In this document: positions 1-64,000 of the stretch, one piece after another
Position numbering within the stretch: the first letter of the stretch is position 1
Layout of the letters: the number at the start of each line of letters is the position of its first letter
NCBI RefSeq assembly: GCF_001514195.1
Contig: NZ_KQ948736.1
Coordinates: 128,895 to 192,894 of the forward strand
Reading direction: 5' to 3'
Source of the DNA: Streptomyces griseorubiginosus
GTDB taxonomy: Bacteria > Actinomycetota > Actinomycetes > Streptomycetales > Streptomycetaceae
Length of the DNA: 64,000 bases
Made by a program: the position numbers and the translations under genes
Notes under the pieces: generated by a model
Seen by the model: the letters and a program-made list of their open reading frames with translations, nothing else
Database searches by the model: none
Told to the model about the DNA's origin: nothing

Positions 1-9
1 GGGGGGGCC

Positions 10-30
10 GGGGGGGGGGGGGGGGGGGGG
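10..30. repeat. Poly-G homopolymer tract
   Basis: Twenty-one consecutive G residues follow a shorter G7-CC run at the very start of the window. The tract is not inside any gene I can support. It may be real or an assembly artefact, since long G runs are hard to sequence. Confidence 0.8.
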
Positions 31-31
31 A

Positions 32-451
32 GGTGTCGATGAGCCCCGCGCCAGCGGAGTACACGCGCGGGCGACCAAGCGCATTCCAGGCCGCGGACTC
101 GGGCGGAGCGACGACCGAGCGCACCCACGCGGCGGGCTCAGGCGAGGCAATGACCGCGCCCCGCACGGTCGGCCACGGGCGAGGGCGGCAGTCGAGCGCC
201 GCGCGCGGGCGGGTACGTCCGGGGCGCACCGCAGCGACGGGCCCGCGCGTGGCGATGCGCCTGCGTCCCCGCCCGGGCGGTGGAACAGAGTCGGGGCCGC
301 TCGATCTGGTCAAGGGCCAGGCGCGGTCCGGGTGTTGCGGCAGGTCGGGCTCGGGGGCCGCGGGCCGGCGTGCAGACGGCACGTACCCGCAGCCCACGTC
401 ACCGCCCGCCCCACGCGCCGGCCCACGACCCACAACCCGCGACACCGCAGC
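32..451. other. Gene-free GC-rich stretch
   Basis: I see no supportable gene here. Plus-strand open frames run through the stretch, but their translations are arginine-, proline- and glycine-rich low-complexity strings with no recognisable domain, as expected for random GC-rich DNA. The stretch lies downstream of the M1 peptidase gene. Confidence 0.6.
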
Positions 452-494
452 CCCCGGACGGTCGGCAAGGCCGGGGCCGCGCGGCCGTCCGGGG
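452..494 (-). terminator. Stem-loop terminator of the M1 peptidase gene
   Basis: A perfect 10-bp inverted repeat (CCCCGGACGG at 452-461, CCGTCCGGGG at 485-494) encloses a GC-rich loop that holds a smaller GGCC/GGCC hairpin. It starts about 36 nt past the TAG stop of the minus-strand peptidase gene. There is no U-tract, as is usual in Streptomyces. Confidence 0.6.
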
Positions 495-529
495 CGGTGT
501 TGGGGGCGGTGCCGGGGGTGTGAAGGCCG

Positions 530-2104
530 CTACAGGGTCGCCGAGTTGTCGTGTGGGGCGCTCGGGCGGTTCTGCGGGGTGCGGAGGGTCGTGGTGGCGG
601 GGGTGACCGTCCAGTCCGGGTGGCCCGGCATTCTCGGGGTCTTCGTGCCGTAGAGCCAGTCCCGCAGGAAGCCGGACTGGTCCGTGCCGGAGACCTCCGA
701 GGCGACGGCGATGTAGTCGGCGGTGGAGGCGGAGGCGTTGCGGAAGCGCTCCAGGAAGGTGGACTCGATCGCGGCGAAGGCCGTCTCGCCGACCTGCTGG
801 CGCAGCGCGTACAGGACGAGCACGCCGCCGAGGTAGCGCTGGCTGTCGAAGAGGTTGGTCGCGTTCGGGGCGGCGACCGGGCCGGAGGACTTACGCCACT
901 GGTCGCCGCGCGCGTACGTGTCCTTCATGCGGGCTTCCATGGTGGTCAGGCCGAGGGAGTCGGTCCAGCCGCGCTCGTAGCGGTACAGCAGCCCGTAGAA
1001 GTCGGCGTGGCCCTCGTTGAGCCACAGGTCGGACCAGGTGGCCGGGCTGACGGAGTTGCCGAAATAGGAGTGGACCAGCTCGTGCATCATGTGCGAGCCG
1101 ATGCTCTTCTCCGCCTGGAGCAGGAAGTTCGGCTTGTACAGGGTGAGGGTCTGGGTCTCCAGGCCCGTGAAGTCGAAGGCCGTCGAGGAGTCGTTGTTGC
1201 AGGGCAGCAGGCCGTACGTCTCGAACGGGAAGGCGCCGAGCCGCTGCTCGATCCAGCTCACCAGGTTCGGGGTGAGGGCCAGCGCCGGCTCCAGCGCGGT
1301 GGCCCGGGCGGTCGGGACGACGTCCCGGAGCGGGAGTCCGTGCGGCCCCTGCCGTTCCTTGATCACGTAGTCGCCGACCGTGATCTGCACCAGCTCGGTG
1401 GCGATCGGCTCCCGGGACGCGTAGCAGTACGCGGTACGGCCGTCGCCGAGGTCCTCCGTGCTCACCAGCCGCCCGTTCGCGACGCCCTTGAGGGCGGCCG
1501 GGACGGTGACGCGGAAGGTGAAGTCCGCCTTGTCCGAGGGGTGGTCGTTGCACGGGAAGACGGTGTGCGCCGAGTTCGGCTGGGGGCAGACGGCGAAGCC
1601 GTCCGGGGTGGGCACCCAGGCGGTGTGCGCGAGCGTACGGCGCGGGTCGGCGCCGTACGCCACGACGACGGTCGTCGCCTCCCCCGCGGACAGCGTGGAG
1701 GAGGGCGTGATCCGCAGCTTCTCGCCCGCCTGCTCGAAGGCGGCCGTCTCGCCGCCCACGGTGACGGTGTGTATGTCCAGGCCCAGCGCGTCCAGGGAGA
1801 AGCGGCTCAACTCCTGGGTGGCGGTGACCGTCACCGTCGCGCTCGCCTCGACGAGCCGGGTGCCGGCGTCGTACGCGAGGTCGAGGTCGTAGGCGGAGAC
1901 CCGGTAGCCGCCGTTGCCGAGGCCGGGATAGACGGAGTCCCCCAGGGTCTCCGGGCCAGGGGTGCCGGTCTCCCGGTCGGCGTCCGCCTGAGCGGCTTCG
2001 GCCTGCGCCGGGGAGGCGTCGGCGTGCGCCGGGGAGGCCAGGGACAGGGCCGCCACCGAGCCGAGCAGGGCTGCCGGGGCCGTCACTCTGGAGCGATATC
2101 TCAT
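530..2104 (-). CDS. Secreted M1-family zinc metallopeptidase
   Basis: This 524-residue protein is a gluzincin of the M1 (aminopeptidase N-like) family. Residues 1-28 form a Sec signal peptide (basic start, hydrophobic core, AHA-type cleavage site), so it should act outside the cell. The zinc site is HELVH at residues 341-345 with the third ligand Glu364 in NEGHAD (usually NEGFA). A GLET sequence near residue 314 takes the place of the family's GAMEN exopeptidase motif, so the aminopeptidase specificity is uncertain. The ATG at 2104 was chosen because the signal peptide begins there; the frame stays open upstream but that part looks non-coding. The gene stands alone and is divergent from icd. 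Confidence 0.9.
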   Translation of the reverse strand: MRYRSRVTAPAALLGSVAALSLASPAHADASPAQAEAAQADADRETGTPGPETLGDSVYPGLGNGGYRVSAYDLDLAYDAGTRLVEASATVTVTATQELSRFSLDALGLDIHTVTVGGETAAFEQAGEKLRITPSSTLSAGEATTVVVAYGADPRRTLAHTAWVPTPDGFAVCPQPNSAHTVFPCNDHPSDKADFTFRVTVPAALKGVANGRLVSTEDLGDGRTAYCYASREPIATELVQITVGDYVIKERQGPHGLPLRDVVPTARATALEPALALTPNLVSWIEQRLGAFPFETYGLLPCNNDSSTAFDFTGLETQTLTLYKPNFLLQAEKSIGSHMMHELVHSYFGNSVSPATWSDLWLNEGHADFYGLLYRYERGWTDSLGLTTMEARMKDTYARGDQWRKSSGPVAAPNATNLFDSQRYLGGVLVLYALRQQVGETAFAAIESTFLERFRNASASTADYIAVASEVSGTDQSGFLRDWLYGTKTPRMPGHPDWTVTPATTTLRTPQNRPSAPHDNSATL

Positions 2105-2192
2105 GGTCCGCTTTCGTCGGGCGGCCGGCTGGTCGGGTCCGGCCGTCGGATGAGTGTGATCAACCTGCATGACCACAAGATCGGACGCTTGA

Positions 2193-4529
<2,337 letters not shown>

Positions 4530-4534
4530 CGCGC

Positions 4535-4595
4535 GTCCCTTCAGGGACGGCTCTGCCCATCTCCGCCCCGGTCGACTTCGGTCCGGCCGGGGCGG
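4535..4595 (+). terminator. Tandem hairpins downstream of icd
   Basis: Two stem-loops follow the icd stop. The first is a short GTCCCT-tc-AGGGAC hairpin at 4535-4548. The second is a perfect 9-bp inverted repeat, CCGCCCCGG at 4563-4571 and CCGGGGCGG at 4587-4595, with a 15-nt loop. They probably end the icd transcript. Confidence 0.65.
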
Positions 4596-4718
4596 GGGTG
4601 TGTCCGGGGCGGGCCGCGTTCGGGACAGGTCGCGTACGGTGGCGGGACGTATCGGGGACGTGCCCGTCGCTGCGAAGGCGACCAAGGGCGCCGTTGTGGC
4701 GCAGGCCGCCTGCAACTC

Positions 4719-4790
4719 CTAGGGGCGCGGGGAACTGCGCGACCAGCCACCACGGACTCGCACCCGCCCACCAACAGGCCCCGGCACCCC
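4719..4790. repeat. Probable Streptomyces-type intergenic repeat
   Basis: The stretch beginning CTAGGGGCGCGGGGAACTGC resembles a short non-coding repeat that I recall as common between genes in many Streptomyces genomes. It occurs once in this window, so the assignment rests on recalled family knowledge and not on repetition seen here. Confidence 0.4.
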
Positions 4791-4825
4791 CCTGGGCGCC
4801 CGGCTCAAGCCCAGCGCAGCGCGAC

Positions 4826-5155
4826 TCACCAGTCCCGAGTCGCGATCAGTTCCTCCACGTCCGCGTCCTCGAAGCCGTAGGCCTGCGCGATGAACCAGAA
4901 CTCCGCGGCTATCTCCTCGCGGGCCACGGTCTCGATGTCGAAGTCCTCGTCCTGGAGGTCGTTGAACTCCTCCGTGGCCGCCTGGGTCAGGACGTACAGG
5001 GCGGCCAGGTCGGCAGGGCGGTCCGCCTCGATACGGGCGCACAGGCGCAGCAGGATCTCCTTGCCGAGGTCCACCGCGCGGTCGGGGTACCAGCCGTCGC
5101 GGTAGAGCGCGTCGAGGAACGGGTGGGCCGCCACCCGCTGGTCGTCGATGTTCAT
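4826..5155 (-). CDS. DUF5713-like cytosolic protein
   Basis: This small acidic protein of 109 residues has no signal peptide or membrane segment. The layout HPFLDALYRDGWYPD, then a helix with LLRLCARIEADRPADL, then ATEEFNDL matches the uncharacterised DUF5713 family as I recall it. The function is unknown. The ATG at 5155 was chosen because family members start about 10 residues before the HPF motif; a GTG at 5173 would add six residues. It is divergent from the N-formylglutamate amidohydrolase gene, with only 47 bp between the starts, so promoter elements probably overlap. Confidence 0.75.
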   Translation of the reverse strand: MNIDDQRVAAHPFLDALYRDGWYPDRAVDLGKEILLRLCARIEADRPADLAALYVLTQAATEEFNDLQDEDFDIETVAREEIAAEFWFIAQAYGFEDADVEELIATRDW

Positions 5156-5202
5156 GCTGAGATGGTGCACCACGCCACTGACAACGCCCCGGGAGCAGCC
5201 GT

Positions 5203-5976
5203 ATGCCCTCGTTCGACCTCCTGCCCGGTGCCGAGCAGTCGCCGGTGATCCTCCATGTGCCGCACTCCGCGCGGGACATACCCGCCGAGGTGCGGGCCGG
5301 GATCGTGCTGGACGATCCCGCGCTGGAGCGGGAGCTGGACCACATCGTCGACGCGCACACGGCGGAGCTCGCCGAGGAGGCGGCCGGACTGGCCGGCACG
5401 ACCCCGTGGCGGTTCGTGAACCGGCTCTCCCGGCTCGTCGTCGATCCCGAGCGGTTCCCGGACGAGCGGGAGGAGATGCTCGCCGTGGGAATGGGGGCCG
5501 TGTACACCAGGACCACCGGGCGCGAGCCGCTGCGGCCCGCGGACACCGACCCGGAGCCGCTCGTCGAACGCTGGTTCCGGCCCTACGCCCGGGCCATGAC
5601 CGAGGCCGTCGCCGAGCGGCTCGCGGCCGTCGGGCGGGCCGTCGTCATCGACGTGCACTCCTACCCCAGCGCGCCGCTGCCGTACGAACTGCACGGCGAA
5701 GGACCGCGGCCGGCGGTGTGTCTGGGCACCGACCCCTTCCACACGCCGCCCGAGCTGGTCGCGGCGGCCCGGCAGGCGTTCGGCGAGGTCGAGCTGAACA
5801 GCCCGTTCAGCGGGACGTACGTGCCGCTGGAGTTCTACGGCCGTGATCCCCGCGTGAGTGCTCTGATGGTGGAGATCCGCCGGGACACGTACATGACGGA
5901 ACCGGGCGGGCCGGCCGGACCGGGGCTGAACCGGCTCGCGCGGGCACTGGCCGCGCTCGTGGACGCCGTGGACTGA
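5203..5976 (+). CDS. N-formylglutamate amidohydrolase family protein
   Basis: The 257-residue protein belongs to the HutG-type N-formylglutamate amidohydrolase family, which hydrolyses N-formyl-L-glutamate to formate and glutamate, the last step of one histidine degradation route. Visible family features are LHVPHSARDIP near residue 17, a FVNRLSRLVVDPERF block, the VIDVHSYPS metal-site stretch near residue 148 and a C-terminal MVEIRRDTYM. ATG 5203 has a GGGAG ribosome site nearby. No other hut gene is adjacent, so the true substrate could be another N-formyl or N-acyl amino acid. Confidence 0.85.
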   Translation: MPSFDLLPGAEQSPVILHVPHSARDIPAEVRAGIVLDDPALERELDHIVDAHTAELAEEAAGLAGTTPWRFVNRLSRLVVDPERFPDEREEMLAVGMGAVYTRTTGREPLRPADTDPEPLVERWFRPYARAMTEAVAERLAAVGRAVVIDVHSYPSAPLPYELHGEGPRPAVCLGTDPFHTPPELVAAARQAFGEVELNSPFSGTYVPLEFYGRDPRVSALMVEIRRDTYMTEPGGPAGPGLNRLARALAALVDAVD

Positions 5977-6002
5977 CCCCCGTCCGGAGCGCTTCCCCGC
6001 AC

Positions 6003-6068
6003 GGTGCGGCCGGGACCGGGCCCGGCCCGGTGCCCGGTGCGGCCGGGACCGGGCTCGGCCCGGTGCCC
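6003..6068. repeat. Two 33-bp tandem repeats forming palindromic terminators
   Basis: Two nearly identical 33-bp units (6003-6035 and 6036-6068, one base different) lie between convergent genes. Each unit carries a self-complementary core (GGGACCGGGCCCGGCCCGGT type) that can fold into a strong hairpin. A bidirectional terminator for the amidohydrolase gene and the sigma-factor operon is the likely role. Confidence 0.6.
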
Positions 6069-6102
6069 GGTCCGGCCGCCTCACGCGGACCGGACAGGCG
6101 GT

Positions 6103-6591
6103 TCACACCGTCAGCCAGTCCGTGACGATCACCTCTTCGTCGGTGCGCAGGCGCAGGGCGAACGGGCCGGTCGGGGGCACCTCGCAGGTGAAGCGGCCCA
6201 TGTCGTCGGTGGTGAGCGGTGCGCCCGGCTGAGGACCGCTGAGCACCTCGATGCGGGCCGACCGGGGCGGCAGCACCTGGCCCATCAGTCCCTGCGCGGT
6301 GAGTTCGACGTCGACCGTCACCTCGCCCGCGTGGAAGGTGAGCATCCGGGGCGCCGCCGGCCCTCCCCGCACGGGGAGGGCGTCGACCACCGAGTCGAAG
6401 GACAGCTCGGCGATACGGCTGTCCAGGTCGTGCAGCGCGAACGCCTCGACGGCAATCTGCCGCAGGGCCGCCGGCACGGGGTCCAGGATGGCGGTGGCCT
6501 GCCGGAGCTCCTCCTCCAGCAGGTCCAGGGCCAACTCCTCGTCGGGCAGGGCCTCTTCGGTGAAGAGGTCGTCGAGGTCGTCGTCGCTCAT
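6103..6591 (-). CDS. Acidic protein translationally coupled to the sigma factor
   Basis: This 162-residue protein has no signal peptide or membrane segment. Residues 1-30 are strongly acidic (DDDLDDLFTEE...) and predicted helical, followed by a helical block (DPVPAALRQIAVEAFALHDLD) to about residue 70. The last 80 residues look like a beta-sandwich of the carboxypeptidase-regulatory or Ig-like type. Its ATG overlaps the TGA of the sigma-factor gene (ATGA, 6588-6591), so the two are made together, as is typical of sigma/anti-sigma or sigma/adaptor pairs. I recall similar proteins beside actinobacterial CHAT and sigma genes, but no biochemical function. I infer a regulator or tether of the sigma factor or of the module's proteases; this is unproven. 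Confidence 0.7.
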   Translation of the reverse strand: MSDDDLDDLFTEEALPDEELALDLLEEELRQATAILDPVPAALRQIAVEAFALHDLDSRIAELSFDSVVDALPVRGGPAAPRMLTFHAGEVTVDVELTAQGLMGQVLPPRSARIEVLSGPQPGAPLTTDDMGRFTCEVPPTGPFALRLRTDEEVIVTDWLTV

Positions 6592-7163
6592 ACCGCCCCC
6601 CGGGCTTCGAGCCGCGCCCGCAGCCGCCGCAGGCAGCGCTGGCGCAGTGGTCCGATGCTGCCCACCGCGATCCCCAGGGCGGCGGACACCTCCTGGTAGC
6701 CGGGTTTCGGGGACGCCATCAGAATGCGCAGCAACTGCCGGCAGCGGTCGCCGAGTTCCTCGAACTCCTGCCACAGGCGCCGCACCCGCTCGCTCTGCGC
6801 GGCGGCCTCCTCGGAGTCGATGAGGGACTGCTCGGGCGTACGGTCCTCGCTGATCCGGTCAAGGAGTTGCGGATCGTCCGTGACGGTCAGCCGTCTTAAG
6901 CTCTTGAGCACCTTCAGGCACTCGTGGCGCGCGGTGCTGGCCAGCCAGGACTTGGCCTTGTCGGGTTCGCGGATCCGCCCCAGGTGCTGGGCGAAACGGA
7001 ACCAGACGGTCTGGTACACCTCGTGCGCGTCGGCGTCGGAGAGGCGGTGCGAGCGCACCACCGACCACACCAGTGGGCTCAGCCCCTCCACGAGCGCCTT
7101 CCAGGCCGCCGCGTCGCCGTCGACGGCGGACTGGACCAGCCCACCGACATCTGCTCGGTCCAC
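6588..7163 (-). CDS. ECF-like RNA polymerase sigma factor with a TTA codon
   Basis: The 191-residue protein has two sigma-70 domains: region 2 at about residues 20-90 (VYQTVWFRFAQHLGRIREPDKAKSWLASTARHE) and a region 4 helix-turn-helix at about 130-186 (YQEVSAALGIAVGSIGPLRQRC). It should direct RNA polymerase to a small regulon. GTG 7163 was chosen because AGGGGTGGG lies just upstream. Leu89 is encoded by TTA (6897-6899) followed by AGA, both rare codons in Streptomyces; TTA needs the bldA tRNA, so translation may depend on development. No classical transmembrane anti-sigma gene is adjacent. The coupled acidic protein downstream and the S8/CHAT proteases upstream are the likely partners. Confidence 0.85.
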   Translation of the reverse strand: MDRADVGGLVQSAVDGDAAAWKALVEGLSPLVWSVVRSHRLSDADAHEVYQTVWFRFAQHLGRIREPDKAKSWLASTARHECLKVLKSLRRLTVTDDPQLLDRISEDRTPEQSLIDSEEAAAQSERVRRLWQEFEELGDRCRQLLRILMASPKPGYQEVSAALGIAVGSIGPLRQRCLRRLRARLEARGAV

Positions 7164-7222
7164 GGTCCCACCCCTCGTGTACGGCAAGTCATCGTACGCC
7201 GTGGAAGGGACCACTCCGGCCC

Positions 7223-8650
7223 TCATGCGCCGACCGGGCGCTGCACGACCGGCACCGGACGCCAGCCGGCCGGCCTGAGCGCCGGGACGTGCGCCCCGCG
7301 CACTTCGGCGAACTGGGTGTTGGCGGCGAGGAGTTGACTCCGGGCGGCACGCGGGTCGGTCTCCTTGTTCGCGGTCATGTGGGCGGCGACCAGACCGGCG
7401 ACGACCGGGGTGGCGAAGGAGGTGCCGCTCCAGTGCGCGTACCCCTCGAACATCACCTGGTCCGGCTTGACGGTGCCGCCGTCCTCGCTCAGCACCCCGA
7501 CGTGGGACGGGGACTGGCAGGTGCAGACATAGGTGAAGCCGTACCGGCAGGCCTCGTAGGTGGAGTGCTGGTAGGCGTACGGTACCGGTGCGTCGAAGCC
7601 GGTGAGGGCGCTGGTGAGGCGCTCGCCGGGGGCGTAGACCTTCACCCAGGAGCCGTGGTTGCTGAAGCAGGCGCCGAACTCGCCGTCGCCGCGCAGCGCG
7701 CCGACCGACAGGACGACGTCCCGGTACTCGGGCAGGTCGGCGTAGGCGGCGGGCCAGAAGGGGCTGGCGCTGGCGTTGTTGCCGGCGGCGGCGACCAACA
7801 GGGTGCCGTGGGCGTGCAGTTCCTGCATGAAGGCGTCCATGCCGAGCAGTCCGTCGGTGCGGCCGTTGGAGGTGCCCGCGGACAGGCTGATGATGTCGGG
7901 CCAGCCGTCGGCGACGGCCTCGAAGAGCCGGTCGCCGAGCTCGGACTCCAGGATGGCGCCCGCGTCGTTGAGGGTGTTGCGGACGGTGATGTCGGTGTTG
8001 GGCGCGACGGCCGCGAGGACACCGGCGATGAAGGTGCCGTGGCCGACGTACTGGAGGAGGTTGCCGTCCGCGTCGGTCTCGGTGCCGTGCAGGTCGCCGT
8101 CGACGTGGGCGAGCAGCGGGACGAGCGCGTGGTCGTGGGTGAGGCCGTTGTCGACGACGAGCACGCCCACCGCGGTGCCGGGGTCGTGAGCGGCTTCCGC
8201 CGGGGCCGGGTTGGTGCCCTGGCTGAGGGAGGCGGGCACGGGTTCGTCGCCGGGGCAGGAGTTGACGGCGATCGACACCACGTGGTTGCGGCTGACGATC
8301 CGGCGCCCGGCGCGGCCCTCGCGCTCGCTCATGGCGCGCAGCGCGTGGGTGACGGCGCGGTCGCCGCGCCGGTCGCCGTGACCCGGGTCGCCGACCTTGA
8401 TGCGGGTGATGCCCGAGCGGTTGGTCTCGGGACTGTCCCGGCGCACGTGGTCGCCGGTCAGACCGGTCGCCGCGGTGAAGTGGGTGCGGACGGTCTCCTC
8501 GACGAGCGCCGCGTCGCGGCCGTCCCGGGCGAGGACGACACCCTTCTCGTAGATGAACTCCGAGGCGTCGTCGGGCCCGAGGGCCAGGGGGACATCGGGC
8601 ATGGAACGCTGGATCTGGTCGAACTGCTCGTGGAATCGCTGAGGTGCCAT
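7223..8650 (-). CDS. Cytosolic subtilisin-like (S8) serine protease
   Basis: The 475-residue protein carries a complete subtilase triad: Asp167 (VLVVDNG), His204 (GHGTFIAGV) and Ser411 (GTSFATPVVAG), with oxyanion Asn291 (AAAGNN). There is no signal peptide and no membrane anchor, unlike most secreted subtilases, so it should act in the cytoplasm. The first 160 residues are a family-specific N-terminal region that might act as a prodomain or sensor. An insertion at about 353-395 carries Cys368, Cys376 and Cys378 and may bind metal. ATG 8650 follows GGGAGGAC. It lies 60 bp upstream of the sigma gene on the same strand and is divergent from the CHAT gene, which points to one functional module. 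Confidence 0.88.
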   Translation of the reverse strand: MAPQRFHEQFDQIQRSMPDVPLALGPDDASEFIYEKGVVLARDGRDAALVEETVRTHFTAATGLTGDHVRRDSPETNRSGITRIKVGDPGHGDRRGDRAVTHALRAMSEREGRAGRRIVSRNHVVSIAVNSCPGDEPVPASLSQGTNPAPAEAAHDPGTAVGVLVVDNGLTHDHALVPLLAHVDGDLHGTETDADGNLLQYVGHGTFIAGVLAAVAPNTDITVRNTLNDAGAILESELGDRLFEAVADGWPDIISLSAGTSNGRTDGLLGMDAFMQELHAHGTLLVAAAGNNASASPFWPAAYADLPEYRDVVLSVGALRGDGEFGACFSNHGSWVKVYAPGERLTSALTGFDAPVPYAYQHSTYEACRYGFTYVCTCQSPSHVGVLSEDGGTVKPDQVMFEGYAHWSGTSFATPVVAGLVAAHMTANKETDPRAARSQLLAANTQFAEVRGAHVPALRPAGWRPVPVVQRPVGA

Positions 8651-8758
8651 GGCGTGTCCTCCCACTGGGCGGCGGTCGTCAGTCAGAGCCGCGGGACCGG
8701 TCATTGATACAGCGCCGAACCGGTGTGGCCCGCCACCCGTGGCACTACCATCCTTGGG

Positions 8759-11365
8759 GTGACAGCGGGAAGCGACTCGGTTCTCGAACTTCTGCCGATG
8801 GTGTTCGCCGCCCCCAACCAGGCGCTGGCGAGGGCGGAGGAGGTACTCGGCTCCGATCCCTCACCGCTGCACGCCTCCGTGGCCCACCAGGTGATCGGCA
8901 TCTGGCAGCGGGACTGGGGCGACCTGCGGATCGCCCTCGACCATCTGCGCCGCGCCCGTGATCTCGCGGCGCGCTCGGAGTCGGCCGACCGGGAGGCGGA
9001 CGTGCTGGCCGCGCTCGGGGTGGCGCTGGTGCACGCGGGGCGCACCCGGCAGGGGCTCGCGGCGCTGGAACGGGGGGTCGAGGTCGCCGGCGGGCACACC
9101 CGCGCCCGGGTGCTGTTCCGGCGGGCGTACGCGTCCTGGGTGCTGGGGCAGCACAAGGCGGCGCTGGAGGACGTACGGCGGGCGATCCCGGTGCTGCGGC
9201 AGGCCGAGGACGTGATCTGGACGGCGCGGGCGCTGACCCTGCGGGCGACCGTGCATCTGGCGCTCGGCGCAGTGGAGCGCGCGGACGCCGACTTCACGGC
9301 GGCGGAGGCGCTGTGGGACACCACGGGCCAGGAGCACGACAAGGCCGACGCGGTGGAGAGCCGGGGCCTTGCCGCCTACCGGTCGGGGGACGTCCCGGCG
9401 GCGCTGCGGCTGCTGGACGAGGCGCAGGAGCGGTACGCCAAGCTCGGCACACCGACGTTCATGCTCACGGTCCGGCGCTGCGAGGTCCTGATGGCAGCGG
9501 GGCTGGCCCGGGAGGCGCTCGCGGAGGCGGACGCGGCGATCAAGGTCCTCGACGGCATCGGCGGACAGTCGACGCTGAAGGCGGAACTGCTGCTCGCCGC
9601 CGCGCGGGCGGCCCGGGTCGAGGGGGACGCGCACACCGCGATCGCACGCGCCGACCTGGCGGTACGGCTGTTCGCGGGGCAGCGGCGCTCCTGGTGGGAG
9701 ACGCATGCCCGGCTGGTGCTGATCGAGGCACGGGTCGCCGCGGGGCGTGGTTCGGGGCGGCTGGTCGCGGACGCGGCGGCGGTCGCCGAGCGGCTGGCGT
9801 CCTTCGGCGCGCCGGCGGCCCCGGAGGCCTCGCTGCTGGCGGGCCGGATCGCGCTGGTCCTGGGGTGGCGCGAGGACGCCCAGCGGCATCTGGAGGTCGC
9901 CGCGCGCAGCCGGCACAGCGGGCCGCCGCTGGCGCGGATGACGGGCTGGGCGGCCCGGGCGCTGTGGGCGCGGGCCGTGGGCTCCGACCGGCGGGTCCTG
10001 GAGGCCTGCCGTCGCGGCCTGGACGTGCTCGACGACCACCGGACGACACTGGGAGCCTCCGAGCTCAGGGCCCGGGCCACCGCGCAGGGCGCGGAGCTCG
10101 CCGCGCTGGCCGCGCGGGCCTCGCTCGCCTCGGGCGGACCGCGCCGGCTGCTGGTGTGGAGCGAGCGCTGGCGGGCCACCGCGCTGTCCGCCCCGCCGAC
10201 CCGCCCACCGGCCGATCCCGGCCTGCTCAGCGATCTCACCGCGTTCCGGGAGATCGCCGCCCGGGCGGAGGCGGCCCGGACGGAGGGGCGGCCGGTGCCG
10301 GCGCTGGAGCGTGAACAGCGGCGCCTGGAACGGGAGATCCGCTCCCGCACCCACCACATCCGCGGCGACGCCCCCGGTGACGGCTACCGCTTCGACCCGG
10401 CCGAACTGCTGGAACGGCTCGGCGACGACGTACGGCTGGTCGAACTGGCCGTGCTGGACGGGCGGGTGCAGGTGCTGCTGTGCGGGCGGGGGCGGGTGCG
10501 GCGGTTCGAGGGCGGCCTGCTGGCCGACGCGGAACGCGAGGCGGAGCACGTCCAGGCGGGCCTACGGCGGCTCGCCCACCCAGGTGCGGAGGCGCGGCTT
10601 CCGGTGGTGGAGGCGGCGGGGCGGCGGCTGGAGGAGCTGCTGCTGGGCCCGGCGGCGGCGCAGCTCGGCTCCGGGCCGGTCGTGGTGGTGCCGCCGGGGC
10701 GGCTGCACCGGGTGCCGTGGGCGCTGCTGCCGTCGCTGCGGGAGCGGGTGTTCAGCGTGTCGCCGTCGGCGAGCAGCTGGCTGCGGGCGCACGGGACCGC
10801 GCCGCCGGACGGTGGACGCCAGGTCCTGGTGCGCGGGCCGGGGCTTGCGACCGGCGGCGCCGAGGTGCCCGAACTGGCCGGACGCCACGGTTCGGCGACC
10901 GTCCTGGAGTACGACGAGGCGCGCGTGCCGCGGGTGCTGGAGGAGCTGGACGGGGCGGCGCTGGCCCATATCGCGGCGCACGGCACGTTCCGGGCGGACA
11001 GCCCGTTGTTCTCCTCGTTGCGGATGGCGGACGGGCCGCTGATCGTCCATGACTTCGAGCGTCTCGACCGCAGCCCCTACCGGATCATTCTGTCCTGCTG
11101 CGACACGGCCCGGTTCGCGTCGGTCGGCGCGGACGAACTGCTCGGCCTGGTCACCGCGTTGCTGCCGCTGGGCACGGCGGGGGTGGTGGCGTGCAGTGCG
11201 CCGGTCAACGACGAGGCGGTGGTGCCGTTGATGCTCGCGCTGCACAAGGGGCTCGGTGCGGGGGCGTCGATGGCGGAGGCGTTGCGGGACGCGCGGGCCG
11301 CGCTGCCGGGGGACGCGGTGCATCAGGCGACGGGGTGGGCGTTCTCGGCGTTCGGGGCGGCGTAG
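8759..11365 (+). CDS. TPR-repeat protein with C-terminal CHAT (caspase-like) protease domain
   Basis: The protein is about 868 residues. The N-terminal two thirds are alpha-helical, alanine- and arginine-rich TPR-type repeats (for example ALDHLRRARDLAARS, LAALERGVEVAGG). The last 250 residues are a CHAT domain, a clan CD cysteine protease fold shared with caspases and separases. The catalytic His is in AHIAAHGTF (codon 10979-10981) and the catalytic Cys in ILSCCDTA (codon 11099-11101). TPR-CHAT proteins act as switchable proteases in bacterial conflict systems, for example Csx29 in Craspase. GTG 8759 is a possible leaderless start, with TACCAT a few bases upstream; GTG 8723 would add 12 residues. 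It is divergent from the S8 protease gene. Confidence 0.88.
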   Translation: MTAGSDSVLELLPMVFAAPNQALARAEEVLGSDPSPLHASVAHQVIGIWQRDWGDLRIALDHLRRARDLAARSESADREADVLAALGVALVHAGRTRQGLAALERGVEVAGGHTRARVLFRRAYASWVLGQHKAALEDVRRAIPVLRQAEDVIWTARALTLRATVHLALGAVERADADFTAAEALWDTTGQEHDKADAVESRGLAAYRSGDVPAALRLLDEAQERYAKLGTPTFMLTVRRCEVLMAAGLAREALAEADAAIKVLDGIGGQSTLKAELLLAAARAARVEGDAHTAIARADLAVRLFAGQRRSWWETHARLVLIEARVAAGRGSGRLVADAAAVAERLASFGAPAAPEASLLAGRIALVLGWREDAQRHLEVAARSRHSGPPLARMTGWAARALWARAVGSDRRVLEACRRGLDVLDDHRTTLGASELRARATAQGAELAALAARASLASGGPRRLLVWSERWRATALSAPPTRPPADPGLLSDLTAFREIAARAEAARTEGRPVPALEREQRRLEREIRSRTHHIRGDAPGDGYRFDPAELLERLGDDVRLVELAVLDGRVQVLLCGRGRVRRFEGGLLADAEREAEHVQAGLRRLAHPGAEARLPVVEAAGRRLEELLLGPAAAQLGSGPVVVVPPGRLHRVPWALLPSLRERVFSVSPSASSWLRAHGTAPPDGGRQVLVRGPGLATGGAEVPELAGRHGSATVLEYDEARVPRVLEELDGAALAHIAAHGTFRADSPLFSSLRMADGPLIVHDFERLDRSPYRIILSCCDTARFASVGADELLGLVTALLPLGTAGVVACSAPVNDEAVVPLMLALHKGLGAGASMAEALRDARAALPGDAVHQATGWAFSAFGAA

Positions 11366-11395
11366 TCCCTGCCGGAGGTGCGAGGTGTGGTGCGT

Positions 11396-11441
11396 GGGGC
11401 GGCCTGACCCCTCCCCCGAATACTGGGGGTCAGACCGCCCC
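11396..11441. terminator. Bidirectional stem-loop terminator
   Basis: Two 16-nt arms (11396-11411 and 11426-11441) pair with a single mismatch around a 14-nt loop. The stem lies between the convergent CHAT and LuxR-family genes, about 30 nt past one stop codon and 15 nt past the other, and should end both transcripts. Confidence 0.8.
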
Positions 11442-11455
11442 GGTCCGTGTCCGGC

Positions 11456-13429
11456 TCAGGCCGGTTGTGCCTCGGGCAGCTCCACCAGGCACGGCAGCGC
11501 GTCGCGGTCGCTCGCGCCGAGGCGGGTGTAGGCGCCGTAGAGGTGGTTGCCGACGGTCCGGACCGACAGGGTGAGCTTCTCCGCGATCTGGCGGTTGGTG
11601 AGGCCGGCGGCGGCGAGGGTGACGATCTGCCGCTGGCGGGCGGTGAGTTCGCCGAGGACCAGCCCCGCCAGGGCCGGGGTACGGGCGCCCTGGCAGCGGC
11701 GGGCCAGGGCGACGGACCGGGTGCGGGAGGTGCGGGCCGCGCCGGGGTCGCGGTGCGCCTGCGCCGCCTGGGCGTACGCCTCCGCCGCGAACAGCAGGAA
11801 ACCGCGCTCCTCCAGCGTCCGGGCCGCACGGTCGAGGGCGGGTCCGTCTCCTTGGGCGAGCGCGTCGGCGTGCGCGGCGAAGACCCCGGTCAGCCGGCCG
11901 ACGGCCCGCTCGGGCGCACCGAGGCGGACGGCGTCGTACGGCTCCGCACCGACGGCGTCCAGGGCGGCGTCGAGGTCACCGCGAGCGGCGGCCCACCAGG
12001 CGGCGGCGCCGGATGAGGGGGGCGTAGGGGTGCCGGGGTCGACGGCACTGGCTGAGGGGGCCGCAGGGGTGCCGGAGTCGGCGGCACTGGCTGAGGGGGC
12101 CGCAGGTGTCCCGGGGTCGGCGGCGGACGGGCCGCCCCTGTTCACCGACCCCGAGCCGCGGATCCGCGCCGACATTCGTTCCAAGTCGTCGCCCCCTGCC
12201 GCCACCACTCGCCCCGCCTCGCCCGACTGGGCCGTCGACAGGGCGAGTTCGAGGTGGCAGGGGTGGTCTTCGGGGGTGGTGCGCAGGCCCTCCCGGGCCC
12301 AGGAGGCGGCCTCGCGCAGTTGGCCGCGCAGGCGGGCGAAGCGGGCTCGTACGGCGGCGTGCGGGGCCGGGATGCCGATGCCCTCGGTGACGAGCCACTC
12401 CCCCACCGGCGCCGGTACGGCCCGTACGTCCGTCTCGGCGATGGCCCGCGCCAGGGCGGCCGTCTCGGTCTCCAGGGCGGCCGTGCGGTCGGACGGGGTG
12501 CGGGCCAGGCGGCGGGCCCTGAGGCGGCCTGCCACCGAACGGAGCACCGGGCCGTGGAGGGGGTGGGCGAGGCTCGCGGTGCCGTGGTCGTCGATGTGGA
12601 CCAGGCCGTCGGCCTCCAACACTTCGAGCGCGCCCAGGTCGAGCGTGTCGGCGTCCACGGGGAGCGGTTCGCCGAACGCCAGGCGGTCCAGGGTGGCGCG
12701 CTCGCCGGGGTCCGCGCGGTCGAGGAGGTCCGCGAGGCGTTCGCGCACGGTCGCGGTGACCGGCACCGGGCCCCGCCACTCCCACTCGCCCGAGTCCGGG
12801 ACGCGCGACAGGAGCCCCTGCTCGCGCACCGCACCCACCAGCTCCCGCAACAGCCGCAGATCGCCCTGGCAGAGCCGGTGCAGCCGGCTGACGGTGAGGG
12901 CCTCCAGGCCGCCCGCGCCGGCCGCGAGCAGCTGCGCCGTCTCCTCGCGGGGCAGCGGCTCCAGGTCGAGGCGCGGCAGGAGTTCCCCGGTCCACAGACG
13001 GGTGATCGCCCCCGGTGCCCGGGCGCCCTCGGTGGCGACGACCAGGAGCCGGGTGCGGCCGTGCACGGCGAGCTGGTGGACCAGGGCGGCCGAGGCGTCG
13101 TCGAGCAGATGGGCGTCGTCGACCAGCAACAGCCGTACGCCTGAGAGCAGTTGGACCGCGCGATGCAGGGACACGGTGTCCGGGAGCAGGTGGGCGAAGG
13201 CGGCAAACGGGAGGTCGCGGGTCTCGGGCGTCCCCGTCGCCCGCGCGCAGTCGGTGCCGCGCACGGCCTCCGTGACCAGCAGGGTCTTGCCCCGCCCCGC
13301 CGGACCGGTCACCACAATGCCGTGCCGGCCGCCGGCCACGGACCCGCGGATCAGCTCGAGTTCGTCCTGGCGCCCGGTGAACGGCCAGGGCGGTCGCAGG
13401 CTTGTCGCGTCCCGTTCGAATGTCGTCAC
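11456..13429 (-). CDS. LuxR-family regulator with N-terminal P-loop ATPase domain
   Basis: The 657-residue protein resembles the LAL/STAND-type LuxR regulators. A Walker A motif, GPAGRGKT, is at residues 42-49, a Walker B (RLLLVDDAHLL) is near 102, an AAA/STAND-like core follows, then a divergent helical middle. The C-terminal LuxR helix-turn-helix ([20 protein letters not shown], then IAEKL and SVRTVGNHL) occupies about residues 585-645. Such proteins bind DNA and often sense a ligand or protein partner through ATP-driven oligomerisation. GTG 13429 is the start. A proline/alanine/serine linker in the middle is made of three 13-residue repeats. The divergent metalloprotease gene, with an inverted repeat between them, is a likely target. 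Confidence 0.85.
   Translation of the reverse strand: MTTFERDATSLRPPWPFTGRQDELELIRGSVAGGRHGIVVTGPAGRGKTLLVTEAVRGTDCARATGTPETRDLPFAAFAHLLPDTVSLHRAVQLLSGVRLLLVDDAHLLDDASAALVHQLAVHGRTRLLVVATEGARAPGAITRLWTGELLPRLDLEPLPREETAQLLAAGAGGLEALTVSRLHRLCQGDLRLLRELVGAVREQGLLSRVPDSGEWEWRGPVPVTATVRERLADLLDRADPGERATLDRLAFGEPLPVDADTLDLGALEVLEADGLVHIDDHGTASLAHPLHGPVLRSVAGRLRARRLARTPSDRTAALETETAALARAIAETDVRAVPAPVGEWLVTEGIGIPAPHAAVRARFARLRGQLREAASWAREGLRTTPEDHPCHLELALSTAQSGEAGRVVAAGGDDLERMSARIRGSGSVNRGGPSAADPGTPAAPSASAADSGTPAAPSASAVDPGTPTPPSSGAAAWWAAARGDLDAALDAVGAEPYDAVRLGAPERAVGRLTGVFAAHADALAQGDGPALDRAARTLEERGFLLFAAEAYAQAAQAHRDPGAARTSRTRSVALARRCQGARTPALAGLVLGELTARQRQIVTLAAAGLTNRQIAEKLTLSVRTVGNHLYGAYTRLGASDRDALPCLVELPEAQPA
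12002..12118 (-). repeat. 39-bp in-frame tandem repeats
   Basis: Three 39-bp units encode 13-residue repeats of the type DPGTPAAPSASAA in the LuxR-family regulator. Two units (12041-12079 and 12080-12118) are nearly identical and the third (12002-12040) has diverged. The repeat forms a flexible linker, and copy number could vary by slippage without shifting the frame. Confidence 0.75.
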
Positions 13430-13445
13430 GGAAGCAAGAGCACCG

Positions 13446-13491
13446 CTACTCAGGTCTGATACAGGGGGACTTGAGTAGCCCCCGACTCAGG
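13446..13491. promoter_or_regulatory. Inverted-repeat operator candidate between divergent genes
   Basis: CTACTCA (13446-13452) and TGAGTAG (13472-13478) form a perfect inverted repeat with 19 nt between the arms. A further ACTCAGG half-site lies at about 13485-13491. The site sits in the 95-bp gap between the LuxR-family gene and the metalloprotease gene, where a LuxR-type dimer could bind and control both. Confidence 0.45.
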
Positions 13492-13524
13492 CGCCCCCGG
13501 ACGCCCGACGGCACGCTGGGACGC

Positions 13525-14610
13525 ATGACCGCTCGCTACTGCTCCCTCGCGCAGCAGTCGGCTCCGGCGTTCGCTCCGGGGCTGGCCGCCGAGCGGCTGA
13601 GCGCGCTCGCCGGCGGCGGTCGGATGTGGGTCAACAGCACGGTCCTGCACTACTGCTTCTTCGACGGCGACTCCGACGGGTCGGTCATTCCTGTTCCGGG
13701 GACCGGGCAGAACCGCCGGGTGTCGTGGGTGGGCGCCAAGGAGCAGCGGGACGTGGTGCGCGAGTGCTTCCAGGAGTGGCAGGACCTCGGGGTGGGGGTG
13801 CGTTTCACCGAGGTCGGCGACCGTTCGGAGGCCGAACTGCGCATCGGGTTCCAGCTCGGCGACGGATCCTGGTCGACCGTGGGCAGGGACGCCCTGCGGG
13901 TCGGGGTGAACGAGCGCACCATGAACTTCGGCTGGGACCTGACCGCGCCCGGGGAGCGCGGGACGGCCCTGCACGAGATCGGGCACGCGCTCGGCATGCA
14001 GCACGAGCACCAGAGTCCGTTCGCCGGGATCCACTGGGACGAGGAGGCCGTCTACGCCGATCTGGCGGGCCCGCCGAACCATTGGAGCCGGGACCGGACG
14101 TTCTTCAACATCCTGCGCAAGCTCGACCCGGACGAGGTCAACGGCTCCGTCTGGGACCCGCAGTCGATCATGGAGTATCCCTTCGGGGCGGGGCTGATCC
14201 TGGAACCGGAGCAGTTCCGTGCGGGCCTCCACCCGCCCGGCACCCTGTCGGCCGCCGACAAGGAGTACGTCCTGCGCTGGTATCCGCCGACCGAGCCGGT
14301 CCGGCCGCCCGCGCTGGTGCCCTTCCGGTCCGCCCCGCTGGGGCTCGGGCCGGGCGGGCAGGCCGACTTCACGGTGGAACCGCCGGAGACCCGCGAGTAC
14401 ACCGTGGGCATCTTCGGCGACGCCGACACCGTCGTGGTGGTCTTCGAGGAACGGGACGGAGAAGCCCGCTACCTCTGCGGCCACGACGACGGAGGCACAC
14501 CGCACAACGCAACGCTCAGGGCCCGTCTCGTCAAGGGCCGCCGCTACTTCGTCCGTGTGCGCCTGTACTCCGCGTGGGGTTCGGGGGAAACCGCGGTCAT
14601 GTGCTGGTGA
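13525..14610 (+). CDS. Astacin-like (M12-type) zinc metalloprotease
   Basis: The 361-residue protein has the metzincin signature HEIGHALGMQHEHQSP at about residues 154-169, with Met-turn SIMEYPFG about 60 residues later. The catalytic domain covers roughly residues 30-260. A C-terminal beta-sandwich of the pre-peptidase type follows (YTVGIFGDADTVVVVFEE... YFVRVRLYS). No signal peptide is visible from ATG 13525, so the protein may be cytosolic or exported by another route. The frame is open further upstream to 13402, but that part overlaps the operator region and the divergent start and looks non-coding. It is divergent from the LuxR-family regulator, probably its controller. The substrate is unknown. 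Confidence 0.85.
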   Translation: MTARYCSLAQQSAPAFAPGLAAERLSALAGGGRMWVNSTVLHYCFFDGDSDGSVIPVPGTGQNRRVSWVGAKEQRDVVRECFQEWQDLGVGVRFTEVGDRSEAELRIGFQLGDGSWSTVGRDALRVGVNERTMNFGWDLTAPGERGTALHEIGHALGMQHEHQSPFAGIHWDEEAVYADLAGPPNHWSRDRTFFNILRKLDPDEVNGSVWDPQSIMEYPFGAGLILEPEQFRAGLHPPGTLSAADKEYVLRWYPPTEPVRPPALVPFRSAPLGLGPGGQADFTVEPPETREYTVGIFGDADTVVVVFEERDGEARYLCGHDDGGTPHNATLRARLVKGRRYFVRVRLYSAWGSGETAVMCW

Positions 14611-14669
14611 GCCGGCACGTACGGACCGCACACGGACGAGGCTGGACCACTGTCCGGCGCCGGGGGAAT

Positions 14670-14713
14670 GGCCGGTGCTCGTCACCTTCGGGGGAGGGAG
14701 ACGAGCACCGGCC
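14670..14713. terminator. Bidirectional stem-loop terminator
   Basis: A perfect 13-bp inverted repeat (GGCCGGTGCTCGT at 14670-14682, ACGAGCACCGGCC at 14701-14713) with an 18-nt loop lies between the convergent metalloprotease and GNAT genes. Confidence 0.85.
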
Positions 14714-14767
14714 ACGCGGCGTTCCGGGGCGCGCTGGTCCTCATGGTCCCGGTCGTCGAGGCGGTCC

Positions 14768-15211
14768 TCAGGGCAGGTCGCGGGTGAAGACGACTCGGGG
14801 GCGGTCCGGGCCGTCGTAGTTCTCGACCAGGCGGTCCTGGAAGCCGAGGCTGCGGTGGAAGGCGAGGGAGACCGTGTTCGCGGGCGTGGTGATCGCCTTG
14901 AGGCGGACCGCGCCCTGGTTGCGGGCGGCGGCGGTGAAGGCCTCGTAGAGCGTGCGGCCGAGGCCGGTGCCGCGGGTGTCGTCGCGGGTCGCGATCAGAT
15001 GGACGTAGCCGGTGCGGTCCGGGGTGACGAAGCCGAAGAGGTAGCCTCGGATGCCGTCCTCGGCGCGGGCGACCAGACAGGTCGAGCCGAACTCCTGTAC
15101 CAGCGCGGTCAGATGGAGCGCCCGCAGATCGCGCTCGCCCCAGTAGCGGGCGTGGTCCGCGAGGACCTGGTGGAGATCGCTCACGTCGGCGCGGTCGATC
15201 CGGACAGCCAT
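14768..15211 (-). CDS. GNAT-family N-acetyltransferase
   Basis: The 147-residue protein covers one complete GNAT fold and should transfer an acetyl group from acetyl-CoA to an amine. The acetyl-CoA pyrophosphate loop is seen in TRDDTRGTGLGRTLYEAF at about residues 75-93, preceded by the YVHLIAT strand and followed by the AFHRSLGFQ motif near 115. The substrate cannot be told from the sequence. ATG 15211 is the start. The gene appears monocistronic, with a strong terminator downstream. Confidence 0.85.
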   Translation of the reverse strand: MAVRIDRADVSDLHQVLADHARYWGERDLRALHLTALVQEFGSTCLVARAEDGIRGYLFGFVTPDRTGYVHLIATRDDTRGTGLGRTLYEAFTAAARNQGAVRLKAITTPANTVSLAFHRSLGFQDRLVENYDGPDRPRVVFTRDLP

Positions 15212-15331
15212 GTGCCGATCATGGCACGGGGCGGCCGGTCCGGTGGCGGGCGGTCTCCGCCAGCTCGACAGGCGGGTGCCGTGGCGCGCGGGCTGCGTCG
15301 CCTCGACGGGCGGGTGCCGGTGGCCCGGCTG

Positions 15332-15625
15332 TCACGCTTCCAGGAGCCTGCGCTTCTGCTCCTCGAACTCGGCCTCGGTGAGGACGCCCTGGGTCTTCAG
15401 TTCGCCGAGCTGCTTCAGCTGCTCGATCTTGGCGCTCATGTCGGGGGCCGGAGGGGCAGCCGCCGGCTGTTGTTGGGAGTAGGACGGGGGCGGGGGCGGG
15501 GGCGCCTGGGCTTCCTGCTGGGCCGCCCATCGCCCTTGCTGTCGGCGGTTCACACGGTTCGACACGGCGGTCGCCGTTCCGGCGACGACGGCGGTGCGCG
15601 CGACCCCACGGAGGAGACCTGGCAT
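15332..15625 (-). CDS. SHOCT-domain small protein
   Basis: This 97-residue protein has an N-terminal hydrophobic or amphipathic stretch (GLLRGVARTAVVAGTATAV), a basic and glutamine-rich region, a proline-rich linker (PPPPPPSYSQQQPA) and a C-terminal SHOCT motif (IEQLKQLGELKTQGVLTEAEFEEQKRRLL as short helices). SHOCT domains often end membrane-associated or oligomerising proteins. ATG 15625 has AAGGGA just upstream; that ribosome site is the last part of a 9-bp tandem repeat array. The next gene upstream encodes a DUF6325-like protein, and the two families often occur together in actinomycetes. Confidence 0.85.
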   Translation of the reverse strand: MPGLLRGVARTAVVAGTATAVSNRVNRRQQGRWAAQQEAQAPPPPPPSYSQQQPAAAPPAPDMSAKIEQLKQLGELKTQGVLTEAEFEEQKRRLLEA

Positions 15626-15632
15626 GACTGTT

Positions 15633-15668
15633 CCCTTCGATCCCTTCGATCCCTTCGATCCCTTCGAT
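15633..15668 (-). repeat. Four 9-bp tandem repeats at the SHOCT ribosome-binding site
   Basis: Four exact copies of CCCTTCGAT (ATCGAAGGG on the coding strand) sit directly before the SHOCT gene start. Each copy carries a Shine-Dalgarno-like GAAGGG. The array lies between the DUF6325-like stop (15679) and the SHOCT ATG (15625), so copy number could alter spacing or translation. Confidence 0.85.
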
Positions 15669-15678
15669 CCATCAACCT

Positions 15679-16122
15679 TCAGTCGGCGGTCTCGGTCGCG
15701 TCGAGGGCCGCGACGAGCGCGGGGACCGGGATCCGTCCGGAGGCGACCATCCGGGCCCCGCCGCGGCGCAGGGCGGCGGCGAAGGGTGCGGCCCACCGGT
15801 TCTCGTAGAGCAGGATGCCTGCCGAACAACCGGGTTCCAGCGCCTTGGCGGCTTCGTCGATGTCGTCCTGGCCGAGGAGCCCCGACGAGGCTCCCTCGAA
15901 GACGGCGAGGTCCAGCCGGCCGTCGCCGTCGAAGTCGGTGATCTCCATGCCGGCCACCGAGCCGTCGTCGTCCTTCCTGACAAAGACCAGGTCGAGGATC
16001 CGGATGATGCCCCGGTCCACGAGATCGACGAGGAGGGGGAGGCCCTCGCCCGTCATCCGGTTGCCGGGGAACTCGACGACCAGGTAGTCGATGGGGCCCA
16101 CGTCTTCGAATTCGTCGCTCAC
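15679..16122 (-). CDS. DUF6325-like protein
   Basis: The 147-residue acidic protein has the DUF6325/DUF1269-like pattern: GPIDYLVVEFPGNRMTGEGLPLLVDLVDRGIIRILDLVFV near the N-terminus, a DFDGDGRLDLAVFEGASSGLL middle, then a glycine/alanine-rich helical end (GILLYENRWAAPFAAALRRGGARMV). No catalytic residues are known for the family, and members are found in stress and gas-vesicle-type loci. GTG 16122 is preceded by AGAGGTGA. The SHOCT gene follows after 53 bp and is probably cotranscribed. Confidence 0.8.
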   Translation of the reverse strand: MSDEFEDVGPIDYLVVEFPGNRMTGEGLPLLVDLVDRGIIRILDLVFVRKDDDGSVAGMEITDFDGDGRLDLAVFEGASSGLLGQDDIDEAAKALEPGCSAGILLYENRWAAPFAAALRRGGARMVASGRIPVPALVAALDATETAD

Positions 16123-16245
16123 GGCGTCACCTCTGGTGCTCGTGGCTGTTCGAGCCCATTGCATCACCGGAGCGTGGCCCGCGCACCTCGGTGTGCCGTT
16201 CACCCGTCCGGGGCACCAGGATCGCGCGCTTCACGGAGGCCGTCT

Positions 16246-17604
16246 GTGCTGGTGTCCATGAACGCTAGTGGTGACGAACAGCTCTCGGGCGACGAGCGCG
16301 GTGAACTGGCCGAGCTGAGGAAACGGGTTCATGCCCTGGAGAGCGGCGGGCCGCCCCGCGCGGCGCGGCACCACCCGTTCCGCTCGCTCGGCTCGGTCGT
16401 GCTGATCCTTCTGGCCGCGCTGCTGGCCATGCTGTCCGTCGTGGCGGTGTGGGCGAACAGCATCGTCCAGGACACGGACCGCTACGTGAAGACCGTCGGC
16501 CCGCTGGCGAGCGACCCGGATGTGCAGAAGGCGGCCACCAACCGGATCACCACCGCCGTCCTGGCCCAGATCGACGTGGACGCACTGGTGAAGCAGCTCA
16601 CCGACGCGGCCTCGGCGAAGGGCGTGCCACCGCAGGCGGCCAAGCTGCTCGGCAATCTGGACGGCCCGATCGAGAGCGGGCTCAAGCAGCTGGTCAGCGG
16701 CACCGTGGAGCGGGTGGTCAGCAGCAGTGCCTTCGAGACGGTCTGGGTGAACGGCAACCGCAGGGCGCACGCGGCGCTGGACAAGGCCCTGACCGGCCAG
16801 ACCGACGACAGCACGGTCAAGGTGGAGAACGACCAGGTCGTCGTCGACCTGGGCCCGATCGTCGCCGAGGTCAAGGACCAGCTGGTCGCCGCCGGCTTCA
16901 CGCCCGCCGCCAAGATCCCGGCCGTCCACACGAACTTCGTGGTGTTCCAGTCGAAGGACCTCGGCAAGATCAGGTCCTACGTCAGGGTGCTGGAGCTCCT
17001 CGGAGGCTGGCTGCCGGTCATCGCGCTGCTGATCGCGGCCGCGGGGGTGTACGTGGCGTTCAACCGACGGCACGCGCTGATCGGGGCTGCCCTGGCGGTC
17101 TTCGTCGCCATGGTGATCCTGGGGATCGGCCTGACCGTCTTCCGTGACGTCTACCTCAATCATCTGCCGTCCGGCGTCTCCGAGGCCGCCGCGGGCTCCG
17201 TGTACGACGCCCTGGTCAAGTTCCTGCGCGCCGGTATCCGTGCCCTCGCCGCGGTCGCCCTGTTCACCGCTGCCGGGGCCTTCCTCGCCGGGCCGTCGCG
17301 GGTCGCCGTCGTCACGCGCACCGCCTGCCGCAGGAGCATCGGCGCGCTGCGGGACGTGACGACGTCGGCGGGCCTTCGGCTCGGGGCGGTCGGGCGGTTC
17401 GTCCACCGCTTCAAGCGCTGGATCGGAGTGGTCATCCTGGTGGTCGCGGCGATCGTTCTGTTCACCTGGACCTATCCCACCACGGCGGTCGTGGTGTGGA
17501 CGGCGGTGATCACGTTGGTGGCCCTCGCGATCCGGGAGTTCCTGGACCAGGACGACTCCGCGCCGTCCTCCGGCACGGACGCCGGGGCAGCCGCCGCGCA
17601 CTGA
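16246..17604 (+). CDS. Large integral membrane protein of unknown function
   Basis: This protein of about 452 residues has a cytoplasmic N-terminus with a short coiled coil (ELAELRKRVHALES), then one transmembrane helix (SVVLILLAALLAMLSVVAVWA, residues about 50-70). A predicted extracellular domain of about 190 residues follows (QDTDRYVKTVGPLASDPDVQ...), then four or five more membrane helices from about residue 255 on. The pattern matches actinobacterial membrane proteins annotated only as hypothetical. GTG 16246 has GGAGG six bases upstream, a better ribosome site than the in-frame ATG at 16258. It is the first gene of a plus-strand run of membrane proteins. Confidence 0.8.
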   Translation: MLVSMNASGDEQLSGDERGELAELRKRVHALESGGPPRAARHHPFRSLGSVVLILLAALLAMLSVVAVWANSIVQDTDRYVKTVGPLASDPDVQKAATNRITTAVLAQIDVDALVKQLTDAASAKGVPPQAAKLLGNLDGPIESGLKQLVSGTVERVVSSSAFETVWVNGNRRAHAALDKALTGQTDDSTVKVENDQVVVDLGPIVAEVKDQLVAAGFTPAAKIPAVHTNFVVFQSKDLGKIRSYVRVLELLGGWLPVIALLIAAAGVYVAFNRRHALIGAALAVFVAMVILGIGLTVFRDVYLNHLPSGVSEAAAGSVYDALVKFLRAGIRALAAVALFTAAGAFLAGPSRVAVVTRTACRRSIGALRDVTTSAGLRLGAVGRFVHRFKRWIGVVILVVAAIVLFTWTYPTTAVVVWTAVITLVALAIREFLDQDDSAPSSGTDAGAAAAH

Positions 17605-17734
17605 CCCGGCTCGCCGGACGAACCGTCCTTGCGAACCTCACCCGTCACGGGTGATCACCGGAGCCGGATCACCCCGGATGCTCGCAGGTGAGGCGCTGAA
17701 TGCTGCCTCTCACCGGGGAAATGAGGAATCGATC

Positions 17735-18145
17735 ATGACCACGACCACGACGCACCGCCGCTCGGAAACCGCCGAGGCCGCTGCCGGCGGCCTGACGGTG
17801 TTCGCCGCCGTCCTGCTGCTCGTCTCCGGTGTCCTGGATCTCTTCCGGGGCATCATGGCCATCGCCAACGACGACGTGTTCGTGAACACACCCAACTACG
17901 TCTTCAAGTTCGACCTGACCGGCTGGGGTTGGATCCAGCTGGTCCTCGGAGTGATCGCCATGTGCGTGGGCGCGGGTCTCTTCACACGCGCCACCTGGGC
18001 CCGGGTCGCCGGGGTCGGCATCGCGGGGCTGGCGATCATCGCCAACTTCCTGTCCCTGCCGTACTACCCCGTCTGGTCGCTCACCCTGATCGCGATGTAC
18101 GGCTTCGTCATCTGGGGCCTGTGCACCGTGCGCCGGGAACGCTGA
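17735..18145 (+). CDS. Four-helix membrane protein, DUF7144-like
   Basis: The 136-residue protein has four predicted transmembrane helices: TVFAAVLLLVSGVLDLFRGI, GWIQLVLGVIAMCVGAGLF, VAGVGIAGLAIIANFLSLP and LTLIAMYGFVIWGL. The GVLDLFRGIMAIANDDVFV and FDLTGWGWIQL stretches are typical of a small actinobacterial family annotated as DUF7144, whose function is unknown. ATG 17735 was chosen because hydrophobic coding begins soon after; the frame upstream is not convincing. The ClC channel gene follows 49 bp downstream. Confidence 0.8.
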   Translation: MTTTTTHRRSETAEAAAGGLTVFAAVLLLVSGVLDLFRGIMAIANDDVFVNTPNYVFKFDLTGWGWIQLVLGVIAMCVGAGLFTRATWARVAGVGIAGLAIIANFLSLPYYPVWSLTLIAMYGFVIWGLCTVRRER

Positions 18146-18194
18146 ACGGCATACCGGCCGCCCCCGTGCCGGGGCACTGAACCCGGGAGGACCC

Positions 18195-19562
18195 ATCGCC
18201 GCACCGACGCCGGAGAGCGGCTCCGGACCCGCCGCACGGAGTCAGCCGCCGGAAGCCGACCTGCTGCGGACCATGCTGGGCCGGCCGGAGTATCGCAGGG
18301 CCCTGGTCTTCTGCGGCCTGATCGGTGTTCCGGTGGCGTTGATCGCCTTCTGGTTCCTCGTGGCGGTCCATCAGCTGGAGCAGCTGATCTGGACGGACTG
18401 GCCCAAGGACCTGGGCTGGGAGAAGGCCCCCTGGTGGTGGGCGCTGCCCCTGCTCACGCCGGCCGGTCTCGTGGTCGGCGTGGTCGCCGCCCGCTTTCCG
18501 GGCCGGGGCGGGCATGTGCCCGCGGGCGGCCTGCACTCGGGCGGCATCACGAGGAAGGCGCTGCCCGGCGTCCTGATCGCCGCTCTGGTCGGTCTGCCGC
18601 TCGGTGCCGTGCTGGGGCCCGAGGCACCCCTGATCGCCATGGGCGGCGGGCTGGCACTTCTCTTCGCGCGCCTGGCCCGGGCCCCGGAGACCGAGGCGAG
18701 CACGGCACTGCTGAGTGCGGCCGGGGCGGCGGCCGCCGTCTCCGCGCTCTTCGGGAATCCGATCGTGGGCGCGGTGCTGCTGATCGAGGTGGCCGGGGTG
18801 GGCGGCCCGCAACTGTTCGCGGTGATGCTGCCCGCACTGCTGGCCAGCGGAGTGGGCGACCTGATCTTCACCGGTTTCGTCCGCTGGACCGGCTTCGAGA
18901 CGGGGAGCCTGGACATCGGCCTGCCCACCCCGCCGCCGCTCGACTGGACGGACGTGCTGTGGGCGCTGCTGCTGGCGCCCGCCCTCGCGTTCCTCGTCCA
19001 CGGCGCGTTCGTGGGCGGACGCTTCGCGGCGCGGTTCGTGGCAGCCCGGACGGTTCGCCGCACCGCCCTCTGCGCACTGGCAGCGGCGGTCTGCATCACC
19101 CTCTACGCCGTCGCCACGGGCCGCTCCCCCGCCGAGGCGGCCCTCTCTGGAGAGTCCACCCTCTCCGATCTGGCGCGGGACCCGCACGCCTGGCCGGTGG
19201 GAGCGCTGATCGCGGTACTTGCCTTCAAGGGCCTGGCGTACGCGCTGTGTCTGGGCAGTCTGCGCGGTGGCCCGGTCTTTCCGGCCCTGTTCCTGGGTGG
19301 AGCGTCCGGGGTGCTGCTGGCGCCGCTGCCGGGTCTGGGGCTGGTGCCGGCGATGGCGGTCGGCATGGCGGCCTCGGTGACCGCGGCCCTGCGCCTGCCC
19401 GTGAGCAGCGTCGTCCTGGTCGTGCTCCTGCTGGGCAACGTGGACACGGTGGCGCTGGTCGTGCTGGCCGCGGTCATGTCCTTCGTGCTGGTCCAGCGGC
19501 TGCCTCAGGGCCCGGCCGTCCCTGCGGCAGGTGAGCGGCCGAGCGACCCGGCGCCGGACTGA
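18195..19562 (+). CDS. ClC-family chloride channel/transporter, probable ATC start
   Basis: The protein is about 455 residues with 10-12 membrane helices of the ClC family, which moves chloride, often in exchange for protons. ClC motifs are GPEAPLIAMGGG (the gating-glutamate region) near residue 145, ALFGNPIVGAVLL, and GGPVFPALFLGGASG near 360. The start is odd. A strong GGGAGGACC site (18185-18193) is followed by ATC at 18195 in frame, and no ATG, GTG or TTG occurs in frame until ATG 18273, which has no ribosome site. Either ATC is the initiation codon, or 18273 is used poorly, or an ATG has mutated or been misread. The 3' end converges on the YihY gene with a 16-bp gap. Confidence 0.85.
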   Translation: MAAPTPESGSGPAARSQPPEADLLRTMLGRPEYRRALVFCGLIGVPVALIAFWFLVAVHQLEQLIWTDWPKDLGWEKAPWWWALPLLTPAGLVVGVVAARFPGRGGHVPAGGLHSGGITRKALPGVLIAALVGLPLGAVLGPEAPLIAMGGGLALLFARLARAPETEASTALLSAAGAAAAVSALFGNPIVGAVLLIEVAGVGGPQLFAVMLPALLASGVGDLIFTGFVRWTGFETGSLDIGLPTPPPLDWTDVLWALLLAPALAFLVHGAFVGGRFAARFVAARTVRRTALCALAAAVCITLYAVATGRSPAEAALSGESTLSDLARDPHAWPVGALIAVLAFKGLAYALCLGSLRGGPVFPALFLGGASGVLLAPLPGLGLVPAMAVGMAASVTAALRLPVSSVVLVVLLLGNVDTVALVVLAAVMSFVLVQRLPQGPAVPAAGERPSDPAPD

Positions 19563-19578
19563 CGCCCTGTGCGGGTGG

Positions 19579-20538
19579 TCACGGGGGTGAGCTGCCGCGC
19601 GCCGCGTTCCTCGTCGGCGGGTCCGGCGGTTCGGGTGTGCCCAGACGGCGGACGGCCCAGGGTTCCCGGGCGATGACCGCGCCGGCCGTGAGGCACAGGG
19701 TCGCGACCACGCAGAGCGTGATGAGCCAGGACAACAGCGTGAAGACGGCACCCAGGGAGCCGTACTTCGCCAGGCTGTGGTTGAGGGCCCGGGGGACGTA
19801 CAGCGAGGCGGTGGAGGTGACGACGGTCAGGGCCGCCCCGGTCAGCACCGCACCCGGCAGCAGCGGACGCCAGGGCACGCGTGCGACCAGCAGCAGATGC
19901 TGCGTCCACCACCAGATGCCGACCTCCGCGACCAGCAGCAGGGGCACGCCGAGCCACAGGCCGAGGCCGAAGCCGTTGCGCAGGGTGCCCTGTACGGCGA
20001 ACATGCCCAGCCAGGTCGCGATCCAGGCGATCCAGCGCCAGGCGGCCACCCGCGCGCTCGCCTTGGGCAGGCTCCAGGCGCGCTGGCACAGCCGCTGCAT
20101 GGCGCGGCTGCACGCGGTGGCCGAAAGGAGCACCATCAGCCCGCCGACGACGCCCGTGGTCTGGCGCAGCTCGTCGGACGGTTCGTCGGTGCCCTGGAGG
20201 ACCTTGTTGAGTTCGGCGTTGGCGCTTCCCGTCAGTCCGAAGGCGTCGTGCAGGGACGTGACGAACTGGTCGCGCAGCCACTGCGGGGCGATGGAGGCCA
20301 CCACGAACAGCAGGGGGACGGCCGTGAGGAACGTCTGGGCGGCGAGGCGGGTCGCGGAGTCGAACACGTTCACCGAGATCAGGTGCGACAGCAGATGCGT
20401 GAGCACGGGGAACCGGTCCTCGGTCCGGGTGCGCAGGTCCATCAGGCGGGACCGCGTCGAGGCGGCACGCTCCCGCACTGCTGTCCGGCGGGAAGGACGG
20501 CCCGGGCGCCTTCTTCCGGTCCCTTTCCCTGGCTGCAT
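19579..20538 (-). CDS. YihY/BrkB-family inner-membrane protein
   Basis: The 319-residue protein is of the YihY/virulence factor BrkB family, once misnamed RNase BN. It has six predicted membrane helices, among them AAQTFLTAVPLLFVVASIAP, GGLMVLLSATACSRAMQRL and YGSLGAVFTLLSWLITLCVV; the last carries the family's YGSLGAVFxLL signature. The function is not established. The start at ATG 20538 gives a basic N-terminus ahead of the first helix; an ATG at 20346-20348 region is too internal. It converges with the ClC gene. Confidence 0.85.
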   Translation of the reverse strand: MQPGKGTGRRRPGRPSRRTAVRERAASTRSRLMDLRTRTEDRFPVLTHLLSHLISVNVFDSATRLAAQTFLTAVPLLFVVASIAPQWLRDQFVTSLHDAFGLTGSANAELNKVLQGTDEPSDELRQTTGVVGGLMVLLSATACSRAMQRLCQRAWSLPKASARVAAWRWIAWIATWLGMFAVQGTLRNGFGLGLWLGVPLLLVAEVGIWWWTQHLLLVARVPWRPLLPGAVLTGAALTVVTSTASLYVPRALNHSLAKYGSLGAVFTLLSWLITLCVVATLCLTAGAVIAREPWAVRRLGTPEPPDPPTRNAARGSSPP

Positions 20539-20777
20539 GCTGCCAGGGTGCCCGCTGTCGCGGCCGTCCGGCCCCGGCAGGTGTACGGCACAGGGCCGGA
20601 TGGGCCAAGAAACTCGCGCGAAGAGGTGCGCCGGCACGTTCTGGTCACGGGGCCGGTGAGCCCCTGCGCGGACCGGCTTCAGGGTCGACGAATGGTGCGG
20701 CGCCGGACGGACGGGGAGACTGGAGGCATGGTCGAACGTCGAGCCGTGGCCGGACGCGCACTGCCGCGCGGGGGACT

Positions 20778-21458
20778 GTGATGGTGCTCGACCTGGTGGT
20801 CATCGGTCTCGCGATCACCGTCTTCCCCCTGTCGGTGACCGCGTTCGTGCTGGTCCTGTCGACGCGCGGCGGAGTGTGGAAAGGCCTGGTCTTCATCCTG
20901 GCCTGGCTCGCCTGCTTCGTGGCCGTCATCGCCGCCGTACTGCTCACCACCGGCGGCAAACCGCCCGCTCCCCACTCCCCGCCCTCCACCGCCTCGTCCG
21001 CCGTCAAGCTGGCCATCGGCGTGGGGCTCGTCGGCTACGGCTGGTACCGGCACCGGTCCCGGCGCAGGAAGCGTGCGGGGGCCGCCCCCTCCTCGGGCCG
21101 GCACAAGTCCTCCGGCGGACTGATGGCACGACTCGACCGGATCTCCCTGTGGACGGCTGCGGGACTGGGTCCGCTGCTCCAGCCGTGGGGGCTCGTGGCG
21201 GCGGGCGCGGCGACGGTGGTCAGCGCGGACCTGTCCCACACCTCCTCCTACCTGGCCCTGTTCGGATACGTCCTCCTCGCCACGAGCAGTCTGCTGGCGA
21301 TGGAGATCTACATGACGTTCGCCCCGGACTCCGCCGGAGTACGCCTGGACAAGCTCCGCGTCTGGATCACGACTCACCAGGAGCAGGCGCTGGTGACTGT
21401 GGCACTGGTGGCCGGATTGTTCCTGGTCAGCAGAAGCATCGCGCAGTTGACGTCCTGA
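20778..21458 (+). CDS. GAP-family (Sap-like) membrane protein
   Basis: The 226-residue protein has about six membrane helices and resembles the GAP/Sap (sulfolipid-addressing protein) family of actinomycetes, which includes mycobacterial proteins needed to export cell-wall glycolipids. It has the characteristic start (LDLVVIGLAITVFPLSVTAFVLVLSTRGG), a basic loop (RHRSRRRKRAG) in the middle and two C-terminal helices. GTG 20778 begins a GTG-ATG-GTG run, so the exact start is uncertain by one or two codons. It is divergent from the YihY gene across a 239-bp gap in which I see no clear element. Confidence 0.75.
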   Translation: MMVLDLVVIGLAITVFPLSVTAFVLVLSTRGGVWKGLVFILAWLACFVAVIAAVLLTTGGKPPAPHSPPSTASSAVKLAIGVGLVGYGWYRHRSRRRKRAGAAPSSGRHKSSGGLMARLDRISLWTAAGLGPLLQPWGLVAAGAATVVSADLSHTSSYLALFGYVLLATSSLLAMEIYMTFAPDSAGVRLDKLRVWITTHQEQALVTVALVAGLFLVSRSIAQLTS

Positions 21459-21518
21459 GCCGTACCTGACAGCCCGTAGCATCGGCCGAGAAGCCTCCGG
21501 CCGACAGGGAGACAGCGC

Positions 21519-21887
21519 GTGATCAGCGGATACGTCATCGGTGAGAGCCTCAGGCCGGGAGCGGTGCTCGAGCCGTACGGACTGCGGCTGCGGAAGATCA
21601 GCAGGGTGGAGGTCGGCGGTGCCGCCGAGGGGCAGCCGTCCGTGTGGACGCTCGTCGAGTGGGAGAGCGACGGCGAGGACGTGGACGCGCTCGCGGACGC
21701 GCTCGCCGGGGTGCTGGCGCCCGAACTCGGCTGGTACACCGACTTCGTCGTCGGCGACGAGCGGGTGGTCGTGTTCGCGGACAAGGTGTGCCGCTATCGG
21801 CGCGGTGATGCGGCGGGCCGCGCCGAAGCGGTTGCGTACGGCAGGTCGGTGGGGACTCCGGGGCATCAGCTCGACTGGCCGGAGTGA
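21519..21887 (+). CDS. Conserved-looking small protein of unknown function
   Basis: The 122-residue acidic protein has no signal peptide or membrane segment. I do not recognise a named family. It begins MISGYVIGESLRPGAVLEPYG and has alternating strands and helices (SVWTLVEWESDGEDVDALADALA, YTDFVVGDERVVVFADKVCR). GTG 21519 is preceded by a good GGGAG site, and codon usage is normal. It converges on the remnant of a flavin monooxygenase gene, whose recognisable homology ends within a few bases of this stop codon. Confidence 0.7.
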   Translation: MISGYVIGESLRPGAVLEPYGLRLRKISRVEVGGAAEGQPSVWTLVEWESDGEDVDALADALAGVLAPELGWYTDFVVGDERVVVFADKVCRYRRGDAAGRAEAVAYGRSVGTPGHQLDWPE

Positions 21888-22157
21888 ACCCTCCTGGGGT
21901 CGAGCAGGCTCAGGGTCGTCACCACGGTGAAGAGGCGGATGCGCCGGGTCAGGGCGGCGATGTGGGCGAGGACGACGGTCGGCGAGGAGGAGAGGAACGG
22001 CCGCTCGTGCCGCTCCCCCACGCCGAAGCCGTCGAAGCCCGGCCTCTCGGCGAGCACGGTCTTGTCGATGAACTTACGGAAGGTCGTGCGTCGGCTTCCG
22101 CACGCCCGTGACCGGATCCGGCCGGTGCACGATCAGGGTGATCGCGAGGAACTTCAC
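21888..22157 (-). pseudogene. Remnant of an LLM-class flavin-dependent monooxygenase
   Basis: The fragment begins at GTG 22157, overlapping the TGA of the preceding monooxygenase (GTGA), and reads KFLAITLIVHRPDPVTG, a typical start of bacterial luciferase-like oxidoreductases. After THDLP it hits TAA (22074-22076). The homology continues in another frame with KFIDKTVLAERPGFDGFGVG and SSPTVVLAHIAALTRRIRLF, and stops after LSLLDPRRV. A deletion of about two bases near 22080 explains the shift. About 75% of a normal 350-residue protein is missing. This was probably the third monooxygenase of the sulfur operon. Confidence 0.75.
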
Positions 22158-23530
22158 GACGCCGCCCGCTGCTCGCCCCGAGCTTCGTCGGGGTGTGCGA
22201 GGCCGAGGTGGTGGCGCAGGGTCGGGCCCTCGTAGTCGGTGCGGAAGACGCCCTGTTCCTGGAGGAGCGGGACGACCTTGTCGGCGAAGGTGTCGAGGCC
22301 GGTCGGGGTGATGTGCGGGACGAGGATGAAGCCGTCGCTCGCGTCGGCCTGCACGTACTCGTTGATGGTGCGGGCGATGGTCTCGGGCGAGCCGATGAAG
22401 TTCTGCCGGTTGCCGGTGTTGATGACCAGGTCGCGGATGGACCACTTGTTGGCCTCGGCCAGCTCGCGCCACTCGCGGGCGGTGGCCAGCGGGTCCCGGT
22501 ACATCCGCACTTGAGCACGGCCCTTGGAGATGTGGTTGTCGCTGACGTCCGGGTCGATGTCGGGGAGCGGTCCTTCGGGGTCGTACCTGGACAGGTCCCG
22601 GTTCCAGACGAACTCCAGGTGCTTGAGCGCGGTGGCGCCGCTGACCTGCTGGCGGCGGACGGTCCGGGCCAGCTCCTCGGCCTCGGCGTCGGTGTCGGCG
22701 AGCGCGAAGGAGGCGGCGGGCAGGATCAGCAACTGGTCTTGGCGGCGGCCGTACTTGGCGAGGCGGTTCTTGACGTCGGTGTAGAACGCCTGGCCCTCCT
22801 TGAGGGTGGCGTACCGGCTGAAGATGGCGTCGGCCGAGGAGGCGGCGAACTCGCGGCCCTCGTCGGAGTCACCCGCCTGGAAGATCACCGGGCGGCCCTG
22901 CGGGGAGCGCGGCACGTTGAACTGCCCGTGGATGTCGAAGTGCTGTCCGGTGTGGACGAAGGAGCCGGCCTTGGCATCCCGCAGGAACACGCCGGAGGCC
23001 TGGTCGGCGAGGATCTCGTCGCCCTGCCAGGAGTCGAAGAGCTCCTGGGTGGTGGCGAGGAACTCCTTGGCGCGGGAGTAGCGCTCCTGCTGCGGCAGGA
23101 AGCCGCCGCGGCGGAAGTTCTCGCCGGTGAAGGCGTCCCAGGAGGTGACGACGTTCCAGGCGGAGCGGCCGCCGGAGAGGTGGTCGAGGCTGGCGAACTG
23201 GCGGGCCACCTCGTAGGGCTCGTTGAAGGTGGAGTTGATGGTGCCGGTCAGCCCGAGGTGCTCGGTGACGGCGGCGAGCGCGGCGAGGATCGTGAAGGTG
23301 TCCGGGCGGCCGACGACGTCCAAGTCGTAGATTTTTCCGCCCTGTTCGCGCAGGCGCAGGCCCTCGGCGAGGAACAGGAAGTCGAACTTGGCGCGTTCGG
23401 CGGTCTTCGCGAAGTGGGCGAAGGAGCTGAACTCGATATGGCTGCCGGCCTCGGGGTCGCTCCACACGGTGGTGTTGTTGACGCCGGGGAAGTGCGCGGC
23501 CAGGTGGATCTGCTTCAGGGGCTTGGACAT
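22154..23530 (-). CDS. NtaA/SnaA/DszA-family FMNH2-dependent monooxygenase
   Basis: The 458-residue enzyme is a two-component flavin monooxygenase of the luciferase-like superfamily, NtaA/SnaA/SoxA(DszA) subfamily, whose members attack organosulfur and aminopolycarboxylate compounds using reduced flavin from a partner reductase. Family features are KFDFLFLAEGLRLRE near residue 50, LTGTINSTFNEPYEVARQFASLDHLSGGRSAWNVVTS near 95-130, and PQGRPVIFQAGDSDEGREFAA near 220. The length is normal. ATG 23530 starts 20 bp after the previous stop, so the gene is in an operon with the other monooxygenase. The cysteine-type leader upstream suggests a sulfur-scavenging role. The flavin reductase is not in this window. 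Confidence 0.88.
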   Translation of the reverse strand: MSKPLKQIHLAAHFPGVNNTTVWSDPEAGSHIEFSSFAHFAKTAERAKFDFLFLAEGLRLREQGGKIYDLDVVGRPDTFTILAALAAVTEHLGLTGTINSTFNEPYEVARQFASLDHLSGGRSAWNVVTSWDAFTGENFRRGGFLPQQERYSRAKEFLATTQELFDSWQGDEILADQASGVFLRDAKAGSFVHTGQHFDIHGQFNVPRSPQGRPVIFQAGDSDEGREFAASSADAIFSRYATLKEGQAFYTDVKNRLAKYGRRQDQLLILPAASFALADTDAEAEELARTVRRQQVSGATALKHLEFVWNRDLSRYDPEGPLPDIDPDVSDNHISKGRAQVRMYRDPLATAREWRELAEANKWSIRDLVINTGNRQNFIGSPETIARTINEYVQADASDGFILVPHITPTGLDTFADKVVPLLQEQGVFRTDYEGPTLRHHLGLAHPDEARGEQRAAS

Positions 23531-23550
23531 GGGTGCGGGATCCCTCCGGC

Positions 23551-24750
23551 TCAGGCGGACGCGGCGGCGTAGCGGTTGGCGGGGCGGGCGAGGCCCAGCA
23601 GGCCGCGCAGGGTGTCGGCCTCGTAGGCGGTGCGGAAGGCGTTCCGGCGCTGGAGTTCGGGGACCAGGCCGCGGGTGATGGCGGGGAGGTCGTGACCGAG
23701 GACGGCGGGCCGCAGCCGGAATCCGGTGAGCCCGGTGGCCTGGAACTCGACCAGGAGGTCGGCGAGTTGGGCCGGTGTGCCGGTGAAGACCCGGGCGTCG
23801 CTGGTGAACGGCTCCCCGGCGAGCGTGTCGAGGCGGTCCCGGCGGGCGGCGGCCGCGGCCGGGTCCTCGTCGAGGAAGACGACGAGGTCGCCGAAAATGT
23901 GCAGGGGCTCGCCCTCGCGGCCGGCGGCCGACTGCTCGTCGCGGATCTCGGTGACGATCGCGCGCGCCTGGTCGGTGTCGTGCGGGGTGATGTAGCCGAC
24001 GTCGGCCTGCCGGGCGATGAGCCGGTACGGGACCGTCTGGTGGCCGAGGGCGGTGACGAGCGGCTGGCCCTGCGGGGGCCGGGGCGTGATGGAGGGGCCC
24101 TTGACGCTGAAGTGCCGGCCCTCGAAGTCGATGTAGTGCAGCTTGTCCCGGTCGATGAAGCGGCCGGTGGCGGCGTCGCGGATCTCGGCGTCGTCCTCCC
24201 AGCTGTCCCACAGGCGGCGGACGGCCTCCACCCAGTCGGCGGCCTCGTCGAGGAGGTCGGTGACCAGGTCCTGGGTCCGGGGGCTGTCGTAGGCCTCGAT
24301 CGCGGGGATGGTGCGGCGGCCGAAGTGTGCGGCCTCGTTGGGGCGGGCGGTGATCTGGACGCGTACGCCCGCGCGGCCGGTGCTGACGTAGTCGAGGGTC
24401 GCGATGGCCTTGGAGAGGTGGAACGGCTCGGTGTGGGTGACCACCGCCGTGGGGACCAGGCCTATGTGCCGGGTGAGCGGCGCGATGCGTGAGGCGATCA
24501 GCACGGCGTCGAGGCGGCCGCGGACCTGGTCGGTGCGCTCGTCCGGGTCGAGGAAGTGGCTGGACTGCGGGCCGAGTCCGTCCTCGATGGTGACGAAGTC
24601 GAGCTGGCCGTGTTCGGCCTCGACGACCAGGTCGGCCCAGTATCCGGCGGTGAACAGCTCACGCGGCCGGGCCACCGGCTCACGCCAGGAGGCGGGGTGC
24701 CAGCCGGTGCCGTCGAGGGCGACGGCGAGGTGCAGAGAAGAGGGGGACAC
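23551..24750 (-). CDS. LLM-class flavin-dependent monooxygenase
   Basis: The 399-residue protein is a luciferase-like FMN-dependent oxidoreductase. Visible blocks are LHLAVALDGTGWHP at the start, LDFVTIEDGLGPQ near residue 50, IASRIAPLTRHIGLVPTAVVTHTEPFHLSKAIATLDYVSTGRAGVRVQITA near 80-130, and GQPLVTALGHQTVPYRLIARQADVGYI near 220. It differs from the neighbouring NtaA-type enzyme and probably oxidises a different sulfur compound or a second step. GTG 24750 is preceded by AGGAAGG. It is the first structural gene after the leader peptide at 24837-24923 and is followed closely by the second monooxygenase. Confidence 0.87.
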   Translation of the reverse strand: MSPSSLHLAVALDGTGWHPASWREPVARPRELFTAGYWADLVVEAEHGQLDFVTIEDGLGPQSSHFLDPDERTDQVRGRLDAVLIASRIAPLTRHIGLVPTAVVTHTEPFHLSKAIATLDYVSTGRAGVRVQITARPNEAAHFGRRTIPAIEAYDSPRTQDLVTDLLDEAADWVEAVRRLWDSWEDDAEIRDAATGRFIDRDKLHYIDFEGRHFSVKGPSITPRPPQGQPLVTALGHQTVPYRLIARQADVGYITPHDTDQARAIVTEIRDEQSAAGREGEPLHIFGDLVVFLDEDPAAAAARRDRLDTLAGEPFTSDARVFTGTPAQLADLLVEFQATGLTGFRLRPAVLGHDLPAITRGLVPELQRRNAFRTAYEADTLRGLLGLARPANRYAAASA

Positions 24751-24836
24751 GAGGGGTGCCTTCCTGGAGGTCCGTACGAGAGGGGCCGGCCCGCGCGAGG
24801 ACGGCGCAGGGCACGGCGGCTGAGGAGGGTGACGGG

Positions 24837-24923
24837 TCAGGAACAACAGAGCGCGGTGGACACGCGCAGCAGATCGATGTGCGGCCGGGAGTGGAGACGG
24901 GCGGAGCGAAGCGTCCTGGTCAC
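24837..24923 (-). CDS. Putative cysteine-attenuation leader peptide (HIDLLRV type)
   Basis: A 28-residue peptide begins MTRTLRSARLHSRPHIDLLR and ends VSTALCCS. The HIDLLRV-S-ALC core defines the actinobacterial 'putative leader peptide' family found before sulfur-metabolism genes. The tandem cysteines near the end fit ribosome stalling when cysteinyl-tRNA is short, as shown for cysteine-responsive leaders in mycobacteria. GTG 24923 has GGGAGGGG about nine bases upstream. It lies 86 bp before the monooxygenase operon. Confidence 0.8.
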   Translation of the reverse strand: MTRTLRSARLHSRPHIDLLRVSTALCCS

Positions 24924-24979
24924 GCCCGTCACCCCCTCCCTCTGGACGCACGAGGGCGCCCGGCGGATCTCGTCGTGAG

Positions 24980-25732
24980 TCACAACACCGTGCCCTGCCC
25001 GGATGTTCCCGGACTGCGGACCAGGAGGATCGGTGAACGGCGGCGCAGGGTGAAGCCGAGCGACTCGTAGAGGCGGATGGCGTTCGTGTTGTCCGCGGCC
25101 GCGTGCAGGAACGGGGTGTCGCCGCGCTCCCGGATGCCCGCGGCGACCGCGCGGACCAGGCGGGTGGCCAGGCCCCGGCCCCGGTGTGCCGGATCGGTGC
25201 AGACCGCGCTGATCTCCGTCCAGCCGGGCGGCCGTAGCCGTTCCCCGGCCAGGGCGATCAGACGGCCCCGGTCCCGGATGCCGAGGTAGGTGCCGAGCCG
25301 GATGGTCCGCCGGAGGAAGGGGCCCGGTCGGGTGCGGGCCACCAGGTCCAGGATCTCGGGCACGTCGTCGGGGCCGAGCCGTACCGCCTCGGGGGCGGGT
25401 TCGGCCCGCAGCCCGGTGTCGACGAGTTGCACACCAACTCCCCCGCCGACCATCTCCCACCCGTCCGGGACGTCCTCGACGGGCTTGATCCGTACGGTCG
25501 TTCCGGGTCCGACGAGCGTGTGCAAGTCGGCCCAGGCGGCCGGGTCGCCGGGATCGGCGAGGGCCGCGAAGGCGTAGACGTCGTCCGGGTAGCGGGCCGC
25601 GCGGCCGACCCGTTGAGCGAGGTGGGCGTGCGGGCCGTTCAGGGCGGCCCACACCGCGTTGTCCAGGACGGAGAAGGGGTCGGTGGGTCTCAAGGAGGCT
25701 CCGCCTCGGCGGAGTTCGGTCTGCTGGGCCAC
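24980..25732 (-). CDS. GNAT-family N-acetyltransferase in the sulfur operon
   Basis: The protein is about 250 residues, with a C-terminal GNAT domain at about 120-240: the acetyl-CoA loop ISAVCTDPAHRGRGLATRLVRAV, then TPFLHAAADNTNAIRLYESLGFTLRRR. The N-terminal half is a degenerate GNAT-like or family-specific domain. GTG 25732 follows AAAGGA, a better start than TTG 25753. It lies 58 bp after the substrate-binding protein gene. In Bacillus, salvage of S-alkyl- and S-succinocysteine starts with N-acetylation by a GNAT, then monooxygenase cleavage. The same gene set here suggests the same order, but the substrate is inferred. Confidence 0.83.
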   Translation of the reverse strand: MAQQTELRRGGASLRPTDPFSVLDNAVWAALNGPHAHLAQRVGRAARYPDDVYAFAALADPGDPAAWADLHTLVGPGTTVRIKPVEDVPDGWEMVGGGVGVQLVDTGLRAEPAPEAVRLGPDDVPEILDLVARTRPGPFLRRTIRLGTYLGIRDRGRLIALAGERLRPPGWTEISAVCTDPAHRGRGLATRLVRAVAAGIRERGDTPFLHAAADNTNAIRLYESLGFTLRRRSPILLVRSPGTSGQGTVL

Positions 25733-25790
25733 GGAGGCGGAGTCCTTTCCCAAGTCGACGGATGGGCGCGTCAGGCTTGCTGATGAGCCG

Positions 25791-26813
25791 TCAGGAGTTC
25801 GTCAGCGGCAGCCCGGGCGGGTTGATCTCCGACTTGGCGACGGCGTCGTTGGAGAGGTTCCACGCGGCGAGCCACTTGGCGTACTGACCTTTGTCGATCA
25901 GGTAGTTGATGGCGTCGGCGAGCGGCTTGGCGAGACCGCTGCCCTTCTTCGCGGTCGCGGCGATCAGGCCCTGGAGCGACTCACCGGCACCGGAGTACTG
26001 CCCCGCGATCTTCGTCGGGTTGGGCGTGCTCGCCGTCTGGGTGACGTGGTACGAGAGGTTGGGGCTGGGGCCGAGGTAGGAGTCGATCTTGCCGCTGTTG
26101 AGGGCGAGGTAGATGCTCGGGCTGTCCTGGAAGTACTTGATGGTCAGCTTCTTGCCCTCCTTCTTCAGCCTGCTCTGCCACTCCAGCAGGATCCGCTCCT
26201 GGTTGGTGCCGGCGCCGACGGAGACGGTCTGGCCCGCGAGCGCCTCGTAGTCGCCGTCGAAGGTCCACTTCGAGGACTTCGCCGTCTCGAAGGCGAGGTC
26301 GTCCTTGCGGTAGGAGGCGAACTCGTACTTCTGCTTGCGCTCCTCGGTGTCGGTGATGTTGGAGAAGCCGACGTTCACCTTGCCGCTGTCGATGCCGACG
26401 AAGAGGTTCTCCCAGGTGAACCGCTTGACCTCGGGCTTGAGGCCGAGGACGGCGGCGACCAGGCGGGCCAGGTCGCTCTCCGAGCCGGTGAGGGTCTTCT
26501 GGTCGCTGCCGACGAAGCCCAGCGGCGGGGAGCCGGAGGGCAGGGTGCCGGAGCCGATGACGAGGGTGCCGCTCTTCTTGAGGGCGGCGGGCAGTTCGGC
26601 GCTGATGGACTTGACCTCGGCGACCTTGAGGGTGGTCTCCTTCGCGGCGCCGTTGGACAGCCGGCCGACGGTGACCGTGCCGACGCTGTCGTTCGTCTGC
26701 GTGGCCGCGTCGCTGTCCCCACCGCAGGCGGCGAGCCCGGTGGCGAGGGTGGCGACGGCGGTCGCCGCGGTGATGCCGCGTATCAGGCTGCGTCGGGTGA
26801 AGTGGGCAGACAT
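25791..26813 (-). CDS. Amino-acid-type ABC transporter substrate-binding lipoprotein
   Basis: The 340-residue protein is a periplasmic-binding-protein-like (family 3) lipoprotein. The N-terminus carries a twin-arginine motif (TRRSLIRG) and a lipobox LAAC with the lipidated Cys at residue 30, so it is probably exported by Tat and anchored outside the membrane. The mature part has the two-lobe PBP fold (ESDLARLVAAVLGLKPEVK, VNVGFSNITDTEERKQKYEF, LAGQTVSVGAGTNQERIL). It delivers a small polar or amino-acid-like ligand to the permease encoded upstream. The cysteine-type leader ahead of the operon suggests cystine or another sulfur-containing amino acid. Confidence 0.88.
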   Translation of the reverse strand: MSAHFTRRSLIRGITAATAVATLATGLAACGGDSDAATQTNDSVGTVTVGRLSNGAAKETTLKVAEVKSISAELPAALKKSGTLVIGSGTLPSGSPPLGFVGSDQKTLTGSESDLARLVAAVLGLKPEVKRFTWENLFVGIDSGKVNVGFSNITDTEERKQKYEFASYRKDDLAFETAKSSKWTFDGDYEALAGQTVSVGAGTNQERILLEWQSRLKKEGKKLTIKYFQDSPSIYLALNSGKIDSYLGPSPNLSYHVTQTASTPNPTKIAGQYSGAGESLQGLIAATAKKGSGLAKPLADAINYLIDKGQYAKWLAAWNLSNDAVAKSEINPPGLPLTNS

Positions 26814-26908
26814 GTCCGTCCTCGGTGTTCGGTGTTCGATGAGAGAGGTGAAGGGCGTTGCTCGTGGGGGGAGTTCGTGGGAGCGGGGGGATCAGGGGAC
26901 CGTGCGGG

Positions 26909-27684
<776 letters not shown>

Positions 27685-27688
<4 letters not shown>

Positions 27689-28668
27689 ATCGCGGTCTCC
27701 CTGCGGATACGGGCCCTGAGCTCGGTGAGGGAGGCCCGCAGTTTCTGGAGCGGGGTCGGGGGCAGGGAGCGGGTGGCGCCCCGGGCGTAGTGCCGCTCGA
27801 CGTAGAACTGGACGACGGAGACCGCGCTGGTGAGGATCAGGTACCAGACGGTGGCGACGAGAAGCAGCGGCACGATGTCGCCGGGGTAGGTGGCGCCCAT
27901 GGACTGGACCGTGCCGAACAGGTCGAGGAGGGAGACGTAGAAGACCAGCGAGGTGCTCTTGATGAGGCCGATGAGCTGGTTGACGTAGTTCGGCGTGATC
28001 GAGCGCAGGGCCTGCGGAAAGACGATCTTCCGGAACTGGTAGCCCTTCGGCAGGCCGAGTGCCGACGCGGCCTCGTGCTGGCCCTGGTCGACGGAGAGGA
28101 TGCCGCCGCGGACGACCTCGGCCGCGTAGGCAGCCTCGTTGAGACTGAGGCCGATCACGGCGATGACCATGTCGGTGGCGAGCCGGGACTCGTCGAAGGA
28201 GAAGAAGGCCGGCCCGAAGGGGACGCCGACGCTCAACGTCTTGTACAGGGCAGAGAAGTTGTAGAGGAAGAGCAGGACCACGATCAGCGGGATCGAGCGC
28301 AGCGCCCAGACGTAGGTCCAGCTGACCGCCCGCAGCACCGGGCTCTTCGAGAGCCGGGCCAGGGCGAGCAGGATGCCGCCGAGGAGGCCGAGCACCGCAC
28401 TCCAGGCGGCGACTTCGAGGGTGATGAGGAGCCCGTCGAGGACGGTCGGCCGCAGGAACCAGTAACCGAACCGGTCCCATTGGTAGAACGGGTTGGTCGC
28501 GAGCCCGTGGACGAACTGCGCGGCCAGGACCAGGACGACGGCGGTGGCGATCCAGCGGCCCGGTCGCCGCAGGGGCAGAACGCGCTGTGCGGCGAGGGGC
28601 TTTGACGGGGTGTCGGACCGGGGCGGTGCGTCGGTCACGGACACGGCGGCGCCTGGGGGTTCGGTCAT
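27685..28668 (-). CDS. Amino-acid-type ABC transporter permease
   Basis: The 327-residue membrane protein is of the HisMQ/GlnP family. A long N-terminal cytoplasmic tail of about 45 residues precedes the first helix (WIATAVVLVLAAQFVHGLA). The classical permease domain follows (LITLEVAAWSAVLGLLGGILLALA, WALRSIPLIVVLLFLYNF), then the EAA loop that contacts the ATPase, EAASALGLPKGYQFRKIVFP. ATG 28668 is preceded by GGAG. Only one permease gene is present, so it should work as a homodimer. A leader peptide gene (28822-28971) and a hairpin lie upstream, suggesting attenuation control. Confidence 0.92.
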
Positions 28669-28772
28669 GAGGGGCTCCGGCGGAGTCGGGTCACCCCTGG
28701 GACACGGCGAGCACGGCGTTCTACGGCGGTAGGACGCGACGCACGGGCACCGGGGGCTGGGCGGACAACGGG

Positions 28773-28790
28773 ACACCGCGAGCGCGGTGT
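28773..28790 (-). promoter_or_regulatory. Hairpin between leader peptide and transporter genes
   Basis: ACACCGC (28773-28779) and GCGGTGT (28784-28790) form a 7-bp stem with a 4-nt loop, starting 31 nt beyond the stop codon of the leader peptide and about 105 nt before the permease start. The position fits an attenuator stem, but no alternative anti-attenuator pairing was worked out. Confidence 0.4.
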
Positions 28791-28821
28791 TCGTCAGGAA
28801 CGCGGGGGCTGGGAAGGAACG

Positions 28822-28971
28822 TCAGCCCCGACAGCGGGCACGGCCCGGTGCGGTACACAGTGCGCTGCTCACGCGGAGCAGGTCGACGGCCCGCTTGGCG
28901 ACCAGCGGGTCGCCGTACGGCCGTACGCAGCCCGGAGAACGGCGTGCGGCCGTCCTGGGAGCTGCGTACAT
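28822..28971 (-). CDS. Putative leader peptide of the ABC transporter operon (variant)
   Basis: A 49-residue peptide starts at ATG 28971. Its core, RAVDLLRVSSALC, matches the actinobacterial sulfur leader consensus (R-HIDL-RV-SA-C), with Ala-Val replacing His-Ile. Cysteines at residues 15, 39 and 47 would make translation sensitive to cysteine supply. A promoter-like pair (29054-29083) lies upstream. The peptide is longer than usual, so a later start is possible, but no in-frame ATG or GTG lies between 28971 and the core. Confidence 0.65.
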   Translation of the reverse strand: MYAAPRTAARRSPGCVRPYGDPLVAKRAVDLLRVSSALCTAPGRARCRG

Positions 28972-29053
28972 CTCGGTCACCGTCGCTGTTCTCGGGGGTC
29001 CCTCGGAACCCTGGTGGGGCCTGTGGCGGAAAACAGGGCCCTGCTGGACCCGT

Positions 29054-29083
29054 AGTTAAGGCAGTCGTCCGAACCGGTGTCAA
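29054..29083 (-). promoter_or_regulatory. Probable housekeeping-type promoter for the transporter leader
   Basis: On the minus strand TTGACA (29078-29083) is followed after 18 nt by TTAACT (29054-29059). The -35 box is the consensus for HrdB-type promoters; the -10 box is weaker. It lies about 80 nt upstream of the leader ATG. Confidence 0.55.
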
Positions 29084-29106
29084 TCCCGGTCCATCAGATG
29101 GAACGG

Positions 29107-29973
29107 TCAGTGCGCGCGGGCGGCGTGCGCGGCCCAGTCCAGGATCTGTACGGCGGCCCCGGCGGCCTCCAGGCCCCGGCAGCGGGCGTGGTGCCGGCGG
29201 GCGATGCCGTCGAGGTCGAGGTGGGTGCCGAAGGCCGGGTGGGCGGCCAGACGGCGGGCGTACGCCCACAGGTTGGGGTGGTCGGCGATCCGCTGCACGG
29301 CGGCGGCGTCCAGGTGATGGCGGTGCACGGTGTCGAGTTGGACCAGAGCGACCCACAACTCGACGTCAGCTGCGGTGACGTGATCCCGGATCAGGTACTC
29401 CCGTCCGACGAGCCAGCGCTCCAACGAGCCCAGGGAGTCGAGCAGTTGCTCCAGGTGCCCGGCGCGCTCCGTCGCGTCGCCGCCGGCCGATCCGGCGTGC
29501 TGGGCGGCCTGTCCGATGCCGCGGCACATCCGCTCCACGGCTTCGGTTTCCGACTCCGCCCCGCACGGGTGGAGCGCCGGGCGGCCGGAGCCGAAGTGCC
29601 GGGCGAGGTCGCGGGTGATGTCGGTGGCATGGGTGCTGACGATGCGTCCCGACCAGTCGTCGCTGAGCACCGGGGCGACGGCCGCGCCGGTGTACCGGTG
29701 GGCGCTGGCCTCGTACAGCGGGCGCAGCGCGGAGTGCCCTCCGTCGGGACAGTCGGGGATCGGGTCCAGGTAGGTCACGGGACAGACGTCGTCGAGGCCG
29801 AGCAGGCTGTGCACGACGGCGATGCGCAGACCGTCGGCGCAGGCGACGGTCAGGTGGAGCCGGTAGCGGCGCGGCACGGCGTAGTGCCCACTGCGCGCGT
29901 CCTGGCCGATCCTGCCCCGGAACGCGGGGCTCGGGTGGGTGGTGGGGACGTGGGCGAGCGGTGTGACGGACAT
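29107..29973 (-). CDS. Glutathione S-transferase-like (glutathionyl-hydroquinone reductase-like) protein
   Basis: The 288-residue protein is like the Xi-class GST/glutathionyl-hydroquinone reductase (YqjG) family. It has an N-terminal thioredoxin-like region (GRIGQDARSGHYAVPRRYRLHLTVACADGLR; VCPVTYLDPIPD) and an all-alpha C-terminal domain (LEQLLDSLGSLERWLVGREYLIRDHVTAADVELWVALVQLD; NLWAYARRLAAHPAFG). The usual CPWA catalytic cysteine motif is not visible at its normal place; HLTVACADG may align there. Actinomycetes use mycothiol, not glutathione, so a different thiol may serve. ATG 29973 follows GGGGAGAC. A sulfur-type leader peptide lies upstream, tying the gene to sulfur metabolism. Confidence 0.75.
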   Translation of the reverse strand: MSVTPLAHVPTTHPSPAFRGRIGQDARSGHYAVPRRYRLHLTVACADGLRIAVVHSLLGLDDVCPVTYLDPIPDCPDGGHSALRPLYEASAHRYTGAAVAPVLSDDWSGRIVSTHATDITRDLARHFGSGRPALHPCGAESETEAVERMCRGIGQAAQHAGSAGGDATERAGHLEQLLDSLGSLERWLVGREYLIRDHVTAADVELWVALVQLDTVHRHHLDAAAVQRIADHPNLWAYARRLAAHPAFGTHLDLDGIARRHHARCRGLEAAGAAVQILDWAAHAARAH

Positions 29974-30103
29974 GGGTCTCCCCGGGAGTCGGGCGCAGAC
30001 GTACGCGCGGCGGAAGCGTCGTCGGGCGGGAGCGGGCGGCCGTCCCCGTGCGCGGCGGCAGGGGTGTGCCGTTCGGGTGCGGAACGGGTGAGTGCGGCCG
30101 GGC

Positions 30104-30196
30104 TCAGCCCAGGGGCCTGATCGCACTGCAGACGCGCAGCAGATCGATGTGACGGCGGGAGGTGAGAAGAGGCGAAGGCCGCGACGTACGGCTCAC
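30104..30196 (-). CDS. Putative cysteine-attenuation leader peptide (HIDLLRV type)
   Basis: A 30-residue peptide begins MSRTSRPSPLLTSRRHIDLL and continues RVCSAIRPLG. The RRHIDLLRV-C-SA core is the actinobacterial sulfur leader consensus. It lies 130 bp upstream of the GST-like gene. GTG 30196 is the first usable start in frame but lacks a clear ribosome site; it may be close to the transcript 5' end. Confidence 0.75.
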   Translation of the reverse strand: MSRTSRPSPLLTSRRHIDLLRVCSAIRPLG

Positions 30197-30260
30197 TCGG
30201 CCGACGGCCGGTTCAAGGCGCCCCATGTTTCCCTACCTGTTCACTAGGATTACCCATTGG

Positions 30261-30289
30261 AGTGTCGATCGGGCCGGGACACACGTCAA
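30261..30289 (-). promoter_or_regulatory. Possible promoter for the GST-like leader
   Basis: On the minus strand TTGACG (30284-30289) and GACACT (30261-30266) are separated by 17 nt. The -35 box is good and the -10 box is one base off TANNNT. The pair sits about 65 nt before the leader start codon in an unusually AT-rich stretch. Confidence 0.4.
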
Positions 30290-30339
30290 GAGGGCGTCCA
30301 CGAGACGGGATGCGGCGGGCCCTTCGGGGACGTCGGCGG

Positions 30340-32052
30340 TCAGTGCGACTCGCGGGTGACCTGCGAGCCGCTGGAGCCGACGAGGAAGTCCAGGTCGGCT
30401 CCCTTGTCGGCCTGTTGGACGTGGTCGACGTACAGGCGCTGCCAGCCCCGCCGCGGGTCGGCGAACCCCTCGACGGTGGCCCGGCTCGGGGTGCGGGCGG
30501 CGAGTTCGGCGGCCGGCACCTCCAGGTCGATCCGGCGGGCCTCGACGTCCAGGCTGATGACGTCGCCGGTCCTGACGAGGGCGAGCGGGCCGCCCGCCGC
30601 GGCCTCCGGCGCCACGTGCAGGACGACCGTGCCGTACGCCGTGCCGCTCATCCGGCCGTCGCAGACCCGGACCATGTCCCGGACGCCCTGCTCCAACAGC
30701 TTGGTGGGCAGCGGCATGTTGGCCACCTCGGGCATGCCCGGGTAGCCCTTGGGGCCACAGCCGCGCAGGACGAGGACGGAGTCGGCGTCGACGTCCAGGT
30801 CCGGGTCGTCGACGCGGGCGTGGAAGTCCTCGATGCTGTCGAAGACGACCGCCCGGCCCCGGTGGCGCAGCAGGTGCGGGGAGGCCGCCGCGGGTTTGAT
30901 CAGTGCCCCGTCGGGGGCGAGGCTGCCGCGCAGCACGGCGATGCCGCCCTCCTCGACGAGCGGCCGGGCCCTGGTCCTGATCACCTCGGGGTCCCAGATC
31001 GGGGCGTCGTCCAGATGGTCCACCAGCGGCCTTCCCGTGACGGTCAGCGCCCGCGGGTCGAGGAGGTCGGCGACCTCGCGGAGCACGGCGAGCAGTCCGC
31101 CGGCCCGGTGGAAGTCCTCCATGAGGAAGCGCCCGGCGGGCTGGAGGTCGACGAGGACCGGCACCCGGGAGCCGATGCGGTCGAAGTCGTCCAGGGTCAG
31201 CTCGACGCCCAACCGTCCGGCGATGGCGAGGAGATGGACGACCGCGTTGGTGGACCCGCCGATCGCGGCCAGCGCCACGATCGCGTTGTGGAAGGACCCC
31301 TTGGTCAGGAAGGTGCTCGGGCGGCGGTCGTCGGACACCAGCTCCACCGCGAGGCGTCCGGTGCCGTGCGCGGCCTCCAGGAGCCGGCTGTCGGGAGCGG
31401 GCGTCCCGGCGACTCCGGGGACGACCGTGCCCAGTGCTTCGGCGACCAGCGCCATCGTGGAGGCCGTGCCCATGGTGTTGCAGTGCCCGCGGCTGCGGAT
31501 CATCGAGGACTCGGAGCGGGTGAACTGCTCCTGGGACAGGGTCCCGGCGCGGACCTCCTCCGACAGCCGCCACACGTCCGTGCCGCAGCCCAGCGGGGTG
31601 CCGCGGAAGGTGCCGGTCAGCATGGGTCCGCCGGGCACGACCACGGCGGGCAGGTCGACCGAGGCGGCGGCCATCAGCAGGGACGGGATCGTCTTGTCGC
31701 AGCCGCCCAGCAGGACCACTCCGTCGAGGGGGTTGGCCCGCAGCATCTCCTCGGTGGCCATGGCCGCCATGTTGCGCCAGAGCATGGCGGTGGGCCGCAC
31801 GTTGGTCTCGCCGAGCGACACCACGGGCAGGTCGAGGGGGATGCCGCCCGCCTCGTGCACGCCGTCGCGGACCGACCTGGCGACCTCGTCCAGGTGCGCG
31901 TTGCAGGGCGTGAGGTCGGAGGCGGTGTTGGCGATGGCGATCTGGGGCCGGCCGGTGAAGGCGTCGGCCGGTGCGCCCCGGCGCATCCAGGCCCGGTGGA
32001 TGTAGGCGTTGCGGTCCTGTCCCCCGTACCACTGTGCGCTGCGAAGGGGCAT
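30340..32052 (-). CDS. IlvD/Edd-family sugar-acid or dihydroxy-acid dehydratase
   Basis: The 570-residue iron-sulfur dehydratase belongs to the IlvD/Edd family, which removes water from dihydroxy or aldonic acids. Cluster ligands are Cys50 (DLTPCNAH), Cys118 (GGCDKTIPS) and Cys191 (SRGHCNTMGTAST). The N-terminus QWYGGQDRNAYIHRAWMRRG is typical of the sugar-acid dehydratase branch (L-arabinonate or D-xylonate type) rather than biosynthetic IlvD, so sugar-acid catabolism is more likely. The substrate cannot be fixed by reading. ATG 32052 is the start. The gene is divergent from a zinc dehydrogenase, which could supply the sugar-acid precursor; an inverted repeat lies between them. Confidence 0.88.
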   Translation of the reverse strand: MPLRSAQWYGGQDRNAYIHRAWMRRGAPADAFTGRPQIAIANTASDLTPCNAHLDEVARSVRDGVHEAGGIPLDLPVVSLGETNVRPTAMLWRNMAAMATEEMLRANPLDGVVLLGGCDKTIPSLLMAAASVDLPAVVVPGGPMLTGTFRGTPLGCGTDVWRLSEEVRAGTLSQEQFTRSESSMIRSRGHCNTMGTASTMALVAEALGTVVPGVAGTPAPDSRLLEAAHGTGRLAVELVSDDRRPSTFLTKGSFHNAIVALAAIGGSTNAVVHLLAIAGRLGVELTLDDFDRIGSRVPVLVDLQPAGRFLMEDFHRAGGLLAVLREVADLLDPRALTVTGRPLVDHLDDAPIWDPEVIRTRARPLVEEGGIAVLRGSLAPDGALIKPAAASPHLLRHRGRAVVFDSIEDFHARVDDPDLDVDADSVLVLRGCGPKGYPGMPEVANMPLPTKLLEQGVRDMVRVCDGRMSGTAYGTVVLHVAPEAAAGGPLALVRTGDVISLDVEARRIDLEVPAAELAARTPSRATVEGFADPRRGWQRLYVDHVQQADKGADLDFLVGSSGSQVTRESH

Positions 32053-32092
32053 CGCCCGCCCTTTCCGGTCGTCGGTACCGCGGTCTACTATC

Positions 32093-32124
32093 CGGAACGC
32101 GATGCAGCTTACGCAGACGTTCCG
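32093..32124. promoter_or_regulatory. Inverted-repeat operator candidate
   Basis: CGGAACG (32093-32099) and CGTTCCG (32118-32124) form a perfect inverted repeat 18 nt apart in the 170-bp gap between the divergent dehydratase and dehydrogenase genes. It could bind a regulator such as a GntR- or IclR-type protein, though none is encoded next to it. Confidence 0.4.
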
Positions 32125-32222
32125 CGCTTCGGCAGCCCCGGTCCGCGGTGTCGGCCGACCTGTGCGGCCGGTGCGGGTGGAGGAGCGCCACCTGGTGCCC
32201 CGCCCCCGAAGGAGCCCTTCTG

Positions 32223-33239
32223 ATGCGTGCCTTCGTCCTCACCGGTCCCGGCGAGTTCGCGGTGCGGGACGTTCCGGAGCCGCTGGCGGTCCCGGGCGAG
32301 GTGGTCGTGGACGTGGAGCGGGTGGGTGTCTGCGGGACCGATCTGGAGTTCTTCACCGGCGACATGGCCTATCTCCACCAGGGGCACGCCTGCTATCCGA
32401 TGCGGCTGGGCCACGAGTGGGCCGGGCGGGTCCGTGCGGTCGGAGCCGGGGTCGATCCCGGCTGGGTCGGGCGACGGGTCATGGGCGACACCATGCTCGG
32501 CTGCGGGTCCTGCCGTCGCTGTCGGCGCGGACAGCAGCACGTCTGCGAGAAGCGCGAGGAGGTGGGCATCCGGGGCGGCCGTGCGGGTGCGCTGGCCGAG
32601 CGACTCGCCGTCCCGGCGGGGTCGTTGCACGCCCTGCCGGACTCCGTGGATCCGGAGTTGGGGGCGCTGGTCGAGCCTGGTGGCAACGCCCTGCGGGCGG
32701 CCCGGGCCACGGGGGCCGGGCCCGGCGACCGGGTCCTGGTGCTGGGTCCCGGCACCATCGGTCTGCTGGTCGCCCTGTTCGCCCGAGCCGCCGGAGCGGA
32801 GGTGCACCTCATGGGTGCCACCGAGGACTCCCTCGCCTTCGCCCGCTCGCTGGGCTTTCCGCACGCCTGGCGCGAGGACACGCTGCCCGACCTGCCCTTC
32901 GACGCGGTCGTGGACGCCACCAACGCGGTGCATCTGCCCGCCCTGGCCCAGGAGTCGGTCGAACCGGGCGGTCGGCTCGTGTACATAGGGCTGGCCGCCG
33001 AGCCCAGCCTGATCGACACCCGGGCGCTCGTCCTGAAGGACGTGACGGCCGTCGGCATCCTGTCGGCCTCCCCCGGGCTCGACGCCACGATCAGGGCGTA
33101 CGCCGAGAAGGCCGTCGACCCGAGACCGCTCGTGGCCGCGACCGTCGCACTGGACGCGACCGGAGCCGTGCTCGCCGGCGAGCGACCGCCGGGCGCCGGA
33201 CCGGGGCCGAAGGTCCATGTCGATCCCGGGCTGATGTGA
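32223..33239 (+). CDS. Zinc-dependent medium-chain alcohol/sugar dehydrogenase
   Basis: The 338-residue protein is a medium-chain dehydrogenase/reductase. Catalytic zinc ligands are Cys37 (VGVCGTD) and His64-Glu65 (GHEW). The structural zinc site is Cys94, Cys97, Cys100 and Cys108 (GCGSCRRCRRGQQHVC). The nucleotide-binding motif VLGPGTIGL is near residue 178. The GTDLEFFTGD and LVEPGGNALRA stretches resemble polyol, threonine and galactitol dehydrogenases. ATG 32223 has an AAGGAG site. It is divergent from the dehydratase and 41 bp upstream of the hexapeptide acyltransferase gene, so it may belong to either sugar catabolism or the polysaccharide locus. Confidence 0.88.
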   Translation: MRAFVLTGPGEFAVRDVPEPLAVPGEVVVDVERVGVCGTDLEFFTGDMAYLHQGHACYPMRLGHEWAGRVRAVGAGVDPGWVGRRVMGDTMLGCGSCRRCRRGQQHVCEKREEVGIRGGRAGALAERLAVPAGSLHALPDSVDPELGALVEPGGNALRAARATGAGPGDRVLVLGPGTIGLLVALFARAAGAEVHLMGATEDSLAFARSLGFPHAWREDTLPDLPFDAVVDATNAVHLPALAQESVEPGGRLVYIGLAAEPSLIDTRALVLKDVTAVGILSASPGLDATIRAYAEKAVDPRPLVAATVALDATGAVLAGERPPGAGPGPKVHVDPGLM

Positions 33240-33280
33240 GCCAGCCCGTTCGGGGTTCGGCTCATGAACGGAGGCGGACA

Positions 33281-33880
33281 GTGGACTTCAAGGTAAGGCC
33301 GACCGCACAGGTCGACGAGAGCGCGACAATCGGTGCGGGGACGACGATCTGGGATCTGGCCCAGATCAGGGAGGACGCCATGCTGGGCAGCGGATGCGTC
33401 GTGGGCCGGGGGGCCTACGTCGGCCCGGGGGTGCGGATCGGCGACAACGTCAAGCTCCAGAACCACGCGCTGGTCTACGAGCCTGCGGTGCTCGGCGACG
33501 GGGTGTTCGTGGGGCCCGCGGCGGTCCTCACCAACGACCGCTTCCCGCGGTCGGTGCACCCGGAGGGCGGGCTCAAGCGTGGCGGCGACTGGGAGGCCGT
33601 GGCGGTCGAGGTGGGCGAAGGCGCCTCCCTCGGGGCTCGCTCGGTGTGTGTGGCGCCGGTCAGGATCGGCCGCTGGGCCCTGGTCGCGGCGGGGGCCGTG
33701 GTGACCGGAGACGTACCGGACTTCGCGCTGGTGGCCGGTGTTCCTGCGCGCCGGATCGGCTGGGTCGGCCGGGCGGGCGTCCGGCTGGTCCGACGGGACG
33801 GCGAGCCGGACCGCTGGGAGTGTCCGGAGTCGGGTGCGCTGTACGACGAGAGGGGCGGCCGTCTCATCGAGCGCGCGTGA
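33281..33880 (+). CDS. Hexapeptide-repeat (left-handed beta-helix) sugar acyltransferase
   Basis: The 199-residue protein is built of hexapeptide repeats (VDESATIGAGTTIWD, MLGSGCVVGRGAYVGPGVRIGDNV, VFVGPAAVLTNDRFPR, VEVGEGASLGARSVCVAPVRIG, VPDFALVAGVPARRIGWVG). It matches the WbpD/FdtC-type N-acyltransferases that acetylate amino sugars attached to nucleotides. A short zinc-ribbon-like tail follows (RWECPESGALYDE). GTG 33281 has GGAGG seven bases upstream. An aminotransferase for sugar amination is encoded at the end of the opposing operon, consistent with a shared role in making an acylated amino sugar. Confidence 0.87.
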   Translation: MDFKVRPTAQVDESATIGAGTTIWDLAQIREDAMLGSGCVVGRGAYVGPGVRIGDNVKLQNHALVYEPAVLGDGVFVGPAAVLTNDRFPRSVHPEGGLKRGGDWEAVAVEVGEGASLGARSVCVAPVRIGRWALVAAGAVVTGDVPDFALVAGVPARRIGWVGRAGVRLVRRDGEPDRWECPESGALYDERGGRLIERA

Positions 33881-34003
33881 CCCAGGTGGTGGTGTTGCCG
33901 ATGTAACGGACCGGCCACGGCTGCCCGTACCTTCCGATAACGTGTCGTCTGTGATCACGGCGGACAAGAAAGGCACCGTAGAGCGACCGGACGCGGTGGG
34001 AAA

Positions 34004-34702
34004 GTGACCGGCCCGTTGAGGGCCGCGGTGCTGCCTCCGTCGCTGCGCGCGCCGCTCGGAGTGGTCGGGGCCCTCGCCGCGCTGGTGGTCGCCGTGCTCG
34101 CCGTCCTGTTCGCCGGGCACAGCCGGCCCAGCAGGGTGGACCGTTGGCTCGTCTCGCCGACGGCGGACAGCGTACGGCCGCCGTTGCGGTACGTCGCCGA
34201 CACCCTGGACTTCCTCGGGGAACCCACGGGATCGGTGATGGTGGTCCTGGCCGCCGTGACCTGCTGCCTGCTGCTGCGACGCCCTCGCGCGGCCGTCCTC
34301 ATGCCGGCCGGCGTCGGCCTCGCCGTGGGCACGGCGACGCTGCTCAAGCAGGTGGTGGGCCGCACCATCCACGGACCCGAGAACCTGTCCTATCCGAGCG
34401 GCCACACCACCTTCTTCACGGCCCTCGCCTTCGTCGCGGCGCTGCTCGCGACCGACCGGCTCGGGCTCGGCGGCAGGGCCGGCACGTCCCTCGTGCTCGC
34501 CGCCACGCTGGTCGCCGGCGCCGCGATGGGATGGGCGGAGGTCGCCCTGGGCGCGCACTACCCGACCGACGCGCTGGGCGGCTGGTGCACCGCGCTGGCG
34601 GTGGTCCCGGCGACCGCGTGGCTGGTCGACCGGGTCGCCGACCGTGGGGCCGAGCGGTCGGTCGGCCCCACGGTCGGCGCCGGTCGGCGAGAGGGTCGCT
34701 GA
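34004..34702 (+). CDS. PAP2-family membrane phosphatase
   Basis: The 232-residue protein is a phosphatidic-acid-phosphatase (PAP2) family enzyme with about six membrane helices. Phosphatase motifs are KQVVGRTIHGP (motif 1) near residue 114, YPSGHTTFF (motif 2) near 132 and EVALGAHYPTDALGG (motif 3) near 183; the usual SR of motif 3 is AE. The active site faces outside. Beside a polysaccharide locus it could dephosphorylate undecaprenyl diphosphate to recycle the lipid carrier. GTG 34004 follows GGTGGGAAA. It converges on the long polysaccharide operon. Confidence 0.87.
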   Translation: MTGPLRAAVLPPSLRAPLGVVGALAALVVAVLAVLFAGHSRPSRVDRWLVSPTADSVRPPLRYVADTLDFLGEPTGSVMVVLAAVTCCLLLRRPRAAVLMPAGVGLAVGTATLLKQVVGRTIHGPENLSYPSGHTTFFTALAFVAALLATDRLGLGGRAGTSLVLAATLVAGAAMGWAEVALGAHYPTDALGGWCTALAVVPATAWLVDRVADRGAERSVGPTVGAGRREGR

Positions 34703-34731
34703 CCTCACGCGGAACGACGGAGACAGCCCGC

Positions 34732-34876
34732 CTTCGCCACGCCGGGCGACGAAAGACGGGCTTCGCCACGCCGGGCGACGAAAGACGGGCTTCGCCACGC
34801 CGGGCGACGGAACACGGGCTTCGTCACGTCGGGCGACGGAACACGGGCTTCGTCACGCCAGGCGGCGGAACACGGG
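34732..34876. repeat. Five 29-bp tandem repeats overlapping the aminotransferase 3' end
   Basis: Five contiguous 29-bp units (starts at 34732, 34761, 34790, 34819 and 34848) share the pattern CTTCGCCACGCCGGGCGACG plus nine more bases ending ACGGG. The fifth copy contains the last codons and stop of the minus-strand aminotransferase gene (encoding KPVFRRLA), so the array looks like repeated duplication of that gene's end. The unit is not a multiple of three. Confidence 0.9.
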
Positions 34877-36178
34877 CTTCACCGGTCGGCCGCCCGTCCA
34901 GGGGGTGGGGTCGGCGGCGTCCAGTGCCTTCCGGTACACCGCACACGCCTGGGCCACCGCGTCGACGGTGTGATCGATGTCGGCGTCGGTGAGCGCGCTG
35001 CTCACCACGAACGACGGGGCCAGCACCCCGCCCGCGAGGAGCCGGCGCAGGAACAGCGTGCGGTACTCCTGTGACGGCTGCCCGTTCTCGTCGAGGGTGG
35101 CGAAGACCAGGTTGCTGGCCCGGCCCCGGACGACGACGTGCTCGCCGACGCCCATGCCGGCCGCGGCGTCACGGACGCCCGCGGCCAACCGCTCGCCGAG
35201 GGAGTGCAGCCGCGCGGTGACGCCCTCTTCGGCGTAGACGGTCTGCACGGCCATCGCGGCGGCCAGCGAGTGCGTCTCCGCGCCGTGCGTGGTGGAGAGC
35301 AGGAACACCCGCTCGCCGGAGTGCCGCAGTCCGCCCCGCTCCATCAGCTCACGGCGACCGGCCAGGGCGGAGACGGCGAACCCGTTGCCCAGCGCCTTGC
35401 CGAACGTCGAGAGGTCCGGGACGACGCCGTACAGGCCCTGGGCGCCCGCCTCGGACCAGCGGAACCCGGTGATCATCTCGTCGAAGATCAGGACGCAGCC
35501 GTGCCGGTCCGCCAGTTCGCGCAGGCCGGCCAGGTAGCCGGGCGGCGGCTCGCTGTGGGTGGCGGGTTCGAGGATCAGACAGGCGATGTCGTCCTGGTGG
35601 CGGGTGAGCAGTTCCTCCGTGGCCGCCAGGTCGCCGTAAGGGAACGCCACCGTGAGCTCGTTGGTCGACGCGGGGATGCCGGCGGACATCGGTGTGGTGC
35701 CGATGAACCAGTCGTCGGTGGAGAAGAACGGGTGGTCGGCGCAGAGGGCCACCCGTCGGCGCCCGGTGACGGCGCGGGCGAGCCGCACCGCGGCCGTGGT
35801 GGCGTCGGAGCCGTTCTTGGCGAACTTCACCATCTCGGCGGTCGGCACGGTGGCCAGGAACCGCTCCGCGGCCTCGGCCTCCACGAGGGAGGGGCGGACG
35901 AAGTTGCTGCCGCGGTCGATCTCCCGCCGGACCGCCTCGGTGACCCGTGGGTGGGCGTGCCCGAGGCTGACCGAGCGCAGGCCGGAGCCGTACTCGATGT
36001 AACGGTTGCCGTCGACGTCCCACACATGGGCACCGCGGCCGTGGCTGATGACCGGGGCCACGTTCTCGGGGTACTGGTCGTCGCCCTTGGCGTAGGTGTG
36101 GGCGCCGCCGGGGATCAGGGCATGGAGCCGTTCGTTGGCCGCACGCGACCGGGGCAGCTGGAAGTCTTCGCTGGGCAA
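34853..36178 (-). CDS. Glutamate-1-semialdehyde aminomutase-like PLP aminotransferase
   Basis: The 441-residue enzyme is a class III PLP aminotransferase of the glutamate-1-semialdehyde 2,1-aminomutase type. Lys261 in STFGKALGNG should bind PLP, and IFDEMITGFR carries Asp233. GSA-type enzymes in polysaccharide and secondary-metabolite loci often act on sugars or small keto compounds, so heme synthesis is unlikely. TTG 36178 follows AAAGGTGA, which overlaps the end of the epimerase gene (7-bp gap). It is the last gene of the operon, and its 3' end is duplicated in the 29-bp repeat array. Confidence 0.87.
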   Translation of the reverse strand: MPSEDFQLPRSRAANERLHALIPGGAHTYAKGDDQYPENVAPVISHGRGAHVWDVDGNRYIEYGSGLRSVSLGHAHPRVTEAVRREIDRGSNFVRPSLVEAEAAERFLATVPTAEMVKFAKNGSDATTAAVRLARAVTGRRRVALCADHPFFSTDDWFIGTTPMSAGIPASTNELTVAFPYGDLAATEELLTRHQDDIACLILEPATHSEPPPGYLAGLRELADRHGCVLIFDEMITGFRWSEAGAQGLYGVVPDLSTFGKALGNGFAVSALAGRRELMERGGLRHSGERVFLLSTTHGAETHSLAAAMAVQTVYAEEGVTARLHSLGERLAAGVRDAAAGMGVGEHVVVRGRASNLVFATLDENGQPSQEYRTLFLRRLLAGGVLAPSFVVSSALTDADIDHTVDAVAQACAVYRKALDAADPTPWTGGRPVKPVFRRLA

Positions 36179-36185
36179 GCCGACT

Positions 36186-36767
36186 TCACCTTTCCGTGTG
36201 CTTGAGGACCTCGTGCCGGAGGCCCTCGTGCTTGATGACCTCGGCGAGGCTCGGTGCCTCCCGGTCCCGCTGGGACATCGATGTGACCGGCAGCGGCCAG
36301 GGAATGGCGAGTTCCGGGTCGTCGAAGGCGATCGTCACGTCCTCGGACGGATCGTGCTCACGGTCGATACGGTAAGAGGTATCTGCGATTTCGGTAAGAG
36401 CCTGGAAGCCGTGGGCGCATCCCGCCGGGATGTAGACCGACTTCTGCGTCTCGCCGGACAGTTCGAAAGAGGCCCAGTTGCGGTACGTCGGCGAGTGGGG
36501 CCGCAGGTCCACCATGACGTCGAAGATCCTGCCGTACGAGCAGCGCACCAGCTTGGCCTCGCCGGCGCCGGAGCGCAGATGCAGGCCGCGCAGCACGCCC
36601 CGCACCGAGCGGGACACGCTGTCCTGGACGAAGGCGTGCGGGTCGATGCCCACCGAGCGGGCCACGTGGACGTCGAAGGTGCGGCTGAAGAAGCCGCGTT
36701 CGTCGGAGAACGGTGTCGGCTCGAACAGGTACGCGCCGGTGATCTCCGGGACTTCGGTCGCTTTCAT
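36186..36767 (-). CDS. dTDP-4-dehydrorhamnose 3,5-epimerase-like cupin enzyme
   Basis: The 193-residue protein belongs to the RmlC/RfbC cupin family, which epimerises 4-keto-6-deoxy nucleotide sugars. Family residues are seen in FSDERGFFSRTF near 21, QDSVSRSVRGVLRGLHLR near 48-65 (catalytic His in GLHLR), VMVDLRPHSPTYRNW near 84 and YIPAGCAHGFQAL near 110. The length is normal. Its ATG overlaps the stop of the pyruvyltransferase gene (ATGA, 36764-36767). With the cytidylyltransferase and methyltransferase of the same operon it should help build a deoxy or branched sugar. Confidence 0.9.
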   Translation of the reverse strand: MKATEVPEITGAYLFEPTPFSDERGFFSRTFDVHVARSVGIDPHAFVQDSVSRSVRGVLRGLHLRSGAGEAKLVRCSYGRIFDVMVDLRPHSPTYRNWASFELSGETQKSVYIPAGCAHGFQALTEIADTSYRIDREHDPSEDVTIAFDDPELAIPWPLPVTSMSQRDREAPSLAEVIKHEGLRHEVLKHTER

Positions 36768-37996
36768 CGGGCCTTCCGCGGGGCGTGGGCGTGGGAGTTC
36801 GCCGGGAACAGGGTCGTGGTCAAGGCGGTGAACTGCTGGGCGAGTTGGTCTGTGGCGACCCGGTTGCGCTCGGCAAGGGTCTGCCGTACCTCCGCCGCGT
36901 GCTTCTCCAGCTCCCGGAACTGCTCGAGGAGCCGGTCGGCGTCGACCTCGCGGGCCGGGTGGCAGTACGCGCCGACGCCCATCCGCTCCATGAGCGCCTC
37001 GCTCTTCGCCGCGTAGGACAGGGCGAGCACGGGTGTTCCGGTCTTCAGCGCGCAGATCAGGTTGTGGTAGCGGACGGCCACCACGGTGTCGGCGGCCGCC
37101 ATCTCGTGCATCAGGTCGGCCAGTGAGGCCGGTTCGGCCGCGGTGACCAGCGGTGAGTCGACGGCGTCGAGGATCGCCTCGACCACCGACAGGTCGCACT
37201 CGTCGCCGGTGAGCAGCCGGACCGGTCTGCCCTCGGCGACGAGCGTGCGGACGAAGGTGATCGTCCCGTCGAGGTAGCGCCGGTAGATCTCCTCGGCCCG
37301 GGCGCGGTCGTCGTTGCCGCCGTGGAAGTCCATGACGCCCAGGCAGACGGTCCCCCGTGTGCCGGTGGGCTCGCTCGCCCGCGGCGCCGGAAGGAAGAAC
37401 GCGAGGTCGGGGTAGACCTCGTCGCGCGCGGTGTCCACGCCCATCGCCCGCATCGCGTCACGGGACTGGGCGTCCCGGTACGAGCGGTGGGCGGCGAGCC
37501 GGGCCGACCAGCGCACCAGGGCCCGGGTGGGACGGCTCTTGATCCGGGCGGCGCCGACGCTGACCAGGGCGACCCGGGTGCCGAGCAGCCGTCCGCTCGC
37601 GCAGAGCAGGAACAGCGAGTAGGGGAAGCCCCACGGCCGCAGCGGCAGCGTGGCCTCCAGGACGCCCATGCCCGGCACGATGACCACGTCGTGCCGGCGC
37701 ACCCAGGCGGCGGTGCGGTACACGTCGACGAGTTTGCCGACGCCCTTGCCGGCGATCGCCGCCGCCCGGGAGGCGGTCCGGTACTCCCCGCGGTACCAGT
37801 GCAGCCGTGTCGCGGGGATGCCGAACCGGGCCGTGACGGCCTCGGGTCCGCCGCACAGCGCGTCGACGACCGCTTCCGGATGCTCGGCGCGCAGGTATCG
37901 AAGGACGGCTTCGAGAGACCCGTCGTTGCCGAGGTTGCCGGAGCCGAGCAGGCCGAACACCCCGACGCGCGCCGGGGTCTCGTCCTTCGGCGTCAT
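36764..37996 (-). CDS. Polysaccharide pyruvyl transferase family protein
   Basis: The 410-residue protein is of the polysaccharide pyruvyl transferase/CsaB family, which forms pyruvate ketals on sugars using phosphoenolpyruvate. It begins VGVFGLLGSGNLGNDGSLEAVLRYL, has VIVPGMGVLEATLPLRPWGFPYSLFLLCAS near 110-140, and the C-terminal VAVRYHNLICALKTGTPVLALSYAAKSEALMERMG near 305-340, where the conserved family histidine lies. Pyruvyl groups add negative charge to exopolysaccharides. The start overlaps the preceding gene's stop (ATGA) and so does its own stop, so it is made in a coupled chain. Confidence 0.9.
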   Translation of the reverse strand: MTPKDETPARVGVFGLLGSGNLGNDGSLEAVLRYLRAEHPEAVVDALCGGPEAVTARFGIPATRLHWYRGEYRTASRAAAIAGKGVGKLVDVYRTAAWVRRHDVVIVPGMGVLEATLPLRPWGFPYSLFLLCASGRLLGTRVALVSVGAARIKSRPTRALVRWSARLAAHRSYRDAQSRDAMRAMGVDTARDEVYPDLAFFLPAPRASEPTGTRGTVCLGVMDFHGGNDDRARAEEIYRRYLDGTITFVRTLVAEGRPVRLLTGDECDLSVVEAILDAVDSPLVTAAEPASLADLMHEMAAADTVVAVRYHNLICALKTGTPVLALSYAAKSEALMERMGVGAYCHPAREVDADRLLEQFRELEKHAAEVRQTLAERNRVATDQLAQQFTALTTTLFPANSHAHAPRKAR

Positions 37997-38940
37997 GCCC
38001 CCCTCCCTTCACGGCCCGCGACGAGGGCGTCGACCGAGACGGTCAGCTTGGCCGGGTCGACCGGGGCGCGGTCCTCGACCCGCTCACCGGCGCCGGGCCG
38101 GACCCGGCTGGTCATCCACGCGGCCAGGTGGCGGAAGCACTCGCGCCGGTCGGCCGAGGACAGCGGGGCCCGCCGGATCGCCGAGGCGAAGCCCCAGACG
38201 TACTCGGCGAGCAGCCGGGGCGTCGGGTGCAGCAGACCGGCCCGGCGCGGGTCCAGGTTGACGCACCGGGACCGCTTGGACGGGTTGGCGCGTTCGGCGC
38301 GGGTGGGGTGGTCGCGGCGGAAGTACAGGAGTTCCGGCACCTGGTGGAAGCGGCCGTGCAGGGTGATCTCGGCGACGTAGGTGCGGTCGGCGTGGTGGTA
38401 GCTGTCCATCGGTCGCACCCGGCGCAGCACGTCGGTCCGCATGACGCCGTAGAAGTCGTCGCCGCCGGGCTCGAAGAGCAGGCTGCGGAAGCGGTCCGGG
38501 GCGTGCGGCGAGTCGGTGGCGAGCGTGTAGTCGTAGGGGACCTTCACCTGGCCGTCGCCGTCGATGACCGCCTGGTCGGTGTGGGCGAGGATCACGTCCG
38601 GGTGTTCGTCCAGCGCCTCGATGCAGCGGCGCAGCAGGTCGCGGCCGTAGAGGTCGTCGTGCGAGGCCCACTTGAACAGCTCGCCGCGGGCTTCGTCGAG
38701 CACCTTGTTGTGGTTCGGGGTGGCGCCGATGTTGCGGGGCAGCCGGATGTAGCGGATGCGGGAGTCCTGCGCGAGGTACTTGCGGCAGATCTCCTCGGTC
38801 CCGTCGGTCGAGGCGTTGTCGGAGATGACCAGCTCGAAGTCCTCGTAGGTCTGGCCGAGCAGCGCGTCGAGCGACTCGGCGAGGTACTCCTCGCCGTTGT
38901 AGACGGGCAGGCCGATGCTCAGCCTGGGTCGGTCGGTCAT
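37993..38940 (-). CDS. Family 2 glycosyltransferase
   Basis: The 315-residue GT-A fold enzyme begins LSIGLPVYNGEEYLAESLDALLGQTYEDFELVISDNASTDGTEEIC, with the nucleotide-sugar-binding Asp in SDNASTDGT. The metal-binding region is around FKWASHDDLYGRDLLRRC. There is no membrane segment, so it acts at the cytoplasmic face, adding one sugar to the lipid-linked repeat unit. ATG 38940 overlaps the flippase stop (ATGA). Donor and acceptor are unknown. Confidence 0.92.
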   Translation of the reverse strand: MTDRPRLSIGLPVYNGEEYLAESLDALLGQTYEDFELVISDNASTDGTEEICRKYLAQDSRIRYIRLPRNIGATPNHNKVLDEARGELFKWASHDDLYGRDLLRRCIEALDEHPDVILAHTDQAVIDGDGQVKVPYDYTLATDSPHAPDRFRSLLFEPGGDDFYGVMRTDVLRRVRPMDSYHHADRTYVAEITLHGRFHQVPELLYFRRDHPTRAERANPSKRSRCVNLDPRRAGLLHPTPRLLAEYVWGFASAIRRAPLSSADRRECFRHLAAWMTSRVRPGAGERVEDRAPVDPAKLTVSVDALVAGREGRGA

Positions 38941-40244
38941 GAGGTCCTCACTTCGGGAACGGAGTCGTGGCGGCGCTCGCGCAGGGCGGACCGCAGCTGG
39001 AGCCACCACACGGCCGAGCCGCCGACGGTCGCGGCGGCGACGCCCCAGGCCGAGCCGACCGTGCCGGCCAGGGCCGCCCCGCCGAGGCCGCCGCCGACGT
39101 AGAAGGCGGAGGCGAACAGCTGGCAGCGCAGGCTGCGCCGGGCGGCACCGAGCGCGCGCAGGCCGGCCGCGGCGCCGGTGCCGAGGCCGGCGCCCGCGAC
39201 GCTGAAGGTGATCGGCACGATGAGGTGCGAGGAGGAGTGCCAGACGCTGCCGAGCAGGACGTCGCCGAGCCGGTTCGGCAGCAGCAGCAACGAGCCGCCC
39301 CACAGGAGGGCGGCGACGGCCTGTCCGCCGCCCAGCAGGAAGCAGAACTTCCCCAGGCGGTGCGGGGACTGCCGCAGCACCCGGGCCGCCTCCGGAACGG
39401 TGACCAGCGAGAGCCCCATCAGGACGGCGAGGAACGGGCCCATCAGGAGTTCGGCGCCGCGCACCGCGCCCACCGCGCCGACCCCGACGATCGCGCCGAG
39501 TCCGTAGGCCCGCAGCTGGCTCGCCCCGCTGAGGCTGACGTTCTCGACCAGGTAGCGGTAGCCGAGGTCGCGCTGCTCGCGCAGCCAGCCACGCGCCTTG
39601 TGCATCCGGGGCCGGATGCCGGACTGGTAGCAGCCGTACCCGGCGGCCACCGCGGCGGACGCGCCCCAGGCCAGCACGAAGGCGCCCACGGTGTCCACAT
39701 GGGCCGCCGCCACCATCGCCGGGACGAGCGCCACGCACCACACGACGTCGTTGACGAAGGCCTTGCGCCCGTTGCCCGCGGCGAAGAACGCGAACCGCCA
39801 GGCGTCCTGGAGCAGCAGCCCCGGCAGCATGACGCCCAGGCAGGCGAAGGCGGCGCCCAGCCGGCCGCCGAGAGCCAGCCCGGCCACCAGGGAGACGACG
39901 CCCACGGCGGCACCGACCGTGAGTGCCGTACCCGTCGAGCGGGCCACCGCCCTGCGCCAGGACGCTTCCGGCACTCCGCTGAAGCGCACGGTGAGCGGGT
40001 CGGTGGACAGGCCGCGCGAGACGTTCAGGACCACGCCGTAGGTGACCCAGGCGAGGCTGAACACGCCGAACGCGGTCACCCCGAGCGAGCGGGCCACGTA
40101 GATGCCCACCGCGAAGTTGCTGATGCTGGAGGCCGCCTGGTCGGCCAGGCCCCAGGACAGCCGGCCGAGGAGGGCCCGCTTGGCGGATCCGGCCCGTGGC
40201 ACCGCTGTCGGCGGGTTCTCCCCCTCGACGGGCATCGACGTCAT
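38937..40244 (-). CDS. Wzx-type polysaccharide flippase
   Basis: The 435-residue protein has 12-14 predicted membrane helices and belongs to the MATE-like polysaccharide transporter (Wzx/MOP) superfamily. It begins LLGRLSWGLADQAASSISNFAVGIYVARSLG, the usual first helix of these flippases, and shows GLSTDPLTVRFSG after helix 2. It should move the undecaprenyl-linked repeat unit across the membrane. ATG 40244 overlaps the stop of the DUF4910 gene. It is the only flippase in the operon, supporting a Wzx/Wzy-dependent route. Confidence 0.88.
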   Translation of the reverse strand: MTSMPVEGENPPTAVPRAGSAKRALLGRLSWGLADQAASSISNFAVGIYVARSLGVTAFGVFSLAWVTYGVVLNVSRGLSTDPLTVRFSGVPEASWRRAVARSTGTALTVGAAVGVVSLVAGLALGGRLGAAFACLGVMLPGLLLQDAWRFAFFAAGNGRKAFVNDVVWCVALVPAMVAAAHVDTVGAFVLAWGASAAVAAGYGCYQSGIRPRMHKARGWLREQRDLGYRYLVENVSLSGASQLRAYGLGAIVGVGAVGAVRGAELLMGPFLAVLMGLSLVTVPEAARVLRQSPHRLGKFCFLLGGGQAVAALLWGGSLLLLPNRLGDVLLGSVWHSSSHLIVPITFSVAGAGLGTGAAAGLRALGAARRSLRCQLFASAFYVGGGLGGAALAGTVGSAWGVAAATVGGSAVWWLQLRSALRERRHDSVPEVRTS

Positions 40245-41515
40245 GTCTTGATCAGTCCTGCCTCGTGCAGTGCGCCGGCCGCGTCGGCGACGGTGTCGAA
40301 GGGCAGCCCGGACCGCTCGGCGACGTCCAGCAGATCGTGGTCGCCGTCGGAGAGGTTGAGCACCCAGAGCATGGCCATCTGGGCCTGCTTGGTGTCGCTG
40401 CGGCCGCCGAGCGCGTCGTACAGCCCACGGCGGCCCAACTGGGGTTCGCCGTAGGGGCTGAGGTTGAGGTAGCGCCGGTTGCGGTCCAGGACGGCGAACG
40501 CCTCGCGGCAGACGGCGAGGGTGTCGGCCAGCGCCTCCGGGGAGACGAAGTCCGGGTTGTCGGCCGAGGTGTGGTACTCCGGGTAGCCCGCGTACGGGGT
40601 CCGGGTGAGCGAGCCCACGCCGAGGTTGAAGCCGGGCGAGCAGTACTGCCGCTCGTCGTAGCCGTACGGGGTGAACTCGTTGACCTGGTGCGGCCGTTCG
40701 GAGGCGGTCAGCACGTGCCGCAGCACCCGGTCGATCTCCGCGTCGCCGCGCCTGCTCTGCTTGTACGTCAGCCGGCCCCGGTCGCCGGCGCAGGCCAGCA
40801 CGAGCCCGTGCTTGACCCGCTCCACCCGTTCCGCGTTGCGGGCCAGCCAGGTGATCGCCCCGATGGTGCCGGGCGCGAAGATGAACCGGTACGTGTAGTA
40901 CGGCGTCCGCTGCGCCAGCTCCCGGGCCAGGTAGGTCGCCACCGCGACGCCGGCCATGTTGTCGTTGGCCAGCGCCGGGTGGCAGGTGTGGCAGGAGACG
41001 ATCACCTCGTCGGCGACCTGCCCGGGCACCACGTGCTCGGCGTAGGTGAGATGCCCGTCGGCGAGCGTGGAGTCGATGCGGACCTCGTAGTCCCCGTCCG
41101 GCATCGCGTCCAGCGTGTCCTGGGCGAGGCAGAAACCCCACTCCGGCTTGTAGTAGCTGGTCCGGTACGGCACCCAGGACGGCTGGTCGGGCAGGGTGTG
41201 CAGGTGCTCGCGCAGCTCGGACAGCGGCATGGTCGCCGACACCGGGACGCTGTAGCCGAGCACGTGCAGGCTGGACGCCGCGAAGTCGACGACCCGTCGG
41301 CCGGTGCTGTCGGCGATGTACGCGTCGCGGATGTTCCACTCCTGCGGCACCGTCCAGTCCAGCACCGGCGTCCCGGTCGGCACCTCGTGCACCTGGAGCG
41401 GGAGGTACTCGCCGACGATGTCCAGGGTGGCCCGGACACCGTCGCCGGTGATGCTCCGGCAGAGCGGGTACAGCCGCTCCACCAGGGCGTGCATTTCTTC
41501 GCCCACAGGGGTCAT
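40241..41515 (-). CDS. DUF4910 (M28-like) aminopeptidase-like protein with winged helix
   Basis: The 424-residue protein matches the DUF4910 aminopeptidase-like family: an M28-type zinc peptidase fold followed by a C-terminal winged-helix domain (about 345-424, TKQAQMAMLWVLNLSDGDHDLLDVAERSG). Metal-site candidates are in VIVSCHTCHPALANDNMAGVA (about 168-188), EFTPYGYDERQYCSPGF (about 268) and YPEYHTSADN (about 300). The family is found in nucleotide-sugar and polysaccharide loci, but its substrate is unknown; it may cleave an amide or peptide on a sugar. It is coupled at both ends by ATGA overlaps. Confidence 0.83.
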   Translation of the reverse strand: MTPVGEEMHALVERLYPLCRSITGDGVRATLDIVGEYLPLQVHEVPTGTPVLDWTVPQEWNIRDAYIADSTGRRVVDFAASSLHVLGYSVPVSATMPLSELREHLHTLPDQPSWVPYRTSYYKPEWGFCLAQDTLDAMPDGDYEVRIDSTLADGHLTYAEHVVPGQVADEVIVSCHTCHPALANDNMAGVAVATYLARELAQRTPYYTYRFIFAPGTIGAITWLARNAERVERVKHGLVLACAGDRGRLTYKQSRRGDAEIDRVLRHVLTASERPHQVNEFTPYGYDERQYCSPGFNLGVGSLTRTPYAGYPEYHTSADNPDFVSPEALADTLAVCREAFAVLDRNRRYLNLSPYGEPQLGRRGLYDALGGRSDTKQAQMAMLWVLNLSDGDHDLLDVAERSGLPFDTVADAAGALHEAGLIKT

Positions 41516-42537
41516 CGGCGCCACCGCAGGGTGTCGTCGACGGTGCCGGCCTCGGACGCGGCGCGCAGCACGGCGAGCCGGGTGAAGCGCTGGTCGAAGT
41601 CCTCCTTGGTCAGGCCGAACTTCCGGTAGGCGTCGGCGAGTTCGAGGGCGCCGCGCTTGACGGACCACTCGATGTCGAAGCCGGGGATCGCGGCCCGGAA
41701 CCGGGAGAAGTCCACCCGGTAGGAGCGCGGGTCGGCACCGTTCTCGCCGGTGATCCGGACCTTCGCGCCGGGCACCGCCTCGGCGACCTGCTCGGCGATC
41801 TCGGCGACCGTGACGTTGTTGGTCTCGCTGCCGATGTTGAACGCCCGGTCGTGGACCGCCTCGCGCGGGGCGGTCAGCGCGGCCGTGAAGGCCCGGGCGA
41901 TGTCGGCGGCGTGCACCAGCGGGCGCCAGGGGGTGCCGTCGGAGAGCACCAGCACCTCGCCGGAGAGCAGCGCGTGGCCGACCAGGTTGTTCAGCACGAT
42001 GTCGGCGCGCAGCCGGGGCGAGTAGCCGAAGGCGGTGGCGTTGCGCATGTAGACGGGGGTGAAGTCGTCGTCGGCCAGCGCGTGCAGGTCGTCCTCGACG
42101 CGCACCTTGGACTCCGCGTACGGGGTGACCGGGCGCAGCGGGGCGTCCTCGCCGACCAGGTCGTCGCCGCCCGCGGCGCCGTAGACCGAGCAGGTGGACG
42201 CGTACAGGAAGCGCTTCACTCCGGCCTCGCGGGCGAGCCGGGCGAGGTGCACGGACGCGTGGTGGTTGATGTCGTAGGTGAGTTCCGGCGCCAGCGAGCC
42301 CAGCGGGTCGTTGGAGAGCGCGGCCAGGTGGATCACGGCGTCCACCCCGGCCACGTGCTCGGCCGTGACGTCGCGCAGGTCGACGCGGTGGCCCTGCGGG
42401 TCCGCGGGTGTGTCGCCGAGGACGGAGTCGGCGAACAGGCCGGCGTCGAGGCCGACGACCTCGTGTCCCGCGGCGGCGAGGACCGGGGCCATGACGGTTC
42501 CCAGGTAGCCCTGGTGTCCGGTGAGCAGTACGCGCAT
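41512..42537 (-). CDS. NAD-dependent sugar epimerase/dehydratase
   Basis: The 341-residue protein is an extended short-chain dehydrogenase. It has the NAD motif TGHQGYLG at residues 7-14, LAALSNDPLG near 73, the catalytic Ser/Tyr/Lys as STCSVYG and YAESK (PYAESKVRVEDD near 140), and GTPWRPLVHAADIARAF near 200. It probably acts on the CDP-linked sugar made by the neighbouring cytidylyltransferase, as a 4,6-dehydratase, epimerase or reductase. ATG 42537 is separated from the PIG-L gene stop by three bases. Confidence 0.9.
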   Translation of the reverse strand: MRVLLTGHQGYLGTVMAPVLAAAGHEVVGLDAGLFADSVLGDTPADPQGHRVDLRDVTAEHVAGVDAVIHLAALSNDPLGSLAPELTYDINHHASVHLARLAREAGVKRFLYASTCSVYGAAGGDDLVGEDAPLRPVTPYAESKVRVEDDLHALADDDFTPVYMRNATAFGYSPRLRADIVLNNLVGHALLSGEVLVLSDGTPWRPLVHAADIARAFTAALTAPREAVHDRAFNIGSETNNVTVAEIAEQVAEAVPGAKVRITGENGADPRSYRVDFSRFRAAIPGFDIEWSVKRGALELADAYRKFGLTKEDFDQRFTRLAVLRAASEAGTVDDTLRWRR

Positions 42538-42540
42538 GGT

Positions 42541-43188
42541 TCAACCCCCCAGGTTGAGCGTGAGTTTGGTGGCGGCGAACGCTTCCGCGTATCGCTCATG
42601 GCATTCGATGCCACGGATCCGGGCGAGGCCGAGGAAGGCCTCCCGGTCGTACCAGGGACGGTGCCGCTGCGAGGCGTAGTGCTCCTGGAGCAGCCGCACC
42701 TTCTCCTCGGCGATCTCCATCGACAGCGGCTGGTACGCCGCCATCCGGCCGAGGTCGCCGTCCCACTTGACGATCTCGTAGCCGAGGACCAGGTGGTCGC
42801 GGAAGGCGGTGGGCATCAGCTGCGCCAGGCCGCGGTGGTCCTGGTGGGCGTCGTCGGTGCGCGGGGCCAGGACCAGGTCGGGGTCGGTCTGCGCGCGCAG
42901 TTCCTCGACCGCGGCCTTGGCCTCGTCCCAGTGGACCGGCATCCGGCCGTCCGGCAGTTTGAGCACGGTCAGCCGCAGGTCGGCACCCGGGCAGAAGGCG
43001 GCGAGCGCGGCCCGCTCCTCCTGCTCGCGTTCGGTGCCGCCGCCGGAGAGCACCAGTGCGTCGACGCGCAGGCCCGGCCGCGCGTGGCACAGCGTCAGCA
43101 GTGTGCCGCCGGCGCCGATGGCGATGTCGTCGCAGTGCGCGCCCACCGCGACGATCCGGTCCAGGCGGCCGGCTCCGAGCCGGATCAC
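42541..43188 (-). CDS. PIG-L/LmbE-family deacetylase
   Basis: The 215-residue protein is a zinc-dependent PIG-L/LmbE family de-N-acetylase. The signature GAHCDDIAIGAGG at about residues 15-27 (normally AHPDDE) carries the metal ligands His and Asp, and TDDAHQDHRGLAQLMPTAF near 110 holds the second histidines. Members deacetylate GlcNAc on lipids, mycothiol precursors or antibiotic sugars. Here it may remove an acetyl group from a sugar of the repeat unit. GTG 43188 overlaps the cytidylyltransferase stop (GTGA). Confidence 0.88.
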   Translation of the reverse strand: MIRLGAGRLDRIVAVGAHCDDIAIGAGGTLLTLCHARPGLRVDALVLSGGGTEREQEERAALAAFCPGADLRLTVLKLPDGRMPVHWDEAKAAVEELRAQTDPDLVLAPRTDDAHQDHRGLAQLMPTAFRDHLVLGYEIVKWDGDLGRMAAYQPLSMEIAEEKVRLLQEHYASQRHRPWYDREAFLGLARIRGIECHERYAEAFAATKLTLNLGG

Positions 43189-43979
43189 GCGCCCACCGCC
43201 GCGCTGTCCTGCTCCCACACGGCCCACGGGCGCTCGCCGCGGGCGTAGGCCTCGTCGAGGGCGGCCCGCTCCTTGACGGTGTCGGTCGGCTTCCAGAAGC
43301 CGCGGTGCTGGTGGGCCACCAGGCGCCCCTGCTTGGCCAGTTGGGCGCAGCCGTCGGCGACGAGGTCGCCGTTCTCCGGGATGTGGTCGAAGACCTCCTG
43401 GCGGAGCACGAAGTAGCCGCCGTTCTCCCACAGCGGCATGTCGCTCACCGCGGTGATGCCGCCGACCAGGTTGTCCTCGCCCAGCTCCACGCAGTGGAAG
43501 GAGGACTGGGGCGGCACGACCATCATCGAGGCACCGGCGTCGCGCTGGGAGAACTTCTCGATCATCTCGGGCAGCGGGGCGTCGGTGAGGACGTCGGCGT
43601 AGTTGGCGAGGAACATCTCGTCGCCGTCCAGGTGGTGGCGCACCCGGCGCAGCCGCTCCCCGATCGGGGACTCGATGCCGGTCTGCGCGAAGGTGATCGT
43701 CCAGTCGGATATGTCGGTGGACAGCAGCTCGGTGCGGCCCTTGCGGAGCACGAAGTCGTTGGACGTCGTCTCCTCGTAGTTGAGGAAGAAGTCCTTGATG
43801 TGGTGGGCGCCGTAACCGAGGCACAGGATGAACTCCTTGTGCCCGAAGTGCGCGTAGTAGCGCATGACGTGCCAGATCAGGGGTCTCGGACCGACCATCG
43901 CCATGGGCTTGGGCACGTCGTCGGCGGTGCCGTTGCGCATCCGCATCCCGTAACCGCCGCAGAACAGGACGACCTTCAT
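43185..43979 (-). CDS. rfbF: Glucose-1-phosphate cytidylyltransferase-like nucleotidyltransferase
   Basis: The 264-residue enzyme resembles RfbF/DdhA, which makes CDP-glucose from CTP and glucose 1-phosphate, the entry to CDP-3,6-dideoxy and branched sugars. It begins MKVVLFCGGYGMRMRN (usually LAGGLGTR), then KPMAMVGPRPLIWHVMRYYAHFGHKEFILCLGY, and has FLANYADVLTD near residue 128 with the metal-binding Asp. ATG 43979 overlaps the methyltransferase stop. With the methyltransferase and epimerase genes on either side it forms a sugar-modification subcluster. Confidence 0.88.
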   Translation of the reverse strand: MKVVLFCGGYGMRMRNGTADDVPKPMAMVGPRPLIWHVMRYYAHFGHKEFILCLGYGAHHIKDFFLNYEETTSNDFVLRKGRTELLSTDISDWTITFAQTGIESPIGERLRRVRHHLDGDEMFLANYADVLTDAPLPEMIEKFSQRDAGASMMVVPPQSSFHCVELGEDNLVGGITAVSDMPLWENGGYFVLRQEVFDHIPENGDLVADGCAQLAKQGRLVAHQHRGFWKPTDTVKERAALDEAYARGERPWAVWEQDSAAVGA

Positions 43980-45229
43980 GCTGTGACCTTTCGGGACGCG
44001 ACCTCGACGATGCTCAGTTCCGGGATGGGGAAGACAAGCCGGCCGCCCCACTCGTGCACGTAGGACAGCTGCTCGGTGAGTTCGGCGCGCAGGTTCCACG
44101 GCAGGACGAGCACGTAGTCCGGCTTGTCGACGGCGATCTGCTCGGGAGCGAGGATCGGGATGCGGGTGCCGGGGGTGAACCGGCCGTGCTTGTACGGGTT
44201 GCGGTCGACCGTGTACGCGAGCAGGTCGGGCCGGATGCCGCAGTGGTTGAGCAGCGTGTTGCCCTTGCCGGGGGCGCCGTAGCCGACGACCGTCTCGCCG
44301 CGCTCGGCCGCCTCGATGAGGAACTTGAGGAGGTCGCGGCGCACCTTGGCCACCCGGGCGGAGAACTCGGTGTAGCCGGACAGCTCCTGGAGACCTGCGG
44401 CCTTCTCGCGGGCCAGTACGTCGGCCACCCGCTCGCTCGGTTCGCCGGCCGCCTCGGCGGGGCGGGCCCACAGCCGGATGGAGCCGCCGTGCGTGGGCAG
44501 CAACTCGACGTCCACGAGGGCGAGTCCGCCGCTGGCGAGGGCCCGGATCGCGGAGGCGACCGTGTAGTACTGGAAGTGCTCGTGGTAGATCGTGTCGTAC
44601 TGGTTGTCCTCGATCAGGGTCAGCAGGTGCTGCACCTCGATGGAGACCCAGCCGTCGTCGGCGACGAGAGCGCGCAGGCCCTGGGTGAAGCCGATCACGT
44701 CGGGGATGTGCGCGTACACGTTGTTGGCCACGACGAGGTTCGCCGGTCCGTGCTCGGCGCGGACGGCCGCGCCGGTCTCCGGGCTGAGGAACTCGGTGAG
44801 CGTGGGCACGCCCTTGTCCCGTGCCGCCGCGCCGACGTTGACCGACGGCTCGATGCCCAGGCAGCGGATCCCCCGGTCCACCACGTGCTTCAGCAGGTAT
44901 CCGTCGTTGCTCGCGACCTCGACCACGAAGGCCTCGGAGGGGTCGAGCCCCGCCCGCTCCACGGCACCGGCGACGAAGGTCCGCGCGTGCTCCACCCAGG
45001 AGGTCGAGAACGACGAGAAGTACGCGTACTCCTTGAAGGTCTCCTCCGGTGTGATCAGCGGCGGGATCTGCGCGAGCCAGCAGTCGGTGCACACCTGGAG
45101 GTGCAGCGGGTAGGCGGGCTCCGGCTGGTCCAGTTGGTCCGCGGCCAGGAAGCTCTCGCAGGGTGGCGTCGCCCCGAGGTCGACGACGCTCGCCATCGCC
45201 TCCGAGCCGCACAGTCGGCATCGTGTCAT
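43976..45229 (-). CDS. NDP-sugar C-methyltransferase-like SAM-dependent enzyme
   Basis: The 417-residue protein has the three-domain layout of NDP-hexose C-methyltransferases (TcaB9/CloU type): an N-terminal zinc-binding domain (CRLCGS at 4-9 and VCTDCWLAQIP near 47), a SAM-binding domain (VVEVASNDGYLLKHVVDRG near 103) with ANNVYAHIPDV and YDTIYHEHFQYYT, and a C-terminal domain (VVGYGAPGKGNTLLNHCGI near 315). Such enzymes add a methyl branch to C3 of 4-keto sugars. ATG 45229 overlaps the glycosyltransferase stop. A methyl-branched deoxysugar in the polymer is inferred. Confidence 0.9.
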   Translation of the reverse strand: MTRCRLCGSEAMASVVDLGATPPCESFLAADQLDQPEPAYPLHLQVCTDCWLAQIPPLITPEETFKEYAYFSSFSTSWVEHARTFVAGAVERAGLDPSEAFVVEVASNDGYLLKHVVDRGIRCLGIEPSVNVGAAARDKGVPTLTEFLSPETGAAVRAEHGPANLVVANNVYAHIPDVIGFTQGLRALVADDGWVSIEVQHLLTLIEDNQYDTIYHEHFQYYTVASAIRALASGGLALVDVELLPTHGGSIRLWARPAEAAGEPSERVADVLAREKAAGLQELSGYTEFSARVAKVRRDLLKFLIEAAERGETVVGYGAPGKGNTLLNHCGIRPDLLAYTVDRNPYKHGRFTPGTRIPILAPEQIAVDKPDYVLVLPWNLRAELTEQLSYVHEWGGRLVFPIPELSIVEVASRKVTA

Positions 45230-46467
45230 CTGTTGTTCCCATCCCCCCAGCTCGCGCGGGTGTCCCCGTCGCGAGTCAGTGCTGACCGACCCGCGATCGC
45301 GGTGCGGTACTCCTCCACCAGGCGGTCGAGGCCGACCGCCGGGCTGAAACCCTGTTCGTAACGGCGCCGGGCCGCCTCGCCCATCGCCCGGTTGCGGTCC
45401 GGTTCGGCCGCGATCCGGCGGATGCCGGACGCGAGCGAGGCGGACTCGCCCGGCTGGTGCAGCAGCCCGGTCACCCCGTCCTCGACGAGTTCGACGAACG
45501 CGCCGTGCCCGGCGGCGACCACCGGCACCCCGGCCGCCATCGCCTCCACGACCACCAGGCCGAACGCCTCCAGCCACGTCGAGGGCGCCACCACGGCCAC
45601 CGACCGGGCGATGGCCTTCTGGCACTCCGCCGTGTCCAGCAGGCCGACCCAGCGCACGTCGTCCCGGCCCGCCGCCCAGGCGCTGACCTCCGCCTCCAGC
45701 GGTCCGGTGCCGGCGATCACGAGCGGTACGCCCACTCCGCCGCCCGCCGCGATCTCGTCCCACGCGGCCATGAGCAGCCGTACGCCCTTGGCCTCCGCGA
45801 GCCGGCCGAGATACAGCACATGCTCGCCGGTGTCCGTGCGGCGCGCGTCCGGGTCCGGCACGAAGTTGTGCTTCACCGCCAGCCGCTCGGCAGGCATCCC
45901 GGCGTTCACCAGGACGTCCCGCTGCGCGCCGGAGATGCACAGGAAGCGCTCCACACCGGACCACCACCGCTTCCGGTTGGCCGACAGGCTGACCGCGAGC
46001 GGCACGGTCGCGAGACGCGAGCCCCGGTAGCAGCCGTGCCGGACGGCGGGCAGCGGCGTGGCGCCGACGCACTCGGTGCACGGCCGGCCGTCCCGCTGGA
46101 GGGTGCCGGGCGGGCAGATCTGCGTGTAGTTGTGCAGGGTCGCCACGGCCGGCACTCCGGCGTCGGCGCAGGCGGCGAGGACCGCGGGCGACAGCAGCGG
46201 GAAGACGTTGTGGACGTGGACGACGTCGGGCCGCTCGGCGCGCAGCCGGTCGGCGAGTTCCCGGCGGACCGCCGCGTTCCACGGCACCCGCAGGGGCAGC
46301 GCGGCCTTGGCGAGGAGGGACATGGAGCCGATGTCGTCGCTGCGCCGCTCGAACAGCTCGACCCGGTGGCCGCCCGAACGCAGCAGCTCCACCTCCTGGT
46401 CGACGACCTTGTTCTCGCCGCTCGGCTGCGCCGAGGCGTAGCGGTTGTGCACCACGAGGACGTGCAT
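45226..46467 (-). CDS. Family 4 glycosyltransferase
   Basis: The 413-residue GT-B enzyme has an N-terminal acceptor domain (MHVLVVHNRYASAQPSGENKVVDQEVELLRSGG; RPDVVHVHNVFPLLSP) and a C-terminal donor domain with VLYLGRLAEAKGVRLLMAAW, VPLVIAGTGPLEAEV, and the EX7E-type region WLEAFGLVVVEAMAAGVPVVAAGHG. A cysteine pair motif (CPPGTLQRDGRPCTECVGA) near residue 118 is common in this GT4 subgroup. It acts in the cytoplasm on the lipid-linked intermediate. ATG 46467 lies two bases after the upstream stop. Confidence 0.92.
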   Translation of the reverse strand: MHVLVVHNRYASAQPSGENKVVDQEVELLRSGGHRVELFERRSDDIGSMSLLAKAALPLRVPWNAAVRRELADRLRAERPDVVHVHNVFPLLSPAVLAACADAGVPAVATLHNYTQICPPGTLQRDGRPCTECVGATPLPAVRHGCYRGSRLATVPLAVSLSANRKRWWSGVERFLCISGAQRDVLVNAGMPAERLAVKHNFVPDPDARRTDTGEHVLYLGRLAEAKGVRLLMAAWDEIAAGGGVGVPLVIAGTGPLEAEVSAWAAGRDDVRWVGLLDTAECQKAIARSVAVVAPSTWLEAFGLVVVEAMAAGVPVVAAGHGAFVELVEDGVTGLLHQPGESASLASGIRRIAAEPDRNRAMGEAARRRYEQGFSPAVGLDRLVEEYRTAIAGRSALTRDGDTRASWGDGNNR

Positions 46468-46469
46468 GC

Positions 46470-47711
46470 TCACCTCACCTCCGTTCTCTGGGCCCAGCGC
46501 GGGACGCGTGGTCGGGGGACGGCGGGCGTCCCGGGGGCAGGGGCCTCGGCGGGTGCCGCCAACAGCGAGACGGCCAGGGCCAGATGGAGCAGGTACGGCG
46601 AGGCGTCGCCGAGGCCGGCCTCGGTGTACGAGGCGATCGCGCAGTAGCTGATCAGGAAGATCGCGCAGGCCCGCTGGAGCGACGGCGGCCGCAGCAGCGC
46701 GACTCCGCCCAGCACGACGATGAACGCCGCGACCAGGCCGACGCCGATCAGTCCCTGCTCGTTGTAGACGGCCAGCCAGCTGTTGTCGATCGGCAGGCCG
46801 CCGAACGACTTGTCGCCCAGACCGACGCCGAACCACTTCTCCCCGGTCGTGCGGGGCGCGGCCAGCAGGGCGTCCCAGACCTTGGCGCGACCGGTGAGGC
46901 TGGAGAAGTTGTCCTTGCTCTGTCCGCGCAGGAACCACGCCTGGAGCGCGCCGGCGAACCCCACCGCGGCGACCGTGGCGATCGCCACCGACCAGGTGAA
47001 GAACCGGCGGGCCGCGGAGCTGGTCATCAGCAGCGAGCCGATCGCCAGCACCAGGCCGAGCAGCAGACCGAGCGTGGCCGTGCGGGTGTGGGTCAGCGCG
47101 AGCAGCACGAGGGAGGGCACGATGACCACCGCCGCGCTGGTCCGGTCGATGCGGCGCCCCAGCAGGAGCAGCGCGGTGAGCCCGATGATCACCGCGGCGT
47201 ACTGGCCGATCTGCGGCGGGGTGAGCGGCCACAGCGCGCCGACCAGCCGTCCGCCGTAGAGGTCCGGCAGGGCCGCACCCGGGGAGATGGCAAGGCCGAG
47301 GGCCACCGACCCGAGCACCGCGAAGTACATCCGGATGTGGTGCCGTACGAACGTCAGGCTGCCGTCCCACCAGCGGCTGAGCAGCCACAGCGTGCCGACG
47401 AAGAGGGTCAGCCGGAAGCAGCGGAACAGCGCGCCGAACCCGGACTCCAGGTGGGCGCTGGAGATCACGCTCGTCACCAGCAGCAGGGTCAGCAGGAACA
47501 CGTACGCGTTCGGCCGGACCCGCAGCCGGGCGTTGATCACGAGGGCCAGGGTGAACGCCGCGACCAGCGAGCCCATGGTGACCATCTGGATGAGGGAGCG
47601 GGGCAGCGGGACGATGGTCACCGCCCCGGCGGAGCCGAGCGTGTTGAGGACCAGCAGCCCCCAGATCACCCCGACGATCCTCGGTGTGCGCTCCGTCTCC
47701 ATCTCAGTCAC
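46470..47711 (-). CDS. O-antigen ligase/polymerase-like membrane protein (Wzy candidate)
   Basis: The 413-residue protein has about 10-12 membrane helices and the large periplasmic loop of the O-antigen ligase/polymerase (WaaL/Wzy) family. The family pattern is seen in LLALTHTRTATLGLLLGLVLA (Arg-rich turn), SSLTGRAKVWDALLAAPRTTGEKWFGVGLG near 265-295 and the IDNSWLAVYNEQGLIGVGL helix near 305. It most likely polymerises repeat units outside the membrane. GTG 47711 overlaps the beta-helix gene stop; ATG 47702 is another possible start. Confidence 0.87.
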   Translation of the reverse strand: MTEMETERTPRIVGVIWGLLVLNTLGSAGAVTIVPLPRSLIQMVTMGSLVAAFTLALVINARLRVRPNAYVFLLTLLLVTSVISSAHLESGFGALFRCFRLTLFVGTLWLLSRWWDGSLTFVRHHIRMYFAVLGSVALGLAISPGAALPDLYGGRLVGALWPLTPPQIGQYAAVIIGLTALLLLGRRIDRTSAAVVIVPSLVLLALTHTRTATLGLLLGLVLAIGSLLMTSSAARRFFTWSVAIATVAAVGFAGALQAWFLRGQSKDNFSSLTGRAKVWDALLAAPRTTGEKWFGVGLGDKSFGGLPIDNSWLAVYNEQGLIGVGLVAAFIVVLGGVALLRPPSLQRACAIFLISYCAIASYTEAGLGDASPYLLHLALAVSLLAAPAEAPAPGTPAVPRPRVPRWAQRTEVR

Positions 47712-49248
47712 CCGCCTTCGGGTCGGTGGTGAGGGTGCTGCCCGTGTCCTGCCGGTACGGCACGCTCTGCCACTGCGTGAAGTCGAGCACCTCGGCCGGG
47801 TCGTGGGCGACGAAGTGCCAGGGGCCGACGTAGACGTTGTCGTGCCAGCGGTTGTGCTGCCCGGTGGTGATCGCGTCGGCCACGGCCTCGCCCTTGTACG
47901 GCGACCAGTCCGGGTAGGTGCCGTAGTTGGACAGCACCGCCATCCGGTCGCACTTGGTCGTGCACTTGACGACGGAGGTGTCCAGCACGAAGCGGTTGTC
48001 GTGGATGTCCACCCGCTGGGTCTTCCAACGGCAGTCGGAGTGGAGCGGCTCCTTGTCGATCGCCGGCTTCTTGCAGCTGCTCGTCTTCTTCACCAGCAAC
48101 GTGCAGTCACCGGAGGAGGTGTTGGCCGGGCTGTTGCAGAACCGGTCGGCGTTCTCCCACAGGGTGATGCCGGACCAGTTGTCCTCCAGCAGGTTCCGGT
48201 CGATCTCGATCTTGTCGGTGCGGGCCTTGACCCGGGGTTCGCCGCCCGACTCGGACAGGTAGATCGTCGCGAACGGGAAGCTGTCGCCCTTGTCGGCCGC
48301 CTTGCGGCCCTCGACCCAGTTGTTCCGCCGGATCGTGTTGTTGCGGATGATCGCGTTGTAGCTGATCTCGTAGATGAGCGCGGCACCGTCGTTGGCCTCG
48401 ATCACGTTGTTCTCGATGAGGAAGTCGTTGTTGTTGGTGTCCGCCCACAGCCCGGTCCCCCGGTTGTCGTGCACCCAGTTCCCGCGGACGTCGGCGCCGT
48501 CGACGGCCCAGAACTTGATGCCTCCGGTGCAGCCGCAGCCCGGCTTGCGCCGCTCCCAGTCGCCGGTGTTGTTGCCCACGATCTCGTTGCCCTCGACCAC
48601 AAGGCCGGTGATACGGCCGTTGCCCTTGTAGGCGTTCATGCCGTACTGGCCGTTGTCGCGCAGGCAGCTGTCGCGGACCTGCTGGCGGGCACCGGCCATC
48701 AGTCCGGCACCGGAGTTGTGCTGGATCGTCGCGTCCTCGATGACCCAGCCGTCGGCGGAGTCGTGGTTGACCACGCCCTCGTCCGTCGGCGCCACGAATC
48801 CCTGCACGGTCAGGTGACTGATGGTGACGTCGGGGGCGCTGCCGCTGAACGCGTACTGGTTCTTCCTGCCGCCGTCGAGCACCGCGCCGGGCGCCCCGAG
48901 GTAGCGGTCCCCCTTCTTGGGGACGACCTGGGCGTAGCGGTCCGGGTCGAGCCGGTGCGTGCCCGGCCGGAGCCAGAACGTGGTGTTCGGGGGGCTCTTC
49001 CTGGTCTTGGCCGCCAGGTCGCCGACCTTCGCGGGGTCGACGGTCACCGCGCCCGCCGGCGCCTTGGCCGGTCCGGCCTCGGGGTGGGCGCACACCCGGG
49101 CCGGGGACTCGGACCGGGCTCCGGACGTGGTCGGCACGGCGGCGGGCTTCGAGTCGGCTTCCTGCGTACCGCTGTCACAGCCGGTCGCCAGCAGGGCCAG
49201 CGTCAGCGGTGCCACCGCCCACGCCCAGAGCCGCCTCCTGATCTCCAC
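47704..49248 (-). CDS. Right-handed beta-helix lipoprotein
   Basis: The 514-residue protein has a lipoprotein signal (RRRLWAWAVAPLTLALLATGC, Cys at about residue 22), a short linker, and then a parallel beta-helix with many PbH1-type repeats (VTISHLTVQGF, WVIEDATIQHNSGAG, ADVRGNWVHDNRGTGLW, FLIENNVIEANDG, AIIRNNTIRRNNW). This fold is shared by pectate lyases, alginate epimerases (AlgG) and NosD-like proteins. No catalytic residues can be assigned by eye. Paired cysteines in the C-terminal third may form disulfides. GTG 49248 follows AGGGGGG. It lies next to the heparinase-family gene, so a role in modifying or holding an acidic polysaccharide is inferred. Confidence 0.87.
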   Translation of the reverse strand: MEIRRRLWAWAVAPLTLALLATGCDSGTQEADSKPAAVPTTSGARSESPARVCAHPEAGPAKAPAGAVTVDPAKVGDLAAKTRKSPPNTTFWLRPGTHRLDPDRYAQVVPKKGDRYLGAPGAVLDGGRKNQYAFSGSAPDVTISHLTVQGFVAPTDEGVVNHDSADGWVIEDATIQHNSGAGLMAGARQQVRDSCLRDNGQYGMNAYKGNGRITGLVVEGNEIVGNNTGDWERRKPGCGCTGGIKFWAVDGADVRGNWVHDNRGTGLWADTNNNDFLIENNVIEANDGAALIYEISYNAIIRNNTIRRNNWVEGRKAADKGDSFPFATIYLSESGGEPRVKARTDKIEIDRNLLEDNWSGITLWENADRFCNSPANTSSGDCTLLVKKTSSCKKPAIDKEPLHSDCRWKTQRVDIHDNRFVLDTSVVKCTTKCDRMAVLSNYGTYPDWSPYKGEAVADAITTGQHNRWHDNVYVGPWHFVAHDPAEVLDFTQWQSVPYRQDTGSTLTTDPKAGD

Positions 49249-49256
49249 GTGCCCCC

Positions 49257-51185
49257 CTAACCGCGGAACCTGAGCACGGTGGTGAAACCCTCCGTGCTGT
49301 CGGTGGTGCCGGTGCCGATCAGGGTGGTGGCGGGTTCCTTGCGCCCGAATCCTTCGGAGTACCAGCCCAGCGGCGGCTCGGTCTCGCCGCGGTGGGCCTG
49401 CCAGGACAGCTGCGCGGGCAGGTCGAGCACGGCGGAGCGGTCCTCGCCGTCGCGGGTCCAGGTGAGCCGCGCCTGGTTCCCGGCCAGTTCGGCGGTGATC
49501 GCCGGGCCGAGGTGGAACGCCAGCCGTGCCTCCCGGCGCGGGCCGTCCACCTCGTCCACGATCCTCAACTCCTGCTCGTCGGCGGCCAGTTCCACCTGCC
49601 GGCGGTGCACGGAACCCTGGTAGCCGTCGTGTTCGGCGCTCCAGCGGGCCCCTTCCGCCGTCAGGACCCGGCTCTGCGCATGCCGGGTCCACAGGAACGG
49701 GCCGCCGGAGACGGACTGGTCCGCGCCGTCCAGCTGGAGGGTGTTGTGGCCGAGGGTCGAGCGGAAGTACTGCCGCCACTCGGGCTGCCCGTGGTAGCAG
49801 TACGTCCCCGGGTCGGCGAGCACGTCGACGCCGTCGTGCCGGACCTCCACGGAGAGCGCGTCCGCGTGGGCGTGCGCGGCGATGGACAGGAAGCCGTGCG
49901 GGCCGCCGTCGCAGCGGACCCAGATCTCCTCCGGGCCGCGCAGGATCGTCATGCCTGCGTCGGCGAAGTGGGTGGGGCGGCTCGCCGGGCGGGTCACGGA
50001 GGGTTCCGCGGGCTTGACGAGCGCGGCCAGCAGCGGGGTGCGCACGTCGGTGCCGGTCACCGTCGGCCACCAGTCGAGGCGGCCGAACACGGCGTCCCCG
50101 GTGGCCAGCAGGGAGGCCCAGCGGTCGGTTCCCGCGCCGTCCACGATCAGTCCGTGTCCGTCGTCCGCGTCCCCCTGGCGGGGCGGCCGCAGCCGGTTGT
50201 CCACGACGGCCGCGAGCGCGTCGGTCATGCGCAGCAGCACCAGGCGCACGGTCGCGGGGACCTGCACTCCGGCGGCGTCGGCCTCGGCCAGTGCGGCCAG
50301 GCCGAGTTCCAGGACCAGACCGTGGTACTCGGTGGCCAGCTCGCGGTTGAGGCCGGAGAGATAGGTGTTGGCGCGCAGCTGCCGCTCCAGCGAACGCAGC
50401 GCGCCGGTCCGCCAGCGTGCCGACTCGGGGAACCAGTCGAACGCGCAGGCGGCGGCCAACTGACCGGCGTCCTCGGCGATGACGTGGTTGTTCGCCGAGG
50501 AGCCCCGGCTGGGGAAGGCGGCGAGCCAGCGCTGGTGGTGCCAGATCTGGTTGCGCGCCACCGGGTTGTCCTCGAACAGCCCGGCCGCGCCCGGCCAGCC
50601 TTCGAGCAGTCGGCGGACCCACACCCAGGACATGAGCCGGATGCCCAGCTCGATGCCGCTGAGCCAGTGGACGCCGCGCAGCGGGGGGTTGGCCTGCCAC
50701 CACGACCGCAGGTGCTCGGCCACCCGCTCGGCGTACCGCTCGTCGCCGGTGAGCGCGTAGGCGGCCGCGAGCTGGGTGAGGTACTGGTGCCGGGACGGCT
50801 CCCAGATCTGCTTGATGTCCCCGACCGCGTCCTCGCTGCGGTACGGCACGTCGAAGGCGTAGCCCTCGGGTGCCCGGCGCCCGGTCTTCGGGTCGAACCA
50901 CCAGTCCGGGTCGGCCAGGTCGTCGCGGACCACGCCGAAGAACTCGGCGTGCCCGTCCATGAGCAGGTCCGCCTCGGCGACGAGACGCTTGGCGGCATCC
51001 GGGGGTACGGCGGCGATCGTGCCGGCGGGCAGCACCGCGGTGAACCGGGCGCCGGTCACGTTCGGGCAGTCGGGCGGCGTCGCACGCCAGCGCCGTCTGC
51101 GCACCGTGTCGGCCACCCGGCCCGCGACCTCCTGCGGCCCCATCCGGGACAGCCGCCGGAGGTACCAGCCCACGCTCATCGTCAT
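49257..51185 (-). CDS. Heparinase II/III-family polysaccharide lyase
   Basis: The 642-residue protein has an N-terminal alpha/alpha toroid (about 1-350) and a C-terminal heparinase II/III-like beta-sheet domain. Notable stretches are SSANNHVIAEDAG near 222-234 (the usual Asn-His active-site region), LSGLNRELATEYHGLVLELGLAAL near 280 with the catalytic-type Tyr, and FLSIAAHAHADALSVEVRHDGVDVLADPGTYCYHG near 435-470, whose AHAHADALS holds zinc-binding and catalytic His. No signal peptide is visible. Related proteins act on uronic-acid polymers such as alginate or heparin. ATG 51185 overlaps the upstream stop by one base. Confidence 0.88.
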   Translation of the reverse strand: MTMSVGWYLRRLSRMGPQEVAGRVADTVRRRRWRATPPDCPNVTGARFTAVLPAGTIAAVPPDAAKRLVAEADLLMDGHAEFFGVVRDDLADPDWWFDPKTGRRAPEGYAFDVPYRSEDAVGDIKQIWEPSRHQYLTQLAAAYALTGDERYAERVAEHLRSWWQANPPLRGVHWLSGIELGIRLMSWVWVRRLLEGWPGAAGLFEDNPVARNQIWHHQRWLAAFPSRGSSANNHVIAEDAGQLAAACAFDWFPESARWRTGALRSLERQLRANTYLSGLNRELATEYHGLVLELGLAALAEADAAGVQVPATVRLVLLRMTDALAAVVDNRLRPPRQGDADDGHGLIVDGAGTDRWASLLATGDAVFGRLDWWPTVTGTDVRTPLLAALVKPAEPSVTRPASRPTHFADAGMTILRGPEEIWVRCDGGPHGFLSIAAHAHADALSVEVRHDGVDVLADPGTYCYHGQPEWRQYFRSTLGHNTLQLDGADQSVSGGPFLWTRHAQSRVLTAEGARWSAEHDGYQGSVHRRQVELAADEQELRIVDEVDGPRREARLAFHLGPAITAELAGNQARLTWTRDGEDRSAVLDLPAQLSWQAHRGETEPPLGWYSEGFGRKEPATTLIGTGTTDSTEGFTTVLRFRG

Positions 51186-53368
51186 CAGGGCCTCGCCAAC
51201 GTCACCGGCACGCCACCGGCCAGAGCCGTCTGCACGGCGAGGGTGGCCGCCGTGGTGGCGACCAGCGAGTCCAGCGGCACCGGCATCGGCCCGCCGGTGC
51301 GCACCGCCTTGACAAACGCCGCCAGTTCGGCGTTCTGGCCCTTGTCCCGCGCCTTGGGCAGCCGCGAACTGACCCACTTCTTGCGGCCGTACACCGAGGC
51401 CCGCACGAAGTCGTCGAGCCGCAGCGCGCGACCGTCGGCGACCAGGTCCAGCGTCTCCTTGGGGAAGCCGGAGGGGCCGCTGGTGACGTAGCTGATGGTG
51501 GCGGTGGAGCCGTCCGGGTAGCGCAGCACGACCTGGAGGTCCTCGTTGCCGGACGTGGCGGTCGCGTACACCGAGACCGGGTCCGCGTCGAGCAGCCAGC
51601 TCGCCGTGTCGATGAAGTGTCCGCCCTCGCCCACGAACCGCGAGCCCTCGGAGCCCTGCTGGAGGTACCAGCTGCCGTGCGCGAGGCGGCCCGCGTTGAC
51701 GAGGTAGCGCAGGTGCGCCGGACCGCTCCGGGCGCCGAAGTGCTCCCTGGCCTCGTGCAGCAGCGGCGCGAAACGGCGGTTGAAGCCCACCTGGAGCCGG
51801 TCGTTGCCGGACTCCTCGACCGCCGCGAGCACGCCGGACAGCTCGTCCTCGGTGAGGGCCAGGGGCTTCTCCACGAACACGGTCTTGCCGGCGAGGAGGG
51901 CCTGCCGGGTCAGTTCGGCGTGTGAGCTGTGCCGGGTGACCACGAACACCGCGTCGACGGACTCGTCGCCGAGCACGGCGTCGAGGTCGGTGGTGGCCTT
52001 GGCGAAGCCGAACTTCCGCTGCGCGTTGGCCCCGGACAGCGAGGTCGTGGTGACGACGGTCGACAGCTCGACGCCCTCGCGCTGGGCGAGGTGCGGCAGC
52101 AGCATCGACGTCGCGTAGTTGCCCGCGCCGACGAACGCCAGCTTCACCGGCGTCGTGGCGGCACGGACCGGAGCGGCCTTCACCTCGGCCTTGACCGCGG
52201 GCACGGCGACGGCCGGGGCCTTCGCCTCCTCCGCTTCCCCGGTCTGCTCGGGGTACCGGAACAGCGCGGTGACGGCCTTCAACTCGCCGTCCTTCAGGCG
52301 CTGGTAGGTCTCCACGGCGTCGTCGAAGTCGGCGACGTGGGAGATCAGGGGCTCCACGTCGACCTTGCCGCGGGCGGCGAGGTCGAGGAAACAGGCCAGG
52401 TTGCGGCGCTCGGTCCAGCGGACGTACCCGATCGGGTAGTCGCGGCCCTCCAGCTCGTACGACGGGTCGTAGCGCCCGGGGCCGTAACTGCGGGAGAACC
52501 GGACGTCGAGTTCCTTCTCGTAGTACGCGTTCCACGGCAGGTCGAGGCGGCACTTGCCGATGTCGACGACCCGGCCGCGGTCCCGGGCCAGCTTGGCGGC
52601 CAGCTCGACGGGCTGGTTGCTGCCGCCGCCGGCCGCCAGGTACACCTGGTCCACGCCGTGTCCGTCGGTGAGTTCGGCGACGGCGTTCTCCACGGCGGTG
52701 GAGCCGGGGTCGCCGCAGGCCGCGGCGCCCAGGCGCTCGGCGAGCTCGCAGCGCGCCGGGTCGGGGTCGGCGCCGACGACGCGGACGCCGGAGGCGGCCA
52801 GGAGCTGCACCACCAGCTGGCCGATCAGCCCGAGGCCGATGACCAGGGCCACTTCGCCGAGCTGCGGCTCGCCCTGGCGGACACCCTGCATGGCGATCGA
52901 CCCGACGGTGCCGAAGGCCGCGTGCTGCGGTGCGAGGCCGTCGGGCACCGGGACGTAGAGGTTCTTCGGCACCCAGTTGAGCTCGGCGTGCAGCGCGTGC
53001 TCGTTGCCGGCGCAGGCCACCAGGTCGCCGACCTTCACGTCGTCGATGCCGGCGCCGACCTGCTCGACCACGCCGCACAGCGAGTAGCCCAGCGGTGTGT
53101 AGGAGTCCAGCTTGCCCATCACCTTGCGGTACGTGGCGGGCACCCCGTTGGTGGCCACGCTCTGCATGACCTTGGCCACCTGGTCGGGGCGGGAGCGGGC
53201 CTTGCCGAGCATCGACATGCCGGCCTCGGACACCTTCATCATCTCGGTGCCGGTGGAGATCAGCGAGTAGACGGTGCGGACCAGCACACCGCCCGGCTTG
53301 CACCCGGGCACCGGCACGTCGAGCACCGCCAGCTCGCCGCTCTTGTAGTTCTGTACAACCTGTTTCAC
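51185..53368 (-). CDS. Bi-domain oxidoreductase: zinc-type dehydrogenase fused to Gfo/Idh/MocA domain
   Basis: The 727-residue protein is a fusion. Residues 1-370 are a medium-chain dehydrogenase (STGTEMMKVSEAG; PLGYSLCGVVEQVG; VALVIGLGLIGQLVVQLL), but zinc ligands are poorly kept. A linker rich in Ala, Val and Pro (about 372-405) follows. Residues 406-727 are a Gfo/Idh/MocA oxidoreductase (KLAFVGAGNYATSMLLPHLAQ; VFVEKPLALTEDEL; RFVGEGGHFIDTASWLLDADP). The same fusion is known beside heparinase II/III genes in polysaccharide loci. It may oxidise and reduce a nucleotide sugar in two linked steps. GTG 53368 has an AGGGGA site. Confidence 0.9.
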   Translation of the reverse strand: MKQVVQNYKSGELAVLDVPVPGCKPGGVLVRTVYSLISTGTEMMKVSEAGMSMLGKARSRPDQVAKVMQSVATNGVPATYRKVMGKLDSYTPLGYSLCGVVEQVGAGIDDVKVGDLVACAGNEHALHAELNWVPKNLYVPVPDGLAPQHAAFGTVGSIAMQGVRQGEPQLGEVALVIGLGLIGQLVVQLLAASGVRVVGADPDPARCELAERLGAAACGDPGSTAVENAVAELTDGHGVDQVYLAAGGGSNQPVELAAKLARDRGRVVDIGKCRLDLPWNAYYEKELDVRFSRSYGPGRYDPSYELEGRDYPIGYVRWTERRNLACFLDLAARGKVDVEPLISHVADFDDAVETYQRLKDGELKAVTALFRYPEQTGEAEEAKAPAVAVPAVKAEVKAAPVRAATTPVKLAFVGAGNYATSMLLPHLAQREGVELSTVVTTTSLSGANAQRKFGFAKATTDLDAVLGDESVDAVFVVTRHSSHAELTRQALLAGKTVFVEKPLALTEDELSGVLAAVEESGNDRLQVGFNRRFAPLLHEAREHFGARSGPAHLRYLVNAGRLAHGSWYLQQGSEGSRFVGEGGHFIDTASWLLDADPVSVYATATSGNEDLQVVLRYPDGSTATISYVTSGPSGFPKETLDLVADGRALRLDDFVRASVYGRKKWVSSRLPKARDKGQNAELAAFVKAVRTGGPMPVPLDSLVATTAATLAVQTALAGGVPVTLARP

Positions 53369-53384
53369 CGAAGTCCCCTGATTC

Positions 53385-55319
53385 CTAAGCCGTTTGCCGA
53401 GTGCTCTGGTCGGAGCGGGAGGTCGCGTCGCGGTACCAGTACTCGAGGGTCAGCACATGCCACAGATGCTTGGAGAAGTCCTGCTGTCCGGCGGCGTCCA
53501 CGGCGACCATCCGGTTCAGCGCGTCCCGGCGCAGGAAGCCGGACCGCACGAGCTCGCCGTCGTTGACCACCTCGCGCACCAGCGGTGCCAGGTCCCGGCT
53601 CATCCAGGCCCGCAGCGGGGCGCTGAACAGGCCCTTGGGCCGGTAGACGATCTCCCGGGGCAGGATCGAGGTGGCCGCCTCCTTGAGGACCGCCTTGCCC
53701 TGCCGTTTGACGATCTTGCGGTCACCGGGCACGGCGAACGCCGCCTTGACCACCTCGACGTCCACGTACGGCACCCGCACCTCGGTCGACGCGGCCATGC
53801 TGGAGCGGTCCGTGTAGGTGAGGTTCAGGCCCGGCAGGAACATCCGGGCGTCCGCCAGGCACATGCGGTTGACGAAGTCGTCGAGGGTGTTGTCCTCGTA
53901 GGCGTCGGCGTGCTCGGTCAGCACGTCGTCGACCGTCCCGGCCAGGTCCGGGTCGACCAGGGCGAGCAGCTCGTCCTGGTCGTACATGGTGTAGCTGCGC
54001 CGGAACGCGGTCTCCTCCGGCAGGTCGGCGAAGGACAGGAACCGCTTGGCGAAGCGCACCGAGCGCAGGCCCCGGCGGGACGTGGCGACCGGCAGCCGGT
54101 CCACGACCCCGGACACCCCGCGCCGCACCGGCCCCGGCACGCGTTGGTAGCGCAACGCGAGCAGGTTGGCCAGGTGCTTGCGGTACCCGGCGAACAGCTC
54201 GTCGGCGCCCATGCCGGAGAGCATCACCTTGACCCCGGCCTCCCGCGCCGCCTGGCAGATCAGGAAGGTGTTGATGGCCGCGGGGTCGCCGATGGGCTCG
54301 TCCAGGGAGTACGTCATCTGCGGCAGCAGGTCGAGCACGTTCGGGGCGATCTCGATCTCGTGCAGCTCGACACCGAACCGCTCGGCCACCTGCCGGGCGT
54401 AGCGCAGGTCGTCGGGCATGGCCTCGAACCGGGCGTCCTCGGCGCGGAACCCGATCGTGTAGGCGGAGATGCCCGGCTGGTGGCGGGCCGCGAGGGCGGT
54501 CAGCCAGCTCGAGTCGAGGCCGCCGGACAGGAAGGTGGCCACGGGGACGTCGGCGAGCAGGTGCTTGCGGGTCGACTCCTCCACGATGGCGGCCAGGTCC
54601 GGCCGTTCACCGGCCCGGGCCCGTGCCTGGCCCTCGGCGGCGACGTCCTTCAGGTTCCAGAACCGGCCGCGCTGCACCTGGCCGTCGGGCCGGATCCGCA
54701 GCCAGCTGCCCGGCGGCAGTTTCTCCGCCTCGCGGAAGGCGCACCGCGAGTCCGGCACCCAGTAGTAGAGGAGCGAGGCCACCAGCGCCGCGTGGTCCAC
54801 CTCCAGCTTTCCCCCGGTCGCGGCGGCGAGCGCCTTGAGCTCGGAGGCGAAGGCCAGACCGCCGTCGCGCCGGAGCAGGAACAGCGGCTTGATGCCCAAC
54901 TGGTCGCGCACCAGCACCAGTTCGCCGGTGCGCTCGTCGAAGACGCCGAACGCGAACATGCCGCGCAGCCGGGGCAGGCAGTCCGTGCCCCAGCGCCGCC
55001 AGGCCTCGAGGAGCACCTCGGTGTCGGAGGTGCCCCGGAAGCGCACCCCGGCGGCCTCCAGCTCGGCCCGCAGCTCGGGCGCGTTGTACAGCTCGCCGTT
55101 GTACGTCAGGACGAGGCTGTCCTTGGCCATCGGCTGCGCGCCGGTCTCGGACAGGTCGATGATGGACAGCCGGCGGTGCCCGAGCTGGACCTCGCCGTCA
55201 CCGACGGGGTGGCCGTAGCGGCCCGCCCCGTCCGGACCGCGGTGGGCGAGCGTCTCGGTGAGCCGGTCGGTGACGGTCTTGCCGTCGGGCCATAGGTAGG
55301 TCCCTGCGATGCCACACAT
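53385..55319 (-). CDS. asnB: Asparagine synthase (glutamine-hydrolysing) family protein
   Basis: The 644-residue protein has an N-terminal class II glutaminase domain with nucleophile Cys2 (MCGIAGTYLW) and RGPDGAGRY, then an ATP-pyrophosphatase synthetase domain with the PP-loop LSGGLDSSWL near residue 266 and SGMGADELFAGYRKH near 365. It is full length. AsnB-type proteins inside polysaccharide loci often amidate a sugar carboxyl group rather than aspartate, forming uronamides. An AlgD-like dehydrogenase in the same operon would supply a uronic acid. It starts three bases after the copolymerase stop. Confidence 0.92.
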   Translation of the reverse strand: MCGIAGTYLWPDGKTVTDRLTETLAHRGPDGAGRYGHPVGDGEVQLGHRRLSIIDLSETGAQPMAKDSLVLTYNGELYNAPELRAELEAAGVRFRGTSDTEVLLEAWRRWGTDCLPRLRGMFAFGVFDERTGELVLVRDQLGIKPLFLLRRDGGLAFASELKALAAATGGKLEVDHAALVASLLYYWVPDSRCAFREAEKLPPGSWLRIRPDGQVQRGRFWNLKDVAAEGQARARAGERPDLAAIVEESTRKHLLADVPVATFLSGGLDSSWLTALAARHQPGISAYTIGFRAEDARFEAMPDDLRYARQVAERFGVELHEIEIAPNVLDLLPQMTYSLDEPIGDPAAINTFLICQAAREAGVKVMLSGMGADELFAGYRKHLANLLALRYQRVPGPVRRGVSGVVDRLPVATSRRGLRSVRFAKRFLSFADLPEETAFRRSYTMYDQDELLALVDPDLAGTVDDVLTEHADAYEDNTLDDFVNRMCLADARMFLPGLNLTYTDRSSMAASTEVRVPYVDVEVVKAAFAVPGDRKIVKRQGKAVLKEAATSILPREIVYRPKGLFSAPLRAWMSRDLAPLVREVVNDGELVRSGFLRRDALNRMVAVDAAGQQDFSKHLWHVLTLEYWYRDATSRSDQSTRQTA

Positions 55320-55322
55320 GCC

Positions 55323-56840
55323 CTACCGCACCTCCTGGTCGCTGTCCGGGACGCGTGCGGCCCACATCGGCTGTCGTTCCGTCTTCTGGGCGGTCCCGTT
55401 CTGCCGGGCGGTGCGCTCGCTGTGGCCCCGCAGCGCGATGTGCAGCCCGTCCCAGAGGGTGCCGTCGGTCCGGTCCCGCGGATCGGGGTCGATCAGCACC
55501 ACGCCGACCACCGCGATGCGCTGGTCCGCGAGCTGCCGTGCCACGGTGTGCAGCCATGCGGCGCTGCCGTGACCGGCCCGTACGACGAGCACGGTCTGGG
55601 TGCCGAGGTACTGGAGGTCGGTCCACGCGGTGCCGGGTGCCACCGAGCCGACGCCCAGCAGACGGCCGTGGTCCGGCACCCCTGCGGCCTGGTGGCCGGT
55701 GACCACGGTCGGATCACCCGGCCTGGAGCGGCGGCGGGAGAGCTCCGAGCCCGGCAGACCGTCGACGACGGCCACGGGCCCGTCGGCCGCCAACGCCCTG
55801 GCGACGTCCAGGGCGATCGCGCTCGTGTCGCGCGCGCAGCCCAGCTCCAGCAGGGACAGGGGTTCCGCGGCGCCGCGCGCGGTGCGGGCCAGGGAGGTGG
55901 TGAGCCGTTCGCGTGCCAGCCGGGTGCGCCGGCGCTGCCACGGCCTGCCCGACCTGCGGGGCAGCTCCGAGATGACCGAGGCTCCGAGGTTCGCCGCGAT
56001 GTCCCGGCGCAGCACGGGGCGGTCCGCGACCACCACGCCGACCGCGGCCAGCGCGAGCCCGAGGAAGAGCCCGAGGACGAGTCCGATCCCGGCGTCGGTG
56101 GCGGCGGCCTTGGGCAGGGAGTGCCGGACCGGGCTGGGGTCGTCCACGATCTGGGTGCCTGCGACGACCGCGGGGGTGCCGGTGCGGGCGTCGGCGGCAC
56201 GCTGGTCGAAGTCGGAGATACGCGAGTTGAGTTCGGCCCGGCGGGCGTAGAGCGATTCGAGGCTCGCCGCCCCCGTGGTGTCGCCGGTCGTGGCTCGCTC
56301 GTTGATCTGCTTGTTGACCGACGCGAGATCCTTGCGGGTACGGTCGCGCTGGTCGAGCAGGGCCTTGGACTCGGCCTGCGCGGTGGCCTTCATCCGCTGC
56401 ACGTGGTCCGCGACGAAGGCGTCGGCGAGCGCCTTGGCCCGGGCCACCGCCTGCGCGTCGTCGTCGCCGGTGACGTCGATCTGGAGCAGGTTGTTGGTCA
56501 GGCCGGTGCCCCGGTAGTCCTTCATGAAGTCCTCGGGCTTCTCCGGGGACTTGAGGGCCTTCAGGGCCGTGTCGGCGATGCGGGTGGTCTGGAGCAGGGC
56601 GACGTCGGTGCGGATCAGTGTGCCGGTGTCGTTCGGCTGGTCGTCCGCGTGGGCGACCAGCACCTTGGTCGTCGCGCTCGGCGCCGGCGGCAGCAGGACC
56701 GCGACCGCGAGGCCGGCCAGGAAGCCCAGGACCGCCATGGCGCTCCACAGGCGACGGCGCCTGCGCACCGCGACCACCAGGGCCTGGACGTCCAGCAGCG
56801 GGGTGGCGGCCGACTCCGGTGAAGTCGTGTTCGTGGTCAC
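55323..56840 (-). CDS. Wzz-like polysaccharide copolymerase with degenerate kinase-like domain
   Basis: The 505-residue protein has two membrane helices: one near residues 32-52 (WSAMAVLGFLAGLAVAVLLPP) and one near 250-270 (GIGLVLGLFLGLALAAVGVVV). Between them lies a predicted extracellular coiled-coil domain (FVADHVQRMKATAQAESKALL), the Wzz arrangement. The C-terminal 220 residues look like the BY-kinase/MinD fold, but the Walker A glycine-rich loop is replaced by GCARDTSAIALDVARAL. It probably sets chain length with its neighbour. GTG 56840 overlaps the stop of the second copolymerase gene (GTGA). Confidence 0.85.
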   Translation of the reverse strand: MTTNTTSPESAATPLLDVQALVVAVRRRRRLWSAMAVLGFLAGLAVAVLLPPAPSATTKVLVAHADDQPNDTGTLIRTDVALLQTTRIADTALKALKSPEKPEDFMKDYRGTGLTNNLLQIDVTGDDDAQAVARAKALADAFVADHVQRMKATAQAESKALLDQRDRTRKDLASVNKQINERATTGDTTGAASLESLYARRAELNSRISDFDQRAADARTGTPAVVAGTQIVDDPSPVRHSLPKAAATDAGIGLVLGLFLGLALAAVGVVVADRPVLRRDIAANLGASVISELPRRSGRPWQRRRTRLARERLTTSLARTARGAAEPLSLLELGCARDTSAIALDVARALAADGPVAVVDGLPGSELSRRRSRPGDPTVVTGHQAAGVPDHGRLLGVGSVAPGTAWTDLQYLGTQTVLVVRAGHGSAAWLHTVARQLADQRIAVVGVVLIDPDPRDRTDGTLWDGLHIALRGHSERTARQNGTAQKTERQPMWAARVPDSDQEVR

Positions 56841-58207
56841 GCCCGGCCTCCCGTCGCACGGCCGGGAACGGCGAAGGTCAGCGTGGCGTCGTCCGGCAGG
56901 TCGGCGGCGGCACGCGTGGGGCCGGCCTGGACCGGGCCTGCGAGGACGACACCGACGACGTCGTGCCGGCCCTCCGCGCACGCCTCGGCGATGCCGGCGA
57001 GTTCCTCCGCGGTCCAGCTGTTCGCGCTGAGCACCACCACGGCACCGTTCTCCGTTCCTCGGTCCGGCACGATCGGCCGGTCCACCGACACCTCCACCAC
57101 ACGCAGTTGGGGATCGTTCTTGGCCTCGGCGAGCAGCTGCCCCGCGGCCTTGCGGGCGATCTCGTCGCCGTCCGGTACGACGACCAGCAGCCGCCGGGGA
57201 GCCGGCAGCTGTTCCCGGAGGCGGGCGCACACCCGCCGGTAGCGGAGCCGTCGGCCGGCCTCGTCGCCCGACTTCTGCGGGGCCGGTTCGTCCCAGCGGG
57301 TGTCGGCGCCGAGGAGCCGGCTGATCCGGGCTCCCCGGCCCGAGCCCTTCGGCCGGTGCGCGGGCCAGTCACCGGGCACGTCCACGACGCCGAGCGGCGT
57401 CGAGCCCAGTGCTGCGGCGATCGCGGGCTCGGTGCGCAGCCGGCGGTTCATCCGTGCGGCGACGAGATGGCCGACGACCGCGAGCACGAAGAACAGCAGT
57501 GCCCCGCCGGCGATGAGCTGGATCCTCGTCGGCGGTGCCTCGCCGGTGGGCCGGGCGGCCTGGCCCATGACGACCATGCCCGCCTTGGTGGCCGACGGGT
57601 CGGCCTCCTCCAGCTTCTTCATGGCCGCTTCCAGCGAGGTGCGGAGGTTCTCGAGCGCGGTGCGGGACTGCACGCTCTCCACGGTCTGTCCCGGATCGGC
57701 CGCGTCGGCCAGGTCGGAGATGCGCCGGTTGGTCTCCGCCACCTGCTTGCGCAGCGCCTCGGTCTGGGCGGCCACCGAGGAGTCCGTGCCGCTGCCCGCG
57801 ACCTGCGCGGCGAACTGCACGAACTGCTGGGCCACCCCGTCGGCGAGCTGCTGTGCGCGCTCCGGGGTGTCGGCCGTGCCGGAGATCGTGATGATGTTCC
57901 CGTCGCCCGCCGAGGCACTCACGTCGTGCCGCAGCTCGGAGCTGCTGACGTCGGACCAGTGCAGGGCGTCGGCCGTGCGGTCGACCACGGTCAGGCTGGT
58001 GGCGATGTCCACCTGGGTGAGCAGTTCCCGCTCCTCCCAGACCCCTGGCAGCAGTACGGGCGCCGAGGCGGTGTATCTCGGCGGGAACACCAGCACCGAG
58101 ATGCCGTAACCGAACAGTGCGCCCACCGCGGCGAGGACGGCCAGGAGCCGCCACCGCCGCCGGAGTATCCGCCCGATCGTGACAAGGCGGATGGTGTCTT
58201 CGTTCAA
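56837..58207 (-). CDS. Wzz-like polysaccharide copolymerase
   Basis: The 456-residue protein has an N-terminal membrane helix (LAVLAAVGALFGYGISVLVFPP near 22-43), a periplasm-facing coiled-coil region (AAQTEALRKQVAETNRRISDLADAA near 145-170), a second helix (IQLIAGGALLFFVLAVVGHLV near 230-250), and a cytoplasmic domain. The cytoplasmic part again resembles a nucleotide-binding fold without a Walker A motif (RRLLVVVPDGDEIARKAAGQLL). Together with its neighbour it should regulate chain length. TTG 58207 overlaps the glycosyltransferase stop (TTGA), with AGAGG about ten bases upstream. Confidence 0.85.
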   Translation of the reverse strand: MNEDTIRLVTIGRILRRRWRLLAVLAAVGALFGYGISVLVFPPRYTASAPVLLPGVWEERELLTQVDIATSLTVVDRTADALHWSDVSSSELRHDVSASAGDGNIITISGTADTPERAQQLADGVAQQFVQFAAQVAGSGTDSSVAAQTEALRKQVAETNRRISDLADAADPGQTVESVQSRTALENLRTSLEAAMKKLEEADPSATKAGMVVMGQAARPTGEAPPTRIQLIAGGALLFFVLAVVGHLVAARMNRRLRTEPAIAAALGSTPLGVVDVPGDWPAHRPKGSGRGARISRLLGADTRWDEPAPQKSGDEAGRRLRYRRVCARLREQLPAPRRLLVVVPDGDEIARKAAGQLLAEAKNDPQLRVVEVSVDRPIVPDRGTENGAVVVLSANSWTAEELAGIAEACAEGRHDVVGVVLAGPVQAGPTRAAADLPDDATLTFAVPGRATGGRA

Positions 58208-59469
58208 CTGCGCTGCCTCTTCTTCCTCGTGCGCACCGAACCGCTCGCCGGCACCTCGCGGTCCCGGCAGGCGGCGGCATAGGCGGCGAGCAGTGACGCC
58301 TGGGAGTTGCGCCAGGAAAGCTGCCCGCCGATCCGCTCCTGGCCGATCTTGCCCATACGGGCCCGCTGGTCCGGGTCGTCCAGCAGCACCGTGACGAGCT
58401 CGGCGAACCGGGTCTCGTCGTTGGCGGGCGCGTAGACGGCGGCGTCAGCGGCGGAGACGCGCGCCTCCTTCAGGTCGAAGGAGACGATCGGCCGGCCCAT
58501 CGCCATGTACTCCAGGACCTTGTTCATGGTCGACACGTCGTTGAGCGGGTTGCGCGGGTCGGGAGACAGGCACACGTCCGCGGTGGACAGGTAGCGCACC
58601 AGGTCGGCGTCCGGGATGCGGCCGGTGAACTGCACCTGGTCGGTGAGCCCGAGCTGCCGGGACAGGTCCACCATCGCGTCGAAGGCGTCGCCGGAGCCGA
58701 CGAACACCGCGTGCCAGTCGGTCCGCCCGAACTCGTCGCGCAGCTTCGCGAGGGCGCGCAGGGCGTAGTCGACGCCGTCCTGCGGGCCCATCACGCCCAG
58801 GTAGCACAGCAGATGGGGCTTGCCGCGCTTCAGCTCCGGCTCGGGCGGCACCGGCTGGAACCGCTCGATCTGGGGTGCGCTGCGCACCACGAAGACGTCC
58901 TCGGGCCGCTTGCCGCCACGGCTGACGGCGACGTCCTTGTAGCTCTCGTTGGTGGCGAGCACCACGTCCGCGGCCCGGTAGGTCCGCCGCTCCACGGCGC
59001 ACACGGCACGGTAGAGCAGGTCCTTGCCGCGGTCGAAGCGGGAGAGGTACAGCTCGGGCACCAGGTCGTGCTGGTCGAAAATGAACCGCGCGCCGCGCCG
59101 CCGCAGCCAACGGGCCGACAGGAACAGCAGGTCGGGCGGGTTGCAGGCGTGCACCACGTGGACGGGTCCGACCTTGCGGGCCAGTCGGGCCGTGTGCCAG
59201 AGCGCGGAGCCGTACTCCTTGAGGTAGCCGGCCGGTCCTCCGGTGGCGGCGCGCAACGGGTACCGGTGGATGCGCACCCCGTCGATCACCGCCTCCGGCT
59301 CCGTGTCCCGCTTCTCCCCCTGCGGGCAGATGACGTGGACCTCCCAGCCGGCGTCGCGCAGCGTCGTGCACTCCTGCCACACCCGCCGGTCGAACGGCAC
59401 CGACAGGTTCTCCACCAGGATCAGCGCGCGCCGGCCTTTGCCGTCGCCGCCGACTTCGTTACCAAGCAA
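58204..59469 (-). CDS. Family 4 glycosyltransferase
   Basis: The 421-residue GT-B enzyme has an N-terminal domain with LILVENLSVPFDRRVWQECTTLRDAGWEVHVICPQG, HVVHACNPPDLLFL and FIFDQHDLVPELYLSRF, and a C-terminal donor domain with LCYLGVMGPQDGVDYALRAL, FVGSGDAFDAMVDL and NDVSTMNKVLEYMAMGRPIVSFDL. This layout matches the GT4 subgroup that adds the second sugar in capsule-like polymers. TTG 59469 overlaps the end of the dehydrogenase gene by 11 bases, and no better start exists before the first beta strand. Confidence 0.9.
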   Translation of the reverse strand: MLGNEVGGDGKGRRALILVENLSVPFDRRVWQECTTLRDAGWEVHVICPQGEKRDTEPEAVIDGVRIHRYPLRAATGGPAGYLKEYGSALWHTARLARKVGPVHVVHACNPPDLLFLSARWLRRRGARFIFDQHDLVPELYLSRFDRGKDLLYRAVCAVERRTYRAADVVLATNESYKDVAVSRGGKRPEDVFVVRSAPQIERFQPVPPEPELKRGKPHLLCYLGVMGPQDGVDYALRALAKLRDEFGRTDWHAVFVGSGDAFDAMVDLSRQLGLTDQVQFTGRIPDADLVRYLSTADVCLSPDPRNPLNDVSTMNKVLEYMAMGRPIVSFDLKEARVSAADAAVYAPANDETRFAELVTVLLDDPDQRARMGKIGQERIGGQLSWRNSQASLLAAYAAACRDREVPASGSVRTRKKRQRS

Positions 59470-60775
59470 GGCCCATGTATCCCGGTTCGGTCCGGCGCGT
59501 CTCGGCGTCGGGGAGGCGGATGAGGTCGACGATCGTCTGGTCGCCGCCGTGCGGCAGGGCCGCGAGGACGGCCGGGTCCTTGGTCCCGACCAGGCACACC
59601 TCGGCGTGGTCGAGGACCTCCTCGACGGAGTCCGCGAGGAGCTGCGCGAGGTGCGGCAGCCGGGTCTCGATGTACTCGCGGTTGGCGCCCATCAGCCGGG
59701 ACAGGCTCACGTTGGCGTCGTGGATCCGCAGGTCGTACCCCTTGCCGTGGAGTCGCTCCGCCAGCTCGACGAGCGGGCTCTCGCGGAGGTCGTCGGTGCC
59801 GGGCTTGAAGGACAGCCCGAACATGCCCACGCGGCGCTTGCCGGTGCGCTCCACCAGGTCCACCGCTCGCTGGAGGTGGTCGGCGTTGGAGGGCAGCACG
59901 TGGGACAGGATCGGCACCGAGACGTCGGCGCGCTGTGCCGCGTGAACCAGGCTGCGCAGGTCCTTGGGCAGGCAGGAGCCGCCGAAGGCGAAGCCGGGCC
60001 TCAGGTAGGCGGGGCTGATGTTCAGCTTGCGGTCGGCCAGGAACACGTCGATGACCTGGTGCGAGTCCACGCCGAGCGCCTGGCACACCGCGCCCAGCTC
60101 ATTGGCGAAGCCGATCTTCAGGCCGTGGAACGCGTTGTCCGCGTACTTGATCGCCTCGGCCGTCGGGATCGGCACCCGGAACACCTCGCCGGGCAGGCTC
60201 TCGTAGAGCGCCGCCACCACGTCGCCGCTGGCCGGGTCGAGTTCGCCGATGACCGTCTTGGGCGGGTCGAAGAAGTCCCGCACGCTGGTGCCCTCGCGCA
60301 GGAACTCCGGGTTGACCGCGACCCCGACGTCCACTCCGGCGGTGCCGCCGATGTTCTTCTCCAGGATCGGCACCAGGAGGTTCAGGCAGGTGCCCGGGAG
60401 CATGGTGCTGCGGAACACCACGGTGTGCCGGCCGCCCCGCTCGGCGAGCGCGGCGCCGATCTCCTCCGTGACCCGCTCCAGGTAGGTGGTGCACAGGCTG
60501 CCGTTGGGCTCCGACGGGGTGCCCACGCAGATCAGCGACACCTCGCTGCCCATGATCGCCTCACGGACGTCGGTGGTGGCACGCAGCGCCCCGGTCCGCA
60601 CGACCTCCGCGGTGAGTTCGCCGATCCGCTCCTCGACCACCGGGGCCTTGCCGTCGTTGACCAGGTCGACCTTCACCTGGTTGACGTCCACGCCGATGAC
60701 CTCGTGCCCCATGTGGGCCAGGCACGCGGCCGACACGCAGCCCACGTAGCCGAGCCCGAACACGCTGATTCTCAT
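59459..60775 (-). CDS. AlgD-like nucleotide-sugar (GDP-mannose/UDP-glucose) 6-dehydrogenase
   Basis: The 438-residue enzyme oxidises the C6 of a nucleotide sugar to a carboxylate, using two NAD+. It shows FGLGYVGCVSAACLA (NAD motif), NPEFLREGTSV, KLNISPAYLRPGFAFGGSCLPKD with the catalytic Cys268, and GLSFKPGTDDLRESPLVELAE. Both length and the Cys268 position match GDP-mannose dehydrogenase AlgD of alginate synthesis more closely than typical UDP-glucose dehydrogenases; this is a reading from memory, not an alignment. ATG 60775 follows GGGGGGAGGAAC, one of the strongest ribosome sites in the operon. It supplies an activated uronic acid. Confidence 0.92.
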   Translation of the reverse strand: MRISVFGLGYVGCVSAACLAHMGHEVIGVDVNQVKVDLVNDGKAPVVEERIGELTAEVVRTGALRATTDVREAIMGSEVSLICVGTPSEPNGSLCTTYLERVTEEIGAALAERGGRHTVVFRSTMLPGTCLNLLVPILEKNIGGTAGVDVGVAVNPEFLREGTSVRDFFDPPKTVIGELDPASGDVVAALYESLPGEVFRVPIPTAEAIKYADNAFHGLKIGFANELGAVCQALGVDSHQVIDVFLADRKLNISPAYLRPGFAFGGSCLPKDLRSLVHAAQRADVSVPILSHVLPSNADHLQRAVDLVERTGKRRVGMFGLSFKPGTDDLRESPLVELAERLHGKGYDLRIHDANVSLSRLMGANREYIETRLPHLAQLLADSVEEVLDHAEVCLVGTKDPAVLAALPHGGDQTIVDLIRLPDAETRRTEPGYMGLAW

Positions 60776-60848
60776 GACCCGTTCCTCCCCCCAGCCAGGC
60801 CCTTGTGGCCTGCTGTCTGCCCGCCCCGCGGACGGCGCCCCCCGCACA

Positions 60849-62324
60849 TCAGTAGGCCCCCTGGCCGTAGAGCACCGCGCGCAGCGTCTTCCACAAGATC
60901 ACCGCGTCCAGGGCGAGCGACCAGTCCTCCACGTACCGCAGGTCGAGGCGGACGGCCTCCTCCCACGGCAGGTCGCTGCGTCCGCTGATCTGCCACAGGC
61001 CGGTGAGGCCGGGCTTGACCAGCAGTCGCCGCCGGATGTCCGGGCCGTACGCGGCGGACTCCTCCGGCAGCGGAGGGCGCGGACCGACGAGCGACATCGA
61101 TCCGGTGAGCACGTTGAACAGCTGCGGGAGTTCGTCGAGCGAGTACCGGCGCAGCACGGTGCCGACCCGGGTCACCCGCGGGTCCCGGCGCATCTTGAAC
61201 AGCAGCCCCGCGCCCTCGTTGCGGTCGGCCAGTTCGGCGCGTGCCAGGTCGGCCCCGACGACCATGGTGCGGAACTTGAGGATGGTGAACTCGCGGCCGT
61301 CCTTGCCGACTCTGCGCTGGCTGTAGAACGCCCCGCCGCGGCTGTCCGCCATCACGAGCAGTCCGACGAGGAGCATCAGCGGCGCGAACAGGATCAGCAG
61401 GATCGCGGAGCCCAGCCGGTCGACGACCGCCTTGATGGCCCGGCGGCCCCCGGTGAACGTCGGCATGCTGACCCGCAGCAGCGGGATCCCGAGCACGGCG
61501 TCGACGTGCAGCCGCGGGCCTGCCACCTCCATCAGCACCGGGGCCACGACCATCTCGGCCTCGCTGCCCTCCAGGTTCCAGGCCAGCCGCTGGAGCCGCT
61601 CCGGTGTCCAGTAGGGGTCCGGTGTGACCGCGACGACCCGGTAGCCGTCGTTCTCCACGTACTTGGCGACGTCCGTGAGCTGTCCGACGACCGGCACTCC
61701 GTCCAGTTCGTCGGCGTCGAAGCCGCGGCCCTCCGTCGTGCACACCCCGTCCACCCGCCATCCGAGGTGCGGGAACTTGCGGGTGCGGTTGATCAGGTCG
61801 CTCACGGTGGCCGGGCTCCCGGCGGCGAGCACCGGTCTCAGGCACTGCCCTTCCTTGCGCTGCTTGTGCAGCCCGAGGCGGAGCACATAGCGCGCGGTCA
61901 TGGTGACCAGCGCGATGGCGGGGATCGCGACGAAGATCCAGAGCTTGATGTTGCGAGAGGTGAGGGCGATCCCGCCGAGCGCGAGCACGACGGTCGCCGC
62001 GAACAGGGACCGTCCCAGCCTGCGGAACTCCTCGGCACCCTGGCCGAGCACGGCCGGTGCCCACGCCCGGCCCACCGCGAGCGCCGCCAGCACCAGCAGT
62101 TCGGTGCCGAACGCGAGAATGCCCCATTTCTCATGCCAGTTGGCCGCGTCCCGGGCCCCGAAGAACTCGCCGATCCCCGCCACCACGAAGGCGGTGGTCA
62201 CCGTGTCGCTGGTGATCACGGTACGGCGGTAGCGCTGCTCCCAGTCGTTCGCCGACTGCCCTGTCGCCCTGTCCGTCAGCTCGTGCGCCGCCGGAAAGGG
62301 TCTGGCTATCCCCCCATCCGGCAC
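60849..62324 (-). CDS. Polyprenyl-phosphate sugar-1-phosphate transferase (initiating enzyme)
   Basis: The protein is about 491 residues, with four or five N-terminal membrane helices, a central soluble domain (CoA-binding-like, VLAAGSPATVSDLINRTRK...), and a C-terminal bacterial sugar transferase domain. That domain starts RAIKAVVDRLGSAILLILFAPLMLLVGLLVM, has FYSQRRVGKDGREFTILKFRTM, DELPQLFNVLTGSMSLVGPRP and VKPGLTGLWQISGRSDLPWEEAVRLDLRYVEDWSL, typical of WbaP/PglC. It transfers a sugar phosphate to undecaprenyl phosphate, the first step. GTG 62324 is the only in-frame start that fits, but its ribosome site is weak and an out-of-frame ATG at 62368 has a strong one. Confidence 0.88.
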   Translation of the reverse strand: MPDGGIARPFPAAHELTDRATGQSANDWEQRYRRTVITSDTVTTAFVVAGIGEFFGARDAANWHEKWGILAFGTELLVLAALAVGRAWAPAVLGQGAEEFRRLGRSLFAATVVLALGGIALTSRNIKLWIFVAIPAIALVTMTARYVLRLGLHKQRKEGQCLRPVLAAGSPATVSDLINRTRKFPHLGWRVDGVCTTEGRGFDADELDGVPVVGQLTDVAKYVENDGYRVVAVTPDPYWTPERLQRLAWNLEGSEAEMVVAPVLMEVAGPRLHVDAVLGIPLLRVSMPTFTGGRRAIKAVVDRLGSAILLILFAPLMLLVGLLVMADSRGGAFYSQRRVGKDGREFTILKFRTMVVGADLARAELADRNEGAGLLFKMRRDPRVTRVGTVLRRYSLDELPQLFNVLTGSMSLVGPRPPLPEESAAYGPDIRRRLLVKPGLTGLWQISGRSDLPWEEAVRLDLRYVEDWSLALDAVILWKTLRAVLYGQGAY

Positions 62325-62368
62325 GGAAGCCCCCCGGTCCCCAGTGGTACGACCTGATTGCCAGACAT
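62306..62368 (-). other. Out-of-frame ATG with strong ribosome site overlapping the sugar transferase start
   Basis: ATG 62368 follows GGAGGGGGG-TAGGAACG and opens a 20-residue frame (MSGNQVVPLG...) that ends at 62306, past the sugar transferase GTG at 62324. It is either a short upstream peptide coupling translation, or the true gene start shifted by an indel in one of two six-base G runs (62310-62315 and 62330-62335). Confidence 0.45.
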
Positions 62369-62462
62369 CGTTCCTACCCCCCTCCGGGAGGCCCCCGCCT
62401 CCCGCACCGTTCCTCGCAGGCCCCCGCCCCACGCCGCGCTGTACTTCTCCCGGGGGGCGCAC

Positions 62463-63072
62463 GACCCCCCGTATGACATGCCTAGGTCAACACTGAGTAA
62501 AGAACTCACCCAGAAAGAAAGCTGACTTGCACGTTCCGCCAGACTTTTGAGTTGTTCCGGAACCCACTGAAACCTCGGATGCTCCCCGCACCCGAAGCCC
62601 CCCTCGGGTTCCAAGAACCAACCACCCCGCGCCCGACGCCGAGACGTTTCTGCTCCGCGTCCGCAGCGTCAGACCAATAGATCACTATTTGTCGCCCCGT
62701 GTCCCACCATGGGCAGCAAGGTCAATCTAGACCATCAAGACCCGTCTGCAAGGGGGCATGTGTGGAATATGTGCTTACGATTTGGAGATGAGTCAGTCGA
62801 GTCGTCACCGCTGCACACGCTTCGGTCACCATTGCGACCCTCGTGACCTGCGAAGACGGCAGTCTCCGGTTGCAGGACGGTATCCCGCGGAGTGGCTTCC
62901 GGGCCATGCGGCCGATCCGGACACCGCTCACCGAAGGCCGAAAACGACTCATACGCAACGAGCGTGCTGTCATCGGCGTTCGGAGCGCGATCGTCGAAGT
63001 TCACAAGCGGACGTCGAACCGACACTTCCTGACCGGAGCGCGGAACCCGCCCTCGCGCCCCTTGCGGGTCCG
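62463..63072. other. Gene-free regulatory region upstream of the polysaccharide operon
   Basis: No supportable gene lies here. The part from about 62640 to 62810 is clearly more AT-rich than the rest of the window. It contains a palindrome AATAG-ATCA-CTATT at 62676-62689, a candidate operator, and on the minus strand several TTGA sequences but no clear paired -10. The promoter of the long operon is expected in this stretch. Short open frames on both strands look random. Confidence 0.55.
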
Positions 63073-63099
63073 GGCGGCGCCCCCGCGCAGGGCGCCGCC
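63073..63099 (-). terminator. Stem-loop terminator of the ABC exporter gene
   Basis: A perfect 10-bp inverted repeat (GGCGGCGCCC at 63073-63082, GGGCGCCGCC at 63090-63099) with a 7-nt loop lies about 35 nt beyond the stop of the minus-strand ABC exporter gene. Confidence 0.8.
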
Positions 63100-63133
63100 G
63101 GTCAGCTGTCCTCCTTGCCCGCGCTCGCACCGT

Positions 63134-64000
63134 TCAGCGCAACTCGGCCTCCACCGGCCTGTCTTCGAGGAAGCCCCCCGACTGGTGGCGCCACAGCTTC
63201 GCGTACGGCCCGTCCAGGGAGAGCAGTTCCTGGTGACTGCCCTGCTCCACGATCCGCCCGCGGTCGAGGACGACGAGCTGGTCCATGCCCGCGACCGTGC
63301 TCAGCCTGTGGGCCACCACCAGGGCCGTCCGCCCCTCCATGAGCCGCCACAGCGCCTCCTGGACCAGGATCTCGCTCTCCGAGTCCAGCGCGCTGGTCGC
63401 CTCGTCGAGGAGCAGGATCGGCGCGTCCCGCAGGATCGCCCGGGCGAGGGCGACGCGCTGGCGCTGGCCGCCGGACAGTTTGACGCCCCGCTCCCCCACG
63501 AGCGTGTCGAAGCCGTCCGGCAGCGCGTCGGCGAACTCCGTGACGTGGGCCGCCTCGGCCGCCCGGCGGATCTCGGCCTCGGTGGCCTCCGGCCGGGCGA
63601 AGGCGATGTTGTCGCGCAGGGTGCGGTGGAACATGGCCGGATCCTGCGGGACGTAGGCCATCAGGGAGCGCAGGTCGGTCTGACGCAGCCGGCTGATGTC
63701 CTGGCCGCCGATCAGGATCCGGCCGCCCTCGATGTCCTGCATCCGCAGCAGCAGCCGGGTGAGCGTGGTCTTGCCGCCGCCGGAGCGTCCGACGAGGCCG
63801 ACCTTGGTCCCGCCGGGCACGACGAGATCGAGCCCCTCGAAGAGCCGCTCCGCTCCCGCGTGGCTGAAGTGCACCCCCTCGAAGCGGACGTCGGCCGCCC
63901 CGGGCACCAGCGGCTCGGGCGACGGCGGGTCGAGCACGGTCGGCGGGGTCATCAGCAGCTCGGTGAACTGCGCGGCCTCCGTCATCGAGCTCTCCAGCCG
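63134..64000 (-). CDS. ABC exporter (fused permease-ATPase), C-terminal part
   Basis: Only the last 288 residues are in the window; the gene continues past 64000. The visible part is the nucleotide-binding domain of a type-1 ABC exporter: Walker [13 protein letters not shown]-loop [14 protein letters not shown], signature [14 protein letters not shown], Walker [13 protein letters not shown] and H-loop VVAHRLSTV, all intact. The stretch before it ([24 protein letters not shown]) is the usual link from the membrane domain. An ATG at 63985 is internal. The substrate is unknown; a drug, lipid or peptide exporter is possible. Confidence 0.92.

Follow-up and report, generated by a model that had tools for sequence, protein, structure and literature searches.

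Results

A sigma factor, a small acidic protein, and two proteases are encoded side by side in Streptomyces griseorubiginosus. The window that we analyzed is a 64,000-nucleotide stretch of this genome (assembly GCF_001514195.1, contig NZ_KQ948736.1, positions 128,895 to 192,894), and all coordinates below refer to it. Four genes lie together. ACID, a small acidic protein of 162 aa with a pI of 4.05 and a candidate anti-sigma factor, is encoded at 6103–6591 on the minus strand. It is preceded by SIG (6588–7226, minus strand), an extracytoplasmic function (ECF)-like sigma factor that matches TIGR02937 over its whole length (2–165/165, E 3.4e-21) and PF04542 (region 2, E 6.3e-11), with no separate Pfam match to region 4. 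Further upstream is S8 (7223–8650, minus strand), a subtilase of 475 aa (PF00082, E 7.3e-20) with an intact Asp/His/Ser triad and no signal peptide apparent from hydropathy alone. ATGA overlaps couple S8 to SIG and SIG to ACID. The fourth gene (8759–11365, plus strand) encodes CHAT, a TPR-CHAT caspase-like protease of 868 aa (PF12770, E 1e-26, plus TPR_12) with intact catalytic His and Cys. The original prediction, which had noted these four genes between strong inverted repeats, thus holds as an observation, with two start sites corrected. We placed the S8 start at ATG 8650 (GGAGG at 8662–8658) rather than 8704, and the CHAT start at GTG 8759 rather than 8723 because several relatives carry a stop just upstream of it. 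A conserved −10-like element, TACCAT (8746–8751, plus strand), lies just before this GTG, from which we infer a leaderless start. As for the inverted repeats, the left one lies in a GC-rich, twice-repeated 33-nt stretch (5999–6064) whose RNA folds strongly (z −3.6), while the right hairpin (11366–11455) is moderate (z −1.6, with 16 of 200 shuffles as good).

The four genes form a conserved module. Since the original prediction would have failed had these genes not been conserved together, we first examined their synteny. All four lie together in 42 of 42 same-genus loci, although these are not all independent. Among 84 distant ACID loci from 74 genomes, SIG is directly upstream of ACID in 81, CHAT is nearby in 71, S8 in 63, and both proteases in 60, in 13 arrangements that include partial sets: 11 loci have CHAT but no S8 nearby, 3 have S8 but no CHAT, and 10 have neither (one locus, L086, was dropped because no ACID was found by profile). 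Of the ten loci with neither protease nearby, eight genomes were searched, and 8 of 8 have a full-length CHAT relative elsewhere beside a divergent S8. The module occurs over several families and classes of Actinomycetota, and ACID relatives were found in 119 of 394 class genomes sampled. Although such genes are individually common in actinobacteria, a fortuitous neighborhood is very unlikely, since the grouping is far beyond chance and is conserved in shuffled orders and as a split two-plus-two set. Next, we scored catalytic residues by alignment, because a simple motif pattern was too narrow. The S8 triad is present in 63 of 63 distant sequences, and CHAT His and Cys in 65 of the 70 scored, the other five being matches that run to a contig end (L068, with a score under 100, was left out).

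ACID has a near-invariant Arg in a predicted linker. A model of ACID alone (pLDDT 68.6) predicts two helices, a low-confidence linker, and a C-terminal beta-sandwich. Foldseek against the PDB gave no match at E ≤ 0.001. A second comparison with VIA-align gave Z up to 8.7 to assorted Ig-like/beta-sandwich domains, mostly over residues 77–162, which we read only as a common arrangement; no anti-sigma factor was among the 50 rows shown, which excludes nothing. At the sequence level, a profile of 52 ACIDs found no PDB chain at E ≤ 0.001, and four other chains at E ≤ 1, hence no sequence relation to Csx30. The linker holds an Arg (Arg75, codon at 6367–6369, minus strand) in 96 of 97 sequences (96 distant plus the window), or 93 of 97 with a third alignment method, and in 29 of 29 Streptomyces. 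The exception is a divergent ACID, at locus L254, which has His. The next residue is Gly, Ser, or Ala in 87 of 96. This linker Arg is a candidate cleavage site. Despite the name, ACID relatives are not all acidic, with a pI below 5.5 in 68 of 84 but up to 9.0. ACID does not resemble a classical membrane or zinc-binding class I anti-sigma factor, since no 19-residue segment exceeds a KD value of 1.8 in 84 of 84 ACIDs (distant ones measured from their profile match to the C terminus) and no invariant or nearly invariant Cys or His was found in alignment A6. By the same hydropathy measure, S8 shows no membrane segment in 62 of 63. We then tried to predict the SIG–ACID complex by folding with AF2 a reading-frame fusion as deposited in locus L045 (probably an assembly indel, since CHAT and LuxR are broken there too). 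The model, built with 12 SIG and 19 ACID rows, a subset picked from 150 random ones only because MAFFT then placed the ACID rows correctly (6 of 150 did), reached only pLDDT 53 and pTM 0.31 and was rejected as evidence.

A conserved promoter-like element precedes the sigma operon. An ECF-type promoter-like element, TGTATCA-N16-CTCTGA, lies before S8-SIG-ACID at 8683–8711 (minus strand). It is the only match of TGTATC-N16..18-TCTGA in the genome, although the reversed control also has one match; with 3 mismatches allowed, the motif falls below its reversed control in the same genome (133 against 209), and loose sites were therefore ignored. In same-genus sequences, TGTATCA is found upstream of S8 in 43 of 43, with the full element in 35. 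A TGTATCA-N16-CTC element also lies at 13435–13463 (minus strand), with 2 mismatches to the full S8-type element, and ends 5 nt before the GTG of a neighboring gene (11456–13429, minus strand) for an AAA_16/STAND-LuxR regulator, which co-occurs with the module in the genus and is an inferred SIG target. The element precedes LuxR in 29 of 29 sequences whose start could be placed (window included, out of 31 loci with LuxR plus the window; genes whose match did not reach the N terminus were dropped). Across 121 genus genomes, we found 33 sites in 28 genomes, against 1 for the reversed control. Thirty of these became loci and were inspected, with 23 at S8/CHAT, 2 at LuxR, and 5 elsewhere; of the 3 sites without a locus (in genomes G016, G506, and G482), G016:26579 fits S8/CHAT by position, the other two, uninspected, being G506:9662694 and G482:C57. 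Outside the module, sites at L186, L205, L213, and L214 lie about 100 nt downstream of related genes and that at L189 near no clear gene start, and these were not counted as regulon. Of 61 same-genus genomes typed for ACID, sites occur in 11 of 14 with ACID (in one, G013, only elsewhere in the genome) and 0 of 47 without (G026, with a hit at E 1e-3, was counted as without).

In distant loci, the element recurs inside 45 of 84 modules, with 48 sites inside against 3 outside, while 60 permuted −35 words give a mean of 0.17 and a maximum of 3. However, it was not found inside the other 39 modules, nor in any of the 11 CHAT-without-S8 loci, and of the 51 distant sites only 23 have a module-gene match as the nearest called ORF, with some pointing away from the module. 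Recognition of the element by SIG, as in an autoregulated promoter, is inferred from sequence alone.

Comparison with known systems. Since a TPR-CHAT protease, a small partner protein, and an ECF-like sigma factor also make up the Csx29/Csx30/CASP-sigma part of type III-E CRISPR Craspase, with sigma-type motifs in its own locus (PMC10028731, PMC9729208), we compared the two. The window shares the TPR-CHAT protease with its His/Cys dyad, but there is no Cas7-11 or other cas gene among the annotated neighbors (ICD, DUF5713, FGase, LuxR, and metalloprotease), and the closely spaced direct repeats in the window (three families) are head-to-tail tandem copies rather than repeats with spacers. A search of the whole genome for Cas10 gave 0 matches, which does not bear on type III-E because that type is not known to carry Cas10. 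The module also adds an S8 protease, and its CHAT profile similarity is distant (E 1.6e-9 to 3.8e-7, the single window protein reaching only E 0.8). The CHAT position aligned with the separase residue that recognizes P1 Arg (K670 in Csx29-type TPR-CHAT, PMC9729208) is mostly V/A/R/K and not acidic in this family, so CHAT cutting after Arg75 is not supported by that residue. An almost invariant CHAT Asp (31 of 32 rows of alignment A7) aligns with a Ser of the Csx29-type chain, four residues before K670, so it is not the separase P1 residue either.

Three other systems are related in logic. CalpL/CalpT/CalpS likewise combines a protease, an anti-sigma factor, and an ECF sigma factor in one switch (PMC11417357), but we found no Lon or SAVED domain in a Pfam scan of the four proteins. 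EACC2-caspase systems place a caspase-type peptidase beside an ECF sigma factor, with TPR (DUF1822) proteins, in predicted conflict systems (PMC8195603), but the same scan gave no DUF1822 match, and the present module has S8 and ACID. RseA/DegS/RseP/ClpXP releases RpoE by sequential proteolysis with autoregulation (PMC8103513), using different proteases; ACID, in contrast, shows no membrane segment by hydropathy. Our literature search, which did not cover subscription journals or preprints, found no paper describing this module, and PMC7159879 mentions neither "sigma factor" nor "CHAT".

Discussion

Taken together, these findings are best explained by a self-amplifying, protease-gated sigma-factor switch that works like Craspase/CASP-sigma but without neighboring CRISPR genes and with a partner unrelated in sequence to Csx30, a reading to which we give a probability of about 0.55. 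In this model, ACID would hold SIG inactive. When CHAT senses an unknown signal, the proteolytic arm of the module (CHAT alone, or CHAT acting through S8) would cut ACID in the linker between its helices and beta-domain, at or near Arg75, and the freed SIG would transcribe TGTATCA-N16-CTC promoters. These would include its own S8-SIG-ACID operon, giving positive feedback and more S8, and in some lineages that of the adjacent STAND-LuxR regulator. What our analysis establishes is the conserved gene set, the intact catalytic residues, the near-invariant linker Arg, and the conserved promoter-like elements, whereas binding and inhibition of SIG by ACID, cleavage, the identity of the cutting protease, the trigger, and the output are inferred or hypothetical. 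The original interpretation, a stand-alone proteolytic switch in which CHAT and/or S8 cleaves the acidic protein to release the sigma factor after stress or phage attack, is therefore only partly supported: the stand-alone conserved module holds, and the linker Arg and the element before LuxR add support that it did not have, but no physical interaction, cutting protease, or link to phage has been shown.

Which protease might cut ACID leads to a possible but less favored alternative, a two-step cascade in which CHAT activates S8, and S8 rather than CHAT cuts after Arg75, the S8 N-terminal region (about 160 aa before the catalytic domain) acting as its brake. This would fit with S8 accompanying CHAT in 60 of 84 distant loci and in 8 of 8 split genomes searched, with S8 being the first gene after the element in the genus, and with the absence of the CHAT residue expected for P1 Arg; a SAVED-CHAT/PCaspase cascade is reportedly a precedent. 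However, 11 of 84 loci have SIG-ACID-CHAT without S8 nearby, and we obtained no evidence on S8 specificity. It is doubtful, although possible, that ACID is instead a nonproteolytic partner of SIG (anti-sigma or coactivator), with Arg75 contacting SIG and the proteases being outputs of the SIG regulon, for example cell-death or clean-up effectors. S8 does lie behind the SIG-type element, and ten distant loci carry SIG-ACID with neither protease nearby. In contrast, the Arg sits in a low-confidence linker with small residues after it rather than in a predicted helix, an S8-CHAT pair is present elsewhere in the eight such genomes searched, and in the seven of these that belong to one family (f21) no TGTATCA lies in the stretch examined around that pair.

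An anti-phage abortive-infection role, in which infection activates CHAT and SIG amplifies S8 until the cell dies, appears unlikely on present evidence. It is suggested by type III-E CRISPR defense, where a CHAT protease and relief of a sigma factor act (PMC10028731, PMC9729208). Yet in 41 of 42 same-genus loci the module sits beside the same isocitrate dehydrogenase and N-formylglutamate amidohydrolase genes rather than in a variable island, which fits a regulatory or stress system as well as a defense system, and PADLOC gave only a generic subtilase, weak IetS fragments, and, for LuxR, its HTH region.

More tentatively, this could be an ancient, Actinomycetota-wide sigma switch in which a separase-like CHAT protease and a cytoplasmic subtilase act in series on one family of anti-sigma proteins at a near-invariant Arg, driving promoters with a conserved TGTATCA −35 box, in which case type III-E CRISPR would be a later or parallel use of the same CHAT-to-sigma logic. 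While relief of a sigma factor by a CHAT protease has already been described in Craspase, the present module would show the same logic as a stand-alone regulator kept over several actinobacterial families, and it offers a predicted cut site, a predicted cognate promoter, a predicted direct target (STAND-LuxR), and a natural two-plus-two split in some genomes through which this can be approached. It also gives a candidate function to a large uncharacterized protein family, the ACID relatives.

A four-gene module

We first determined whether the four genes of the original prediction (an ECF-like sigma factor, SIG; a coupled acidic protein, ACID; a subtilase, S8; and a divergent TPR-CHAT protein, CHAT) could be confirmed. 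The window lies in a 9.87-Mb genome of 29 contigs, and the 29 named loci that share a close ACID relative are all Streptomyces. The observation held, with all four genes where the original prediction put them, although two start sites were changed. Pfam and NCBIfam name SIG as a sigma-70/ECF factor, S8 as a subtilase and CHAT as TPR-CHAT, while ACID has only a sub-threshold CarboxypepD_reg match, which was also seen weakly in four of the five distant relatives scanned. The stop of SIG overlaps the start of ACID by 4 nt in the window, and an ATG/GTG at that same -4 position is present in 41 of 42 same-genus loci; in the remaining one (L045), the two genes lie in one deposited frame. Alignment of the S8/CHAT intergenic region moves the S8 start to 8650 and the CHAT start to 8759, with several relatives having a stop just upstream of the CHAT GTG. 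In agreement with the original prediction, hydropathy shows no signal peptide in S8.

The module is conserved in Actinomycetota

We next wondered how widespread the module might be, since a failure of the four genes to occur together in other genomes would have contradicted the proposed switch. A search with ACID found relatives in 35 of 100 genomes, in 119 of 394 genomes of the class with a different query and, with a profile, in 56 of 396 genomes of the phylum, some of these being weak or partial. We examined 42 same-genus loci (two sets of 29 and 13, in which at least two pairs appear to be the same genome), and all 42 hold the four genes. An N-formylglutamate amidohydrolase gene (FGase) and an isocitrate dehydrogenase gene (ICD) lie on the ACID side in 41 of these loci, while a STAND-LuxR gene lies on the CHAT side in 31. 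Divergent to LuxR, an astacin/matrixin-like metalloprotease gene (13525-14610 in the window), without an apparent signal peptide by hydropathy, is found in 29 of the 42 loci and is a possible third protease of the system.

We then took 85 distant loci, 25 from our initial searches and 60 from the class-wide search, the latter being mostly the better-scoring ones outside the genus and hence not a random draw. Using profiles built from module proteins, we found ACID in 84, which come from 74 genomes. In these, SIG is directly upstream on the same strand in 81, CHAT is within the stretch in 71 and S8 in 63, both proteases are present in 60, and neither in 10. Among the 60 loci with at least 6 kb on both sides, the corresponding figures are 58, 52, 46, 45 and 7. 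Thirteen arrangements occur, counting partial sets. Of the ten loci with neither protease, the genomes of eight were searched with CHAT, and 8 of 8 have a full-length relative elsewhere and beside it an S8 in divergent orientation. Finally, in 12 scanned loci outside the class, we found ACID in 12, SIG next to it in 11, and CHAT and S8 both in 7.

ACID has an almost invariant arginine in a predicted linker

Over 52 diverse ACIDs, only Arg75, Gly104, Gly132 and Phe134 are invariant. An AF2 model of ACID alone (28 Streptomyces and window rows, pLDDT 68.6) gives helices at 18-36 and 41-62, a stretch at 63-78 with pLDDT below 50, in which Arg75 lies, and strands from 82 on. Over 97 sequences (96 distant plus the window), this position is Arg in 96 with two alignment methods and in 93 with a third, and it is Arg in 29 of 29 Streptomyces sequences. 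The preceding residue is Val/Leu/Ile/Thr in 93 of 96 and the next is Gly/Ser/Ala in 87 of 96. The one exception, from locus L254, has no CHAT or S8 in the surrounding stretch that was scanned. We read Arg75 as a candidate cleavage site, although a contact to SIG is the alternative. While ACID was originally described as an acidic protein, its relatives are not all acidic, with a pI below 5.5 in 68 of 84 and a range of 4.1 to 9.0, measured without their N-termini.

Catalytic residues of S8 and CHAT are conserved

Asp/His/Ser of S8 are kept in 63 of 63 distant S8s, and His and Cys of CHAT are kept in 65 of the 70 scored, the other five being matches that run to a contig end. The CHAT profile matches a solved 991-aa CHAT-domain protein (8rot, E 5.8e-12), type III-E TPR-CHAT chains (E 1.6e-9) and Csx29 (E 3.8e-7), but separase only at E 0.03 or worse. 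The separase residue that recognises P1 Arg is not conserved.

A promoter-like element accompanies the module

On the S8 side of the S8/CHAT gap, all 43 same-genus sequences (window included) carry TGTATCA-N16-CTC, and 35 carry the full CTCT(G/C)A. In the genome of the window, TGTATC-N16..18-TCTGA occurs once, in this gap, but its reversed control also gives one match. Across 121 genomes of the genus, the full element occurs 33 times in 28 genomes, compared to once for the reversed control. In four same-genus genomes (loci L186, L205, L213 and L214), a shared TGTATCA-N16-CTCTCA site lies about 100 nt downstream of related large genes.

TGTATCA-N16-CTC also ends 5 nt before the GTG of the neighbouring STAND-LuxR gene in 29 of 29 sequences whose LuxR start could be placed, with 0 to 3 mismatches to the S8 element. 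In two genera of another family, the element precedes another AAA_16-LuxR gene near the module (loci L140/L142 and L150). The LuxR gene (E 1e-22 or better) is found in 11 of 13 ACID-bearing and 1 of 24 other same-genus genomes among the 37 typed (G000-G036), counting as absent the E 1e-3 ACID hit of G026 and scoring only 43 initial candidates per genome; the exception, G001, is 79% complete. The LuxR/metalloprotease intergenic region (13430-13500) holds conserved ACTCA, TTGAGTAG and GACTCAGGCG words in the 29 aligned sequences and folds as a hairpin in the window (z -1.9); it is a candidate operator for the LuxR regulator. Repeats were detected in the window as well, with three 39-nt direct repeats inside the LuxR gene (12001-12117), and an array of 29-nt tandem repeats, reported as six overlapping 58-nt copies in register, at 34693-34895.

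In the 84 distant loci, TGTATCA-N15..18-CTC occurs 48 times inside modules (45 loci; 468 kb) and 3 times outside (972 kb), one of these three being the L150 LuxR site. In comparison, 60 permuted -35 words give a mean of 0.17 and at most 3, and the reversed word gives 0. Of these 51 sites, 23 have a module-gene match as nearest called ORF and two more an S8 by Pfam (L065 and L126), while three precede LuxR genes. The rest precede short ORFs or other genes, several of them farther upstream of S8 or SIG, and some point away from the module. In three loci (L164, L167 and L168), the element points away from SIG towards a conserved small protein of 126-144 aa, which is a possible further SIG target; of the two scanned, one has no Pfam match and one only a weak Dak2 match. 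None of the 11 loci with CHAT but without S8 has the element inside. A group of loci with SIG-ACID-CHAT, no S8 nearby and no TGTATCA element (L156, L157, L160, L162, L163, L165, L169, L171 and L178) has a sigma factor that may use another promoter. Recognition of the element by SIG is inferred from position and co-occurrence.

A putative protease-gated sigma-factor switch

The set looks like the logic described for Craspase, where TPR-CHAT Csx29 cuts Csx30 and the published work supports relief of CASP-sigma, whose motifs lie in its own locus (PMC10028731, PMC9729208), and for CalpL/T/S (PMC11417357). We do not assign it to either system since there is no cas gene among the annotated neighbours, no sequence relation of ACID to Csx30, and no Lon/SAVED. 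The extra S8 protease suggests a two-step arm. Our literature searches found no description of this module in the library searched.

Taken together, these findings provide strong evidence for the module, its conservation and the promoter-like element. In contrast, inhibition of SIG by ACID and its proteolytic relief, whether by CHAT or S8, are likely but inferred from sequence alone. The original interpretation, a stand-alone proteolytic switch that would release the sigma factor after stress or phage attack, is partly supported. The constant neighbours of the module in the genus argue for a stress or developmental regulator as much as for defence.
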